64,000 bases of DNA from Variovorax paradoxus. GTDB taxonomy: Bacteria; Pseudomonadota; Gammaproteobacteria; Burkholderiales; Burkholderiaceae_C. Each line of letters starts with the position of its first letter. Position 1 is the first letter of the stretch. The notes below the pieces were generated by a model. The model was given only the letters and a program-made list of their open reading frames with translations. It searched no databases and was not told the origin of the DNA. A program made the position numbers and the translations under genes. This document shows, piece after piece, positions 1 through 64,000 of this stretch. The stretch is taken from positions 62,001 to 126,000 of the forward strand of contig NZ_JXQQ01000008.1 of assembly GCF_000834655.1 (NCBI RefSeq). The letters are read 5' to 3'.

Positions 1-2
1 AG

Positions 3-3000
3 TCCGAGCCGCTGCCCATTCCCGAGAAGACGCGCCCTGTGGTGCTCAGCCTCGCTTCCGGCACGGTCGCGCAGAAGGGCGGGCCCGGCCAGCGCAACGA
101 CATCTCGCGTGCGGTCGACATCCCGGGCCTCTTCAGCCTCGACGTCTCGAGCATCGACCCGACCATCGTCACGGGCGAGAGTGGCGAACCCGAGCACGTG
201 ATGCACGTCACCGCCTCGATGCCGGTGCACGAGCGCGAAATGGCGCGCGTGGTGCAGGCCTGGCTCCTGCCCGCCACCGAAGAAGCCAAGGGTGACCCCG
301 AAGAAAAGTTCGACTGGTCCGCCGATCCTTCGAAGGTCACCGACGCCGTTCTGCGCCGCGCGAAGAAGATCAACCTGCAGCCCATTGCCAGCGAGCGCGA
401 AGTGACCGAGATGGTCAGCTTCCGTCTCCCGCAAGCCGAGGGCGGCCGCTACTTGCTGGTGCGCGTGGCCAAGGGCCTGAAGACGCCGGGCGGCTACCAG
501 CTCGGCGCGGCGCGGCAGGACGTGCGCCTGCTCAAGACCTTCGCGCCCGAACTCACCATCATGAGCCAGGGCTCGTTGCTCGCCCTTTCGGGCGAGCGCA
601 AGCTGCCGATCCTCGTGCGCGACCTGCCCGGCATCCGCCTGGAAATCGGCCGCTTGCTGCCGCAGCAGCTGCAGCACCTGGTCACGCAGACCAACGGCGA
701 CTTCGCGCATCCGCAGTTCAACGGCGGCCTGCAGTCGGACAACCTCGTGGACCGCTTCCAGAAGGAGATTCCGCTCAGCATTCCCGCCGGCAAGGCGCAC
801 TACGAAACCGTCGACTTCGCCGAGTACCTGCGCAGCGACGTGGCCGACCGCCGCGGCGTGTTCCTGCTCAAGGTGCAGGGCTTCGATCCCAAGGCCAAGA
901 AGAAGCCGGAGGCGGCCGAGGGTGAGGCCGCACAGGCGCAGCCCGAGGAGGAACAGCAGGAAGAACAGCAGCCGGAAGGTGAAGGCGACCCCGAGAGCGG
1001 CAACCCCGAAGACCAGAAGGACCAGCGCCTGGTGCTCGTCACCGACCTGGGCATCGTCGCCAAGAAGTCGCTCGACGGAACGCGCGACGTGTTCGTGCAG
1101 AGCATCGCCAACGGCCAGCCGGTCGCCGGCGCGCTGGTCGAGGTGTGGGGTCGCAACGGGATGATCGTCGCGTCGCAATCGACAGACGCCACCGGCGCCG
1201 CGAAGCTGCCGAACCTCGCCGGCTACCAGCGCGAGAAGGCACCCGTGGTGCTGGTCGTGCGCAAGGACGGCGACCTGAGCTTCCTGCCTTTCAACCGCAC
1301 CGACCGCACGCTGGACATCTCGCGCTTCGACGTCGGCGGCCTGCGCGCGGCTGGCGTGCCGAACCAGATGACGGCGTACGTGTTCAGCGACCGCGGCATC
1401 TACCGCCCGGGCGACACCATGCACATCGCGATGATGGTGAAGGCGGGCAACTGGGCCACGTCGCTGCGCGACCTGCCGCTCGAGGCCGAGATCATCGACG
1501 CACGCGGCCTCAGCGTGCGCCGCGAAAAGCTCAAGCTCGGTCCCGGCGGCGCGGCGGAAATCGCCCACGCCACGCAGGACACCTCGCCCACCGGCAACTA
1601 CACCGTCAACCTCTACCTGCCGCGCGAGTCGTCGCCGGGCAACCCCGAAGTGCAAGGCCTGCTCATCGGCAGCACCACGGTGAAGGTGCAGGAGTTCCTG
1701 CCCGACCGCACCAAGGTCGTCGCCAAGCTCAGCAGCGAAGTGGCCGAAGGCTGGGTCAAGCCCAAGGACCTGAAGGCGCTCATCGACGTGCAGAACCTCT
1801 TCGGCACGCCCGCGCCCGACCGCAAGGTCGAAGGCACGCTCACGCTGAGCCCGGCCTTCCCGGTGTTCCGCGCGTTCGCCGACTACGCTTTCTTCGATCC
1901 GCAGCGTGCCACCGAGAAGCAGGTGGACGACCTGGGCAGCGTGCAGACCAGCGCCGAAGGCAAGGCCGAGTTCGACCTGCGCCTCTCGCGCTTCGACGCA
2001 GCGACCTACCAGGTGCACGTGCTCGCCAAGGCCTTCGAGCCCGAAGGCGGGCGCAGCGTCTCGGCCGAAGCGCAGACGCTGGTGAGCGACATGCCCTATC
2101 TCGTGGGCGTGAAGGTCGATGGCGACACCAGCTACGTGAGCAAGGGCGCCGCGCGCAATGCCACCGTGATCGCGATCGACCCGCAGGCGAAGAAGACGGC
2201 CGTGGCCGACCTGAAGATCGAGCGCGTGGAGCGCAAGGTGCTGTCGGTGCTCGTGAAGCAGGACAACGGCCTCTACCGCTACGAGTCGCGCAAGAAGGAA
2301 ATCGTGATCGACGAGAAGCCGCTGGCCATCGTCGCAGCGGGCAACACCGTCGCGCTCAACACCGCCACGCCCGGCAACTTCGCCTACGTGGTGCGCAATG
2401 CCGGCGGGCTGGAACTCAACCGCGTCGAGTACAGCGTCGCGGGCAACGCGAACGTCTCGCGCTCGCTGGACCGCAATGCCGAACTGCAGCTCACGCTCGA
2501 CCGCAAGGACTACGAGCCGGGCCAGGAGATCGAGGTGAGCATCCGCGCGCCGTACATGGGCGCGGGCCTCATCACCATCGAGCGCGACAAGGTGTATGCC
2601 CACGCCTGGTTCAAGACCGACAAGACCGCCTCGGTGCAGAAGATCACGCTGCCCAAGGACTTCGAGGGCACTGGCTACATCAACGTGCACTTCGTGCGTG
2701 ACCCGGCCTCGGACGAGGTCTACATGAGCCCACTGTCGTACGGCGTCATTCCCTTCGCCACCAGCCTGGCCAAGCGCACCGCGAACCTGCAGCTCACCAG
2801 CAGCGAGCTCGTGAAGCCCGGCCAGACGGTGAAGATGAAGCTCACCAGCGACAAGCCCACGCGCGCCGTGCTGTTCGCGGTGGATGAGGGCATCCTGCAG
2901 GTGGCGCGCTACAAGACGCCCGATCCGCTCAAGCACTTCTTCCAGAAGCGCGCGCTCGAAGTGGGCACCTTGCAGACGCTCGACCTGATCCTGCCGGAGT

Positions 3001-5189
3001 TCAAGAAGCTCATGCAGGGCGCCGCGCCCGGCGGCGACGGCGAAGGCGAACTCGGCAAGCACCTGAATCCGTTCAAGCGCAAGCGCGACAAGCCGGTGGC
3101 CTATTGGTCGGGCCTCGTCGATGTGAACGGCAGCCGCGAATTCAGCTACACCGTGCCCGAGAGCTTCAACGGCAGCCTGCGCGTGATGGCCGTCGCGGTG
3201 AACGACGAGACCACCGCCGCCAAGAGCACCCGCACCGTGGTGCGCGGCGACATGGTGATCCTGCCGAACGCGCCGCTCGCCATGGCGCCCGGCGACACGG
3301 TCGAAGTGGGCGTGGGCCTCGCGAACAACATCGTGGGTTCGGGCAAGGACGTGCCCATTGCGCTCACGCTCACCGCCTCGGGCGGGCTCGAAGTGGTGGG
3401 CGATGCGACGCAGACGCTCAAGGTCAACGAGCGCGGCGAAGCGAGCACGAAGTTCAACGTGCGCGCCAAGCCGGGCGAGCAGGCGGTGCTGGGTTCTTCC
3501 GCGCTGGTGTTCACCTCGACGCACAAGACCTTCAGCGCGCGCCTCTCGACCGAGGTGAGCGTGCGGCCTGCGTCGCCGTTCGTCACGCTGGTGCAGGCGG
3601 GCAGCTTCCAGCGCGCAGGCGAGCTCAGCAGCAAGGCCGACCTGTATCCGAACTTCCGCAAGAGCGATGTGGCGATATCGGCCGCGCCGTGGGCCTTCGC
3701 GACCGGCCTCATGCAGTACCTGGAGGTCTATCCGCACGGCTGCACCGAACAGATCACGAGCCAGACTTTCCCGGCCGTGCTGCTGTCCAGCCGCCCCGAG
3801 CTGGTGAAGGAAATGGCGCGCGGCCGCACGCCCGAGCAGGGCCCGATGCCCGAAGCGCGCAAGACCTTCGAGCGCTACCTGGTGCAGTTGCGCGCGCGGC
3901 AGACGGCCGACGGCGGCTTCTCGCTCTGGCCCGGCGCGGGCACCGATCCCTTTGCCACGCTCTACGCGGTGCACTTGCTGATCGAAGCCAAGGACCACAA
4001 GCTGCCCGTGCCGCAGGACCTGCTGCAGAAGGCCAACACCTACCTGCAGGGCTGGCTCGGCAGCGGTGACACCTCGCTGGACGGCTGGCGCCAGCGCACG
4101 CAGGCGGCGTACCTCCTCACGCGCCAGGGCATCATCGCGCCGGCCGCGTTGGCCAACCTGCGCGAAGCCTGGCGCAACAAGCAGACGCAAGGCTGGAGCG
4201 ACGACCTGGGCGCCGTGTACCTCGCCGCGAGCTACCAGCTCGTGAAGCAGGAGCAGGTGGCCAACGAGCTGCTCAACCCCGTGTGGTCCGACCTGCTCGC
4301 GCGCACCGAGAAGAAGCAGCGCCGCAACGTCTGGGGCGCCTACTACGACCCGCTGGTGCACGACAGCATGACGCTGCACCTGGTGGGCCGCCACTTCCCT
4401 TCGCGCCTGAAGACGCTCAAGCCCGAGGTGTGGGAAGGCATGGGCGCGATGGTGCGCGACGGTTGGTACAACAGCCTGTCGTCGGCCTCGATGCTGCTCG
4501 CGGTCGATGCGTACTTCGAGGCTGTGGCGCAGAACGCCGAGGGCAAGTTGACGGCGCAGAGCGTCAACGCGCAAGGCCAGGCCGCGGCGCTCGCACTGGG
4601 TTCGGTGAACCCGATCACGCGTGCCGCGGTGCCAACGGGTACGGCCAAGCTCAAGCTCTCGAACGACAGCGACTTCAACCTGTACTACAGCTGGGCCGAG
4701 CAGGGCTTCGAGCGCAACGTGCCGGCCACGCCGGTGAACCAGGGCCTGGAGATCTTCCATGAAGTGCTCGATGCCAAGGGCAACCCGATCACCAAGGCCA
4801 AGCTCGGCGAAGAGGTCACGGTGCGGGTGCGCGTGCGCAGCCTGGAGCGCGCGCAGCTCAACGACGTGGCGCTGGTCGACCTGTTGCCCGGCGGCCTGGA
4901 GCCGGTGCTGCAGGCCGTGGGCGACGACGAGGAAGCCAACGCCGACGCACCGATCTGGAAGAAGCGCCTGGGCGGCGGCGGCTCGTGGAAGGTGCAGTAC
5001 GCCGACATCCGCGAAGACCGCGTGGTGTTCTACGGCGCCGTCGACAAGAACCTGCTCGAAGTGACCTACAAGGCGCGCGCCACCAACGTCGGCGACTTCG
5101 TGGTGCCGGCCGCATACGGCGAGGCGATGTACGACCGGCGCGTGTATTCGCGCTCGGCGGGTGCGCGCTTCCAGGTGGTGGGCAATTGA
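3..5189 (+). CDS. alpha-2-macroglobulin family protein, YfhM type (5' end outside window)
   Basis: Large bacterial alpha-2-macroglobulin, a family that traps proteases at the cell envelope through a reactive thioester. The frame is open from base 3 and no start is visible, so the signal peptide or lipobox lies upstream; about 1728 residues are seen, already close to the length of E. coli YfhM. The thioester motif CTEQ is encoded at 3741-3752, preceded by YPHG, and is followed by the helical thioester domain and a C-terminal beta domain. A Glu/Gln/Pro-rich low-complexity insert lies near 905-1023. pbpC follows after 71 bases; this pairing is well known and suggests defence of the wall during peptidoglycan repair. 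Confidence 0.93.
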   Translation, partial: SEPLPIPEKTRPVVLSLASGTVAQKGGPGQRNDISRAVDIPGLFSLDVSSIDPTIVTGESGEPEHVMHVTASMPVHEREMARVVQAWLLPATEEAKGDPEEKFDWSADPSKVTDAVLRRAKKINLQPIASEREVTEMVSFRLPQAEGGRYLLVRVAKGLKTPGGYQLGAARQDVRLLKTFAPELTIMSQGSLLALSGERKLPILVRDLPGIRLEIGRLLPQQLQHLVTQTNGDFAHPQFNGGLQSDNLVDRFQKEIPLSIPAGKAHYETVDFAEYLRSDVADRRGVFLLKVQGFDPKAKKKPEAAEGEAAQAQPEEEQQEEQQPEGEGDPESGNPEDQKDQRLVLVTDLGIVAKKSLDGTRDVFVQSIANGQPVAGALVEVWGRNGMIVASQSTDATGAAKLPNLAGYQREKAPVVLVVRKDGDLSFLPFNRTDRTLDISRFDVGGLRAAGVPNQMTAYVFSDRGIYRPGDTMHIAMMVKAGNWATSLRDLPLEAEIIDARGLSVRREKLKLGPGGAAEIAHATQDTSPTGNYTVNLYLPRESSPGNPEVQGLLIGSTTVKVQEFLPDRTKVVAKLSSEVAEGWVKPKDLKALIDVQNLFGTPAPDRKVEGTLTLSPAFPVFRAFADYAFFDPQRATEKQVDDLGSVQTSAEGKAEFDLRLSRFDAATYQVHVLAKAFEPEGGRSVSAEAQTLVSDMPYLVGVKVDGDTSYVSKGAARNATVIAIDPQAKKTAVADLKIERVERKVLSVLVKQDNGLYRYESRKKEIVIDEKPLAIVAAGNTVALNTATPGNFAYVVRNAGGLELNRVEYSVAGNANVSRSLDRNAELQLTLDRKDYEPGQEIEVSIRAPYMGAGLITIERDKVYAHAWFKTDKTASVQKITLPKDFEGTGYINVHFVRDPASDEVYMSPLSYGVIPFATSLAKRTANLQLTSSELVKPGQTVKMKLTSDKPTRAVLFAVDEGILQVARYKTPDPLKHFFQKRALEVGTLQTLDLILPEFKKLMQGAAPGGDGEGELGKHLNPFKRKRDKPVAYWSGLVDVNGSREFSYTVPESFNGSLRVMAVAVNDETTAAKSTRTVVRGDMVILPNAPLAMAPGDTVEVGVGLANNIVGSGKDVPIALTLTASGGLEVVGDATQTLKVNERGEASTKFNVRAKPGEQAVLGSSALVFTSTHKTFSARLSTEVSVRPASPFVTLVQAGSFQRAGELSSKADLYPNFRKSDVAISAAPWAFATGLMQYLEVYPHGCTEQITSQTFPAVLLSSRPELVKEMARGRTPEQGPMPEARKTFERYLVQLRARQTADGGFSLWPGAGTDPFATLYAVHLLIEAKDHKLPVPQDLLQKANTYLQGWLGSGDTSLDGWRQRTQAAYLLTRQGIIAPAALANLREAWRNKQTQGWSDDLGAVYLAASYQLVKQEQVANELLNPVWSDLLARTEKKQRRNVWGAYYDPLVHDSMTLHLVGRHFPSRLKTLKPEVWEGMGAMVRDGWYNSLSSASMLLAVDAYFEAVAQNAEGKLTAQSVNAQGQAAALALGSVNPITRAAVPTGTAKLKLSNDSDFNLYYSWAEQGFERNVPATPVNQGLEIFHEVLDAKGNPITKAKLGEEVTVRVRVRSLERAQLNDVALVDLLPGGLEPVLQAVGDDEEANADAPIWKKRLGGGGSWKVQYADIREDRVVFYGAVDKNLLEVTYKARATNVGDFVVPAAYGEAMYDRRVYSRSAGARFQVVGN

Positions 5190-5210
5190 TGAACGCGGCT
5201 TCTGCCTTGT

Positions 5211-5326
5211 CCCCTCTCCCGCCTGCGGGAGAGGGCTTAGGGTGAGGGTTCAGCGCCACTATGACCACGCTGCCTGATCAGCTGCCTCCACCCTCACCCC
5301 AACCCTCTCCCGCGAGCGGGAGAAGG
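5211..5326. repeat. inverted pair of REP-like palindromic elements around the pbpC start
   Basis: Two copies of a CCCTCTCCCGC / GCGGGAGAGGG palindromic element face each other. Copy 1 is at 5211-5250 and copy 2, inverted, at 5290-5326. Each has its own short stem, and the pair could form one long hairpin. Copy 2 lies inside the pbpC reading frame and encodes its Pro/Ser-rich N-terminus. Elements of this look are common between genes in beta- and gammaproteobacteria. Confidence 0.8.
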
Positions 5327-7636
5327 AGCAAGACGGGGCGCGCGCGGCGAACGCTCGTGGCTTTTGCGTTGATCGCGCTGCTGCTCGCCGTGCTGCGCTT
5401 CTGGCCGCACGCCCCGCTCAGCGAAACCGTCGGCAGCTCGCGCGCCGTGTACGCGCAAGGCGGCGAGTTGCTGCGCCTCACGCTCGCAAGCGACGAGCAA
5501 TACCGCCTCTGGGTCCCGCTCGACCGCATCTCGCCCACGCTGGTCGATGCGGTACTGCTCTATGAAGACCGGCGCTTCCACGCACATCCCGGCGTCAATC
5601 CCGCGGCACTGGTGCGCAGCGCGTGGCGCATCGCGAGCGGCGAGCGCAGGCAGGGCGGCTCGACGCTCACGATGCAGCTCGCGCGGCGCGTCTACGGCAT
5701 CGACAGCCGTACGGCCCTGGGCAAGATCGCGCAGATCGGCGCGGCGCTCTGGCTCGAGATGCGCTTCGGCAAGCGCGAGATCCTCGAGGCCTACCTCAAC
5801 ACCGCCCCCTACGGCGGCAACATCGAAGGCGTGCAGGCCGCGAGCCTCATCTACTTCCGCAAGGACGCCGCCAAGCTCAGCCTCCCCGAAGCGCTGACGC
5901 TCGCGGTGATTCCGCAGAACCCTGTCAAGCGCATCGCCGAGCGCGGGCGCAATGCGGAACTGCAATCGGCGCGCGAGCGCTTGTGGGCGCTGTGGGCCGA
6001 GCGCGATCCCACCGCGAAGCAGCACGCGCCCGATGCGCAGCTCGCGCTCTCCGCGCAGTCGCGCGGGAGCCTCCCCTTTCTTGCACCGCACGCCACCGAC
6101 ATGCTGCTCGCACAGGAGCGCGGCGTGCAGGAAGTGCGCACCACCATCGACCTGCGCATGCAGGCCACGCTCGAACGCGTGATGGGCCAATACCTGCGCA
6201 CGCACGCGGACGTGGGCATGACCAACGCGAGCGCGCTGCTGCTCGACGCCTCGACCATGCAGGTGCGCGCGCTGATCGGTTCGGCCGATTGGCACAACGA
6301 CGCGATCGCAGGGCAGGTCAACGGCACGCAGGCCAAGCGCTCGCCGGGGTCCACGCTCAAGCCTTTCATCTACGCGCTCGCGCTCGACCAGGGGCTGCTG
6401 CATCCGAAGACCATGCTCAAGGATGCGCCGACATCGTTCGGTCCCTACACGCCAGAGAACTTCGACCACCGCTTCGCCGGCCCGCTGCCCGCGCAGGAGG
6501 CTTTGATCCGCAGCCGCAACATTCCGGCAGTGGCCGTCGCCGCGAAGCTCTCGAAGCCAGGGCTCTACGACTTCATGCGCCTTGCGGGCGTGCAGAAGCT
6601 GCAGAGCGAATCGCACTACGGCCTCGCGCTGGTGCTGGGCGGCGGCGAGGTCACGCCCGAGGAGCTCGCGGGCCTTTACGCAACGCTCGCGAACGGCGGC
6701 ATCGCGCAGCCGATTCGCTACACGCAGACCGCGCCCGACGAGCGGCCCACGCAGCCGCTGCGCCTTTTGAGCGAAGAGGCATCGTTCATCACGCTCGATA
6801 TGCTGCGCCACACGCCGCGCCCCGACACCACGCTGCCCGCGCGCCCGGCCATTGCATGGAAGACGGGCACGTCGTGGGGCTTTCGCGATGCATGGACCGC
6901 AGGCGTGTTCGGCCGCCATGTGCTCGTGGTGTGGGTCGGCAACTTCGACGGCACGAGCAATCCGGCGCTGGTGGGCGTCGATGCGGCGGCGCCGCTCTTC
7001 CTGCGCATGGTCGACGCGCTGCGTGCCGAGCGGCTGGACCCCGGCGAGATCGCGACGCGGCAGCCGGCAGATCTCCGGCAGGTCGAGGTGTGCACCGCGA
7101 CAGGCGGCCTGCCCGATGCGCTGTGCCCTGTGCGCACCACGACCTGGTTCATCGCCGGCAAGTCGCCGATCCAGGTGAGCAACCTGCATCGCGCCGTGTG
7201 GGTCGACGAGACGACCGGCAAGGTGGTGTGCGGGCCGCAGCCCAACGCGCGCCAGCAGGTGGTCGAGCAATGGGGCAGCGACATGCGGCGGCTGTTCCGC
7301 CAGGCGGGCCTGCCGCGTGCGAGCCTGCCGACCGACGGGTGCGAGAAGGGCGAGGCCTCCGAGACGGCGCCGCTCATCACCTCCCCGTTGCGCGGCGTGC
7401 GGCACACACTGCGCGTGAAGAAGCCCGAGCCGCTCGTGCTGCGCGCCGAAGCGGCGGCGGGCACGCAGACGATCTACTGGTTCGCCGACGACGCACTGAT
7501 CGGCAAGGTGGCGCCCGGCGAAGGCATCACCTGGATGCCGGACATGGCCGACTCGGGCCGGCGCTACGTGCTGCGCGCGGTCGACGACCAGGGCCGCGCC
7601 GAGTCGCGCGAAGTGACGGTCGACATCGCGCCTTGA
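5261..7636 (+). CDS. pbpC: penicillin-binding protein 1C (bifunctional transglycosylase/transpeptidase)
   Basis: Membrane-anchored peptidoglycan synthase, 791 residues. After a basic N-terminus there is one membrane segment (about residues 31-47), then a GT51 glycosyltransferase with EDRRFHAHPG (about 101) and QGGSTLTMQ (about 132). The transpeptidase domain has SPGSTLK (about 361-367, catalytic Ser in SxxK), SRN (about 417) and KTGTS (about 533). A C-terminal PBP1C-specific domain follows. The alpha-2-macroglobulin partner is directly upstream. The first 22 residues come largely from a REP-like repeat, so the true start may be further downstream, just before the membrane segment; no strong ribosome binding site precedes 5261. 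Confidence 0.94.
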   Translation: MTTLPDQLPPPSPQPSPASGRRSKTGRARRTLVAFALIALLLAVLRFWPHAPLSETVGSSRAVYAQGGELLRLTLASDEQYRLWVPLDRISPTLVDAVLLYEDRRFHAHPGVNPAALVRSAWRIASGERRQGGSTLTMQLARRVYGIDSRTALGKIAQIGAALWLEMRFGKREILEAYLNTAPYGGNIEGVQAASLIYFRKDAAKLSLPEALTLAVIPQNPVKRIAERGRNAELQSARERLWALWAERDPTAKQHAPDAQLALSAQSRGSLPFLAPHATDMLLAQERGVQEVRTTIDLRMQATLERVMGQYLRTHADVGMTNASALLLDASTMQVRALIGSADWHNDAIAGQVNGTQAKRSPGSTLKPFIYALALDQGLLHPKTMLKDAPTSFGPYTPENFDHRFAGPLPAQEALIRSRNIPAVAVAAKLSKPGLYDFMRLAGVQKLQSESHYGLALVLGGGEVTPEELAGLYATLANGGIAQPIRYTQTAPDERPTQPLRLLSEEASFITLDMLRHTPRPDTTLPARPAIAWKTGTSWGFRDAWTAGVFGRHVLVVWVGNFDGTSNPALVGVDAAAPLFLRMVDALRAERLDPGEIATRQPADLRQVEVCTATGGLPDALCPVRTTTWFIAGKSPIQVSNLHRAVWVDETTGKVVCGPQPNARQQVVEQWGSDMRRLFRQAGLPRASLPTDGCEKGEASETAPLITSPLRGVRHTLRVKKPEPLVLRAEAAAGTQTIYWFADDALIGKVAPGEGITWMPDMADSGRRYVLRAVDDQGRAESREVTVDIAP

Positions 7637-7709
7637 GCCCGGGGATGTCACGGCGCCGTCACGCGCCATCGGCATGGTCTCGCGTTTCGACTGAAACCCT
7701 TCTCCTGCC

Positions 7710-9071
7710 ATGACGCGTCTTGCCTCCCTCTCCTCTCTCTCCTTCATGGCCCTCGCCACCGCGCTCGCTTGCGGCAGCGCGGCCGCGCAGACCGCCTTTC
7801 CCGCCACGCTCGCCGGCCACGCCGTGCTGCCCGCGCAGAGCTTCGTCGCCGCGCCCAAGGACGCGCCGGCAGACCTGCAGGCGAGCGGCAAGTTCACCTC
7901 GGGCAAGCGCGTCGAGGCACCGGGCACCATCGAAGGGCTATCTGGCGGCCGCGGCACCGGCGTGTCGGTGCCCTTCAAGGGCCAGCCGCTGCAGGGGCAC
8001 TCGGGCATCAAGAAGATGGACGACGGCTCGTTCTGGATCCTCACCGACAACGGCGCCGGCGCCAAGGCCAACTCGCCCGACTTCATGCTCTACCTGAACC
8101 ACTACAAGGTGGACTTCAAGAGCGGCAAGTTCAATCGCCTGAACACGATCTTCCTGCACGACCCCGACAAGAAGGTGCCGTTCCGGATCGTCCACGAGGG
8201 CACCAAGCAGCGCTACCTGACAGGCTCGGACTTCGACCCCGAGAGCTTCCAGTTCGCCGGCGGCGCGCTGTGGATCGGCGAGGAGTTCGGCCCCTTCCTC
8301 ATCAAGGCCGACCTGAAGGGCAAGGTGCTCGCGGTGTTCGACACGCAGGTCGATGGCAAGGCCGTGCGCTCGCCCGATCATCCGGCAGTGACGACGCCGG
8401 GCTCGCCCGGCGGTGCGGTCGATTTCCAGATCAAGCGCTCCAAGGGCTTCGAAGGCATGGCCTCCTCCAAGGACGGCAGCAAGCTCTACGCGCTGCTCGA
8501 AGGCCCGGTGTGGAACGCCGAGGCGAAGGACTACGAGAAGCTCGACGGCAAGGAAGCCCTGCGCGTGCTGGAGTTCGACGTGGCGTCTGAAAAATGGACG
8601 GGCCGCCACTGGAAGTACCCGCTCGAAGCCAACGGCAACGCCATCGGCGACTTCAACATGATCGACGGCACCACGGGCCTCGTCATCGAGCGCGACAACG
8701 GCGAAGGCACGAGCGACAAGGCCTGCCCCGAAGGCCAGAAGCGCACCGACTGCTTCCACGACATCGCGAAGTTCAAGCGCGTCTACAAGGTCGAGCTGAG
8801 CGACGCGAACGTGGGCGGCGCGGTTCGCAAGATCGGCTACATCGACCTGCTCAGCATCGCCGACCCGGACAAGCTCGCGCGCAAGCCGCTGAACGACGGC
8901 GTGCTGAAGTTCCCTTTCTTCACCATCGAGAACGTCGACGTGATCGACGCTACGCACATCGTGGTCGGCAATGACAACAACCTGCCGTTCTCGAGCAGCC
9001 GCGAGCCGAACAAGGCGGACGACAACGAACTGGTGCTGCTCGAAGCGGGCGCGTTGCTGCAGGCGAAGTAA
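7710..9071 (+). CDS. secreted esterase-like activity of phytase family protein
   Basis: 453-residue exported protein of the phytase-like (esterase-like activity of phytase) beta-propeller family. The N-terminus is a classic signal peptide with cleavage expected after the AAAQ region near residue 27. The body shows family features: GLSGGRGTGVSVPFKG, LTDNGAGAK, an FDPES / GEEFGPFL block, and a late VIERDNGEG segment. The substrate is unknown; the family probably hydrolyses phosphate or phosphodiester compounds in the periplasm. It starts 73 bases after pbpC with no clear terminator between, so cotranscription is possible. Family call is firm, function is not. Confidence 0.85.
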   Translation: MTRLASLSSLSFMALATALACGSAAAQTAFPATLAGHAVLPAQSFVAAPKDAPADLQASGKFTSGKRVEAPGTIEGLSGGRGTGVSVPFKGQPLQGHSGIKKMDDGSFWILTDNGAGAKANSPDFMLYLNHYKVDFKSGKFNRLNTIFLHDPDKKVPFRIVHEGTKQRYLTGSDFDPESFQFAGGALWIGEEFGPFLIKADLKGKVLAVFDTQVDGKAVRSPDHPAVTTPGSPGGAVDFQIKRSKGFEGMASSKDGSKLYALLEGPVWNAEAKDYEKLDGKEALRVLEFDVASEKWTGRHWKYPLEANGNAIGDFNMIDGTTGLVIERDNGEGTSDKACPEGQKRTDCFHDIAKFKRVYKVELSDANVGGAVRKIGYIDLLSIADPDKLARKPLNDGVLKFPFFTIENVDVIDATHIVVGNDNNLPFSSSREPNKADDNELVLLEAGALLQAK

Positions 9072-9086
9072 AAATAACGCCGAGGC

Positions 9087-10067
9087 TCAGGGCACCAGCA
9101 CGACCTTGCCGGAGGTGCGCCGGCTTTCCAATGCGTGGTGCGCCTGCGCCGCTTCGTCGAGAGGGTAGCGGCCGCCGTGCACCACGGTGAGCTCGCCCGT
9201 CGATGCCAGCGCGAAGAGTTCCGACAGGCCGCTCGCGAGTTCCGCGGGCGTGAGCAAGGGAAGCAGCGCGAAACCCTTGAGCGACTGGTTCCTGAGCAGC
9301 ATCGCTTCGAGCTGCGGCTTGTCCAGATCGAAGCGGCCGACGGCGCCGAAGACCAGTTCGCCTTGCGGCGCGAGCGCTTCGAGCGCCGCACATGTCAAAG
9401 CGCCGCCCACGGTTTCGTAGACCGTGTCTACGCTACGGCTTTCGTTCAGCCGTGTGAGTCGATGGAGCCAGTCCGGCTGGGTGTAGTCGACCGCGAGGTC
9501 GGCGCCCAACTTGCGCGCGAGCGCCAGTTTTTCATCACTTCCCGCGGCCGCAACGACACGCGTCGCACCGGCGCGCCTGGCGAGCTGCACGAGCAGCGTG
9601 CCGACACCGCCGCCCGCCGCCGTGACCAGCACCGTTTTGCCCTTGGGCGGACTGCGGCGAATCAGGAACAGCGCGGTCAGCCCCTGCACCAGCAGCGCCA
9701 CGGCGTCCTCGAAGGAGAGGCCGTCGGGGATGGGGAATGCATAGGCGCTGTCGACCGCCACATAGGCTGCATAGCCGCCCGACCCGCGCCCCGCCGCGAA
9801 CAGCGGAACGGCCACGCGCGCACCAAGCAACGCCGGGTCGACACCGTCGCCCAGCGCTTCGACAACGCCCGCCACCTCGACGCCCGGCACCATGGGCAAT
9901 TCCGGCGCTTCCGCATAGCGGCCTTGGCGAACCAGCGTCTCGAAGAAATTGACGCCGGCCGCGCGCACGCGCACCAGCACTTCGCCCGCGGCGGGAACGG
10001 GGGTGGGCATGTCCACGGTTTCGAGCACGTCGGGAGCTCCGGTCCGCCTTAGCTGTACGGCTTTCAT
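9087..10067 (-). CDS. zinc-independent quinone oxidoreductase (MDR superfamily)
   Basis: NADPH-dependent quinone oxidoreductase-like member of the medium-chain dehydrogenase/reductase superfamily, 326 residues from ATG at 10067 (a GTG at 10073 is also in frame). It shows the GroES-like N-terminal half with AAGVNFFETLVRQG and PGVEVAGVV, then a Rossmann domain with the AAGGGVG nucleotide-binding loop. Zinc-ligand cysteines of true alcohol dehydrogenases are absent. It is divergent from an HxlR-type regulator, an arrangement typical of genes induced by quinones or other electrophiles. Substrate is inferred from family only. Confidence 0.85.
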   Translation of the reverse strand: MKAVQLRRTGAPDVLETVDMPTPVPAAGEVLVRVRAAGVNFFETLVRQGRYAEAPELPMVPGVEVAGVVEALGDGVDPALLGARVAVPLFAAGRGSGGYAAYVAVDSAYAFPIPDGLSFEDAVALLVQGLTALFLIRRSPPKGKTVLVTAAGGGVGTLLVQLARRAGATRVVAAAGSDEKLALARKLGADLAVDYTQPDWLHRLTRLNESRSVDTVYETVGGALTCAALEALAPQGELVFGAVGRFDLDKPQLEAMLLRNQSLKGFALLPLLTPAELASGLSELFALASTGELTVVHGGRYPLDEAAQAHHALESRRTSGKVVLVP

Positions 10068-10073
10068 TGGCAC

Positions 10074-10099
10074 TTCGCATCACAAAGAATCGATGCGAA
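10074..10099. promoter_or_regulatory. candidate HxlR operator (perfect 8-bp inverted repeat)
   Basis: TTCGCATC at 10074-10081 and its exact complement GATGCGAA at 10092-10099 are separated by 10 bases, giving half-site centres 18 bases apart. The element lies in the short divergent gap between the quinone oxidoreductase start and the HxlR gene, where autoregulation and control of the neighbour would be expected. Confidence 0.5.
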
Positions 10100-10164
10100 A
10101 TATTGCCGTACCCTCCGCGCTGTTCATACCCACAACGACGTGCCATACCCACCAGGAGGTCACC

Positions 10165-10536
10165 ATGGCGGAGGCCATCAAGCAACTTCCCACGCTGCCT
10201 GCCGAGCGCGCACTCAAGGTGCTTTCGGGGCGCTGGAAGGCGATCATTCTTTATCACTTGTTTGCCGGGCCGCGCCGGCTCTCGGAGCTCAAGCGCAAGC
10301 TCCCCGACACGAGCCAGAAGGTGCTGATCCAGCAGCTGCGCGAGCTCGAGGAGCACGGGCTGGTGGCGCGCGAGATCTTCCCGGAGATGCCTCCGCGCGT
10401 CGAATACTCGGTCACGGCGCTGGGCCGCAGCCTCAAGCCCTTGCTGCGCGCGCTGTGCGAATGGGGCCAGCGCCACGCGGCGGAAGCGAACGAGCTCGAG
10501 CGCATGGGCGAATGCGAGGAAAGCGCGTTCGGCTGA
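10165..10536 (+). CDS. HxlR family transcriptional regulator
   Basis: 123-residue winged-helix repressor. The start at 10165 is set by a strong AGGAGGT ribosome binding site at 10153-10159. The core reads as a typical HxlR domain: ERALKVLSGRWKAIILYHL, then RRLSELKRKLPDTSQKVL, EHGLVAREIF and VEYSVTALGRSL. HxlR proteins such as YodB and HypR often sense quinones or aldehydes through an N-terminal cysteine just before the first helix; here that place holds Leu-Pro (LPTLPAERAL). The only cysteines are in the C-terminal part (LCEWG and GECEES). It probably controls the divergent oxidoreductase. Confidence 0.9.
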   Translation: MAEAIKQLPTLPAERALKVLSGRWKAIILYHLFAGPRRLSELKRKLPDTSQKVLIQQLRELEEHGLVAREIFPEMPPRVEYSVTALGRSLKPLLRALCEWGQRHAAEANELERMGECEESAFG

Positions 10537-10653
10537 GGCTGGGATGGCGGCCGAGGGTGCCGCGCCCGCCGATCACCGCGACGCCCGGCCGCGGGCACCA
10601 GGGTGGCATCCGAGGACGCGGCCGGCGACTTCGAAAGCGGCCGCCTCGTGCCG

Positions 10654-12057
<1,404 letters not shown>

Positions 12058-12063
12058 GGGTCT

Positions 12064-13008
12064 TCACTTTCGAAACGGTGCCAGTCCGGGGTCTGCGGGG
12101 ACCAGGTGGCGCCATGGGAACACATCCTGCGCGAAGTGGCTGACGTAGCCGCCGATCGTTGACTGGATGACCATGAATTGGAGCCCGCTACGCAGGGCCT
12201 GCAGGTGCTGCAGTTGCGCCAGGTCCAGGCAGGTATTGCGCAGGATCAGCACGCGCAACTGCGCGCCCAGGGAGCCCTGGAGCAGGGCTTCATAGTCTTC
12301 GAAGGCGGTGATGCCCCCCGGCTGGCGCTCTGCCGGCCACGTCATCTGCTGCTCCATCGACTCCGAGAAGTCCAGCAGCTTCAGGCCCGGCACATTCGCC
12401 GCCGCGGCAAGGTTGCGGATGAACGCCTGCGTATCGAACTGCGCGCCGATGCACAGGCTGCTCAACTGCGGCAGCGGCACCTCGAAGAACGCCGCATTCG
12501 GCGCGTTGGGTACCGTGAGCTCGCTCAGGTGCGGCGTCTTGCGAACCCAGCGTGCGATGTCGCCGCCTTCCTCCAGGATGGCGTCGCGCGTGCATACGAG
12601 CGATTGGTTGTGGTCCTCCGGCTGCGTCGGCTTGATGAACAGCGAGCGCAGGCGCGGAAAGGTCACCTGGCTTTCGAGCAGCGGCGTGAAGGTCCATTCG
12701 CGCGTGCCGTTCGCGCCGCTGTCGATGCCGCTGAACGACAGCGAAGTGATGCAGTCGGCCACCTCCTGCCGGCCGAGGCAGGCGAGCGTTTCGTCGAAAG
12801 CCTCGCCCCAGGTCTCGCCGAAGTACTCGACATGCCAGCCCTGGCGCATGGGCGCAAGGCTCACGCGTGTGAAGTCGCTCTGGTAGAGCGGCACGGTCAG
12901 CGGGTCTTCGGGCGCACCGTCGTTGCGTTCGGCGGCCGTTTCCAGGGCCAGGTCGTGAACGCGCTGCGGCAGCGCACGCAAGGCGTCGGGGAGCGGGGCG
13001 AGTGTCAT
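12064..13008 (-). CDS. leucine-rich-repeat-like protein, STM4015-like
   Basis: 314-residue protein with start ATG at 13008 overlapping the previous gene's stop by four bases (ATGA), so translation is probably coupled. The C-terminal half is made of LRR-like units (FPRLRSLFIK, TPHLSELTVP, LPQLSSLCIG, VPGLKLLDFS, LRVLILRNT). The N-terminal half contains WHVEYFGETWGEAFDETL. It resembles the uncharacterised STM4015 family; I am not certain of that assignment. No signal peptide or membrane segment is seen. It sits between a MurU-like gene and pepP, which does not reveal a role. Confidence 0.65.
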   Translation of the reverse strand: MTLAPLPDALRALPQRVHDLALETAAERNDGAPEDPLTVPLYQSDFTRVSLAPMRQGWHVEYFGETWGEAFDETLACLGRQEVADCITSLSFSGIDSGANGTREWTFTPLLESQVTFPRLRSLFIKPTQPEDHNQSLVCTRDAILEEGGDIARWVRKTPHLSELTVPNAPNAAFFEVPLPQLSSLCIGAQFDTQAFIRNLAAAANVPGLKLLDFSESMEQQMTWPAERQPGGITAFEDYEALLQGSLGAQLRVLILRNTCLDLAQLQHLQALRSGLQFMVIQSTIGGYVSHFAQDVFPWRHLVPADPGLAPFRK

Positions 13009-13766
13009 GCGGGCGGGGCGGTCGGTGCCGGCGGAGCGGCGGCATTGAGTTGCTGCAGGCGTTCCGGCGTGCCCACGTCGGTCCACGGGCCGGTGTAGAG
13101 CTCGGCGCTCACGCGTGCGTCGTTCATCGCGGCCCGCAGGATCGGCGCCAGCGGGGCCTTGACGCCGCCCGGGTTGCCGGACGGGACATTGCAGTACGGC
13201 GGGGCGAAGAGCGCAGCGCGGTACAGGCCGATGGTCGAGAAGGTGTGCTTCTCGGCGGCCGTGTCGAGCGCCAGCCCTTCGGCGGACAGTCCGAAATCGC
13301 CCTTGAGGTTGTGCGCCGGGTTCGGCACCAGCCACAGGTGCGCGAGCTTGCCGCTGGCCAGGAAGCGGTCGACCGCGGCCTGCGCGAAGCGGAAGTCGGG
13401 CGCGAAGACGTCGCCGGCCGCGACCCAGAACACCTCGCCAAGCAAAGGCAATGCGCGCACGATGCCGCCGGCCGTCTCCAGCGCGCCGCCGAAGTCGCGG
13501 CCCTCGTCGGAGTATGAAATCGATAGCGCGCTGTGCCCGTCCAGCAAGGGGTTCGCGCCGAACCGCGAGGAAATCTGCGCGCCCAGCCAGTCCGTGTTGA
13601 CCACCAGTTCGGTGAACCCGCCGTCGGCCAATGCTTCCATTGGCCACTGCATCAGCGGCTTGCGGCGCACTTCGAGCAGCGGCTTGGGCGTGGCGTCGGT
13701 CAGCGGGCGCATGCGCTCGCCGCGCCCGGCGGCCAGGATCATCGCCCGCACGGAAGTCGAGGCCAT
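13005..13766 (-). CDS. murU: N-acetylmuramate alpha-1-phosphate uridylyltransferase-like nucleotidyltransferase
   Basis: 253-residue sugar-1-phosphate nucleotidyltransferase. The N-terminal signature AMILAAGRGERMRPLTDATPKPLLEV binds the nucleotide, and AAGDVF supplies the metal-binding Asp. MurU makes UDP-MurNAc from MurNAc-1-phosphate in a peptidoglycan recycling route and usually sits next to the anomeric kinase AmgK. Here no kinase is next to it: upstream is a repeat and an AdoMet decarboxylase. The call rests on family resemblance and on the common Burkholderiales placement near pepP. An upstream in-frame GTG (start VNMAST) is a possible alternative start. Confidence 0.72.
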   Translation of the reverse strand: MASTSVRAMILAAGRGERMRPLTDATPKPLLEVRRKPLMQWPMEALADGGFTELVVNTDWLGAQISSRFGANPLLDGHSALSISYSDEGRDFGGALETAGGIVRALPLLGEVFWVAAGDVFAPDFRFAQAAVDRFLASGKLAHLWLVPNPAHNLKGDFGLSAEGLALDTAAEKHTFSTIGLYRAALFAPPYCNVPSGNPGGVKAPLAPILRAAMNDARVSAELYTGPWTDVGTPERLQQLNAAAPPAPTAPPA

Positions 13767-13789
13767 GTTCACGGATCGGCCTTTTCGTG

Positions 13790-13877
13790 AAACACCGAGG
13801 AACCGGCTTTGCCGGGCCTCAGGTGTTGCCCCCGGTAGGGGGTAGGAGAAGCGACACGAAGTGCGCGGAGCCTGGGG
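13790..13877 (-). repeat. dispersed intergenic palindromic repeat, copy A
   Basis: An element of about 88 bases between the murU-like gene and speD. It contains AACACCGAGGAACCGGC, TTGCCGGGCCTCAGGTGTTG, a CCCCCGGTAGGGGG stem, and GCGACACGAAGTGCGC. In reverse complement it aligns over its full length with copies at 16524-16613 and 25929-26016. All three are intergenic. Confidence 0.85.
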
Positions 13878-13888
13878 GCGAGCTTCAT

Positions 13889-14269
13889 TTACGCTGCGAT
13901 GCGGCCGCGCTGCAGCTCGTTGCGTTCGCTGTGGAGCGGCTGGAACAGCGACACCAGGCATTCCATCAGCGCATGCGCCTTGGCCGAATGGTCGCCGCCG
14001 AAATTGCAGACGTACACGTCCAGCGTCACGCCGCGCTGCTCGGGCCAGGTGTGGATGCACAGGTGCGATTCGGCCAGCAGCACCGTGGCCGTCACGCCGC
14101 CCGGTCCCTGCGCGGTGGCCGGGAAGGAGTGGACGATCTTGCCCACCGCCTGCAGCCCCGCGGCCGTCACCGCCTTGATGCAGACCGCCCCCAGGGCAGG
14201 CCCGTCGGTGAGCCATTGGAGGCCGCATTGGCAGTCGTGGAGATCGGCGGTGAGGTGCAGCCCGTGCAT
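13889..14269 (-). CDS. speD: S-adenosylmethionine decarboxylase proenzyme, SpeD type
   Basis: 126-residue pyruvoyl-dependent enzyme that makes decarboxylated AdoMet, the aminopropyl donor for spermidine. The self-processing site is clear in LLAESHLCIHTWPE: cleavage before the Ser of ESH forms the pyruvoyl group. The catalytic His/Cys region (FGGDHSAKAHAL) follows. ATG at 14269 is preferred over an upstream TTG at 14278. No spermidine synthase gene lies in this window. The gene is divergent from tkt. Confidence 0.85.
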   Translation of the reverse strand: MHGLHLTADLHDCQCGLQWLTDGPALGAVCIKAVTAAGLQAVGKIVHSFPATAQGPGGVTATVLLAESHLCIHTWPEQRGVTLDVYVCNFGGDHSAKAHALMECLVSLFQPLHSERNELQRGRIAA

Positions 14270-14355
14270 GGGTGGCAACTCTAGCAGCCGGGCCGGTGCA
14301 CAGGAACATCGGAAGGGTGTTCAGGCCGTATCGGGGCCGTCCGGGGCTCGCCCGG

Positions 14356-14361
14356 TAAAAT
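14356..14361 (+). promoter_or_regulatory. possible -10 box of the tkt promoter
   Basis: TAAAAT at 14356-14361 stands in a GC-rich gap 55 bases before the transketolase start. A good -35 box at the usual distance is not obvious. A pyrimidine-rich leader (14370-14400) follows. Confidence 0.35.
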
Positions 14362-14415
14362 CGCGGGTTCTCCCGACCCCAACCCTTTCCTTTTCCCACC
14401 GAAAGTCCACCGCAC

Positions 14416-17652
<3,237 letters not shown>

Positions 17653-17670
17653 GGCTTCGCGGCTTCAGTG

Positions 17671-17697
17671 AAAAACGCGCCCACGGGCGCGTTTTTT
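17671..17697 (+). terminator. Rho-independent terminator after gap
   Basis: ACGCGCCC and GGGCGCGT form a GC-rich stem with a very short loop, followed by a run of six T at 17692-17697. A run of A on the 5' side means it could also stop transcription arriving from the lipoprotein genes on the other strand. Confidence 0.9.
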
Positions 17698-17728
17698 CAT
17701 GGGGCTCGCCGGCCCGGCGACGGCCTGC

Positions 17729-18328
17729 TCACTGCAGCTTCTCGTTCCTGCGGATCTCGCTGCTCAGCTGCGATGTCATCTGCCTGGCCGCGCGCCGCGC
17801 GGCCAGGCCGTAGTCGCCGTTGAACTCCCCGAACTCCGCCGTGCCGTTGCCGACGGCGCGCACACGCGTGACCTCGGCGCCCGCCGTGTCCGTCACCACG
17901 CACGACACCTCGGCCGTGAACGCGGTGGGCGGCCAGGTGATCCATGACGACGAACTCGAATCGGTCTTGATCTGCGGCGTGAACACCAGCGACACGCCCG
18001 CTGCCTCGTTGGCCTTTGCGTCATTGGCGGTACGCAAGACGATCACGTTGCGATAGACGCCGCGCAGCGCGTCGCGAATGGACTTCTCCAGGTCGCGGTA
18101 TGGGTAATAGCTCACCCGGTCGCCGCTGCCGCCGGCGGTCGTCACCTGAAGGTCGCGCTGCGCATCGGTCATCACGTAGGCGACCTTCTTCGGAATGAGA
18201 TGGGCGACGGACCGCGGCGGTGCCGTCTCCGTGATCATCGTGATCGGATGGGAGCAGCCGGCCAGCAAGGCGGCAGTTGCCAGCGCGGCAGCGAACCGGC
18301 GCATCGGAGAAGAAAGCAGAGACGTCAT
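17729..18328 (-). CDS. outer-membrane-type lipoprotein of unknown function
   Basis: 199-residue precursor with a lipoprotein signal: a positive start (MRRFAAAL), a hydrophobic stretch and the lipobox LLAGC. The mature part begins after that Cys and has no family I recognise. It contains VSYYPYRDLEKSIRDALRGVYRNVIVL and VSLVFTPQIKTDSSSSSW. The next residue after Cys is Ser, which in enteric bacteria favours outer membrane sorting. It is the second gene of a two-lipoprotein unit, 15 bases after the one at 18344-18949. Confidence 0.7.
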   Translation of the reverse strand: MTSLLSSPMRRFAAALATAALLAGCSHPITMITETAPPRSVAHLIPKKVAYVMTDAQRDLQVTTAGGSGDRVSYYPYRDLEKSIRDALRGVYRNVIVLRTANDAKANEAAGVSLVFTPQIKTDSSSSSWITWPPTAFTAEVSCVVTDTAGAEVTRVRAVGNGTAEFGEFNGDYGLAARRAARQMTSQLSSEIRRNEKLQ

Positions 18329-18343
18329 GGTGCTTCTCCGGTC

Positions 18344-18949
18344 TTATGGTGCAGACGACGCAATGGCCGCGACGAATTGCGGATCTGCATACACCTGCCG
18401 CAGCAGTGCGCGCACCAGCCTCGGGTACGCGGCCTGCCCGGCGGGCACGGCCACGATGTTCGCGTAGCTCGAATCGAAGGCGATCTCGCCGCGGTAGGTC
18501 TTGCGCAGCTTCTGCGCCGCATCGCGCGTGACGGTGACCTCCACGTCCATGCGGCCGGTGCCGTTGACCACGCCCAGGTCGAGTTCGTTGACGACGATGC
18601 GCGCTGCGATGCGCGTCGGCGCCTTCGGGTCGTAGACCGCGATCTCGCTCAGGTCGCGCATCAGCGCGTCCTCGAGGTACTGCGCGAAGGTGCCGCTGGG
18701 CGACACCAGCCTGGCACGGCGCAGGCTCAGGGTGTTGATTTTGTCGTTGGGATCGGTGGGCTGCACCTTCGCGACCGCCACCTTGCCGGGGTTGTTGGCC
18801 TCGAAGCGGTCGAGCGCCTCGTAGTCGGCGGCATAGGGCGGTGCGCCGAGTTGTGCGCAACCGGCCGCGAGCAGCACGGCGGCCGATGCGCCGAGCCTTG
18901 CGGCGAAAGCGTGCCAGCGCAAACCATGCGGCCTGGTGAAGATCGCCAT
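18344..18949 (-). CDS. lipoprotein of unknown function
   Basis: 201-residue precursor starting at ATG 18949. A basic N-terminus and hydrophobic stretch end in the lipobox LLAAGC. The mature protein includes an RRARLVSPSGTFAQYLEDALMRDL segment and a DLGVVNGTGRMDVEVTVTRDA beta-rich part ending in YRGEIAFDSSYA. I do not recognise the family. The layout (a conserved beta sandwich with a C-terminal helix) recalls small lipoproteins that act in pairs at the outer membrane. It leads a two-gene unit with the lipoprotein at 17729-18328. Confidence 0.68.
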   Translation of the reverse strand: MAIFTRPHGLRWHAFAARLGASAAVLLAAGCAQLGAPPYAADYEALDRFEANNPGKVAVAKVQPTDPNDKINTLSLRRARLVSPSGTFAQYLEDALMRDLSEIAVYDPKAPTRIAARIVVNELDLGVVNGTGRMDVEVTVTRDAAQKLRKTYRGEIAFDSSYANIVAVPAGQAAYPRLVRALLRQVYADPQFVAAIASSAP

Positions 18950-19041
18950 GTCTTGGGTCCCCTCGTCCGAGATGTCTTCTGCTCCCGGTCGCGAAGGTAG
19001 CACGCCTCGCGCCGCGCGCGAAGGCCGTTAAGGGAAGAACC

Positions 19042-19350
19042 TCAGACCGGTTCGAGCACGTGGATCAGCTTGCTTTCGACCAGTTCCTTGGTCTTCTCGC
19101 CATGGGCCTTCATGTGCGGCGCGACGGCATGGGCCTGGAGGTGGGCCAGCGTTTCCCACTTCTCGATCACGACGAAGCTGTCGGCCCCGAAGCTGGCCTT
19201 CGAGGGGGGAACGCCCTGTGCGTCGATCGTCGCGCCGTATTCGATGCAACCCTCTTCGGCCAGCACGGCCGCGCGGTTGGCCGCGAAGGCTTCGAGCAGC
19301 TTGGCGCGCTGGCCGGGCTTGGCGTTGATGACAGCAACTACGTGAATCAT
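19042..19350 (-). CDS. antibiotic biosynthesis monooxygenase (ABM) domain protein, YgiN-like
   Basis: 102-residue single-domain protein of the dimeric ferredoxin-like ABM family. It has the family pattern IHVVAVINAKPGQRAKLLEAF, then EEGCIEYGATID, FVVIEKWE and HLQAHAVAPHM. Such proteins act as cofactor-free quinol or anthrone monooxygenases, or have unknown roles. The start has AGGAG ten bases upstream. It is divergent from the Nramp transporter. Confidence 0.82.
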   Translation of the reverse strand: MIHVVAVINAKPGQRAKLLEAFAANRAAVLAEEGCIEYGATIDAQGVPPSKASFGADSFVVIEKWETLAHLQAHAVAPHMKAHGEKTKELVESKLIHVLEPV

Positions 19351-19465
19351 TGGAATGAACTCCTGTGTGTTTGACGTGATGGGGTGGGAACGTCGAATCT
19401 AAAAGATCCGCTACCTTGGTATAGGTCCCGTGCGAGACCCGATGCGCCACCCTATCATCGCGCGC

Positions 19466-20794
19466 ATGTTCTTCCCGCTCCCCCGCACGGCCACTGCGCC
19501 TTTCTGCCCTTCCGAAGTCAAGGGCAGCGTCGCGGTCCCGCAGGACCTGCCCTTCGGCAAGAAGCTGATGCGCTACGCGGGCCCGGGCCTGCTGGTTTCC
19601 GTGGGCTACATGGACCCGGGCAACTGGGCGACCGACATCGAGGCGGGCTCGCGCTTCGGCTACGGCCTGCTCTTCGTGGTGCTGCTCGCGAGCCTGGCGG
19701 CGATGCTCCTGCAGACGCTGTGCGTGCGGCTGGGGCTTGTCGCCCAGAAGGACCTCGCGCGCGCCTGCCGCGAGCACTATTCGCCGCGGGTGAACCGCCT
19801 CCTCTGGCTCGGCGCCGAGCTGGCCATCGTGGCCTGCGACCTGGCCGAGGTGCTGGGCAGCGCGCTCGCATTGCACCTGCTGTTCGGCGTGTCGATTCCG
19901 GTGGGCATCGCCATCACGGCCTTCGACACGCTGCTCGTGCTGGGCCTGCAGGGCGCGGGCTTCCGGCGCGTGGAGGCCATCGTGCTCGGGCTGGTGGGCA
20001 CCATCGCGGGCTGCTTCATCGTCGAGCTTGCGATGTCGCAGCCCAACTGGTTGGGCGTGGCGATGGGCTTTGCGCCGAGTTTCGAGCGGCTGCAGCAGCC
20101 CGGCGCGCTGTACCTCGCCATCGGCGTGGTCGGTGCCACCGTGATGCCGCACAACCTGTACCTGCATTCGTCCATCGTGCAGACCCGGCTCATCGCCGAC
20201 ACCGATGCGGCGCGGCGCGAGGCGGTGCGCTTCTGCACGCTCGACGCGGTGGTGTCGCTGTCGCTCGCGCTGCTGGTCAACGCGGCCATCATGGTGCTCG
20301 CGGCCAGCGCCTTCCATGCCACCGGCCACCAGGACGTGACCGAGATCGACGATGCCTACCGGCTCATCGAGCCCATCGTGGGCAGCGCGTTCGCGGCCAC
20401 GCTGTTCGGCATCGCACTGCTCGCATCAGGCCAGAGCTCGACCTTCACCGGCACCATCGCGGGCCAGATCATCATGGAAGGGTTTCTCGACCTGAAGATC
20501 CCGTGCTGGCAGCGGCGCCTCATCACGCGCGCGCTCGCGCTGGGGCCGGCGTTCCTCGGCGTCTGGTGGTTCGGCGATGGCGGCGTGGGCAAGATGCTGG
20601 TGCTCAGCCAGGTGGTGCTGAGCTTCCAGCTGCCGTTCGCGATGTGGCCGTTGATCCGCTTCACGAGCAGCCGCGAGATGATGGGCGGCTTTGCCAACGG
20701 CGCCGTGGTCAAGCTGCTGGCCTGGGGCCTGTTCGGCGTGATCAGCGCGGCCAACGTGTGGCTGATCGGCTCGGTGATCCTCGGCAAGGGCTGA
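19466..20794 (+). CDS. mntH: Nramp family divalent metal transporter
   Basis: Proton-coupled Mn/Fe importer of the inner membrane, about 442 residues with about 11 membrane segments. Both metal-site motifs are present: DPGNWATD in segment 1 and MPHNLYLHS in segment 6. The start at ATG 19466 (MFFPLP) gives a normal cytoplasmic N-terminus; ATG 19442 and GTG 19430 are possible alternatives. A TTGACG box at 19371 lies upstream in the gap shared with the ABM gene. No recognisable MntR or Fur box was found. Confidence 0.93.
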   Translation: MFFPLPRTATAPFCPSEVKGSVAVPQDLPFGKKLMRYAGPGLLVSVGYMDPGNWATDIEAGSRFGYGLLFVVLLASLAAMLLQTLCVRLGLVAQKDLARACREHYSPRVNRLLWLGAELAIVACDLAEVLGSALALHLLFGVSIPVGIAITAFDTLLVLGLQGAGFRRVEAIVLGLVGTIAGCFIVELAMSQPNWLGVAMGFAPSFERLQQPGALYLAIGVVGATVMPHNLYLHSSIVQTRLIADTDAARREAVRFCTLDAVVSLSLALLVNAAIMVLAASAFHATGHQDVTEIDDAYRLIEPIVGSAFAATLFGIALLASGQSSTFTGTIAGQIIMEGFLDLKIPCWQRRLITRALALGPAFLGVWWFGDGGVGKMLVLSQVVLSFQLPFAMWPLIRFTSSREMMGGFANGAVVKLLAWGLFGVISAANVWLIGSVILGKG

Positions 20795-20809
20795 GGCCGA
20801 AGCGCAAGC

Positions 20810-21145
20810 TCAGCGCCGCTTGCCCGCATCCTTCCAGAGATGCACTAGCGCCGCAGGCGCGTCGGTCTCGGGCACGTCGAAGCTGACCGAGCTCGCGGCG
20901 GCCGTGTTCTCCATCACCACCTCCACGCGGTAGATGCGCTGGTCGCCGCCCGGCGATGCCGCGCTGCTTTCCTCGGCGTGCGGCGCGGCGCTTTGCAACG
21001 CATCGTCGATCTGCCGGCGCAGCTCCTCGGTGCAGTCGCCCAATTGAAAGCTGCGCGGCCGTGCGAGGCCCGGCAGGTAGGCGATGCCGCCTTCGCGCGT
21101 CACGCGCACGATGGTGGCGTCGTTCAGGGGCGGCAGGTGGATCAT
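20810..21145 (-). CDS. emfourin-type inhibitor of the adjacent M4 protease
   Basis: 111-residue small protein that resembles emfourin, the protein inhibitor of protealysin-like M4 peptidases: an N-terminal TIVRVTREGGIAYLPGL strand pair, then CTEELRRQIDDAL and a closing YRVEVVM strand. The start codon overlaps the stop of the protease gene by four bases (ATGA at 21142-21145), so enzyme and inhibitor are translationally coupled. No signal peptide is seen, so both likely act in the cytoplasm. Convergent with mntH, 15 bases apart. Confidence 0.8.
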   Translation of the reverse strand: MIHLPPLNDATIVRVTREGGIAYLPGLARPRSFQLGDCTEELRRQIDDALQSAAPHAEESSAASPGGDQRIYRVEVVMENTAAASSVSFDVPETDAPAALVHLWKDAGKRR

Positions 21146-22209
21146 GATGCGGTGACTCCCACGGTGTTCCATGCGGCGATGACCGCCTTGTGCGCCGCGC
21201 CGCCGGCGCCGAATCGCTTTGCGGCGGCGCTCACGGTCAGTTCGGCGAAGGCGGCGAAATCGGCGTCCTGCTTCAACCGGCGGTCGCACACGGTGTCGTA
21301 CCAGATGCGCCCGGCCGTCTCCCACGCCGGTCCTTCGATGGCGGTCGCGGCGAGATGGAAGGCGCGGTTCGGGATGCCGGAATTGATGTGCACGCCGCCA
21401 TTGTCCTGCCGCGTGACGACGATGTCTTTCATGTGCGCGGGCTGCGGGTCTTTTCCGAGCACCGGGTCGTCGTAGGCGGTGCCCGGCTCGGCCATCGAGC
21501 GCAGGGCGCGCGCCTTCACCGTTTCCTTGAAGAGCCCCGCGCCCACCAGCCAGTCGGCCTGCTGCGCGGTCTGCTGGAGCACGTGCTGCTTGACGAGCGC
21601 GCCGAACACGTCGCAGATCGATTCGTTGAGCGCGCCCGACTGGCCCTGGTAGACCAGGCCGGATTCGTGGTCGATCACGCCGTGCGTCAGCTCGTGGCCG
21701 ATGATGTCCACGGCGATGGTGAAGCGGTTGAACACCTCGCCGTCGCCATCGCCGAACACCATCTGCGTGCCGTTCCAGAAGGCGTTGTCGTAGTCGTTGC
21801 CGTAGTGCACGCTGCCCGTGAGCGGCATGCCCGCGGCGTCGATGGAGTCACGCGCGTAGATGTCGTGGTACAGGCGCCAGGTGGCGCCCAGGGCGTCGTA
21901 GGCCTCGTCGACCGCCACGTCCTTGCTCGCGGGCTGGCCCTCGGAGCGGACCAGCTTGCCGGGCAGTTGGGTGGCGTTGCCCGCGTCGTGGATCTTGCGT
22001 TCGGGCGAATTGCGCTTCGCATACTGCGGCGCGGGGCTCGACGACACCTTGGGCGCGAGCAATTCGCGCAGCCCGCGGTGCTCGCGATCGATCATCAGCG
22101 TGTTGGCCGCGCGCGCACTGACCGGCGCATCGGCGTGCGCCGCGAGCCGGTCCAGCAGGTACGGCGGTACGAAGCCGGGCGGCAGGATCGGTGGCGGGCG
22201 AAGCGGCAT
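21142..22209 (-). CDS. M4 family metallopeptidase, protealysin type
   Basis: 355-residue zinc peptidase. HELTHG supplies two zinc His and the catalytic Glu, and NESICDV the third ligand region. GGVHINSGIPNRAF is the usual M4 substrate-site block. There is no signal peptide; instead a short propeptide has the protealysin PPL-like motif (PPYLLDRLA near residue 20). ATG 22209 is chosen because it has a GGAG site and removes an unlikely 30-residue extension. It overlaps the inhibitor gene, matching known protealysin-emfourin operons. Proposed roles in other bacteria include actin cleavage and host-cell entry; here that is untested. Confidence 0.92.
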   Translation of the reverse strand: MPLRPPPILPPGFVPPYLLDRLAAHADAPVSARAANTLMIDREHRGLRELLAPKVSSSPAPQYAKRNSPERKIHDAGNATQLPGKLVRSEGQPASKDVAVDEAYDALGATWRLYHDIYARDSIDAAGMPLTGSVHYGNDYDNAFWNGTQMVFGDGDGEVFNRFTIAVDIIGHELTHGVIDHESGLVYQGQSGALNESICDVFGALVKQHVLQQTAQQADWLVGAGLFKETVKARALRSMAEPGTAYDDPVLGKDPQPAHMKDIVVTRQDNGGVHINSGIPNRAFHLAATAIEGPAWETAGRIWYDTVCDRRLKQDADFAAFAELTVSAAAKRFGAGGAAHKAVIAAWNTVGVTAS

Positions 22210-22295
22210 GGGCGGTTCTCCGGTGAGCTGTCGGCGATGAAAAATACGGTAGCAGAAAGCCGCAGATCCGGGTCGCCGAAGCCCCTTCGCAGATG

Positions 22296-23216
22296 TCACC
22301 GGATGCTGCCTGCCTCCAGCGCCGCCGCGATGAAGTCAACGAAAGCTCTCACGCGCGCCGACAGCTGATGACGTTGGGGGTACACCGCGTAGATGTCGGC
22401 ATCGGGCGTGCGGTAGTTGGCCAGCACCTGCACCAGGCGGCCGCTGCGCAGGTACCGCGCGATGTCCCACTCGGCGCGCATCAGGATGCCGTGTCCGTCG
22501 AGCGCCCAGTTGACCGCGATCTCGCCGTCGTTGGTGCTGAGCGCCCCGCGCGTCTTGATGGCCTCGGTGTGCTGCGCGGCGCCGCGGCCCGAGCTCAGGC
22601 GCCACACGCCGTAGGCCTCGTCGCCCTGGCGGATGCCGATGCAGCGGTGGCGCGCGAGGTCGTTGGGCACCTTGGGCTGGCCGGCGCGCGCAAGGTAGGC
22701 GGGCGAGGCGCACAGCAGGCGCCGGTTCGACGCGATGCGCCGCGCGATCACGCGCGATTCGGGCGGCGCGCCGAAGCGGATGCAGACGTCGAAGGCATCG
22801 TCGGTGAGCGGCGGTGGGTTGACCGAAAGCTGCAGCTGCACCTCCACCTCCGGATGCTTGCGCGCGAACTTCGAGATCAGCGGCGCCACGTGGCTGCGGC
22901 CGAAGCCCAGCGTGGCGTTCACGCGCAAGAGGCCGCGCGGCTCGGCCTTCGCCTCGCCGAGCAGTTGCGCCATGTCGTCGATCGCGCCGAGGATGCCGCG
23001 CGCATGTTCCACATAGAGCTCGCCCTCGGGCGTGAGGCTCATGCGCCGCGTGGTGCGGTTCACCAGCGTGACGCCGATGCGCGCCTCCATCTGCGCGAGC
23101 CGCTTGCTCACGGCCGGGGTGCTGATGCCGAGTTCGCGCGCCGCGGCGCTCAGGCTGCCGCAGGCCGCAAGCGTGGAAAAGAAGCCGAGTTCGGCCGGCT
23201 GGATCGGAGAAACCAT
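22296..23216 (-). CDS. LysR family transcriptional regulator next to tartrate genes
   Basis: 306-residue LysR regulator from ATG 23216. The N-terminal helix-turn-helix is clear (GSLSAAARELGISTPAVSKRLAQMEARIGVTLVNRTTR), followed by a periplasmic-binding-like effector domain. It is divergent from ttuC, and a perfect LysR-type palindrome lies in the gap at 23251-23271. It probably activates the tartrate genes in response to a dicarboxylate; the effector is inferred from neighbours. Confidence 0.9.
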   Translation of the reverse strand: MVSPIQPAELGFFSTLAACGSLSAAARELGISTPAVSKRLAQMEARIGVTLVNRTTRRMSLTPEGELYVEHARGILGAIDDMAQLLGEAKAEPRGLLRVNATLGFGRSHVAPLISKFARKHPEVEVQLQLSVNPPPLTDDAFDVCIRFGAPPESRVIARRIASNRRLLCASPAYLARAGQPKVPNDLARHRCIGIRQGDEAYGVWRLSSGRGAAQHTEAIKTRGALSTNDGEIAVNWALDGHGILMRAEWDIARYLRSGRLVQVLANYRTPDADIYAVYPQRHQLSARVRAFVDFIAAALEAGSIR

Positions 23217-23250
23217 GGGCGATCCGATTGTTGAATTGAGGTTAACGATG

Positions 23251-23271
23251 GATTCACTTCGGGTGTGAATC
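23251..23271. promoter_or_regulatory. LysR-type operator between the regulator and ttuC
   Basis: GATTCAC at 23251-23257 and GTGAATC at 23265-23271 form a perfect 7-bp inverted repeat with a 7-base spacer. It fits the T-N11-A rule for LysR regulators and lies 69 bases before ttuC and 35 bases before the regulator start. Confidence 0.65.
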
Positions 23272-23340
23272 GTTCGGCGCATCGAATCCTACAGTGGCAC
23301 CTTCCAGAACCCGGAAGCATTCCATGAAGGACGTACGACG

Positions 23341-24432
23341 ATGAGCAGCTACAGCATTGCCACCATTCCCGGCGACGGCATCGGCAAGGAAGTGATCCCG
23401 GCCGGGCGCGAAGTGATGCAGGCGCTGGCCGCAGCCTCCGGCGGCGCGCTGAGCTTCACGTTCGAAGACTTCGGCTGGGGCGGCGACTGGTACCGCGCGC
23501 ACGGCGAGATGATGCCGGCCGAGGGCCTCGAGGCCCTGCGCGGAAAGGACGCCATCCTCTTCGGCTCTGCGGGCGACCCGCACATCCCCGACCACATCAC
23601 GCTCTGGGGCCTGCGCCTGAAGATCTGCCAGGGCTTCGACCAGTACGCCAACGTGCGGCCGACGCGCATCCTGCCGGGCATCGACGGTCCGCTCAAGCGC
23701 TGCGCACCGGGGCAGCTCGACTGGGTGATCGTGCGCGAGAACTCCGAGGGCGAGTACGCCGGCGTCGGCGGCCGCGTGCACCAGGGCCATCCGATCGAGG
23801 CCGCGACCGACGTGAGCATGATGACCCGCGCAGGCGTCGAACGCATCATGCGGTTCGCCTTCAAGCTGGCCCGTTCGCGGCCGCGCAAGCTGCTCACCGT
23901 GGTCACCAAGAGCAATGCGCAGCGCCACGCGATGGTGATGTGGGACGAGATCGCGCTGCAGATCTCGAAGGAGTTCCCCGACGTGACCTGGGACAAGGAA
24001 CTGGTCGACGCCTGCACCGCGCGCATGGTCAACCGGCCCGCTTCGCTCGACACCATCGTCGCGACCAACCTGCACGCCGACATCCTGAGCGACCTGGCGG
24101 CGGCGCTCGCCGGGAGCCTGGGCATTGCGCCCACCGGCAACATCGATCCGGAGCGCCGCTACCCATCGATGTTCGAGCCCATCCACGGCTCGGCCTTCGA
24201 CATCATGGGCAAGGGGCTTGCCAACCCGGTGGGCACCTTCTGGTCGGTCGTGATGCTGCTCGAGCACCTCGGCGAAACGGAGGCCGCGCGCCGGGTGATG
24301 GAGGCGGTCGAGCACGTGACCGCCAACCCGTCGCTGCACACGCGCGACCTCGGCGGCAGCGCCACCACCGAGCAGGTGACGCGCGCCGTGTGCGAACACA
24401 TCGCGGGCACGCGGCAGCGCCTCGCGGCCTGA
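23341..24432 (+). CDS. ttuC: tartrate dehydrogenase/decarboxylase
   Basis: 363-residue member of the isocitrate/isopropylmalate dehydrogenase family. It has IPGDGIGKEVIP at the start, VRENSEGEYAGVGGR at the substrate loop, TKSNAQRHAM, and LHADILSDLAAALAGSLG near the metal site; EPIHGSAFDIMGKG closes the NAD site. These match TtuC/YeaU, which oxidises tartrate (and acts on D-malate) with NAD, Mn and K. A LysR gene is divergent and a Bug binding protein follows 68 bases later, together forming a tartrate uptake and use module. Confidence 0.9.
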   Translation: MSSYSIATIPGDGIGKEVIPAGREVMQALAAASGGALSFTFEDFGWGGDWYRAHGEMMPAEGLEALRGKDAILFGSAGDPHIPDHITLWGLRLKICQGFDQYANVRPTRILPGIDGPLKRCAPGQLDWVIVRENSEGEYAGVGGRVHQGHPIEAATDVSMMTRAGVERIMRFAFKLARSRPRKLLTVVTKSNAQRHAMVMWDEIALQISKEFPDVTWDKELVDACTARMVNRPASLDTIVATNLHADILSDLAAALAGSLGIAPTGNIDPERRYPSMFEPIHGSAFDIMGKGLANPVGTFWSVVMLLEHLGETEAARRVMEAVEHVTANPSLHTRDLGGSATTEQVTRAVCEHIAGTRQRLAA

Positions 24433-24500
24433 TTTCCTTCAGCGGCCACAGCGCGCCTCGATGCGCGCGGTCACCACCACAACGAGCCGGAGACAAGACC

Positions 24501-25511
24501 ATGACAGCTTTCACTTTCACCCGGAGCGCGCGTCGGCGTCGCACGATGCTGCAGGCAGGCGCGATGGCGCTGGGCCTCGGCGTCGCGGGGCTCAGCTTTG
24601 CGCAGCCGGGCGCATGGCCCACGCGGCCGATCAGCCTCGTCGTGCCGTTTCCGGCGGGCGGCACCACCGACGTGCTGGCGCGCGCGCTGGCCGACAAGCT
24701 CTCGCAGTCGCTCGGCCAGCCGGTGGTGGTCGAGAGCAAGCCGGGCGCGGGCGCCACGCTCGGCGCCGACTACGTCGCCAAGGCCAAGCCCGACGGCTAC
24801 ACGCTGCTGATGGGCGCGGTGCACCACACCATCGCCACGAGCGTCTACAAGAAGCTGCCCTACGACTTCCAGAAAGACCTGGCGCCCATCACCGTCGTGG
24901 CGATGGTGCCCAACGTGCTCGTCATCAATCCGGCCAACACGCCCGCGAAGAACGTGGCCGAGCTGGTCGCGCTCGCCAAGGCCACGCCCGACAAGTTGGC
25001 CTACGGCTCGAACGGCAACGGCACCGCGCAGCACCTGATCGGCACGCAGTTCCAGGCCAGCACGGGCACCACGCTGCTGCACGTGCCCTACAAGGGCAGC
25101 GGCCCGCTCACCACCGACCTGCTCGGCGGGCAGGTGGCCATGTCGTTCGACACCATCACGCCGGTGCTGCAGCACATCAAGGGCGGCAAGCTGCGGGCGC
25201 TGGCCGTGACCACGGCCCGTCGCTCGTCGGTGCTGCCCGACGTGCCCACGCTGGAGGAGGCGGGCCTCAAGGGCTTCGACATCGGCACCTGGTTCGGCGT
25301 GCTCGCGCCGGCCGCGACGCCCAAGGACATCGTTGCGCGGCTCAATGCCGAGATGGTGAAGATCATCCGGTCGCCCGACTTCGCGCAGCGCATGCAGGCC
25401 ATCGGCGCCGAGCCGCTGGGCGGCTCGCAGGAAGACATGGCAAGGCAGATTCGCGAGGAAACCGCCAGATTCGCGAAGTTGGTGAAAGAAGGCGGTGTGG
25501 CGATCGAATAG
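24501..25511 (+). CDS. Bug family periplasmic substrate-binding protein (tripartite tricarboxylate transporter type)
   Basis: 336-residue exported binding protein. A long basic N-terminus (RSARRRRTM) before the hydrophobic part suggests a twin-arginine-like or ordinary Sec signal ending at SFAQ. The mature protein has the Bug pattern PTRPISLVVPFPAGGTTDVLAR, SKPGAGATLGADYVAKA and PDGYTLLMG. By position after ttuC it probably binds tartrate or a related dicarboxylate. No TctA/TctB membrane partners are nearby, as is usual for the enlarged Bug families of Burkholderiales. Confidence 0.92.
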   Translation: MTAFTFTRSARRRRTMLQAGAMALGLGVAGLSFAQPGAWPTRPISLVVPFPAGGTTDVLARALADKLSQSLGQPVVVESKPGAGATLGADYVAKAKPDGYTLLMGAVHHTIATSVYKKLPYDFQKDLAPITVVAMVPNVLVINPANTPAKNVAELVALAKATPDKLAYGSNGNGTAQHLIGTQFQASTGTTLLHVPYKGSGPLTTDLLGGQVAMSFDTITPVLQHIKGGKLRALAVTTARRSSVLPDVPTLEEAGLKGFDIGTWFGVLAPAATPKDIVARLNAEMVKIIRSPDFAQRMQAIGAEPLGGSQEDMARQIREETARFAKLVKEGGVAIE

Positions 25512-25608
25512 GCGCGAGGGGCGCGGTTACGCGCGCGCACACTTGCGCGCGTTGGGTACCCAGCCAAGGCATAGGATTGGGGCTTTCCGTATTCACGCCA
25601 TCCTGCCC

Positions 25609-25899
25609 ATGTTCATCGTCACCCTCACCTACACCCGCCCTCTCGAAGAAGTCGATGCGCTGATGGACTCGCACATGGTCTGGCTCAAGAAGCACTACGA
25701 GAGCGGCCTCTTCGTGGCGTCGGGCCGGCAGGTGCCGCGCACGGGTGGCGTGATCCTCGCGCGGTCGGGCGACCGCGAGTCGCTGCAAGCGGTGCTGGCG
25801 CGCGACCCGTTCGTGCAGGGTGGCGTGGCGCGCATGGACGTGACGGAATTCGTCCCCAGCATGACCGCCCCGAGCATCGAGGCATTGAAGACGTTCTGA
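25609..25899 (+). CDS. YciI family protein
   Basis: 96-residue single-domain protein of the YCII-related family. Family features include the YTRPLEEVDALMDSHMVWLKKHYESG opening and a DPFVQGGVARMDVTEFVP ending with the Asp/His pair thought to form an active site. Exact reaction unknown. It stands alone, followed by repeat copy C. Confidence 0.82.
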   Translation: MFIVTLTYTRPLEEVDALMDSHMVWLKKHYESGLFVASGRQVPRTGGVILARSGDRESLQAVLARDPFVQGGVARMDVTEFVPSMTAPSIEALKTF

Positions 25900-25928
25900 C
25901 AGGGCTCGCCCCAAGGGTTGGGCGCGCC

Positions 25929-26016
25929 GCCAGGCTGCGCGCGCTTCGTGCCGCTTCGCTAACCCCCTGCCGGAGGCAACACCCGAGGCCCGGCGGAGCC
26001 GGTTCCTCGGTGTTTC
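25929..26016 (+). repeat. dispersed intergenic palindromic repeat, copy C
   Basis: An element of about 88 bases between the YciI gene and the pirin gene: GCGCGCTTCGTGCCGCTTCG, CTAACCCCCTGCCGGAGGCA, ACACCCGAGGCCCGGC, and GGAGCCGGTTCCTCGGTGTT. Same orientation as copy B, opposite to copy A. Confidence 0.85.
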
Positions 26017-26044
26017 TCGAAGAAGACCAAAGACGGGGGTGGTC

Positions 26045-27103
26045 TTACTTCGCGGTCGGTACTTCTTCGCGCCCGCCCGGGTGCCGCGCAAAGCGCGCGG
26101 CCTTGGCGTCGTGCACCGGGGCCGAGTCGTCCCAGGGCCAGCCGCCGAACTGCGTGCGGCGGTAATCGGCCATGGTCTGGCTGATCTCGGCCTGCGTGTT
26201 CATCACGAAGGGGCCGTACTGCGCCACCGGCTCGGCGATCGGGCGGCCCTGCAGCACGAGGAACTCGCTCTCGTCGTCGCCGTTGACCAGCTCGACGGCC
26301 GCATCCGCGCGCAACTCGACCGCCGCCGGCCCGTCGATGCGCTCGCCGCCGATCTGCGCTGCCCCGCCCTTGAAGAAATAGAGCATCCGCCGCGTGCCTT
26401 CGCCCGTGGCGGCAGGCAGCGTCCATTGCGCGCCGGGCGTCATCCTGATCGTCCAGATCGCCACGTCGGCATCGGCCTGCGCCGCCCATGAGGCGGGCGG
26501 CGGCGCCAGCGGCTGGATCGGGTCTTGTCCGTTGGCGGCGTCGCCGAGCCGGCCCGCGATGACGGCCACCTCGGTGCGGCCGCCCTTGGCGTCGTCCGAG
26601 GCGAAGCGCGGGATCGCGTCCGACCAGAACATCGTGAAGTGCGGCTCGGCCATCTTGTTCTTTGCCGGCAGGTTGAGCCAGATCTGGAACAGCTCCAGCG
26701 GATTGGGCGCGCCTGCATCGAGCAGCGGGAACATCTCCGAATGCACGATGCCCTTGCCGGCCGTGAGCCACTGCACGTCGCCGCCGCCGAAGCGCGCGGT
26801 GGCGCCCAGCGAGTCGGAGTGGTCGACGAGGCCCTTGCGCACGATGGTCACCGTTTCGAAGCCGCGGTGCGGATGCGAGGGAAAGCCCGGCACCGTGTCG
26901 CCGTGGTACATGCTCCAGCCGTCTTTGCGGCTGAAGTCCTGGCCGATCTGGCGGCCCGACAGCGACGCCTCGGGGCCCATGCGGCCGTTGGCCTTGGGGT
27001 AGGCGTCGTCGTGATAGACGCAGAACAGGAACGGGTCGATCGTCTGCCAGGGGAAGCCGAGCGGCTTGACCTGGACGATGGGGCCCTTGTTGTTGTCGGA
27101 CAT
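26045..27103 (-). CDS. pirin family protein
   Basis: 352-residue bicupin of the pirin family. The metal-binding first cupin has FPSHPHRGFETVTIV and, further on, GKGIVHSEMF. Bacterial pirins can be quercetinases or redox-linked regulators; a specific role cannot be assigned. ATG 27103 is preceded by GGAAAGGAAT, which decides the start over an in-frame ATG at 27121. At 352 residues it is longer than typical 230-290 residue pirins. A second pirin lies at 31623. Confidence 0.88.
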   Translation of the reverse strand: MSDNNKGPIVQVKPLGFPWQTIDPFLFCVYHDDAYPKANGRMGPEASLSGRQIGQDFSRKDGWSMYHGDTVPGFPSHPHRGFETVTIVRKGLVDHSDSLGATARFGGGDVQWLTAGKGIVHSEMFPLLDAGAPNPLELFQIWLNLPAKNKMAEPHFTMFWSDAIPRFASDDAKGGRTEVAVIAGRLGDAANGQDPIQPLAPPPASWAAQADADVAIWTIRMTPGAQWTLPAATGEGTRRMLYFFKGGAAQIGGERIDGPAAVELRADAAVELVNGDDESEFLVLQGRPIAEPVAQYGPFVMNTQAEISQTMADYRRTQFGGWPWDDSAPVHDAKAARFARHPGGREEVPTAK

Positions 27104-27258
27104 GTCGGTATTCCTTTCCATGGGGGGCTCGGCCGATGATGCCGTGCCAATGGATGGAATATCGGGGCGCCTCCGCCTTCCGGTAGAGGCCTTCCCTGCA
27201 ACAGTGAAGAGCGCGTATGGAACGATGGGCATGGCTCTTGTTCCTCGGCGCCGGGGCT

Positions 27259-27681
27259 TCAGGAGTTCTGGTGCTGGACGACCGCGTTCGGGTCCATGTA
27301 CATCAGCTCCCAGAGGTGGCCGTCGATGTCCTGGAAGCCGTGGCCGTACATGAAGCCGTAGTCCTGCGGTGCGCGCGGCGTGGTGCCGCCTGCGGCCACC
27401 GCCTTGGCCACCAGCGCGTCGACCTCGGCGCGGCTCTCGCACGAGAGGCACACCAGCACTTCGGTGCTCGTGCTGGTGTCGGTGATGCTCTTGGTGGTGA
27501 AGGTCTTGAAGTAGTCCTCGACCAGCAGCATCGCGAAGATGCTGTCCTTCTCGATCACCATGCACGCGGCATTGGCGTCGGTGAACTGCTCGTTGAAGGT
27601 GTAGCCCAGCGCGGCGAAGAACGTCTTGGTCTTCTCGAGGTTCTTGACGGGGAGGTTCACGAAGATCTGCTTGTTGGCCAT
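27259..27681 (-). CDS. VOC superfamily (glyoxalase/bleomycin-resistance-like) protein
   Basis: 140-residue two-module VOC protein. It shows KQIFVNLPVKNLEKTKTFFAALG at the start and a GHGFQDIDGHLWELMYMDP ending, typical of the lactoylglutathione-lyase-like branch that binds a divalent metal. Substrate unknown. AGGAAA lies before the start at 27681. Two 15-bp palindromic sites at 27732-27778 lie in its promoter region, pointing to repression by a regulator not present in this window. Confidence 0.87.
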   Translation of the reverse strand: MANKQIFVNLPVKNLEKTKTFFAALGYTFNEQFTDANAACMVIEKDSIFAMLLVEDYFKTFTTKSITDTSTSTEVLVCLSCESRAEVDALVAKAVAAGGTTPRAPQDYGFMYGHGFQDIDGHLWELMYMDPNAVVQHQNS

Positions 27682-27731
27682 GGTGTTTCCTGTGTCGATG
27701 AAGGGTTGGAACCGAGGTTTGCCGGCGTGTT

Positions 27732-27778
27732 GTGTACACCGTCCACAAAAGATACCAAAGAAAATGGACGGCGTCCAC
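27732..27778. promoter_or_regulatory. tandem operator upstream of the VOC gene
   Basis: Site 1 GTGTAC-ACC-GTCCAC at 27732-27746 and site 2 ATGGAC-GGC-GTCCAC at 27764-27778 share the form of two six-base arms around three bases. Site starts are 32 bases apart, about three helical turns. Site 2 contains a perfect 13-base palindrome TGGACGGCGTCCA. The arrangement suggests cooperative dimers, for example of a TetR-type repressor. Confidence 0.6.
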
Positions 27779-27854
27779 ATGATTTTTCGGCTACTTGTTT
27801 TTGCCCGGTCCTGCCCTCGGGAGATTGCGTGTGTGTCGAAGAAGGCGGGGCATC

Positions 27855-29456
27855 ATGGCCGCCATGGAAATCGAGTTCAAGTTTCAGATCCCGGCCGATC
27901 GGCTGAAGGCCGTCGAGGCGGCGCTGCGGCGCGGCACCGTCGTGCGCACCCGCCTGCAAGCGCGCTATTTCGACACCGCCGACCAGGCGCTTGCCGCCGA
28001 GGGCATCGTGCTGCGGCTGCGCAAGGAAGGGCGGCGCTGGGTGCAGACCGTCAAGGCGACGGGCGACAACGCGCTGCATCGGCTGGAGCACAACGTCGAC
28101 CTCGGCACCGCTGGCGCATCGCCGAGCGTCGATCCGCAACGTCACCAGGGCACGCCCGTGGGCGACCGGCTTGCCAAGGTGCTGGCTGCGAGCGGTGCGC
28201 CGCTCGTCGAGCGGCAATCCACCGACATCGTGCGGCTCACGCGCGACGTGCGCGTCACCGGGCCCGGCGGCGCGGTCGTGGAGATGGCGCTCGACGTTGG
28301 CAAGGTCGTGGCCTTCGCGGGTACGCCGGAGCAGTCCGAATCGCCCGTGTGCGAACTGGAGCTCGAACTCAAACGGGGCGACGTGCAGGGGCTCGTTTCG
28401 CTCGCGCGCCGGTGGTCGCAGCAGCATGGGCTGTGGTTCAGCACCGTCTCCAAGGCCGAGCGCGGCGCGCGGCTGCTGGCGAAGGTCGAAGTCGTGCCGG
28501 CCGTGAAGGCCGAGACACCGCGCTTTCCCGAAGGCAAGGACAAGCCCGACGGCCGCGCCATCCAGCAGGCCGTGGTCGCGTCGTGCCTTGCGCAGATGCT
28601 GCCCAACGCCAGCGAGATCGCCGCGGGCAGCACCGACGAAGAGCAGATCCACCAACTGCGCATCGGCATCCGGCGCCTGCGCACCGCGCTGCGCGAACTG
28701 GCGGGCCTCGATGCGAACTCCGGACTTTTCGATGCGACCGGATGGGAGCCGCCGCTGGTCGAGGCCTTCCGCGCGCTCGGCGAGCTGCGCGACCGCGAAC
28801 AGGTGGTGAAGCTCGCGCAGCCGCAACTGCGCGAAGCGGGCGCGCCGGAGTTCGATCCGCTGGCGGGTGGCGACGCGGCGGCCGATGCGCGGTCGTCCGG
28901 CGAGGTCGTGCGCGCGCCGGCGTTCCAGTCGGCATTGGTTTCGTTGATCGGCTTCACCGCGGCAGCGCCGGAACCGGAAGCCGCGCCGAAGGCCACCGAC
29001 GAAACCCCTTCCGCGCCGGCCGCGATGAGTCTCGACGACGCCCGCCGCTTCCTGCGCAAGCGCCTCCAGCACCTTCACAAACAGGCGGTGCGCGACGGCA
29101 AGCGCTTCGATTCGCTCGACACCGAAAGCCAGCACCGCGTGCGCAAGCGGCTCAAGCGCCTGCGCTACCTCGCCGAGTTCGCCGCCCCGCTGTTCGACGC
29201 CGATGAAAAGTCGTCGTCAGCCGCCGAGCGCTACCTGAAACACCTGCGCCCCGCGCAGGACGCGCTGGGTGAATTCAACGACGAAGCCGTCGCGCTCGCG
29301 CTCTACCGCGAAGCCGCGGCGCGCGATGGGCGTGCTTGGTTTGCGGTGGGGTGGTTCAGCGCGCGGCACGGGGTCCATGCGAAGGCATGCCGCAAGGCGC
29401 TGGGGGGAATCGATGACGCGCCGCGGTTCTGGACCAAGGCGGCGCGCTCGGGCTGA
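27855..29456 (+). CDS. CYTH and CHAD domain protein (inorganic triphosphatase type)
   Basis: 533-residue fusion. The N-terminal CYTH domain begins MEIEFKF (the ExExK metal/triphosphate signature) and continues with ARYFDTADQALAAEGIVLRLRKEG; residues 1 to about 210. A C-terminal helical CHAD domain with repeated His/Arg-rich motifs (QIHQLRIGIRRLRTALREL, HRVRKRLKRLRYLAEF) binds polyphosphate in studied proteins. E. coli YgiF, with this architecture, hydrolyses tripolyphosphate. Start is 27855 or the ATG at 27864. An Ala/Pro/Glu linker near residues 355-395 interrupts CHAD. Confidence 0.9.
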   Translation: MAAMEIEFKFQIPADRLKAVEAALRRGTVVRTRLQARYFDTADQALAAEGIVLRLRKEGRRWVQTVKATGDNALHRLEHNVDLGTAGASPSVDPQRHQGTPVGDRLAKVLAASGAPLVERQSTDIVRLTRDVRVTGPGGAVVEMALDVGKVVAFAGTPEQSESPVCELELELKRGDVQGLVSLARRWSQQHGLWFSTVSKAERGARLLAKVEVVPAVKAETPRFPEGKDKPDGRAIQQAVVASCLAQMLPNASEIAAGSTDEEQIHQLRIGIRRLRTALRELAGLDANSGLFDATGWEPPLVEAFRALGELRDREQVVKLAQPQLREAGAPEFDPLAGGDAAADARSSGEVVRAPAFQSALVSLIGFTAAAPEPEAAPKATDETPSAPAAMSLDDARRFLRKRLQHLHKQAVRDGKRFDSLDTESQHRVRKRLKRLRYLAEFAAPLFDADEKSSSAAERYLKHLRPAQDALGEFNDEAVALALYREAAARDGRAWFAVGWFSARHGVHAKACRKALGGIDDAPRFWTKAARSG

Positions 29457-29465
29457 TGCGAAGGA

Positions 29466-29942
29466 TCAGTGATGGTGCCCGTGCGCACCATGCACATGCC
29501 GGTGCTCGATCTCCACCGGCAGCGCCGCACGCACGTCCGTCACCTGCAGGCTGAACTTCAGCGCCTTGCCGGCCCAGGGATGGTTGCCGTCGAGCAGCAC
29601 TACCGGGCCCTTGATCTTGGTCACGGTGAAGACGTGCTCGGTGCCGTCGTCGAGCCGGCCCTGGAGCTGCCCGCCCACCTTCACGCCCGGCGGGAATTCG
29701 GTCTTGGGGATGGTGCGCACCAGCGCCTCGTCGCGCTGGCCGAAGGCGTCTTCGGGGGCGAGGTTCAGGACGGTCTGGAAGCCCTTTTCCTGGCCGTCGA
29801 GCGCTTGCTCGATCTTGGGCAGGGTGTTCTCGTAGCCGCCATGCAGGTAGGCCATCGGCTCGGGGCTGGCTTCGATGAGCTTGCCCTGGGCGTTGGAGAC
29901 TTTGTACTTGATGGTGACGACGGTGTCTTTTTCGATTTTCAT
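29466..29942 (-). CDS. slyD: FKBP-type peptidyl-prolyl isomerase, SlyD-like
   Basis: 158-residue prolyl isomerase and metallochaperone-like protein. The FKBP core (MKIEKDTVVTIKYKVS, EPMAYLHGGYENTLPKIEQAL) carries the insert-in-flap domain seen in SlyD (LAPEDAFGQRDEALVRTIP). The C-terminus is His-rich (HRHVHGAHGHHH), a likely nickel or zinc binding tail. The start overlaps the stop of the upstream LysR gene by four bases (ATGA), an unusual partner for this gene. Cytoplasmic. Confidence 0.92.
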   Translation of the reverse strand: MKIEKDTVVTIKYKVSNAQGKLIEASPEPMAYLHGGYENTLPKIEQALDGQEKGFQTVLNLAPEDAFGQRDEALVRTIPKTEFPPGVKVGGQLQGRLDDGTEHVFTVTKIKGPVVLLDGNHPWAGKALKFSLQVTDVRAALPVEIEHRHVHGAHGHHH

Positions 29943-30910
29943 CGGGGCATTTTCTGTGGAAATCGATTCACCGTCGGCGCCGGGTTTTCCCACGACTTGA
30001 ACGCCGCGGGCAGCGTCTCTTCCGTGCTCAGCTTCTCCGTGACCATCCCGATGAACGCCGACACCGCCAACGGCAGGTGCTTGCGGCTCGGATACAGCAC
30101 GCTCAACCCATGCCCCGTGCGCTGGTATTGCGGCAGCACCGGCACCAGGCGCCCCGCCTCGACGTCGAGCCGCCCCATCGACGGCGGCAGCAGCGCGATG
30201 CCAAGACCGGCCAACGCCGCCTTGCGCAGCGCCTGTGCGGTGTTCCCGCTGAAGCGCCCGCTGACCTGCACTTCTTCGTCCACGCCATCGGGCCCGGTCA
30301 CGTGCCACGTCGCGCGTCCGCTGGGGTGCGCCGCGGTCACGCAATCGTGGTCCGCCAGCTCCTGCAGCGTGGCGGGCGCCCCGCGTGCGGCGATGTATGC
30401 GGGGCTCGCCACCAGTCCGTCCGTGCGAGGCCCCAGGAGCTTGCGGCCGACGAAGCCTGAATCCGGCAGCGCCCCGCCGCGGAACGCCACGTCGATCTGG
30501 TCGCCGATCAGGTCGGCCTTCGCATCGCTCAGCACGAAATCGACGCGCACCAGCGGATTCGCCGCCAGGAAGTCGGCCACCCACTCCATCGGGAAGAAGT
30601 CGAAGAAATCCGCCGTTGCCGCCACGCGCACGAGCCCGCTCGGCTCCTGGCTGCCGGTGATCAGCGCCTGCCCGGCCTCGACCAGCCCATCGACCGCTCC
30701 CGCGCAGCGTTCGTGAAACGCCTCCCCTGCGCTCGTGAGCGTGAGCTTGCGGGTCGAGCGCTGCATCAGCCGGGTGCCCAGTTGCGCCTCGAGCTGCTGG
30801 ATGCGCCGGCTCACGGTGTTGGGCGGCAGGCCCAGGCGCCGGGCGGCTTCGGCGAAGCTGCCGTAGCGCACCACCTGCACGAACATGGCGATGTCGTTGA
30901 GGTCGAGCAT
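29939..30910 (-). CDS. LysR family transcriptional regulator
   Basis: 323-residue LysR regulator from ATG 30910 (MLDLNDIAMF). The helix-turn-helix is GSFAEAARRLGLPPNTVSRRIQQLEAQLGTRLMQRSTR. The effector domain is of the CrgA/DmlR-like branch. It is divergent from the FMN reductase/pirin pair at 31039-32483, which it probably controls, and its stop overlaps the slyD start. Confidence 0.9.
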   Translation of the reverse strand: MLDLNDIAMFVQVVRYGSFAEAARRLGLPPNTVSRRIQQLEAQLGTRLMQRSTRKLTLTSAGEAFHERCAGAVDGLVEAGQALITGSQEPSGLVRVAATADFFDFFPMEWVADFLAANPLVRVDFVLSDAKADLIGDQIDVAFRGGALPDSGFVGRKLLGPRTDGLVASPAYIAARGAPATLQELADHDCVTAAHPSGRATWHVTGPDGVDEEVQVSGRFSGNTAQALRKAALAGLGIALLPPSMGRLDVEAGRLVPVLPQYQRTGHGLSVLYPSRKHLPLAVSAFIGMVTEKLSTEETLPAAFKSWENPAPTVNRFPQKMPR

Positions 30911-30945
30911 GGGTGGATTCCTTCGATGGATGGACGAGTGCAATC

Positions 30946-30964
30946 CGACTCTACCGTCTAGTCG
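30946..30964. promoter_or_regulatory. candidate LysR operator before the FMN reductase gene
   Basis: CGACT at 30946-30950 and AGTCG at 30960-30964 form a 5-bp inverted repeat around nine bases. It sits 36 bases from the LysR start and 75 bases from the reductase start. Short arms make this tentative. Confidence 0.35.
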
Positions 30965-31038
30965 ATCAATGGGTGCGACCCTAACCTTCAGGTCATGGCT
31001 TTACAGCCTCCAGCCAACCCCCCATTCAGGAGCATTCC

Positions 31039-31626
31039 ATGACCCAGCAGCAAAAACCCCTCATCGGCATCGTCCTCGGCTCGACCCGCGAAGGCCGCTT
31101 CGGCGAGAAGCCCGCAAAGTGGATCCACGACATCGCGAAACAGCGCACTGATCTCGCCTTCGAGCTGGTCGACCTGCGCGACCATCCGCTGCCCTTTTTC
31201 AACGAAGCCGGCGCGCCTGCCTGGGGTCCGGTGAAGAACGAGGCCGCCCAGCGCTGGCAGGCCAAGCTCGCCACCTTCGACGGGCTGGTCGTCGTCACGC
31301 CCGAATACAACCACGGCCCGAGCGCGGTACTCAAGAACGCGATCGACTGGGCCTACAAGGAATTCATCCGCAAGCCGATCGGCTTCGTGGGCTACGGCGG
31401 CGTGGGCGCGGCGCGTGCGGTGGAACAGCTACGGCTGGTCGCCGTCGAGATGCAGATGGCGCCGGTGCGCAACGCCGTGCACATCGGCATGGTCGAGTTC
31501 CTGGGCATCTGGCAACAAGGCAAGAGCTTCGACGACTTTCCACACCTCGGGCAGGCCGCCAACGGCATGCTGGACGACCTGGCGTGGTGGACCCGCGCGC
31601 TGAAGACCGCGAGGGAAGCCGCATGA
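31039..31626 (+). CDS. NADPH-dependent FMN reductase family protein
   Basis: 195-residue flavodoxin-like oxidoreductase. IGIVLGSTREGRFGEKPAKW forms the phosphate-binding loop, and VVTPEYNHGPSAVLKNAIDW is the hallmark FMN-site motif. Likely reduces quinones, azo dyes or FMN; substrate not known. AGGAG precedes the start by six bases. Its stop overlaps the start of a pirin gene (31623-31626), and the two are divergent from a LysR regulator, a common redox-responsive arrangement. Confidence 0.9.
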   Translation: MTQQQKPLIGIVLGSTREGRFGEKPAKWIHDIAKQRTDLAFELVDLRDHPLPFFNEAGAPAWGPVKNEAAQRWQAKLATFDGLVVVTPEYNHGPSAVLKNAIDWAYKEFIRKPIGFVGYGGVGAARAVEQLRLVAVEMQMAPVRNAVHIGMVEFLGIWQQGKSFDDFPHLGQAANGMLDDLAWWTRALKTAREAA

Positions 31627-32483
31627 CCGCCGCAGTGGAAGTTGCCGCACAGGCGCGCGCCATTGTCTACCGCACGCGCGGCGCGCAGCAGGGACCGATC
31701 ACGCGCCTCATGAGCCCGGGCGACCTGGGCGAGTTCCTGAAACCCTTCGTGTTCTTGGACCTGTTCAAGCTCGACATCGATGGCGACCGCAAGGGCTTCG
31801 GCATGCACCCGCACTCGGGCATCGCGACGCTGACCTGGCTGATCGAAGGCGACACGCTGTATGAAGACTCCACGGGCGAGCAGGGCGTGCTGCACGGCGG
31901 CGGCGTCGAGTGGATGCGCGCCGGCAACGGCGTCTGGCACACCGGCGGACCCGCGCCGGGCGTCAAGCGCATGCGCGGGTTCCAGCTCTGGGTGGCCCTG
32001 CCGGCTTCGGAAGAAAACGCGCCGGCGCAAAGCATCTACTTCACGCCCTCGCAGGTGCCGCAGGAGGGCCCGGCGCGGGTGCTGCTCGGGCGCCATGGCG
32101 CGGCACAGAGCCCCATTCCGGCGCCGGCATCGATGAACTACCTGGCCGTGCAACTGAAGGACGGCGAGCACTGGCGCTACACGCCGCCCGCCGGTCACAC
32201 GGTCGGCTGGGTCGCGGTCGATGGCGGCGGGCTCGATGCGGGCGACGACACCGGCGGCCCCATCGCCACCGGCGAGCTCGCAGTGTTCGAGGAGTCTGGC
32301 GAGGCCATCGATTTCACGGCCCGCGGCGACACGTCGTTCGTGCTGGGCTCGGCGGTGAAGCATCCGCACGACCTGGTGACGGGCTACTACTCGGTCCACA
32401 CGAGCCGCGCGGCGCTGGCGCAGGGCGAAGCCGAGATCCGGCGCATCGGCGCGAAGCTGCGGCAGGAAGGCCGACTGGGCTGA
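31623..32483 (+). CDS. pirin family protein
   Basis: 286-residue bicupin. Metal ligands are in HPHSGIATLTWLIEG and a later GNGVWHTGGP, in place of the more usual HSE. The start overlaps the reductase stop (ATGA), so the two are probably made together. Role may be redox-linked, but no substrate can be read from the sequence. It is of a different pirin subgroup from the one at 26045-27103. Confidence 0.87.
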   Translation: MTAAVEVAAQARAIVYRTRGAQQGPITRLMSPGDLGEFLKPFVFLDLFKLDIDGDRKGFGMHPHSGIATLTWLIEGDTLYEDSTGEQGVLHGGGVEWMRAGNGVWHTGGPAPGVKRMRGFQLWVALPASEENAPAQSIYFTPSQVPQEGPARVLLGRHGAAQSPIPAPASMNYLAVQLKDGEHWRYTPPAGHTVGWVAVDGGGLDAGDDTGGPIATGELAVFEESGEAIDFTARGDTSFVLGSAVKHPHDLVTGYYSVHTSRAALAQGEAEIRRIGAKLRQEGRLG

Positions 32484-32577
32484 CCCGGCGCAGCCCCAGA
32501 GCAAACCAGCGTGCGCCCCGCGGGCGGCTGCGCCAGAATCGTTCGCTTCGAACGACTCTCCCGCAGCCCCACCCGCC

Positions 32578-33783
32578 ATGAACCTCGTCGACGCTTTCGC
32601 CAGCCACGCCGCCCGCTTCGTAGACATCCGACGCGACATCCACGCCCACCCCGAGCTGGGCTTCGAAGAACACCGCACCTCCGAGAAGGTCGCCAGCCTG
32701 CTGACCGAATGGGGCATCGAAGTGCACCGCGGCATCGCGGGCACCGGCCTCGTCGGCGTGCTGCGCAAGGGCACGGGCAGCCGCACCATCGGCTTGCGCG
32801 CCGACATGGACGCCCTGCCGCTCAACGAAGCCAACGAGTTCGCCCACAAGTCCACCCACCCCGGCCGCATGCACGCCTGCGGCCACGACGGCCACACCAC
32901 CATGCTGCTGGCCGCCGCGTGGCACCTGTCGCAGCAAGGTCCCGACGACTTCGACGGCACCGTGCATTTCATCTTTCAGCCCGCGGAAGAGATGGGCAAG
33001 GCCGGCGCCAAGAAGATGATCGACGAGGGCCTTTTCGAGCGCTTTCCGTGCGACGCGGTCTTCGGGCTGCACAACTTCCCGGTCGGCGACGTGGGCCGCT
33101 TCGCGCTCAACGAAGGCGCGCTGATGGCCTCGAGCAACACCTACAGGATCACCGTGCGCGGGCGCGGCACGCACGCCTCGATGCCGCACACGGGCATCGA
33201 TCCGGTGGCCGCGGTGGTCACGCTCGCGCAGCAGCTGCAGACGATCGTGGCGCGCACCATTCCGAGCACCGAGCGCGCACTGCTTGCGGTCACACAGCTG
33301 CAGGGCTCCGATGCGCCGAATGTGATTCCCGATGTGGCGACGGTCGGCGGCACGATCCGCACCTTTTCCATCGAGGCCATCGACAAGATCGAGGCCCGCC
33401 TGCGCGAAGTGGCGGCCGGCGTGGCGTCGGCGCACGGATGCACGGCCGAGGTGTATTTCAACCGCTCGTCGCCGCCGACCGTGAACCATGCGGCCGAGGC
33501 GCGCTTTGCCGCGGGCGTGATGCGCGAGGTGGTGGGCGACGACATGGTCACCGACGACTTCCCCGCCGTGATGGGCGCCGAGGACTTCGCGCACATGCTG
33601 CTCGCGCGGCCCGGCTGCTATGCATTCCTCGGCAATGGCGACGGCGACCACCGCCTCGACGGCCACGGGCCCGGCCCTTGCATCATTCACAACACCTCGT
33701 TCGATTTCAACGACGAGATCATCCCGATCGGTGCCAGCTATTTCGTGAAGCTGGTGCAGCGCTGGCTGCCGTCGGGTACTTAA
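32578..33783 (+). CDS. M20 family amidohydrolase (hippurate hydrolase-like)
   Basis: 401-residue zinc-type peptidase/amidohydrolase. It begins with DIRRDIHAHPELGFEEHRTSE, carries LRADMDALP, the metal-site HACGHDGH, and EMGKAGAKKMIDEGLFE. Likely hydrolyses N-acyl amino acids such as hippurate or indole conjugates. A Bug-type binding protein follows only 16 bases later, suggesting uptake and hydrolysis of the same compound. Confidence 0.92.
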   Translation: MNLVDAFASHAARFVDIRRDIHAHPELGFEEHRTSEKVASLLTEWGIEVHRGIAGTGLVGVLRKGTGSRTIGLRADMDALPLNEANEFAHKSTHPGRMHACGHDGHTTMLLAAAWHLSQQGPDDFDGTVHFIFQPAEEMGKAGAKKMIDEGLFERFPCDAVFGLHNFPVGDVGRFALNEGALMASSNTYRITVRGRGTHASMPHTGIDPVAAVVTLAQQLQTIVARTIPSTERALLAVTQLQGSDAPNVIPDVATVGGTIRTFSIEAIDKIEARLREVAAGVASAHGCTAEVYFNRSSPPTVNHAAEARFAAGVMREVVGDDMVTDDFPAVMGAEDFAHMLLARPGCYAFLGNGDGDHRLDGHGPGPCIIHNTSFDFNDEIIPIGASYFVKLVQRWLPSGT

Positions 33784-33799
33784 TTTTTTCCTGTTGACG

Positions 33800-34792
33800 A
33801 TGAAAGCGGCCACCCCGATGACTTCCACCCTGTTCACCCGACGTTCGCTGGCTGCGGCTGCTGCCGCCGTGGCCTTCTGCAGCTTGGGCGCCGCCCATGC
33901 GCAGCAGCGCGTGATCCACATCATCGTGCCCTTCGGCACCGGCGCCGTGCAGGACACGGTGGCGCGCGCCTTCAACAACGAACTGGGCGCGGCGCTCAAT
34001 GCGAGCGCCATCGTGGAGAACCGCGCGGGCGCGGGCGGCACCGTGGGCGCGGCCATCGCTGCCAAGGCGCCGGCCGACGGCAGCACGCTGGTGCTCGCGG
34101 CCGCGAGCCACAACATCGCGGCCTTCCTCTACAGCAAGCTGCCCTACGACCCGCTCAAGGACTTCGTCGGCGTGGCCAACGTGGGCAACGCGGGCTACGT
34201 GCTGGCGGTGGCCAGCGGCATGAACGTGTCGAACACGGCCGACTTCATCAAGGAGGTCAAGGCCAACCCGGGCAAGTACAACTACGCCTCGGCCGGCAAC
34301 GGCAGCGCCACGCACCTGGCGATGGCGTCGTTCCTCGCGAAGGCCGGCTTGCAGATGACGCACATCCCCACCAAGTCCACCGGCGAGGCCGTCAACGAAG
34401 TGCTCGCGGGCCGGGTGCAGGCCGTCATCTCATCGAGCATCGGCGTGATGGGTTTCCAGGACGACGCGCGCATGAAGCTGCTCGCCTCCACCGGCCAGTC
34501 GCGCAGCCCGTTCCTGCCGAAGTTGCCGACCGTGGCCGAGAGCGGCCTGCCGGGCTACGCCTTCGATTCGTGGATCGGCCTGCTCGCACCCGCCGGTACG
34601 CCCAAGGCCGAGGTCGAGCGCATCAACGCCGCGGCCAACAAGGTGCTGGCCGACCCGGCGATCCAGGAACGCTTCAAGCGCCTGGGCGTGGAGCCGCGCA
34701 GCCAGAGCGCGGAAGAGTTCCAGAAGCTGTTGCGCGCGGACTGGGATGCGATGGGCGTGGTGGTGAAGGCGTCGGGCGCGAAGATCGACTGA
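33800..34792 (+). CDS. Bug family periplasmic substrate-binding protein
   Basis: 330-residue exported binding protein of the tripartite tricarboxylate transporter type. The signal peptide contains TRRSLAAAAAAVAF and ends near AHAQ; ATG 33818 would give a shorter one. Mature part: RVIHIIVPFGTGAVQDTVARAF, NRAGAGGTVGAAIAAKAPADG. It is in an apparent operon with the M20 amidohydrolase and may bind its amide or carboxylate substrate. No membrane partners are nearby. Confidence 0.92.
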   Translation: MKAATPMTSTLFTRRSLAAAAAAVAFCSLGAAHAQQRVIHIIVPFGTGAVQDTVARAFNNELGAALNASAIVENRAGAGGTVGAAIAAKAPADGSTLVLAAASHNIAAFLYSKLPYDPLKDFVGVANVGNAGYVLAVASGMNVSNTADFIKEVKANPGKYNYASAGNGSATHLAMASFLAKAGLQMTHIPTKSTGEAVNEVLAGRVQAVISSSIGVMGFQDDARMKLLASTGQSRSPFLPKLPTVAESGLPGYAFDSWIGLLAPAGTPKAEVERINAAANKVLADPAIQERFKRLGVEPRSQSAEEFQKLLRADWDAMGVVVKASGAKID

Positions 34793-34913
34793 GCCGGTGG
34801 GGCCGGCACCCGGCGCCGCATGTAGGACGCCGGTCAATTGACAACGCGCCCGCCGCGCTCATGCTCCTTGGTGACTGCCGGGGTGTCCGCCCCGGACCCC
34901 CGGGAGACTTTTC

Positions 34914-35618
34914 ATGGACTCGATTTCGCCATCCAACCTGCCTTCGGGCGCACCCGCGAGCAGGTCGCCGAAGGTCCTGTGGGCCGTGATCGGCGCACTG
35001 GCCGTGGCTGTCGCGGCGCTCGGCGGCGTGTTGCTGCATCGCCAGGACGCGGGCGCGCCGCCACCGGCCGTTGCGGCCCTGCCTGCTTCGCCCGCCGGAT
35101 CGCCGACTGCGCCGGACGACTTCAAGCCTGAAGCGATGCCGCCTGCACCCGTGCCGGCCGCGCCTCCGGTGGCTGCCGGCACGGCACCGGAGGTCATGGC
35201 CGCTGCACCTGCGCAGGCTCCAGGCCCCGGCGTGGCGCCCGCTCCGGTGGCGGCTGCCGCACCTCCCGCTCCACCTTGCGCCGTCTGCGGCCATGTCGAA
35301 TCGGTGCGCCCGGTGCAAAGGCGCGCGCAGAACACCACGGGCGTGGGCGCCGTGGCTGGTGGCGTCGTGGGCGGCCTGGTCGGCAACCAGTTCGGCCACG
35401 GCAACGGCCGCGTCGCGACCACCGTGCTGGGTGCGGTGGGTGGCGGCTTCGCGGGCAACGAGGTCGAGAAGCACGTGCGCACCGTCACGGTCTACGAGGT
35501 CGCGGTGCGGATGGACAACGGCTCGCTGCGCACGGTCGAGACGAAAACCGCACCGCCGATCGGCAAGCCGGTCACGCTCCGGAAAGGCCTGCTGCGCCCG
35601 GCGGACGGCCACAAGTAG
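34914..35618 (+). CDS. glycine zipper 2TM domain protein
   Basis: 234-residue envelope protein. One N-terminal membrane segment (about residues 20-42), a long Ala/Pro-rich linker to about residue 120, then CAVCGHVESVRPVQ and a glycine-zipper domain (GVGAVAGGVVGGLVGNQFGHG, VLGAVGGGFAGNEVEKH). The Rick_17kDa/SlyB-like domain closes with a beta strand pair (VTVYEVAVRMDNG). Such proteins sit across the inner membrane and periplasm; function not established. Confidence 0.83.
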   Translation: MDSISPSNLPSGAPASRSPKVLWAVIGALAVAVAALGGVLLHRQDAGAPPPAVAALPASPAGSPTAPDDFKPEAMPPAPVPAAPPVAAGTAPEVMAAAPAQAPGPGVAPAPVAAAAPPAPPCAVCGHVESVRPVQRRAQNTTGVGAVAGGVVGGLVGNQFGHGNGRVATTVLGAVGGGFAGNEVEKHVRTVTVYEVAVRMDNGSLRTVETKTAPPIGKPVTLRKGLLRPADGHK

Positions 35619-35702
35619 GCGCTGCGCCGGCGGCTCGCGCGCTCTGCCCGGCGATATCACACAACCCACGTGCCACGGAAGAGCGCTTGCCCCACGCGCT
35701 GC

Positions 35703-35730
35703 TTGACGATATATCCTTAATATATTTAAA
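35703..35730. promoter_or_regulatory. AT-rich promoter/operator of the hydroxyproline cluster
   Basis: ATATAT at 35709-35714 and ATATAT at 35720-35725 flank CCTTA, inside a conspicuous AT-rich island in otherwise very GC-rich DNA. A TTGACG hexamer starts at 35703 and could be the -35 box, so a bound GntR regulator would cover the promoter. The island ends about 40 bases before the first gene of the cluster. Confidence 0.55.
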
Positions 35731-35769
35731 GTGCGGACCTTTCCCACCGTCATCCCCCAGGAGCAATAC

Positions 35770-36684
35770 GTGAGCAATCCCCGCTGGCAAGGCATCTTTC
35801 CCGCCATCACCACCAAGTTCCACGCCGACGAGAGCATCGATGCCGAGGGCACGGCGCGCCACATCGATTTCCAGATCCGCAACGGCATCCACGGCCTGGT
35901 CACCTGCGGCTCGCTCGGTGAAGCCAGCACGTTGACGCTCGAGGAAAAACTGCAGGTCGCCAAGATCGCGCTCGAGGCCGCCGACGGCCGCATCCCGGTA
36001 CTGGCCAACGTGTCGGAAACCAGCACCCGCGAAGCGCTGCGCTACGTGGACGGCGCCAACAAGCTCGGCGTGGCCGGCTTCATGGTGATGCCCTCGGTGA
36101 TCTACGTGGCCGACGCGCGCGAGGCGATGCTCAACGTGCGCACCATCGCCAACGCCGCGCAGAAACCCATCATGGTCTACAACAATCCGGTGGCCTACCG
36201 CGTGGACCTGAAGCCCGAGCACATGGTCGAGCTGGCCGATTGCGAATGGATAGCCGCCATCAAGGAGAGCACCGACAACATCCGCCGCATCACCGACCTG
36301 CGCAACACGGTGGGCGACCGCTACCAGCTGTTCCTCGGCGTGGACGACCTCGCCTATGAAGGCCTGGCGCTCGGCTGCGACGGCCTCCTGGCCGGCGTGG
36401 GCTGCGCGTTCCCGCGCGAAACCGTGGCGCTCTACGACCTGATGAAAGCTGGCAAGTTCGCCGAGGCGCTCAAGCTCTACCAGTGGATGACGCCGATGCT
36501 GCACCTCGATGTATCGACCAAGCTGGTGCAGAACCTGAAGCTCATCGACCTGCTGGTCGGCGTGGGCACCGAGCACATGCGCCGCCCGCGCCTGCCGCTC
36601 ATCGGCGAGGAGCGCGCCTTCATCGAGCGCATCGTGAAGAAGGCGCTCGCCACGCGGCCGGCGCAGTACCAATCGGTTGTTTGA
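35770..36684 (+). CDS. lhpC: DapA-family lyase, probable pyrroline-4-hydroxy-2-carboxylate deaminase
   Basis: 304-residue TIM-barrel enzyme of the dihydrodipicolinate synthase family. Schiff-base Lys in AAIKEST, catalytic Tyr in MVYNNPVAY, and CGSLGEASTLT as the GxxGE loop. GTG 35770 is chosen as start because AGGAG lies seven bases upstream; an earlier in-frame GTG at 35731 has no such site. With a hydroxyproline epimerase and D-hydroxyproline dehydrogenase downstream, the best fit is the deaminase that turns pyrroline-4-hydroxy-2-carboxylate into 2-oxoglutarate semialdehyde. Lysine biosynthesis is less likely. Confidence 0.82.
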   Translation: MSNPRWQGIFPAITTKFHADESIDAEGTARHIDFQIRNGIHGLVTCGSLGEASTLTLEEKLQVAKIALEAADGRIPVLANVSETSTREALRYVDGANKLGVAGFMVMPSVIYVADAREAMLNVRTIANAAQKPIMVYNNPVAYRVDLKPEHMVELADCEWIAAIKESTDNIRRITDLRNTVGDRYQLFLGVDDLAYEGLALGCDGLLAGVGCAFPRETVALYDLMKAGKFAEALKLYQWMTPMLHLDVSTKLVQNLKLIDLLVGVGTEHMRRPRLPLIGEERAFIERIVKKALATRPAQYQSVV

Positions 36685-36720
36685 TCACCGCCCTTTCATT
36701 GTCCCAACCTAGGAAGAAAC

Positions 36721-37863
36721 ATGAAGACAAGAGCAAGCATGGTTCCCTTTTTCGGTCTCGTCGGTCTCGCGGCATTCGCCGTTGCGGGCCAGGCCGATGC
36801 GCAGGAGCAGGTCGTCAAGATCGGCCACAGCGGCCCCCTCTCGGGCCCCAACGCGTTCGCGGGCAAGGACAATGAAAACGGCGTGCGCCTCGCGATCGAG
36901 GAGCTCAACGCCAAGAAGCTCAGCGTCGGCGGCAAGACGCTGAAGTTCGAGCTGGTCTCCGAAGACGACCAGTGCGACGCCAAGACCGGCGTGAGCGTCG
37001 CGCAGAAATTCGTGGACGACGGCGTCAAGTTCGTCATGGGCCCGTACTGCTCGGGCGTGGCGATTCCGGCCTCGCGCATCTACAGCGACGGCGGCGCCAT
37101 GGTCTCGACCGTGGGCACCAACCCGAAGGTCACACAGGGCGGCTACAAGAACCTCTACCGCATCATCGCGAGCGACAACCAGATCGGCTCCAGCATGGCC
37201 GTGTACGCAGCCAAGGAGCTGAAGGTCAAGAAGGTCGGCGTGATCGACGACCGCACCGCCTTCGGCCAGGGCCTGGCGGAAGAGTTCACCAAGGAAGCGC
37301 AGAAGCAGGGCCTGACGATCGTGGGCAAGGAGTTCACCACCGACAAGGCCGTGGACTTCACCGCCATCCTCACCAACATGAAGGCCAAGGCGCCCGAGGC
37401 GATCTTCTTCGGCGGCTATGCGCCGCAGGCCGCACCGATGGCGCGCCAGATGAAGCAGCTGGCCGTGCCCGGCAAGCTGCTGGGCGGCGACACCGTCTGC
37501 AGCCCCGCCACCGGCAAGCTCGGCGGCGACGCGGTCAACGACCTGGTGTACTGCGCGCAGGGCGGCTCCATCCTCGAGAAGGCCCAGAGCGGCCCGGCGT
37601 TCAAGGAGAAGTTCAAGAAACGCTTCAACGTCGATGCGGACGCGTATGCCGCCTCGTACTACGACCAAGTGCTGTTCATCGGCGAATCGATGAAGAAGGC
37701 CAACTCGATCGACCCCGACAAGGTGGGCGCGCAGCTCTACAAGGACACCTACAAGGGCGTGGCCGCCACCTACGCCTATGACGACAAGGGCAACATGAAG
37801 CAGGCGCCGATCACGGTGTTCACCTTCAAGAACGCCGCCCCGGTTCCCATCGCCAGCTATTGA
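36721..37863 (+). CDS. ABC transporter periplasmic binding protein, branched-chain amino acid (LivJ) type
   Basis: 380-residue exported binding protein with a Sec signal ending near GQADAQ. The mature domain shows [23 protein letters not shown] and [22 protein letters not shown], typical of LivJ-like proteins (type I periplasmic folds). Placed between the deaminase and epimerase genes, it probably binds hydroxyproline or proline. The permease and ATPase genes expected for such an importer are not in the window, so it must use components encoded elsewhere. Confidence 0.9.
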
Positions 37864-37880
37864 ACGGAAGACGCCAGAAC

Positions 37881-38816
37881 ATGCAACGCATCCAGATCGT
37901 CGACTCGCACACGGGCGGCGAGCCCACGCGCCTTGTGATCGGCGGGTTCCCCGACCTGGGGGGCGGCAGCATGGCCGAGCGTCGTGCGCTCCTGGCCGAC
38001 CGGCACGACAAGTGGCGCGCGGCCACGGTGCTGGAGCCGCGCGGCAGCGACGTGGTGGTCGGCGCGCTCTTGTGCGAGCCCGTCTCGCCCGACGCCGCCG
38101 CGGGCGTGATCTTCTTCAACAACGCCGGGTACCTGGGCATGTGCGGCCACGGCACCATCGGGCTGGTCGCGAGCCTGGCGCACATGGGTCGCATCGGCGT
38201 GGGCGAGCACCGCATCGAAACGCCCGTGGGCGCGGTCACGACCACGCTGCATGCCGACGGTTCGGTGAGTGTGCGCAACGTGCCGGCGTACCGGCACCTG
38301 CACCAGGTGGCGGTCGATCTGCCGGGCCACGGCACGGTGCGCGGCGACGTGGCGTATGGCGGCAACTGGTTCTTCCTGGTGAGCGAACACGGCCAGCGCG
38401 TGGCGAGCGACAACCTCGCGGCGCTGACCGACTACACGGCCGCCTTGCGCCGCGCGCTCGCAACGCAGGGCATCACGGGAACGGACGGCGCGGAGATCGA
38501 TCACATCGAACTTTTCGCCGACGACGACGACGGCGCGGACAGCCGCAACTTCGTGCTCTGCCCCGGCAACGCCTACGACCGCTCGCCCTGCGGCACCGGC
38601 ACCAGCGCCAAGATCGCGTGCCTGGCCGCCGACGGCAAGCTCGCGCCCGGCGAAACGTGGACGCAGGCCAGCGTGATCGGCAGCCGCTTCGAAGCCAGCT
38701 ACACGATGGACGGCAACAAGATCATCCCGACGCTGCGCGGCCGCGCGCACATCAGCGCCGAGGCCACGCTGCTGGTCGACGACGAAGACCCCTTCGGATG
38801 GGGCATCCGGCTCTGA
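37881..38816 (+). CDS. lhpA: 4-hydroxyproline 2-epimerase (proline racemase family)
   Basis: 311-residue cofactor-independent epimerase that converts trans-4-hydroxy-L-proline into cis-4-hydroxy-D-proline. The first catalytic Cys is in [15 protein letters not shown] and the second in [12 protein letters not shown]. The N-terminal [16 protein letters not shown] is the family signature. Having both Cys separates it from the dehydratase (Cys/Thr) subgroup. ATG 37881 is preferred to an upstream in-frame codon at 37860. 17 bases after the binding protein gene. Confidence 0.92.
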
Positions 38817-38827
38817 CGCCGGCTCGC

Positions 38828-39931
38828 ATGGACGCGGATGTGATCGTCATCGGCGCCGGCATCGTCGGCGCCGCCTGCGCCCACGCGCTGGCGCAGGCCG
38901 GCCGCCGGGTGCTGGTGCTCGATGCGCGCATCGGCGGCGCCACGGGCGCTGGCATGGGCCACCTCGTGGTGATGGACGACAACCCCGCCGAGCTCGCACT
39001 GAGCCGCGACTCGACGGCGCGATGGCGCGCCCTCGCGCCGCACATGCCCGAAGACTGCGCCTACAGCGCCTGCGGCACGCTCTGGATCGCGGCGAACGCA
39101 GAAGAAATGGCCGAGGCCGAACGCAAGCAGCAACGCCTGCGCGCGGACGGCATCGAGAGCCGCCTGCTCGACGCGGCCGCATTGGCAGGCGCCGAACCCG
39201 CGCTGCGCAAAGGCCTCGCGGGCGCGCTCGAAGTGCCCGGCGACGGCATCCTCTACGCGCCGAACGCGGCACGCTGGCTGCTCGCACAAGGCGGCGATGC
39301 GATCCGCATCGAACACGCGAAGGTCGAGGCCATCGAAGACGACGGCACGCTGCGGCTCACCGACGGCACCCGCCGCACCGCCCCGCAGGTCGTGCTCGCC
39401 AACGGCATCGAGGCGACGACGCTCTGCCCCGAACTCCCCATCCGCCCGAAGAAGGGCCACCTGCTGATCACCGACCGCTATCCGGGCACGGTGCATCACC
39501 AACTCGTCGAGCTCGGCTACGTGACCAGCGCGCACCACAGCGACGGCGACTCGGTGGCGTTCAACGTACAGCCGCGGCCGACGGGGCAATTGCTGGTTGG
39601 CTCTTCGCGCCAGTTCGATACGACCGATCCGGCAGTGGAAGCGCCGATGCTCGCGCGCATGCTGCAGCGCACGCTCGACTACCTGCCGGGGCTCGCGAAC
39701 CTCAACGCAGTGCGTTCGTGGACCGGCATGCGCGCCGCCTCGCCCGATGGCCTGCCGCTGCTGGGCAAGCACCCGTGGCGCGAGAAGCTCTGGCTCGCCG
39801 TCGGCCACGAAGGCCTGGGTGTGACCACCGCGCCGGGCAGCGCGCACTTGCTTGCGGCGCTGATGACCGGGGCCGCACCTGAATTCGATGCCGCGCCCTA
39901 TGCGCCGCGCGGCCTGCTGGAGATGGCATGA
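38828..39931 (+). CDS. FAD-dependent D-amino-acid dehydrogenase subunit, D-hydroxyproline dehydrogenase
   Basis: 367-residue DAO-family flavoprotein. The FAD-binding Rossmann motif is IVIGAGIVGAACAHALAQAGRRVLVLD, and the C-terminal GMRAASPDGLPLLG block is standard for this family. Within this cluster it should oxidise cis-4-hydroxy-D-proline to pyrroline-4-hydroxy-2-carboxylate, passing electrons to the two following gene products. Its stop overlaps the start of the 2Fe-2S gene (39928-39931). Confidence 0.88.
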   Translation: MDADVIVIGAGIVGAACAHALAQAGRRVLVLDARIGGATGAGMGHLVVMDDNPAELALSRDSTARWRALAPHMPEDCAYSACGTLWIAANAEEMAEAERKQQRLRADGIESRLLDAAALAGAEPALRKGLAGALEVPGDGILYAPNAARWLLAQGGDAIRIEHAKVEAIEDDGTLRLTDGTRRTAPQVVLANGIEATTLCPELPIRPKKGHLLITDRYPGTVHHQLVELGYVTSAHHSDGDSVAFNVQPRPTGQLLVGSSRQFDTTDPAVEAPMLARMLQRTLDYLPGLANLNAVRSWTGMRAASPDGLPLLGKHPWREKLWLAVGHEGLGVTTAPGSAHLLAALMTGAAPEFDAAPYAPRGLLEMA

Positions 39932-40176
39932 GCAGCCACACCTTGCTGCACATCGACGGCAACCTCGTGCGCGTGAAGGCGGGCAGTTCTGTCGCTGCCG
40001 CGTTGCGCGTGGCGGGTGGCATCGGCGTGGCCCGAACCTCCGTCACGGGCCAGCCGCGCGCGCCGTTCTGCGGCATGGGCGTGTGCCAGGAATGCCGCGT
40101 GTCGATCGACGGCCGGCGCAGGCTCGCCTGCCAGACCGTCTGCAGCGAAGGCATGCGCGTGGAGACCTCGGAATGA
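39928..40176 (+). CDS. (2Fe-2S)-binding small subunit of D-hydroxyproline dehydrogenase
   Basis: 82-residue ferredoxin-like protein. Cysteines for the plant-type 2Fe-2S cluster are in PFCGMGVCQECRV, with another in RLACQTVC. It overlaps both neighbours by four bases (39928-39931 and 40173-40176), so three subunits are translated together. It would carry electrons between the two flavoprotein subunits. Similar small subunits occur in heteromeric amino acid dehydrogenases. Confidence 0.88.
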   Translation: MSSHTLLHIDGNLVRVKAGSSVAAALRVAGGIGVARTSVTGQPRAPFCGMGVCQECRVSIDGRRRLACQTVCSEGMRVETSE

Positions 40177-41450
40177 CCGCGCTCGAACAGTGCGACGTGC
40201 TGATCGTCGGCGCGGGCCCTGCCGGCATGGCGGCGGCAGTCGCTGCTGCGCCGAGCGGCGCATCCATCGTCGTGACCGATGACAACCCCGCGCCCGGCGG
40301 GCAGATCTGGCGCGACGGCCCCGGCGCCACATTGCCCACGGCTGCGCGCAAGTGGCGCGATGCACTCGCCCGCCACGCCAACATCCGCGTCTGCAGCGGC
40401 ACGCGCGTGATCGCCGCGCCCGCGCGCAACGAACTGCTGCTCGAAGACGCCGAGCGCGGCTGGCGCATGCAGTGGAAGAAGCTGATCCTCTGCACCGGCG
40501 CGCGCGAACTGCTGCTGCCCTTTCCGGGATGGACGCTGCCCGGCGTGACGGGCGCGGGCGGCCTGCAGGCGCTCATCAAGGCGGGCCTGCCGGTCGAAGG
40601 CGAACGCATCGTGATCGCGGGCAGCGGGCCGCTGTTGCTCGCCGCGGCTTCGACGGCGCGCGCTGCGGGCGCGAAGGTCGTGCGCATTGCCGAGCAGGCT
40701 TCGTTCGCGGCAGTCGCGGGCTTTGCCGCGAACCTCTGGCGCTGGCCGGGCAAGGCCGCGCAGTCGGTGACGCTGGCCGATCCGCATTACCGCACGTCGT
40801 CTCGCATCGTCTCGGTGCAGGGCGGCACCCAGGTCGAATCGGTCCGGCTTCTCCAGGGCGGCCGCGAAGTGGCGATCGCCTGCGACCGCGTGGCCTGCGG
40901 CTTCGGCCTCACGCCCAACACCCAGCTCGGCCGCCTGCTCGGCTGCGCCCTCGCAGCCCAAGGCACGCAGGCGCTGGCCGTCGACGCGCGGCAGCTCACC
41001 AGCCTGCCCGACGTCTACGCCGCCGGCGAATGCACCGGCTTCGGCGGCAGCGAACGCGCGCTCGCGCAGGGCACCATCGCCGGCTATGCAGCCGTCGGCA
41101 ATGAACGCGCGGCGAAGCGGCACGAAGCCGAGCGCGCCCGCTGGGATGCCCTCGCTGCACAGCTGCACCGCAGCTTCGCGCTGGCCCCCGCGATCAGGCA
41201 GATGCCGCAGCCCGACACCCTCGTGTGCCGCTGCGAAGACGTGCCCTTTTCCGCCCTTGTGGATTGCACCGGCTGGACCGACGCCAAGCTCCACCGCCGC
41301 TGCGGCATGGGCGCCTGCCAGGGCCGCGTGTGCGGCGACGTGGCGCAGTTCCTCTTCGGCTGGACGCCGCCCGCGCCGCGCCCGCCGCTGTCGCCGGTGC
41401 GCATCGCGACGCTGGCCGGCCTATCGAGCGAAGGCGACGCCCGACAATGA
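40173..41450 (+). CDS. FAD/NAD-dependent oxidoreductase large subunit of D-hydroxyproline dehydrogenase
   Basis: 425-residue two-dinucleotide-domain flavoprotein resembling HcnB and the alpha subunit of octopine/opine oxidases. N-terminal VGAGPAGMAAAVAAA binds FAD; a second GSGPLLLAAASTARAAG loop binds the other nucleotide. The C-terminal tail has a BFD-like 2Fe-2S site with VCRCEDV and GMGACQGRVCG. Completes a three-part dehydrogenase. Its stop overlaps the GntR regulator start (41447-41450). Confidence 0.88.
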   Translation: MTALEQCDVLIVGAGPAGMAAAVAAAPSGASIVVTDDNPAPGGQIWRDGPGATLPTAARKWRDALARHANIRVCSGTRVIAAPARNELLLEDAERGWRMQWKKLILCTGARELLLPFPGWTLPGVTGAGGLQALIKAGLPVEGERIVIAGSGPLLLAAASTARAAGAKVVRIAEQASFAAVAGFAANLWRWPGKAAQSVTLADPHYRTSSRIVSVQGGTQVESVRLLQGGREVAIACDRVACGFGLTPNTQLGRLLGCALAAQGTQALAVDARQLTSLPDVYAAGECTGFGGSERALAQGTIAGYAAVGNERAAKRHEAERARWDALAAQLHRSFALAPAIRQMPQPDTLVCRCEDVPFSALVDCTGWTDAKLHRRCGMGACQGRVCGDVAQFLFGWTPPAPRPPLSPVRIATLAGLSSEGDARQ

Positions 41451-42139
41451 GGCCGAATCCGACGAAAACCATGGCCGCCCCGAAGACCCCCCTCCGCCCC
41501 CCGCCCAAGCGCCGCGCCGCCGACGTGGCCTACGACGCCATCGAGACGCTGCTGTCCACCATGCAGCTGGAACCCGGCAGCCAGATCGTGGAGGCCGATC
41601 TCGCCGAGCGCACCGCCCTGGGCCGCACGCCGGTGCGCGAGGCGCTGATGCGCATGGTGTCGATCGGGCTCATCGTGCAGCAGCCGCGCCGCGGTCTGCT
41701 GGTGTCGGCCATCGACCTGGCCGACCATCTGGACGTGATCCAGACCCGGCGCGTGCTCGAGCGGCTGATCGCGGCCTGCTCGGCCCGCCGCGCGACCGCG
41801 CTGCAGCGCAGGGACATCGTGCGCTGCGCCGAAGAAATGGTCGAGGCCGCGGGCCGCGGCGACCTCACCGACTACATGCGCGCCGACCACGCGCTGGACC
41901 TCGTCAACCACCAGGCGAGCCACAACGATTCGGCGGTGAAGGCGGTGATCCCGCCCATCGTTCAGTGCCGTCGCTTCTGGTACGCCTACCAGCACGAAGG
42001 CGAGATCGTCGAGGGCGCGAACGCGCACCTCGAACTGGCTCAAGGCATCGCGACCGGCGATGAAGCCGCGGCGGTCGCGGGCGCCGATCGCCTCATGGAT
42101 TACCTGGAGCTTTTCGCCCGCAAGATCATCGACAAATAG
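41447..42139 (+). CDS. GntR family (FCD) regulator of the hydroxyproline cluster
   Basis: 230-residue regulator. The winged-helix domain has VAYDAIETLLSTMQLEPGSQI followed by GRTPVREALMRM; the C-terminal half is an all-helical FCD ligand domain. It overlaps the preceding gene by four bases and is the last gene of the cluster, so it is likely coregulated with it. Probable binding site: the AT-rich palindrome at 35709-35725. Ligand probably an intermediate of hydroxyproline breakdown; this is inference. Confidence 0.9.
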   Translation: MRPNPTKTMAAPKTPLRPPPKRRAADVAYDAIETLLSTMQLEPGSQIVEADLAERTALGRTPVREALMRMVSIGLIVQQPRRGLLVSAIDLADHLDVIQTRRVLERLIAACSARRATALQRRDIVRCAEEMVEAAGRGDLTDYMRADHALDLVNHQASHNDSAVKAVIPPIVQCRRFWYAYQHEGEIVEGANAHLELAQGIATGDEAAAVAGADRLMDYLELFARKIIDK

Positions 42140-42200
42140 GTCGAAGGACTACGGGGGAACTACGCGTGATTTGCCGCGGCCCCCAGCGCATACTGGCCCG

Positions 42201-43133
42201 ATGGCCGTCGCACCCCGCGCCCAACCCGAAGACTTCTTCACCCCTGAAGAGTGGCAATCGCTCACCCGCCGTTCGTCATGGAAGGGCCTGTGGCTCGTAG
42301 CGCATTGCTGGGGCGTGATCGGCGCGGCGATGCTCGCGGGCATCGCGTGGCCGTGGACCGTTCCGCTCATGGTGCCCATCGTCGGCGCGCGGCAACTGGG
42401 GCTCTTCATCCTCATGCACGACGCGGCGCATGCGGGCCTGCATCGCAGCCGCAAGGTCAACGATTGGGTGGGCCACTGGCTGTGCTCTTCCACGCTGCGC
42501 GACTACCGGCCCTATCACCTGCAACACCACCGCTTCGTGCAGCAGACCGAAGATCCGGACCTCGTGCTGTCGGCGCCCTTCCCGATCACGCGCGAATCGA
42601 TGTGGCGCAAGGTCGTGCGCGACCTGAGCGGGCAGACCTTCTACAAGCAACGCTTCGGGCACATCGCCGAGGGCATCCGCAATCGCGCGCCGGGTGAATC
42701 GGCGCTCAAGGTGTTCGGCCGCGAGCTTGCGAAAGACAAGCGCTTCCTCATCGGCAACGGCCTCGGCCTGCTGGCCTTTGCGCTGGCTGGCTACTGGTGG
42801 GCCTGGGTGCTGATGTGGTTGCTGCCCATGGCGACCTGGCTGCCGCTCGTGAGCCGCGTGCGCAACATCGCCGAGCACGCGCTGATCGCGCAGAACGAGG
42901 CCGACCCGCTGCGCCAGGCGCGCACCACGCATGCCAACCTCGTCGAGCGCATCTTCATCGCGCCCTACTGGGTCAACTACCACTGCGAACACCACGTGTT
43001 CACCAACCTGCCCTGCTGGGCGCTGCCGAAGGCGCATCGCCTTCTCCTGCGCCGGGGCATCACGGAACGGATGGAAGTGCAGCCCGGCTACCTGCACCTG
43101 CTGAAGCAGGCGACGGCGGCACAACCCGCCTAG
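42201..43133 (+). CDS. membrane fatty acid desaturase family protein
   Basis: 310-residue integral membrane di-iron protein. All three histidine boxes are visible: HDAAHAGLH, HLQHHR and HCEHH. Hydrophobic segments surround residues 35-75 and 190-225. Family members desaturate or hydroxylate lipids or carotenoids; substrate not known here. Its stop codon overlaps that of the convergent EamA gene (43130-43133). Confidence 0.88.
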   Translation: MAVAPRAQPEDFFTPEEWQSLTRRSSWKGLWLVAHCWGVIGAAMLAGIAWPWTVPLMVPIVGARQLGLFILMHDAAHAGLHRSRKVNDWVGHWLCSSTLRDYRPYHLQHHRFVQQTEDPDLVLSAPFPITRESMWRKVVRDLSGQTFYKQRFGHIAEGIRNRAPGESALKVFGRELAKDKRFLIGNGLGLLAFALAGYWWAWVLMWLLPMATWLPLVSRVRNIAEHALIAQNEADPLRQARTTHANLVERIFIAPYWVNYHCEHHVFTNLPCWALPKAHRLLLRRGITERMEVQPGYLHLLKQATAAQPA

Positions 43134-44017
43134 CGGGTCGCCGGCCGCGCGATCACCGGGGGCTGCACACCGCGCTGCGCACGCTGGCTCAGCCAGATGC
43201 TCGCGATCACGATGCCGATGCCCGCGACCTGCAGCACCGAGAGGCTCTGCCCCAGCAGCGCCCAGCCGAGGATCACCGCCGTCACCGGGCTCAGGAAGGC
43301 CAGCGGCGCGACCGCCGAGGGCTCCAGCCGCGCCACGCCGCGGAACCACACGATGTAGGTGAGCGCGGCGCCCACCAGGCCGAGCCAGGAGAAGCCGACC
43401 CAGTTCTGCAGGGTGAGCGCCGGCAGCGGCGGCTCCAGCAGCAGCGCGACCGGCAGCAGCAGCAATCCTCCCGCGGTCAGTTGCCACGCCGTGAAAGTCA
43501 GCGCCGACACGGGCGGTTGCCAGCGGCGGCTGAGCACCGTGCCGAAGGCCATCGACACCGCGGCCGCCACGGCAGCGGCGATGCCGAGCGCATCGAGCGC
43601 GGCCTTCGGCGTGAGCACCAGCAGCGCGACCCCGCCGATGCCGATCACGGCCGCGGCGATCGACAACATGCGGATCGGCGAGGCGAGAAGAAAGCTGGCG
43701 AGGAACACCACGAACAGCGGCTGCATCGACGTGATCGTTGCCGCGACGCCGCCCGGCAGCCGGTAGGCCGCCAGGAACAGCATCGCCCAGAGGATCGAGA
43801 AATTCAGCGCACCCAGCACGAAGATGCGGCCCCACCACGCGCGTTCGGGCAACTGGCGCACGATCAGGAGCAGCAGCAGGCCCGCCGGCAATGCGCGCAG
43901 CAGCGCAACGTGCAGCGGGTAGTTCGCGGGCAGCAGCTCGGTGGTGACGATGTAGGTGCTGCCCCAGATGGCAGGCGCTGTGGCTGTGAGGAGAACGTCG
44001 GTGGTTCGGCTGGTCAT
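43130..44017 (-). CDS. EamA family (drug/metabolite) transporter
   Basis: 295-residue inner membrane protein with ten predicted hydrophobic segments in two repeated EamA halves. It opens with APAIWGSTYIVTTELL and a second half starts near WQLTAGGLLLLP. Usually an exporter of amino acids or metabolites. It shares its stop-codon bases with the convergent desaturase gene, so no terminator separates them. Confidence 0.9.
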   Translation of the reverse strand: MTSRTTDVLLTATAPAIWGSTYIVTTELLPANYPLHVALLRALPAGLLLLLIVRQLPERAWWGRIFVLGALNFSILWAMLFLAAYRLPGGVAATITSMQPLFVVFLASFLLASPIRMLSIAAAVIGIGGVALLVLTPKAALDALGIAAAVAAAVSMAFGTVLSRRWQPPVSALTFTAWQLTAGGLLLLPVALLLEPPLPALTLQNWVGFSWLGLVGAALTYIVWFRGVARLEPSAVAPLAFLSPVTAVILGWALLGQSLSVLQVAGIGIVIASIWLSQRAQRGVQPPVIARPATR

Positions 44018-44057
44018 GGGCCGAATTTAGCCCGTTGGCCCGGCCTGTTCTTTCGCA

Positions 44058-45272
44058 TCACTTGGCGGCCAGGGCGCGCGCCTTCGTCGGCTGTGCGCCC
44101 GAGCGCTTTCCGGCGCGCCGACCGTTCAGCAGCGTGCCGACGGGCGTGCAGCGCACCAGCAGCTGGTAGCTCGCGAGCGCGGCAAGCGAGGTGGCCGCGA
44201 TGTTGAGTCCCATCTTCGCGACCGCGCCGAGCGGTGCATTGAACAGCAGGATGCCGAAGCCGATGGTGCCCAGCATGTGCACCAGGTACACCCAGTACGA
44301 GCTTTGCGAGAGGTACGCCAGCACCGCGTTCTGGCGCGGCAGGTAGCGCACGAAGCCGCCGATCAGCGCGAGGCTCCAGAGCCACGAGGTCGCGTTGTAG
44401 GCGAAGGCGATCCAGAACTCGGGGTGGGGCAGGCGGTGCGCGCCGGGCCCATGCAGCGCGCCCAGCAGCGCGATCGTCGCGATGAAGAAGACCAGCCCGG
44501 CCAGCGCATGGCCCTTGCAGCGCGCAGCGAAAAGCGCGAGCAGGCGATCCCTATCGCGATGCAGGTACCACCCAGACACGAAGAACAGGCCGCTCTGCAT
44601 CCACTCGGTGAACGGCGGCAGGAACGAGCCGCTTTCCATCACCATGCCCGACGGATGAAAGGCGCCCGTCACCGCCAGCGGCAGCGCCAGCACCACGAAG
44701 CCCCAGCGGCGTTCCGCGAGCACGGCGAAGCCGCGGGCGACCGCATCGCGCACCCGCATCGGCACGAAGCGCTGCAGCCGCACGCCGGCCCAGGCCAGAG
44801 CGCTGAACCAGAACAGCTGGTAGAGGAACCACAGGTGCATCGTGTTGAAGGGCGAGCCGCCGGGCTGGCGCGCGGGGGTGAGCGCGGTGTCGATGCCCGG
44901 CACGCCGCGCACGGTCAGGTGGATGTAGACCATCGCCAGCACCGTGGTCAGCACGAAGAGCGGCGGCCAGAACACCGCGAAGGGCAGCGCGAGCCGGAGG
45001 CTGCGGTTCTTCAGCATGCCGTCCGCGCCGCGCCGCGCGACCAGCAGCGCGACGAAGAAGCCGGCCAGCACGAAGAACACCGGCATCCGGAAGCTGTGGA
45101 TGAAGAGCAGCAGCATGTCGGCCACCGGCGAGGTCTTCGGGTCGCGCCAGGGCAGCGGCGAAGCGACGGTGAGGTGGTTGATGGCCACGTGCAGCACGAT
45201 GCCGAGCCACATCATCAGGGCGCGGAGGTTGTCGAGCGCGTGGAGCCGTTGGGGGTTGTGTGCGTTGTTCAT
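44058..45272 (-). CDS. acyltransferase family 3 membrane protein, OpgC-like
   Basis: 404-residue multi-spanning membrane acyltransferase. It has the family opening RLHALDNLRALMMWLGIVLHVAIN with the conserved His in the first membrane segment, and FRMPVFFVLAGFF in the second. Relatives succinylate periplasmic glucans or O-acylate surface sugars. No glycan gene cluster is nearby, so the acceptor is unknown. About ten hydrophobic segments and a basic C-terminus. Confidence 0.85.
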   Translation of the reverse strand: MNNAHNPQRLHALDNLRALMMWLGIVLHVAINHLTVASPLPWRDPKTSPVADMLLLFIHSFRMPVFFVLAGFFVALLVARRGADGMLKNRSLRLALPFAVFWPPLFVLTTVLAMVYIHLTVRGVPGIDTALTPARQPGGSPFNTMHLWFLYQLFWFSALAWAGVRLQRFVPMRVRDAVARGFAVLAERRWGFVVLALPLAVTGAFHPSGMVMESGSFLPPFTEWMQSGLFFVSGWYLHRDRDRLLALFAARCKGHALAGLVFFIATIALLGALHGPGAHRLPHPEFWIAFAYNATSWLWSLALIGGFVRYLPRQNAVLAYLSQSSYWVYLVHMLGTIGFGILLFNAPLGAVAKMGLNIAATSLAALASYQLLVRCTPVGTLLNGRRAGKRSGAQPTKARALAAK

Positions 45273-45306
45273 GAGGCCGACTGTTGGGCCTCACGCAACG
45301 TGAGGG

Positions 45307-46341
45307 TCAAGGGGTGGCGGGGCCGGGCGCCGGACTTTTTTGCCGGAGCACGGCGATGGCCTGAAGGAGGTAGTCGCGCACCGCCGGGTTCACCACGGCG
45401 GCGGCCTGAAGCACCGGCTCCGTGGCCATGGCCTTCATCAATCGGGCGGCCAGCGCCGGGTCGTGGTCGGTGAAGGCATCGAAGAGCCGCACCCAGGCGA
45501 GCGCGATGGCCTGCACCGCGTCATCTTGCGGCGGCAGGCCGCGCGCCTGAAGAGCGGCGAGCTCTTCGCCGAGCCGGCGCCATTCGTCCTCTGGCGGCTT
45601 GCCCAGTCGCGCGAGGTCCTCGGTGTCCAGGTGGCGCAGCAGCGCGGCCATGCGCAGGCCGATGGCCTCGCCGATGTAGTCGATCAGTTCGGCCGAGGGC
45701 CCCTCGTCGCGCCGCGCCACCGGTTCGCGCCGGTACATCTCGCCCCACCGCGTGATGAGGTCGTAGTTGCCGTCCATCCACTGGCCCATGAGGTTCATCC
45801 AGCGAAAGGCGAGCGGCTGCACCTCGAGCGCATCGGATGGCACGCCGCGCGCCATCAGCGCGGCCACCTCGGCGATGAGCGGGGGCCATTGGCCGGCCAC
45901 GGCGCTCCAGTTGGCCATGACCGACTTGATCTCGGCGGGGCTGAAATAGCGGCCGTAGGCGGTCATCTGCTCCAGCGTGACGAGCCAGTCCTTCATGTCG
46001 GGCTGGGCGCCTTCGGCGAGCCGCTCCTCGAGCAGGGCGAGCCGCTCGCGCAAGACCGAGGCCTCTGCGATCTGCTGGTCGAGCGATGCGATCTGGCGCT
46101 GGATGATCGTGGGCAACGCGCCGCTTTCGGCGCCGAGCAGCCCGCCGATTTCCGCCAGCGGAAGCCCCAGCAGCCGCAGCGCCTGGATGGCGTGCAGCCG
46201 GCCGACGTCGGCGGCGTTGTAGAGCCGGTAGCCGGCGTCCGAGCGCGCCGAGGGGGCGAGCAGCCCGATGGCGTCGTAGTGGTGCAGCGTGCGCACCGTG
46301 AGGCCGGTGTGCCTGGCGAGTTCGCCGACCTTGAGCAGCAC
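45307..46341 (-). CDS. MerR family regulator with TipAS-like ligand domain
   Basis: 344-residue regulator. The N-terminal MerR helix-turn-helix reads VGELARHTGLTVRTLHHYDAIGLL and YRLYNAADVGRLHAIQ, followed by a dimer helix. The C-terminal portion, with repeated Trp-rich helical units such as LAWVRLFDAF, resembles the TipAS antibiotic-recognition domain. Start is GTG 46341 (LLKVGELA), with AGGGG eight bases before it. Sits 15 bases downstream of a small gene of unknown function. Confidence 0.88.
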   Translation of the reverse strand: MLLKVGELARHTGLTVRTLHHYDAIGLLAPSARSDAGYRLYNAADVGRLHAIQALRLLGLPLAEIGGLLGAESGALPTIIQRQIASLDQQIAEASVLRERLALLEERLAEGAQPDMKDWLVTLEQMTAYGRYFSPAEIKSVMANWSAVAGQWPPLIAEVAALMARGVPSDALEVQPLAFRWMNLMGQWMDGNYDLITRWGEMYRREPVARRDEGPSAELIDYIGEAIGLRMAALLRHLDTEDLARLGKPPEDEWRRLGEELAALQARGLPPQDDAVQAIALAWVRLFDAFTDHDPALAARLMKAMATEPVLQAAAVVNPAVRDYLLQAIAVLRQKSPAPGPATP

Positions 46342-46356
46342 CGCGCGGCCCCTGCT

Positions 46357-46677
46357 TCAGTCGTCGGCAGGCGCGGGCTCGGGGCCTTGCCAGCCCAGCA
46401 GCTCGGCGAGCCGCTGCACGATCCATTCGGCCTCGCCGGGCGTCACGCCCGATTCCGGCGTTGAGAGCCCCGCGTGGATGCGCCGCAGGATCTCGGACTC
46501 GACCGGCACCTCGGTGTGGTGCTGGATCTGCGCATGGTTCACCAGGTGGTTGGCCAGGTCCTCGCAGATCTCGTAGCGCTCGCGGACCACGTCGATCGGT
46601 TCGCGAAGGCGCTGACGCGCATCGCTGTAGACCGCGAAGAACGAAGGCGGAATGTAGATCTGATTGTCGTCGGACAT
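46357..46677 (-). CDS. small conserved protein of unknown function
   Basis: 106-residue acidic protein starting MSDDNQIYIPPSFFAVY. A middle helical part (RYEICEDLANHLVNHAQ) and an ending VQRLAELLGWQG look well folded. I recall similar short proteins in Burkholderiales that databases sometimes label as ATPase with chaperone activity, but there is no Walker motif here, so that label is not supported. It is directly upstream of the MerR gene, likely in the same transcript. Confidence 0.7.
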   Translation of the reverse strand: MSDDNQIYIPPSFFAVYSDARQRLREPIDVVRERYEICEDLANHLVNHAQIQHHTEVPVESEILRRIHAGLSTPESGVTPGEAEWIVQRLAELLGWQGPEPAPADD

Positions 46678-46700
46678 TGCGGCCTTGTTTATAGCTGGCC

Positions 46701-46734
46701 CAACGACAAAACGCGCCCGAGGGCGCGTTCGTCG
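46701..46734 (-). terminator. Rho-independent terminator after the small basic protein gene
   Basis: AACGCGCCC at 46710-46718 and GGGCGCGTT at 46721-46729 form a 9-bp stem. Read on the minus strand it is followed by TTTTGTCGTT. It separates the small basic protein gene from the gene at 46357. Confidence 0.8.
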
Positions 46735-46762
46735 CGGCTCCCGGGGAGCCGGAGGGGCTGGA

Positions 46763-46933
46763 TCAGCCGCCCTTCTTGGCGCGCTTGCCGGGGTTCTTCT
46801 TGCTGCGCGTGGCGGTGCCGCGTTCCAGGCTGACCTTCTGGCCGCCACCGGACTTGGGCAGCGTGTAGCCGGGCAGCGGCGTCGGCTTCGGGGTGGCAAC
46901 GCGTTCGGCTTCGGTACGGAATGTCTTGGGCAT
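46763..46933 (-). CDS. small basic protein of unknown function
   Basis: 56-residue basic protein from ATG 46933 (MPKTFRTEAERVATPKP). It ends in a Lys/Arg-rich run (RSKKNPGKRAKKGG) and has a GYTLPKSGGGQKVSLERG middle. It has a dedicated terminator at 46701-46734, which supports it as a real gene. Possible nucleic-acid or ribosome binding by charge alone; no family recognised. Confidence 0.55.
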   Translation of the reverse strand: MPKTFRTEAERVATPKPTPLPGYTLPKSGGGQKVSLERGTATRSKKNPGKRAKKGG

Positions 46934-46992
46934 GAAAAGCTCGGGTAAAAGTAATGTTCGAACCTGCAATTAGGCCACATCGAGGATTTCAT

Positions 46993-48477
46993 ATGCCAAT
47001 AACCGAAACGGCGGGTGCCGTCGAGCGTCCGCGCTTCGTTTCGGGTTCGCTCCTGCGCCACGTTTGCGTGATGGCGGGCACCGGTGCCATCGGGCTGATC
47101 GCGGTGTTCGCGGTCGACCTGATCAACCTCTTCTACATCTCGCTGCTCGGGGAAAAAGAGACGGCGGCGGCGGTCGGTTTCGCGGGCGTGGTGGGGTTCT
47201 TTCATGCGTCGCTGTGCATCGGGCTGACCATCGGCATCGCAGCCGTGGTCTCGCGCACCGTGGGCGCCGGCCGCGCGGCGGATGCGCGGCGCATCGCCAC
47301 ATCGAGCCTCGTGCTGATGACGGCCGCCTCGGTGGTGGTGGGCAGCGGCACGGCCTTCTTCCTGCACCCTGCCCTGCACGCGCTCGGTGCCGAAGGCGAG
47401 ACGGCGCGGCTCGCGCAGCGCTACCTCGCGGTGACCGTGCACACGCTGCCGCTCTTGGGCCTGGGCATGGCGTGCTCGGCGCTGCTGCGCTCCATCGGCG
47501 ATGCGCGCCGCTCGATGACGGTCACGCTCGCGGCGGCGTTCGTGACGGCGGTGCTCGATCCCATATTGATCTTCGGTTTCGGGCTGGGGCTCGACGGCGC
47601 GGCCATCAGCGCGGTGGTCTCGCGAATGGTGCTCGCGGCCATCGGGCTGCATGGCGTGATGGTGAAGCACCGCATGCTCGGGCGCTTCGAGGCGCCGCGG
47701 CTGGCGGGCGACGCGCGTGCCCTCGCGGGCGTTGCGGGGCCGGCGGTGCTGACGAACCTCGCGACGCCCGTGGGCGCCGCGTTCGTCACGCATGCGATCG
47801 CGCAGTTCGGTCCGTCGGCGGTGGCGGGCGCGGCGACCATCGACCGGTTGAGCCCGGTGGCCTTCGGGCTGGTCTACGCGCTGAGCGGCGCGGTCGGGCC
47901 GATCCTGGCGCAGAACCTCGGCGCCGGCCAGTACCGCCGCGTGCAGGAGGGGCTGCGCGACAGCCTGCTGTTCATGGTGGCCTCGGTGGCCGTTGCCTGG
48001 CTCGTGCTGGCGCTGGGACAGGGCGTGCTGATCCGCGCGTTCTCGGCCGAGGGGCAGGCGGCCGAATTGATCGCGCTCTTCTGCACCTGGCTCGCGGCGA
48101 GCTTCTTCTTTTCGGGCGGGTTGTTCGTGGCGAACGCCTCGTTCAACAACCTCGGGCATCCGCTGTTGTCGACCTTCTTCAACTGGGGGCGCGCGACGCT
48201 GGGCACGATTCCGTTCGCCTGGTGGGGCTCGCACCACGGCGCGGCCGGGGTGCTCGTCGGGCAGGCCGTGGGCTCGTCGATCTTCGGGTTGCTGGCGGTG
48301 GTGGTGGCGTTCCGCCTGGCGGCCAAACTGGCGCGGCAGGAGCCGTCGATGAAGGCGCCTGCACCGGTGCTCGACGCGCCGGTGGCGCCGACTTCGGCGC
48401 ATGGCGAGACCGCGGCACTCGCGACGCCGCAGCCTGCTGCCGTTACTGGTCCTGCAGCGTCAGCAGCCGCACCTTGA
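46993..48477 (+). CDS. MATE family efflux transporter
   Basis: 494-residue exporter with twelve predicted membrane segments in two MatE halves, for example IGLIAVFAVDLINLFYISLLG in the first. It likely exports drugs or cationic metabolites in exchange for H+ or Na+. The C-terminal 40 residues are Ala/Pro-rich and lie beyond the last membrane segment. Its last 35 bases overlap the 3' end of the convergent dbpA gene. Confidence 0.92.
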   Translation: MPITETAGAVERPRFVSGSLLRHVCVMAGTGAIGLIAVFAVDLINLFYISLLGEKETAAAVGFAGVVGFFHASLCIGLTIGIAAVVSRTVGAGRAADARRIATSSLVLMTAASVVVGSGTAFFLHPALHALGAEGETARLAQRYLAVTVHTLPLLGLGMACSALLRSIGDARRSMTVTLAAAFVTAVLDPILIFGFGLGLDGAAISAVVSRMVLAAIGLHGVMVKHRMLGRFEAPRLAGDARALAGVAGPAVLTNLATPVGAAFVTHAIAQFGPSAVAGAATIDRLSPVAFGLVYALSGAVGPILAQNLGAGQYRRVQEGLRDSLLFMVASVAVAWLVLALGQGVLIRAFSAEGQAAELIALFCTWLAASFFFSGGLFVANASFNNLGHPLLSTFFNWGRATLGTIPFAWWGSHHGAAGVLVGQAVGSSIFGLLAVVVAFRLAAKLARQEPSMKAPAPVLDAPVAPTSAHGETAALATPQPAAVTGPAASAAAP

Positions 48478-57197: not shown

Positions 57198-57290
57198 GGA
57201 AAACTCCAGGAATGGTTGGGACTGCGGGCCACTATAGGCGGGCGTCCCGCCCGGTCTTGTAACAACACAGCCGACGACGGTCCATGGCCA

Positions 57291-58274
57291 TCACTCGGGT
57301 TTCGCGCCCGATGCCTTGACCGCCGCGCCCCACAGTCCGATCTCGCTCGCCACGAAGCGGTCGAATTCGGCGCCGCTCGTCGGCGCAGGTTCGGAGCCGC
57401 GCTCGCGGATGAAGCGCGCCATCTGCTCGCTCTTGAGGATGTCGGTCACCTCGTGGTTCAGCCGTTCGACGATGTCGGGCGGCGTGCCGCGCGGCGCCAT
57501 CAGGCCGAGCCAGCCGACGGCTTCGAAGTTCTTCGTGCCTGCCACGCCGCTTTCGCGCACGGTGGGCACCTCGGGCAATTGCGACGAGCGCGTGGCGGAA
57601 GTCACCGCGAGCGCAACGGCCTTTCCCGCCTTGATGTGCGGCAGCGCGGCCGTCACCGAATCGATCATCAGCGGCACCTGGTTGCCCAGGAAGTCCGACT
57701 GCGCCGGCCCGCTGCCGCGGTACGGAATGTGCGTGATGAACACGTGCGCCGCCGACTTGTACATCTCGCCCGACAGGTGCTGCGTGCCGCCGATGCCGGC
57801 GCTCGCGTAGCTGAGCTTTCCGGGCTCGGCCTTGGCACGTGCCGTGAGGTCGGCCAGCGTGCGGATGCCGCTCTCGGGCGTGGCCAGAAACACCAGCGGC
57901 ACCTTCGCGACGAGCGAGATGCCGACCAGGTCGCGGCGCGGATCGAAGCCCGGCTTGGCATAGAGCGTCTGGTTCACCGCCATCGCGCTCCCGGCCACCA
58001 CCAGCGTGTAGCCGTCGGGCGGCGCGCGCACCACGAACTCGGTGCCGATGTTGCTGCCCGCCCCGGCCTTGTTGTCGATGATCACGGGCTGGCCCAGCCG
58101 CTTGCCCAGTTGCTCTGCGAGCGCGCGGGCGAAGATGTCGGTGGCCTGTCCCGACGGGAAAGGCACGACCAGCTTGACGGGCCTGTCAGGCCATGCGGCG
58201 GCTTGGGCAAGGCCCGCGCCGCCCAGCAGCATCGCTGCGGCGGCAAGTGCGGTGGCGATGTGTCGGCGCTGCAT
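57291..58274 (-). CDS. Bug family periplasmic substrate-binding protein
   Basis: 327-residue exported binding protein. Signal peptide ends near AQAA; the mature domain has [41 protein letters not shown] and [11 protein letters not shown]. Ligand probably a carboxylate. Its start is only six bases after the topB stop on the same strand, so it may share a transcript with topoisomerase III, an odd pairing. No TctA/TctB partner is in the window. Confidence 0.92.
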
Positions 58275-58280
58275 GCCGCG

Positions 58281-61247
58281 TCAGGCCGCGTCGGGCGCCG
58301 AGAGGTGCTTGCCCACGATGCCCGCGAGTTCGAACATCGTCACCTGGTCCTTGCCGAACACCGGCTTCAACTTCGCGTCGGCATTGATCGCGCGCTTGTT
58401 GGTCGCGTCCTGCAGGCCGTTGGCCTTGATGTAGTCCCACAGCTTCTTGATGACCTCGGTGCGCGCCACCGGTTCGGCGCCGATCACCGCGGCCAGCGAG
58501 TCGCTGGGCTTGAGGCCCGCGCCCGGCTTGCGCGGCGCGGCCGCCTTCTTTGCCGCCGGTGCCTTCTTGGCCGCAGGCGTCTTCTTCGCGGCGACCTTCT
58601 TGGCGGCCGCGGTCTTTGCCGCCGGCTTGCCGAAGGTCTTGCGCGGCGGGAACTTGCTGCCTCCCTCGCGCGGCGCGAATTCGAAGGTCACCTTGCCTTC
58701 GTCGGCGTTCCAGGTGAGGAAAGCCTTGAAGGCGCGGCGCGTGCGCATGCTCACGAACTTGTCGAGCAGGTCGGTCTTGCCGGTGGCCAGCAGCTTTTCC
58801 ATCTGCGCGCGTTCCACCGGCTGCTGCAGGATGATCTTGCCTGTCTTGAACGTGCAGCTGGGCGTCGGCTGCGCGTTGGTCGGCACCGACTTCTCGCAGA
58901 CGTAGTTGCTGCCGTGCTCGAACACCGGCGCGCCGCACACCGGGCACGGGCCCACGGTGTCCTGCTCGCTGAAGTCGACGATCTCGCCGGTGTCGCCGTT
59001 CTTGTCGTCGCCGAAGTCGAACTCCAGCTTCCAGTTCTTCGACTCTTCCTCGTCGTACTTGAGGATGATCTCGGCGGTGAAGGGCCAGCCCGCCTTGGAG
59101 CGGAAGCCTTCCAGCGGGCCGATGTGCTTGTCGCGCAGGAGCGCCTCGGCCTCGGCCACCTCGAAGGTGCGCCCGGCCGGCGACTTGCCGAACGAGAAGC
59201 CGCAGGCGTCCTCGCCCGTGCCGCTCTTGCCCACGCAGCCGTAGCGGCGGTAGTTTTCGCGCACGATGCCGCCGCAGTTGGGGCAAGGCGTCGAGAGCGT
59301 GGCGTAGTCGCCCGGCACGGTGTCGCGGTCGTACTCCTTGGCCTTCTTGACGATGTGCTCGGTCATCTGGGCGATCTCGCGCATGAAGGCATCGCGGCTC
59401 AAGGCGCCCTTCTCCATCTGCGCGAGCTTGTATTCCCACTCGCCGGTGAGCTCGGCCTTGGAGAGTTCTTCCACGCCCAGGCCGCGCAGCAGCGTCATGA
59501 GCTGGAAGGCCTTGGCCGTCGGAATCAGCTCGCGGCCTTCGCGCAGCATGTACTTCTCGGTGATCAGCCCTTCGATGGTGGCCGCGCGCGTGGCTGGCGT
59601 GCCCAGGCCCTTCTCCTGCATCGCTTCGCGCAGCTCGTCGTCGTCGATGGTCTTGCCCGCGCCTTCCATGGCGCCGAGCAGCGTCGCTTCGGAGTAGCGC
59701 GCGGGCGGGCGCGTCTTCAGGCCCTTGGTGTCTGCCGACTCGGTGCGGACGATCTCGCCCGGCTTCACCGGCACGAGGCGCTTGCCGTCCTTGTCGTCTT
59801 CCTTCTCGTCGTCCTGGGCTTCCTTGCCATAGATGGCGAGCCAGCCCGGCTTGACCAGCACCTTGCCGTCGGTGCGGAACGGGTACTTCTTGCCCCCCTC
59901 TTCCACCGTGCTGATGCGCGTGGTGACCTGGTATTCGGCGCTCGGGAAGAACACCGAGAGAAAGCGCCGCACGACGAAGTCGTAGAGCTTCTGCTCGGCT
60001 TCGCTCAGGCCGCTGGGGGCCTGCAGCGTCGGGATGATCGCAAAGTGATCCGACACCTTGGCGTTGTCGAAGATGCGCTTGTTGGGCTTGACGTAGTTGC
60101 CGTCGACCGCCTGCTTGGCGAACGGCGCCAGGTGCTTCATGCCGCTGTTGGCCAGCATGCCCATGGTGTCCTTGACCACCGGGAGATAGTCTTCGGGCAG
60201 CGCGCGCGAATCGGTACGCGGGTAGGTCAGCGCCTTGTGGCGTTCGTACAGGCTCTGCGCCAGCGCCAGCGTGGTCTTGGCGCTGAAGCCGAAGCGGCCG
60301 TTGGCCTCGCGCTGCAGCGAGGTCAGGTCGAACAGCATCGGCGAGGCCTGCGTGGTGGGCTTGCTCTCCTCGGTCACCGTGGCGGGCTTGCCGCGCGCGG
60401 CGTTGGCGATGGCGATGGCTTCCTGCTCGTTCCAGACGCGGTCTGCGCGCTGCTCGGCATCGGGTTCGCCGTTGGCCAGAAGCGGCGCATTCGCCTTCTT
60501 CCAGTCGGGGTTGAACCACTTGCCCGGGTACTCGCCCGCCTCGGCCGCGAAGCTGCCGTGGATTTCCCAGTAGTCGCGCGAGACGAACTTGCGGATCTGC
60601 TCCTCGCGCTCCACCACCACCGACAGCGTCGGCGTCTGCACGCGGCCCACGGTTGTGAGGAAGAAGCCGCCGTCGCGCGAATTGAATGCCGTCATGGCGC
60701 GCGTGCCGTTGATGCCCACCAGCCAGTCGGCCTCCGAGCGCGAACGCGCGGCGTCGGCCAAGCCCTGCATCTGCTTTTCGGTACGCAGCGCATCGAAGCC
60801 GTCGCGGATCGCCTGCGGCGTCATCGACTGCAGCCACAGGCGCTTGACCGGCTTGCCCAGCGGGCTCTTGCCGCCGGCGTACTGCTCGATCAGCCGGAAG
60901 ATCAGCTCGCCCTCGCGGCCCGCGTCGCAGGCGTTGATGAGTTGCGTCACGTCCTTGCGCTTGGCCTGCTTGACCACCGCGTTCAGGCGCGTCTTGGTCT
61001 TGTCGACCGGCTTCAGGTCGAAGTGCGGCGGGATCACGGGGAGGTTGGCGAAGCTCCACTTGCCCCGCTTGACGTCGAACTCCTCGGGCGCCTGGATTTC
61101 GACCAGGTGACCGACAGCGCTGGTCACGACATAGCTGTCGTTCTCGAAATGCTCGTCATGTTTGTCGAATTTGCCGGCCACCGGCGTGAGGGCACGGACG
61201 ATGTCCTGTGCCACCGACGGCTTTTCTGCGATTACCAACGTCTTCAT
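58281..61247 (-). CDS. topB: DNA topoisomerase III with histone H1-like tail and SWIB domain
   Basis: 988-residue type IA topoisomerase. It opens MKTLVIAEKPSVAQDIVRAL (Toprim), acidic residues in CDAGREGELIFR, and catalytic Tyr342 in TYPRTDS. Two Cys-rich zinc elements follow (CPNCGG; CPVCGAPVFEHGSNYVC). After about residue 867 comes a Lys/Ala/Pro-rich stretch (AAKKVAAKKTPAAKKAPAAK) of about 45 residues, like the tail of histone H1, then a SWIB domain (about 912-988; VARTEVIKKLWDYIKANGLQ, KRAINADAKLKPVFGK, FELAGIVGKHL). E. coli TopB is 653 residues, so this enzyme is about 335 longer. ATG 61247 is the normal family start. Divergent from a SET-domain gene. Confidence 0.95.
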   Translation of the reverse strand: MKTLVIAEKPSVAQDIVRALTPVAGKFDKHDEHFENDSYVVTSAVGHLVEIQAPEEFDVKRGKWSFANLPVIPPHFDLKPVDKTKTRLNAVVKQAKRKDVTQLINACDAGREGELIFRLIEQYAGGKSPLGKPVKRLWLQSMTPQAIRDGFDALRTEKQMQGLADAARSRSEADWLVGINGTRAMTAFNSRDGGFFLTTVGRVQTPTLSVVVEREEQIRKFVSRDYWEIHGSFAAEAGEYPGKWFNPDWKKANAPLLANGEPDAEQRADRVWNEQEAIAIANAARGKPATVTEESKPTTQASPMLFDLTSLQREANGRFGFSAKTTLALAQSLYERHKALTYPRTDSRALPEDYLPVVKDTMGMLANSGMKHLAPFAKQAVDGNYVKPNKRIFDNAKVSDHFAIIPTLQAPSGLSEAEQKLYDFVVRRFLSVFFPSAEYQVTTRISTVEEGGKKYPFRTDGKVLVKPGWLAIYGKEAQDDEKEDDKDGKRLVPVKPGEIVRTESADTKGLKTRPPARYSEATLLGAMEGAGKTIDDDELREAMQEKGLGTPATRAATIEGLITEKYMLREGRELIPTAKAFQLMTLLRGLGVEELSKAELTGEWEYKLAQMEKGALSRDAFMREIAQMTEHIVKKAKEYDRDTVPGDYATLSTPCPNCGGIVRENYRRYGCVGKSGTGEDACGFSFGKSPAGRTFEVAEAEALLRDKHIGPLEGFRSKAGWPFTAEIILKYDEEESKNWKLEFDFGDDKNGDTGEIVDFSEQDTVGPCPVCGAPVFEHGSNYVCEKSVPTNAQPTPSCTFKTGKIILQQPVERAQMEKLLATGKTDLLDKFVSMRTRRAFKAFLTWNADEGKVTFEFAPREGGSKFPPRKTFGKPAAKTAAAKKVAAKKTPAAKKAPAAKKAAAPRKPGAGLKPSDSLAAVIGAEPVARTEVIKKLWDYIKANGLQDATNKRAINADAKLKPVFGKDQVTMFELAGIVGKHLSAPDAA

Positions 61248-61271
61248 CAACAATTCCTAAAAAAGTTCAGG

Positions 61272-61350
61272 CCGGCGCCGAGCCGCCTCAAGGCGGCTTG
61301 CGGCCCCCTCGGGGGGCAGCGACGACACGCAGTGCGGGAGCGTGGGGGCC
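61272..61350. repeat. Comamonadaceae-type GC-rich palindromic intergenic repeat
   Basis: AGCCGCCT-CA-AGGCGGCT at 61281-61298 and GCCCCC/GGGGGC at 61303-61317 make two adjacent hairpins, followed by GCAGCGACGACACGCAGTGC and GGGAGCGTGGGGGCC. It is a different element from copies A-C but has similar parts. I have seen closely similar elements between genes of Acidovorax and Variovorax. Position: between the topB start and the SET gene. Confidence 0.75.
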
Positions 61351-61353
61351 ACA

Positions 61354-61359
61354 TACAAT
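61354..61359 (+). promoter_or_regulatory. possible -10 box for the SET-birA unit
   Basis: TACAAT at 61354-61359 just after the repeat and just before the Z-DNA-prone tract. No good -35 at the standard distance. If used, the transcript would begin inside the alternating tract. Confidence 0.35.
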
Positions 61360-61370
61360 CTGCGGCTTCC

Positions 61371-61407
61371 CGCGTGTGCGCACGCGCACACGCGCATGTG
61401 TGCATAT
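61371..61407. other. 37-base alternating purine-pyrimidine (Z-DNA-prone) tract
   Basis: From 61371 to 61407 every base alternates pyrimidine and purine (CG, TG, CA and TA steps) without one break. CG/CA repeats of this length are strong candidates for left-handed DNA under negative supercoiling. The tract sits 21 bases before the SET gene start and about 124 bases from the topB start. Confidence 0.85.
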
Positions 61408-61428
61408 TCAAACTAACAGACTTCGGCG

Positions 61429-62058
61429 ATGCCTTCCAAATCCCCACAATTCGCCGGCCGCCGCATCCAGATGCGGCGCTCGGATGTCCATGGCAACGGC
61501 GTGTTCGCCGTACAGGACCTGGCCGAAGGCGAAACGCTGATCGAATACAAGGGCGAGGTCATCAACTGGAAAGAGGCGCTGCGCCGCCATCCGCACGACC
61601 CGGCCCAGCCGAACCACACCTTCTATTTCCACATCGACGATGGCCGCGTGATCGACGGCAACGTCAAGGGCAACGACGCCCGCTGGATCAACCACTCGTG
61701 CGAGCCGAACTGCGAGGCCGACGAAGTCGATGGGCGCGTTTATATCAAGGCACTGCGCAACATCGCTGCAGGAGAAGAGCTCAATTACGACTACGGCCTG
61801 ATCATCGACGAGCCCTATACCGAAAAGCTCCTGTCCGAATTTCCTTGCTGGTGCGGTTCCGAGCAGTGCCGCGGCACGCTCTTGACGCCCAAGGATGAGG
61901 ACGAAGAAAAGAAAAAGAAGAAGAAAGCCAGGAAGAAGGCTGAAAAGAAAAAGGCCGAGAAGAAAGAAGCCAAGAAGGCCGACAAGAAAGCCGAAAAGAA
62001 GGCTGAGAAAAAAGACGAGAAAAAGAAGTCCAAGAAGGACAAGTCCGGCAAGGATTGA
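61429..62058 (+). CDS. SET-domain protein-lysine N-methyltransferase with Lys-rich tail
   Basis: 209-residue SET protein. N-terminal VHGNGVFAVQDLAEGETLIEYKGE, the AdoMet-binding and active-site core RWINHSCEPN (88-94 for NHSCEPN), catalytic-Tyr region GEELNYDYG (115-123) and a post-SET zinc element CWC...C (Cys140, 142, 147). From about 160 to the end there are roughly 50 residues of almost only Lys, Ala, Glu and Asp (KKKKKKARKKAEKKKAEKK), probably helical. SET enzymes methylate lysines on proteins; in Chlamydia one methylates a histone-like protein. The target here is unknown. Two bases separate it from birA. Confidence 0.93.
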   Translation: MPSKSPQFAGRRIQMRRSDVHGNGVFAVQDLAEGETLIEYKGEVINWKEALRRHPHDPAQPNHTFYFHIDDGRVIDGNVKGNDARWINHSCEPNCEADEVDGRVYIKALRNIAAGEELNYDYGLIIDEPYTEKLLSEFPCWCGSEQCRGTLLTPKDEDEEKKKKKKARKKAEKKKAEKKEAKKADKKAEKKAEKKDEKKKSKKDKSGKD

Positions 62059-62060
62059 GC

Positions 62061-62873
62061 ATGGGCAACACCACGGCCGCCTGGCACGAAGACCGGATCG
62101 CCGCTGCGGTGGCGCCGCTGCTGCCCGGTTTCGCGGTCGAGGCGGTGGCCGAGATCGATTCCACCAACACCGAACTCATGCGCCGCGCGCGCGCCGGCCG
62201 CATCGAGCCGGTGCTGCTGGTGGCCGAGCACCAGACCGCGGGCCGCGGCCGCCTTGGCCGCGCGTGGCAGAGCGCGCAACCAGGGCAGGAGCCGACGTCG
62301 CTGCTGTTCTCGCTCGGCCTGCCGCTCGCGCCGGCCGACTGGTCGGGCCTGTCGCTCGCGGTCGGTGTCACCGTGGCCGAGAGCCTCGACCCATCGGGCG
62401 TGCTCAAGATCGGCCTCAAGTGGCCCAACGACATCTGGGTGAACGACCGCAAGCTGGTCGGCATCCTCATCGAGACCGCCTTGCCGCACGCGGGCGGACC
62501 CGGTGCGCAGCGCTACGTGGTGATCGGCATCGGCATCAACATCGGCGCGCGCGAAGCCGACGGCATGCGCACACCGCCGGCCTGGCTGAATCAGTGGCGC
62601 CCCGATGCGACCGCGCCCGAGGTGCTGCGCGAGCTGGCCGAGCCGCTGGTGCGCAGCGTGCTCGCCTTCGAGGCGCAAGGCTTCGCGCAATTTGCCGAAC
62701 GCTTTGCCGCGCGCGACGTGCTGCGCGGCCGCGAGGTGGTGCTCAGCGACGGCACCGCGGGACTCTGCGAAGGCGTGGCCTGGAGCGGCGAACTGCAGGT
62801 GCGCACGGCCGAGGGCCTGCAGATCATTACGAGCGACGAAGTGAGCGTGCGCCCTCGCGGCATGGCTTTCTGA
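62061..62873 (+). CDS. birA: biotin--[acetyl-CoA-carboxylase] ligase
   Basis: 270-residue class I biotin protein ligase, lacking the N-terminal DNA-binding domain of E. coli BirA. STNTELMRRA, EHQTAGRGRLGRAWQS (biotinyl-AMP loop) and KWPNDIWV (biotin and ATP site) are typical. It attaches biotin to a lysine of carboxyl carrier proteins. The start is two bases after the SET gene stop, so both lysine-modifying enzymes are probably cotranscribed. Confidence 0.95.
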   Translation: MGNTTAAWHEDRIAAAVAPLLPGFAVEAVAEIDSTNTELMRRARAGRIEPVLLVAEHQTAGRGRLGRAWQSAQPGQEPTSLLFSLGLPLAPADWSGLSLAVGVTVAESLDPSGVLKIGLKWPNDIWVNDRKLVGILIETALPHAGGPGAQRYVVIGIGINIGAREADGMRTPPAWLNQWRPDATAPEVLRELAEPLVRSVLAFEAQGFAQFAERFAARDVLRGREVVLSDGTAGLCEGVAWSGELQVRTAEGLQIITSDEVSVRPRGMAF

Positions 62874-62882
62874 ACAACACCC

Positions 62883-63080
62883 ATGAAATTGCGCCTGGCA
62901 TTGATCGTCCTGCTGCTGGCCAACGCCGGCTACTTCCTGTGGGCACGCGGCGACCTGGTGGGCTTCGGCCTCGCGCCGGCGAGCCTCAGCGAGCGCGAGC
63001 CGCAGCGCATGGCGCGGCAGATCAAGCCCGAGTGGGTGCAGGTGCGCAAGGACGCGAAGGCGGGGGCGCCGGCGCCTTGA
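62883..63080 (+). CDS. small single-pass membrane protein
   Basis: 65-residue protein: MKLRLALIVLLLANAGYFLW is a membrane anchor, followed by GFGLAPASLSEREPQRMARQI. The N-terminal pattern (LLLANAGYFLW...GLAPAS...EPQRMARQI) is like SPOR-domain proteins that often follow birA in Burkholderiales, but no SPOR repeat is present after residue 65. It may be a shortened member of that family. Nine bases after birA. Confidence 0.65.
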   Translation: MKLRLALIVLLLANAGYFLWARGDLVGFGLAPASLSEREPQRMARQIKPEWVQVRKDAKAGAPAP

Positions 63081-63098
63081 TCGCTTCGTCCGTTGCGC

Positions 63099-64000
63099 TC
63101 ACGAGAGCGCCCCGCTCTCGAAGCGCACCGTGAAGCGCGCCCCCGGCGGATGCTTGCCGGGGTGTGCATCCTCCAGCTTCACCTGCGCGTGGTGCTGGTT
63201 CGCGATCTCCCGCACGATCGGCAGGCCCAGCCCCGAGCCGTCGGCGTCGTTGCCGAGCACGCGGTAGAAGGGCTCGAACACCAGTTCGCGATCGGACTCG
63301 GCGATGCCCGGGCCGTTGTCTTCCACCTGCAGCAGCAGCACATGGCCGAAGGGGTCGGCCAGCACGCGCGCGGTGATCACGCCGGGGTGATCGGGCGTGG
63401 AGGGCGTGTAGTTGAGCGCGTTGTCCACGAGGTTGCGCACCAGCTCCTTCAGCAGCGTCGGATTGCCGTCGAACATCACGCCGGGCGCGCCGGCCTCCGC
63501 GCCGTCGTAGCCCAGGTCGATGCGCTTCTCGATCGCACGCGGCACCGCTTCGCGCACCACCTCGATGGTGAGACGCGCGAGGTCGCAGGGCTGGCGGTGC
63601 GAGTTGGCGCTGTTGCCTTCGGCGCGCGCGAGCGACAGCAGCTGGTTCACCGTGTGCGTGGCGCGCACGCTGGCGCGGCCGATCTGCTTGAGCGACTGCT
63701 TCAGTTCGTCGGCGTTGGCGCCCTCGCGCTGCGCGAGGTCGGCCTGCATGCGCAGCCCCGCGAGCGGCGTCTTCAGCTGGTGGGCCGCGTCGGCGAGAAA
63801 GCGCTTTTGCGTGTCGATGGAGTCGTTGAGCTTGTTCAGCAGTTCGTTGACCGACGACACCAGCGGCACCACTTCGAGCGGCACCGACGACTCGTCGAGC
63901 GGGCTCAGGTCGCCGGGGCGTCGTTCGCGGATGCGCGCCTCCACCACCGACAGCGGCTTGATGCCGCGCACCAGCGCGAGCCAGATCAGGAGCACCGCGA
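63099..64000 (-). CDS. sensor histidine kinase, TctE-like (5' end outside window)
   Basis: About 300 C-terminal residues of a membrane sensor kinase; the frame stays open to the window end. After a hydrophobic segment and HAMP-like linker (RGIKPLSVVEARIRERRPGDLSPLD), the H box is FLADAAHQLKTPLAGLR (phospho-His), then N box LVRNLVDNALNYTP, G1 VEDNGPGI and G2 GSGLGLPIV. Its closest visible features match TctE, which with TctD controls tricarboxylate uptake. That would fit the three Bug proteins of this window, but the regulator partner is not seen. Confidence 0.88.
   Translation of the reverse strand, partial: AVLLIWLALVRGIKPLSVVEARIRERRPGDLSPLDESSVPLEVVPLVSSVNELLNKLNDSIDTQKRFLADAAHQLKTPLAGLRMQADLAQREGANADELKQSLKQIGRASVRATHTVNQLLSLARAEGNSANSHRQPCDLARLTIEVVREAVPRAIEKRIDLGYDGAEAGAPGVMFDGNPTLLKELVRNLVDNALNYTPSTPDHPGVITARVLADPFGHVLLLQVEDNGPGIAESDRELVFEPFYRVLGNDADGSGLGLPIVREIANQHHAQVKLEDAHPGKHPPGARFTVRFESGALS

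Follow-up and report, generated by a model that had tools for sequence, protein, structure and literature searches.

Absence of the SET-domain gene that adjoins topB went together with absence of AKK motifs from the tail of DNA topoisomerase III (TopB). AKK, a motif picked out of several measures after inspection of the TopB tails, occurred in 122 of 132 tails from genomes with SET and in 1 of 17 from genomes without it; the association is a correlation throughout. We propose, tentatively and at just under even confidence, that the SET protein is an endogenous protein-lysine methyltransferase whose substrates would include the AKK sites in the TopB linker and the AK-rich tail of a separate SWIB protein, a reading drawn from sequence comparison.

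The window (the whole 64,000-nt stretch of Variovorax paradoxus DNA that was analyzed) carries topB facing leftward and SET followed by birA facing rightward (Table 1). All three genes were found as the first-pass annotation had described them.

Table 1 Features of the topB, SET and birA locus (positions within the window)
Feature	Position	Strand	Details
topB, DNA topoisomerase III with AK-rich linker and C-terminal SWIB	58281..61253	-	990 aa; PRK14724, Toprim, Topoisom_bac, Toprim_Crpt and SWIB matches
AK-rich H1-like linker of TopB, residues 861-919; proposed substrate region	58497..58673	-	four AKK motifs
SWIB/MDM2 domain of TopB, residues 914-984	58302..58514	-	PF02201, E = 1.3e-25
Divergent topB/SET intergenic region, 175 bp	61254..61428	.	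divergent arrangement conserved in relatives
SET-domain protein, predicted protein-lysine methyltransferase	61429..62058	+	209 aa; Pfam SET 22-123; post-SET Cys cluster about 140-149
Lys-rich C-terminal tail of SET protein, residues 150-209	61876..62055	+	48% Lys in the 60 residues after post-SET CWCGSEQCRG; variable among relatives
birA, biotin--[acetyl-CoA-carboxylase] ligase, ligase domain only	62055..62873	+	TIGR00121, 139 bits

The topB gene starts with TTG, with an ATG two codons further in. Its product matched the NCBIfam model PRK14724 (DNA topoisomerase III) over model positions 1-988 of 988 (1993 bits, cut-off 1088), and a profile search found Toprim, Topoisom_bac, two stretches of Toprim_Crpt and SWIB. 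TopB models scored above their cut-offs and TopA models below theirs; the SWIB-fused topoisomerase here is thus not TopA.

The SET protein matched Pfam SET at 83.8 bits (E = 1.4e-23, cut-off 22.4). Human MLL1/KMT2A was its best solved relative among the matches listed (E = 3.7e-27), and the best 60 of 131 matches to solved sequences were all named as eukaryotic-type histone-lysine methyltransferases. The catalytic motifs were intact: NHxC, the catalytic Tyr and the post-SET Cys cluster were all present, the protein aligned with MLL1, and WINHxC, GEELNYDYG and the post-SET CWC...CRG were invariant in 17 of 17 aligned orthologs of the family. MLL1 shares these SET and post-SET motifs; neither its complex partners nor histone H3 would be expected in this bacterium. 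Because Tyr120 occupies what we take to be the "F/Y switch" position of MLL1, the enzyme is predicted to add one methyl group to lysine, or two at most. An AlphaFold model of the SET core, built from 17 close sequences, was left unused because its mean pLDDT was only 42.6.

The gene order is old. SET adjoined topB in 78 of 80 loci of named relatives, which is beyond chance, the remaining two being cut by contig edges; among more divergent members of the family it did so in 19 of 20. A SET match was found in 380 of the 398 family genomes. The named family members in the set of relatives included Variovorax, Ramlibacter and Limnohabitans, which are soil and freshwater bacteria. The first-pass annotation had made its proposal depend on a conserved gene order, and conserved it was in this survey. 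Outside family f1, most SET contexts read had no topB alongside. SWIB was present in 13 of the 14 families with strong SET and, without strong SET, in eight of the remaining families of the order (about 36; P = 6.4e-6 with 50 families, f1-f50; P = 8.6e-6 with 49). Eight SET-bearing genomes of family f32 gave no SWIB match. Here, a SET protein, a SWIB protein and a SWIB-fused topoisomerase co-occur in one genome.

BirA had been counted earlier as a member of the same chromatin-modification unit. It matched TIGR00121 at 139.2 bits (cut-off 83.1), with the biotin ligase domain present; profile searches matched the ligase part only, with no helix-turn-helix repressor domain at the N-terminus. Read from its TTG, birA shares 4 nt with the end of SET; read from the ATG at 62061, it begins 2 nt behind the SET stop. 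Beside topB, birA was found in 17 of 17 loci without SET, and none was found near SET outside family f1 in the contexts read, which reached no further than about 6 kb on either side. We therefore rejected a chromatin role for BirA, which resembles an ordinary ligase, stays with topB after SET loss and is probably a passenger of the operon. The old pairing of SET with topB and the joint absence of SET and AKK are what stands of the proposed unit; a place for BirA in it is not supported.

In the 17 genomes without SET, which we infer to represent about six losses, topB faces birA across 149-341 bp. The SET-bearing set comprised 142 loci less 10 that lacked topB or its C-terminus; 3 of the resulting 132 were SET-bearing by genome search alone, and AKK was present in 119 of 129 tails when SET sat in the same fetched topB locus. 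The relation between AKK and SET was significant in PGLS (n = 149, b = -1.91, P = 1e-4), in PGLS with TopB-core Lys and tail length (P = 0.0014), and with TopB-core Lys and genome size (n = 48, P = 0.016). The TopB tails of losses inside g26 and g154 had 0 AKK, and those of their nearest SET-bearing relatives averaged 1, 2 and 3. The single loss in g173 kept one AKK. Motifs were also missing from 10 of the 132 SET-bearing tails; L195, the SET-bearing sister of the largest loss clade (10 genomes), likewise had no AKK, as did one of two SET-bearing sisters of the g161 loss. Because their topB lay at or near a contig edge, we left out two genomes, G402 (with no clear SET match) and G439 (with a weak one, 6e-4); their TopB tails have two AKK each. 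Pairing of lysines (KK) in TopB beyond Lys content gave no significant result once phylogeny was taken into account (P = 0.22), and the KK count of TopB ceased to be significant when covariates were added (P = 0.13).

The same pattern could arise if SET were an endogenous methyltransferase acting on something unrelated, such as a protein of the ribosome or of translation, with adjacency to topB simply inherited and the AKK difference reflecting a drift of streamlined lineages towards less Lys. The 17 genomes without SET are all small (2.2-3.1 Mb), and their TopB cores are poorer in Lys than those of SET-bearing genomes (5.8% vs. 7.7%, P = 8e-9; P = 0.0025 after phylogeny). The scarcity of topB beside SET outside family f1 and the shrinking of AKK effects with covariates point the same way. 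However, genomes of ≤3.1 Mb still differed by SET status, with no correction for phylogeny: the median AKK was 1.5 in 12 SET-bearing and 0 in 17 SET-less genomes for TopB (P = 1.3e-4) and 5 and 0 for the SWIB tail (P = 3e-4). Moreover, the two groups were alike in locus GC (medians of 0.677 and 0.677, P = 0.07) and in lysine pairing within sampled 20-kb stretches (KK observed/expected of 1.06 and 1.09). We regard an unrelated substrate as a real possibility, although on balance an improbable one.

The tails of the separate SWIB protein had a median of 1 AKK in SET-less and 5 in SET-bearing genomes (P = 1e-4; PGLS, P = 0.005); with core Lys and genome size entered jointly, the effect in these tails was not significant (P = 0.13-0.17). 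KK pairing beyond Lys content in SWIB tails was significant until genome size entered, and the SWIB tails of g161, g154 and g26 showed no KK deficit against expectation. Two SET-bearing genomes, G483 and G401, carry very short SWIB tails. Among 300 genomes of the order, 144 had a match to HC2-like histone proteins (84 above the cut-off); the profile was not used as a test because it also picked up other AK-rich tracts. For HU/IHF in 38 genomes, coordinates and frame lengths gave no hint of an AK extension.

Under the proposed endogenous methylation, the SET enzyme would methylate paired-lysine (AKK) sites in Ala/Lys-rich tails of nucleoid proteins, tails that are presumably disordered. Its targets would include the linker of TopB, whose gene is the divergent neighbor, as well as the AK-rich tail of the separate SWIB protein; AAPAKKAAPAKK is an example peptide and a candidate substrate. 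A precedent is the chlamydial SET protein NUE, which methylates one of its own peptides, in which two lysines (K209/K210) are adjacent (PMC2904774). Lysine charge would be retained, and methylation may tune the tightness of the tail's hold on DNA, a grip that would thus set the chromosomal placement of topoisomerase III and the SWIB protein. Methylation itself, its exact sites and its effect on DNA binding we infer. More broadly, it is quite possible, although we stop short of calling it probable, that Comamonadaceae and their relatives have an endogenous histone-type methylation in which SET acts on the AKK repeats of the topoisomerase III-SWIB fusion and on AK-rich SWIB tails, that SET loss ends selection for AKK, and that a similar set arose separately in Chlamydiae around TopA.

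Automethylation would make the Lys-rich tail of the SET protein (48% Lys in the window) its main substrate and action on TopB incidental; according to the text available from one study, chlamydial NUE likewise methylates itself at a KK pair that lies outside the SET domain (PMC2904774). In many relatives that retain the SET gene, however, the tail is not conserved and has just 7-9 residues, and it therefore cannot be the conserved substrate, which makes automethylation improbable. The tail is dispensable for whatever function is conserved. The first-pass annotation had named the long tail in its description of the unit; in relatives it is variable and often missing. Secretion as an effector against host histones is very improbable: BtSET of Burkholderia is a secreted H3K4 methyltransferase in the portions of reviews available (PMC7819608, PMC3980110), and the present protein shares the SET domain with it and with LegAS4/RomA, but its match to the LegAS4 model (NF043024, Dot/Icm effector AnkI/LegAS4), confined to the SET region, is weak (42.6 bits, far under the cut-off of 550), and its gene is family-wide, in Variovorax, Ramlibacter and Limnohabitans among others, in a conserved row with birA. 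Methylation of a small molecule is the least probable reading: BurB of Burkholderia thailandensis, likened here by description alone, is a bacterial SET-domain methionine S-methyltransferase in the accessible part of its report (PMC12542666), but the best 60 of 131 solved matches were all histone-lysine methyltransferases by name, and the SET protein retains the NHxC/YDY motifs and post-SET cysteines. BurB itself did not appear among those 60.

Chlamydiae likewise combine, in one genome, a SET protein (NUE/cpnSET) with a small SWIB protein and with a type IA topoisomerase that is fused to SWIB. Their SWIB is fused to TopA, whereas here it is fused to topoisomerase III with an AK-rich linker; unlike in the chlamydial set, SET and topB are adjacent here, and SET absence tracks AKK absence. 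The chlamydial methylation of a histone-like protein, which had been offered as a precedent, is a weaker one than presented: the sections available show Hc1 methylation reported by one group and not found by another (PMC2904774 and PMC6426960). Go1-SET of Methanosarcina mazei is also a prokaryotic SET enzyme and acts in vitro on MC1-alpha, a chromatin protein of its own cell; it is archaeal, its substrate differs, and the portion of the source at hand mentions no link to a topoisomerase (PMC3980110). Actinobacterial TopA, a type IA topoisomerase, carries a lysine-repeat C-terminal domain to which high processivity is attributed; no SET or SWIB partner is mentioned in the excerpt of that paper (PMC7398561).

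Reviews, in the portions available, treat bacterial SET enzymes chiefly as effectors on host histones (PMC7819608, PMC3980110). A family-wide SET gene beside topB, with target-like motifs missing after its loss, would make the native purpose of such an enzyme testable in a free-living bacterium, the question being whether lysine methylation serves bacteria as a mark on chromatin proteins of their own; the joint absence of SET and AKK is a hint that bacteria may have their own form of chromatin methylation. A 2025 paper, in its available text, describes SWIB as rare among prokaryotes other than Chlamydia and says that SWIB-TopA is unknown outside that group (PMC12445093). The TopB described here extends SWIB-topoisomerase fusions beyond Chlamydia.

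The first-pass annotation had described a topoisomerase (TopB) with a Lys-rich, H1-like tail and a SWIB domain, encoded divergently from a SET gene of the lysine-methyltransferase type whose product carries a Lys-rich tail, and coordinates and model matches confirmed this arrangement, with the two starts 175 bp apart. The long tail of the SET protein (60 residues, 48% Lys) was present in the window, but it comprised only 7–9 residues in many relatives. The nearest named relatives were Variovorax, with SET identity up to 97%, so the genome is probably that of a Variovorax. For the kinase beyond birA, the best model was QseC/PmrB-like, with a score under the cut-offs. A second SET gene of the same genome (G000:C60:317720-318175, locus L184) was 38–41% identical to that of the window, and many same-genus genomes showed SET matches of similar identity.

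Genes at the topB–SET locus, in window coordinates
Gene	Position	Strand	Description
topB	58281-61253	minus	matches the PRK14724 topoisomerase III model over its full length; AK-rich linker and SWIB at the end
SET gene	61429-62058	plus	compact protein with catalytic and post-SET motifs
birA	62055-62873, or from ATG at 62061	plus	biotin ligase, ligase part only; immediately 3′ of SET
sensor histidine kinase	63099-63998	minus	past birA and convergent with it; truncated at window end

Gene order, which the annotation had proposed to survey, was conserved. Among the best 80 of 391 loci from a contig scan, 78 had topB upstream of SET and on the other strand, and 79 had birA downstream of it, all exceptions being at contig ends; both genes adjoined SET in 30 of 30 further loci (the same genome and 29 of 36 same-genus genomes). 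Among 20 more divergent members of the window's family (f1), hand-picked for lower SET score, topB was beside SET in 19 and birA in 20. Seventeen of these 19 TopBs had no SWIB, their ends being a mostly AK-rich tail. The gene order thus predates both the SWIB fusion and the long Lys tail of the SET protein.

SET was matched in 380 of the 398 f1 genomes (weakly, at 6e-4, in G439) and was missing from 18. G402 and G439, in which topB lies at the edge of a contig or close to it, were set aside. In the remaining 17 genomes without SET, birA and topB faced each other across 149–341 bp, and the search found no SET remnant at E ≤ 1e-3. The TopB-core tree gave six changes of SET state, two within genus g154 and one within g26, other members of which keep SET; seven g159 and three g196 genomes were counted as one loss. 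Since birA adjoined topB without SET in 17/17 of these genomes and was undetected beside SET in the contexts examined from other families, we treated BirA as a passenger of the operon, and its proposed coupling to SET as a member of one unit was not upheld.

The motif Ala-Lys-Lys (AKK), chosen post hoc on TopB tails, occurred at least once in 122 of 132 tails from genomes with SET (absent from 10; 119 of 129 when only SET in the fetched locus was counted) vs. 1 of 17 without. The difference was found both in SWIB-fused (95/102 vs. 0/6) and in unfused TopBs (27/30 vs. 1/11). In PGLS (n = 149), absence of SET was associated with fewer AKK (b = -1.91, P = 9.5e-5), also with TopB-core Lys and tail length as covariates (b = -1.57, P = 0.0014); with core Lys and genome size as covariates, in 48 genomes, the values were b = -1.62, P = 0.016. 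In the 149 genomes, values were P = 0.027 for the count of lysine pairs (KK; 0.13 with covariates), P = 0.12 for Lys count (0.042 with covariates) and P = 0.22 for KK beyond expectation. Among individual losses, AKK counts were 0 vs. 3 in all four SET-bearing relatives (G689), 0 vs. a mean of 2.0 in five (G701), 0 vs. 1 in the nearest (G666) and 0 vs. 3 and 0 in two sisters (g161); the g159 plus g196 clade equaled its sister (0 and 0), and the g173 genome, whose sister group is mostly SET-less, retained one.

General composition accounts for part, not clearly all, of this signal, because TopB-core Lys was lower without SET (5.77% vs. 7.66%, P = 8e-9; P = 0.0025 after phylogeny) yet sampled stretches had similar lysine pairing. 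Core KK were also fewer. In stretches up to 20 kb from 17 genomes without and 23 with SET, pooled observed/expected KK was 1.06 and 1.09, median Lys 2.8% and 3.5% (P = 0.18), and GC alike. Within genomes ≤3.1 Mb (17 without, 12 with SET; phylogeny not considered), AKK was 0 vs. 1.5 in TopB (P = 1.3e-4) and 0 vs. 5 in separate SWIB tails (P = 3e-4).

In the 300-genome sample, TopB-SWIB frames were confined to f1 (9 of its 10 genomes there), and SWIB outside f1 was a small separate protein. The separate protein of the window's genome (L183:3621-4089, G000:C127) has an AK-rich tail with an AAPAKK-type repeat run, then SWIB. Because the TopB end has this same layout, we infer that it derived from such a protein. 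In g154, the fused SWIB sequence of L202 and L203 looked unlike that of the other TopB-SWIB fusions examined, possibly a separate fusion or an early branch. SWIB was present in 200/200 f1 genomes and in 13/14 families with strong SET (exception, f32) vs. 8 of approximately 36 without (Fisher, 6e-6; 9e-6 with 49 families). A 2025 paper describes SWIB as rare among prokaryotes, Chlamydia excepted (PMC12445093).

The separate SWIB tails, of which only that of the window's genome had been inspected before AKK was fixed, had a median of 5 AKK in 33 genomes with SET vs. 1 in 17 without (P = 1.2e-4; PGLS, n = 48, b = -4.75, P = 0.0047; KK beyond expectation, P = 0.001). With core Lys and genome size jointly, the values were b = -2.59, P = 0.17 (pairing, P = 0.13). 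The KK deficit was located in g159 and g196 (1 observed vs. 7.4 expected), g196 tails retaining 9–12 lysines with no KK past the start motif; g161, g154 and g26 showed none (10 vs. 5.9). In G689, an inferred recent loss, the repeat was irregular, vs. near-perfect AAPAKK repeats in three sisters.

The most economical reading is that SET is a predicted lysine methyltransferase with AKK sites in AK-rich tails among its targets: it would methylate those of TopB and also those of the separate SWIB protein. An effector role is unlikely, given the SET distribution across f1 (380/398) and a LegAS4 model score of 42.6, far under the cut-off of 550. The Chlamydia precedent is weaker than the annotation had put it. 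According to one report (PMC2904774), automethylation by the SET protein NUE takes place outside its SET domain, on a peptide carrying two neighboring lysines, and NUE gave no methylation of Hc1, whereas another group reported Hc1 to be a substrate of the C. pneumoniae SET enzyme. Among the titles and abstracts listed, none dealt with a topB–SET pair in Burkholderiales. An HC2-like protein (histone H1-like; G000:C48:30547-31062), scoring above the Pfam cut-off, is also encoded in the window's genome and may be a third AK-rich substrate.

Across the order, 73 of 300 genomes matched SET, 59 below E = 1e-40. In a subset of 40 contexts, checked for the topoisomerase genes gyrB and topB, eight had SET no more than one gene away from either, and neither was found so close in the rest. 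Two f6 genomes had SET flanked by gyrB and topB (L180 and L181, dnaA-dnaN-gyrB-SET-topB-dprA, near the presumed origin), and three small f32 genomes had it directly after gyrB (L151, L152 and L153, 1.7–2.1 Mb; dnaN-gyrB-SET, followed by DUF3717 in L151 and by DUF3717 relatives in the other two; no SWIB match). Two f20 genomes had it one gene away from topB, and one f1 genome had it adjoining topB. In the SET tree, f6 and f20 fell outside a clade (98/90) of f1, f32, f10 and three of four f8 rows. This proximity may reflect either old synteny or repeated recruitment. Close SET relatives in f32 (L143–L147, 62–68% identity) were arranged tail-to-tail with a gene for a sensor kinase, preceded in L143 by a response regulator; past birA in the window, too, there is a related kinase.
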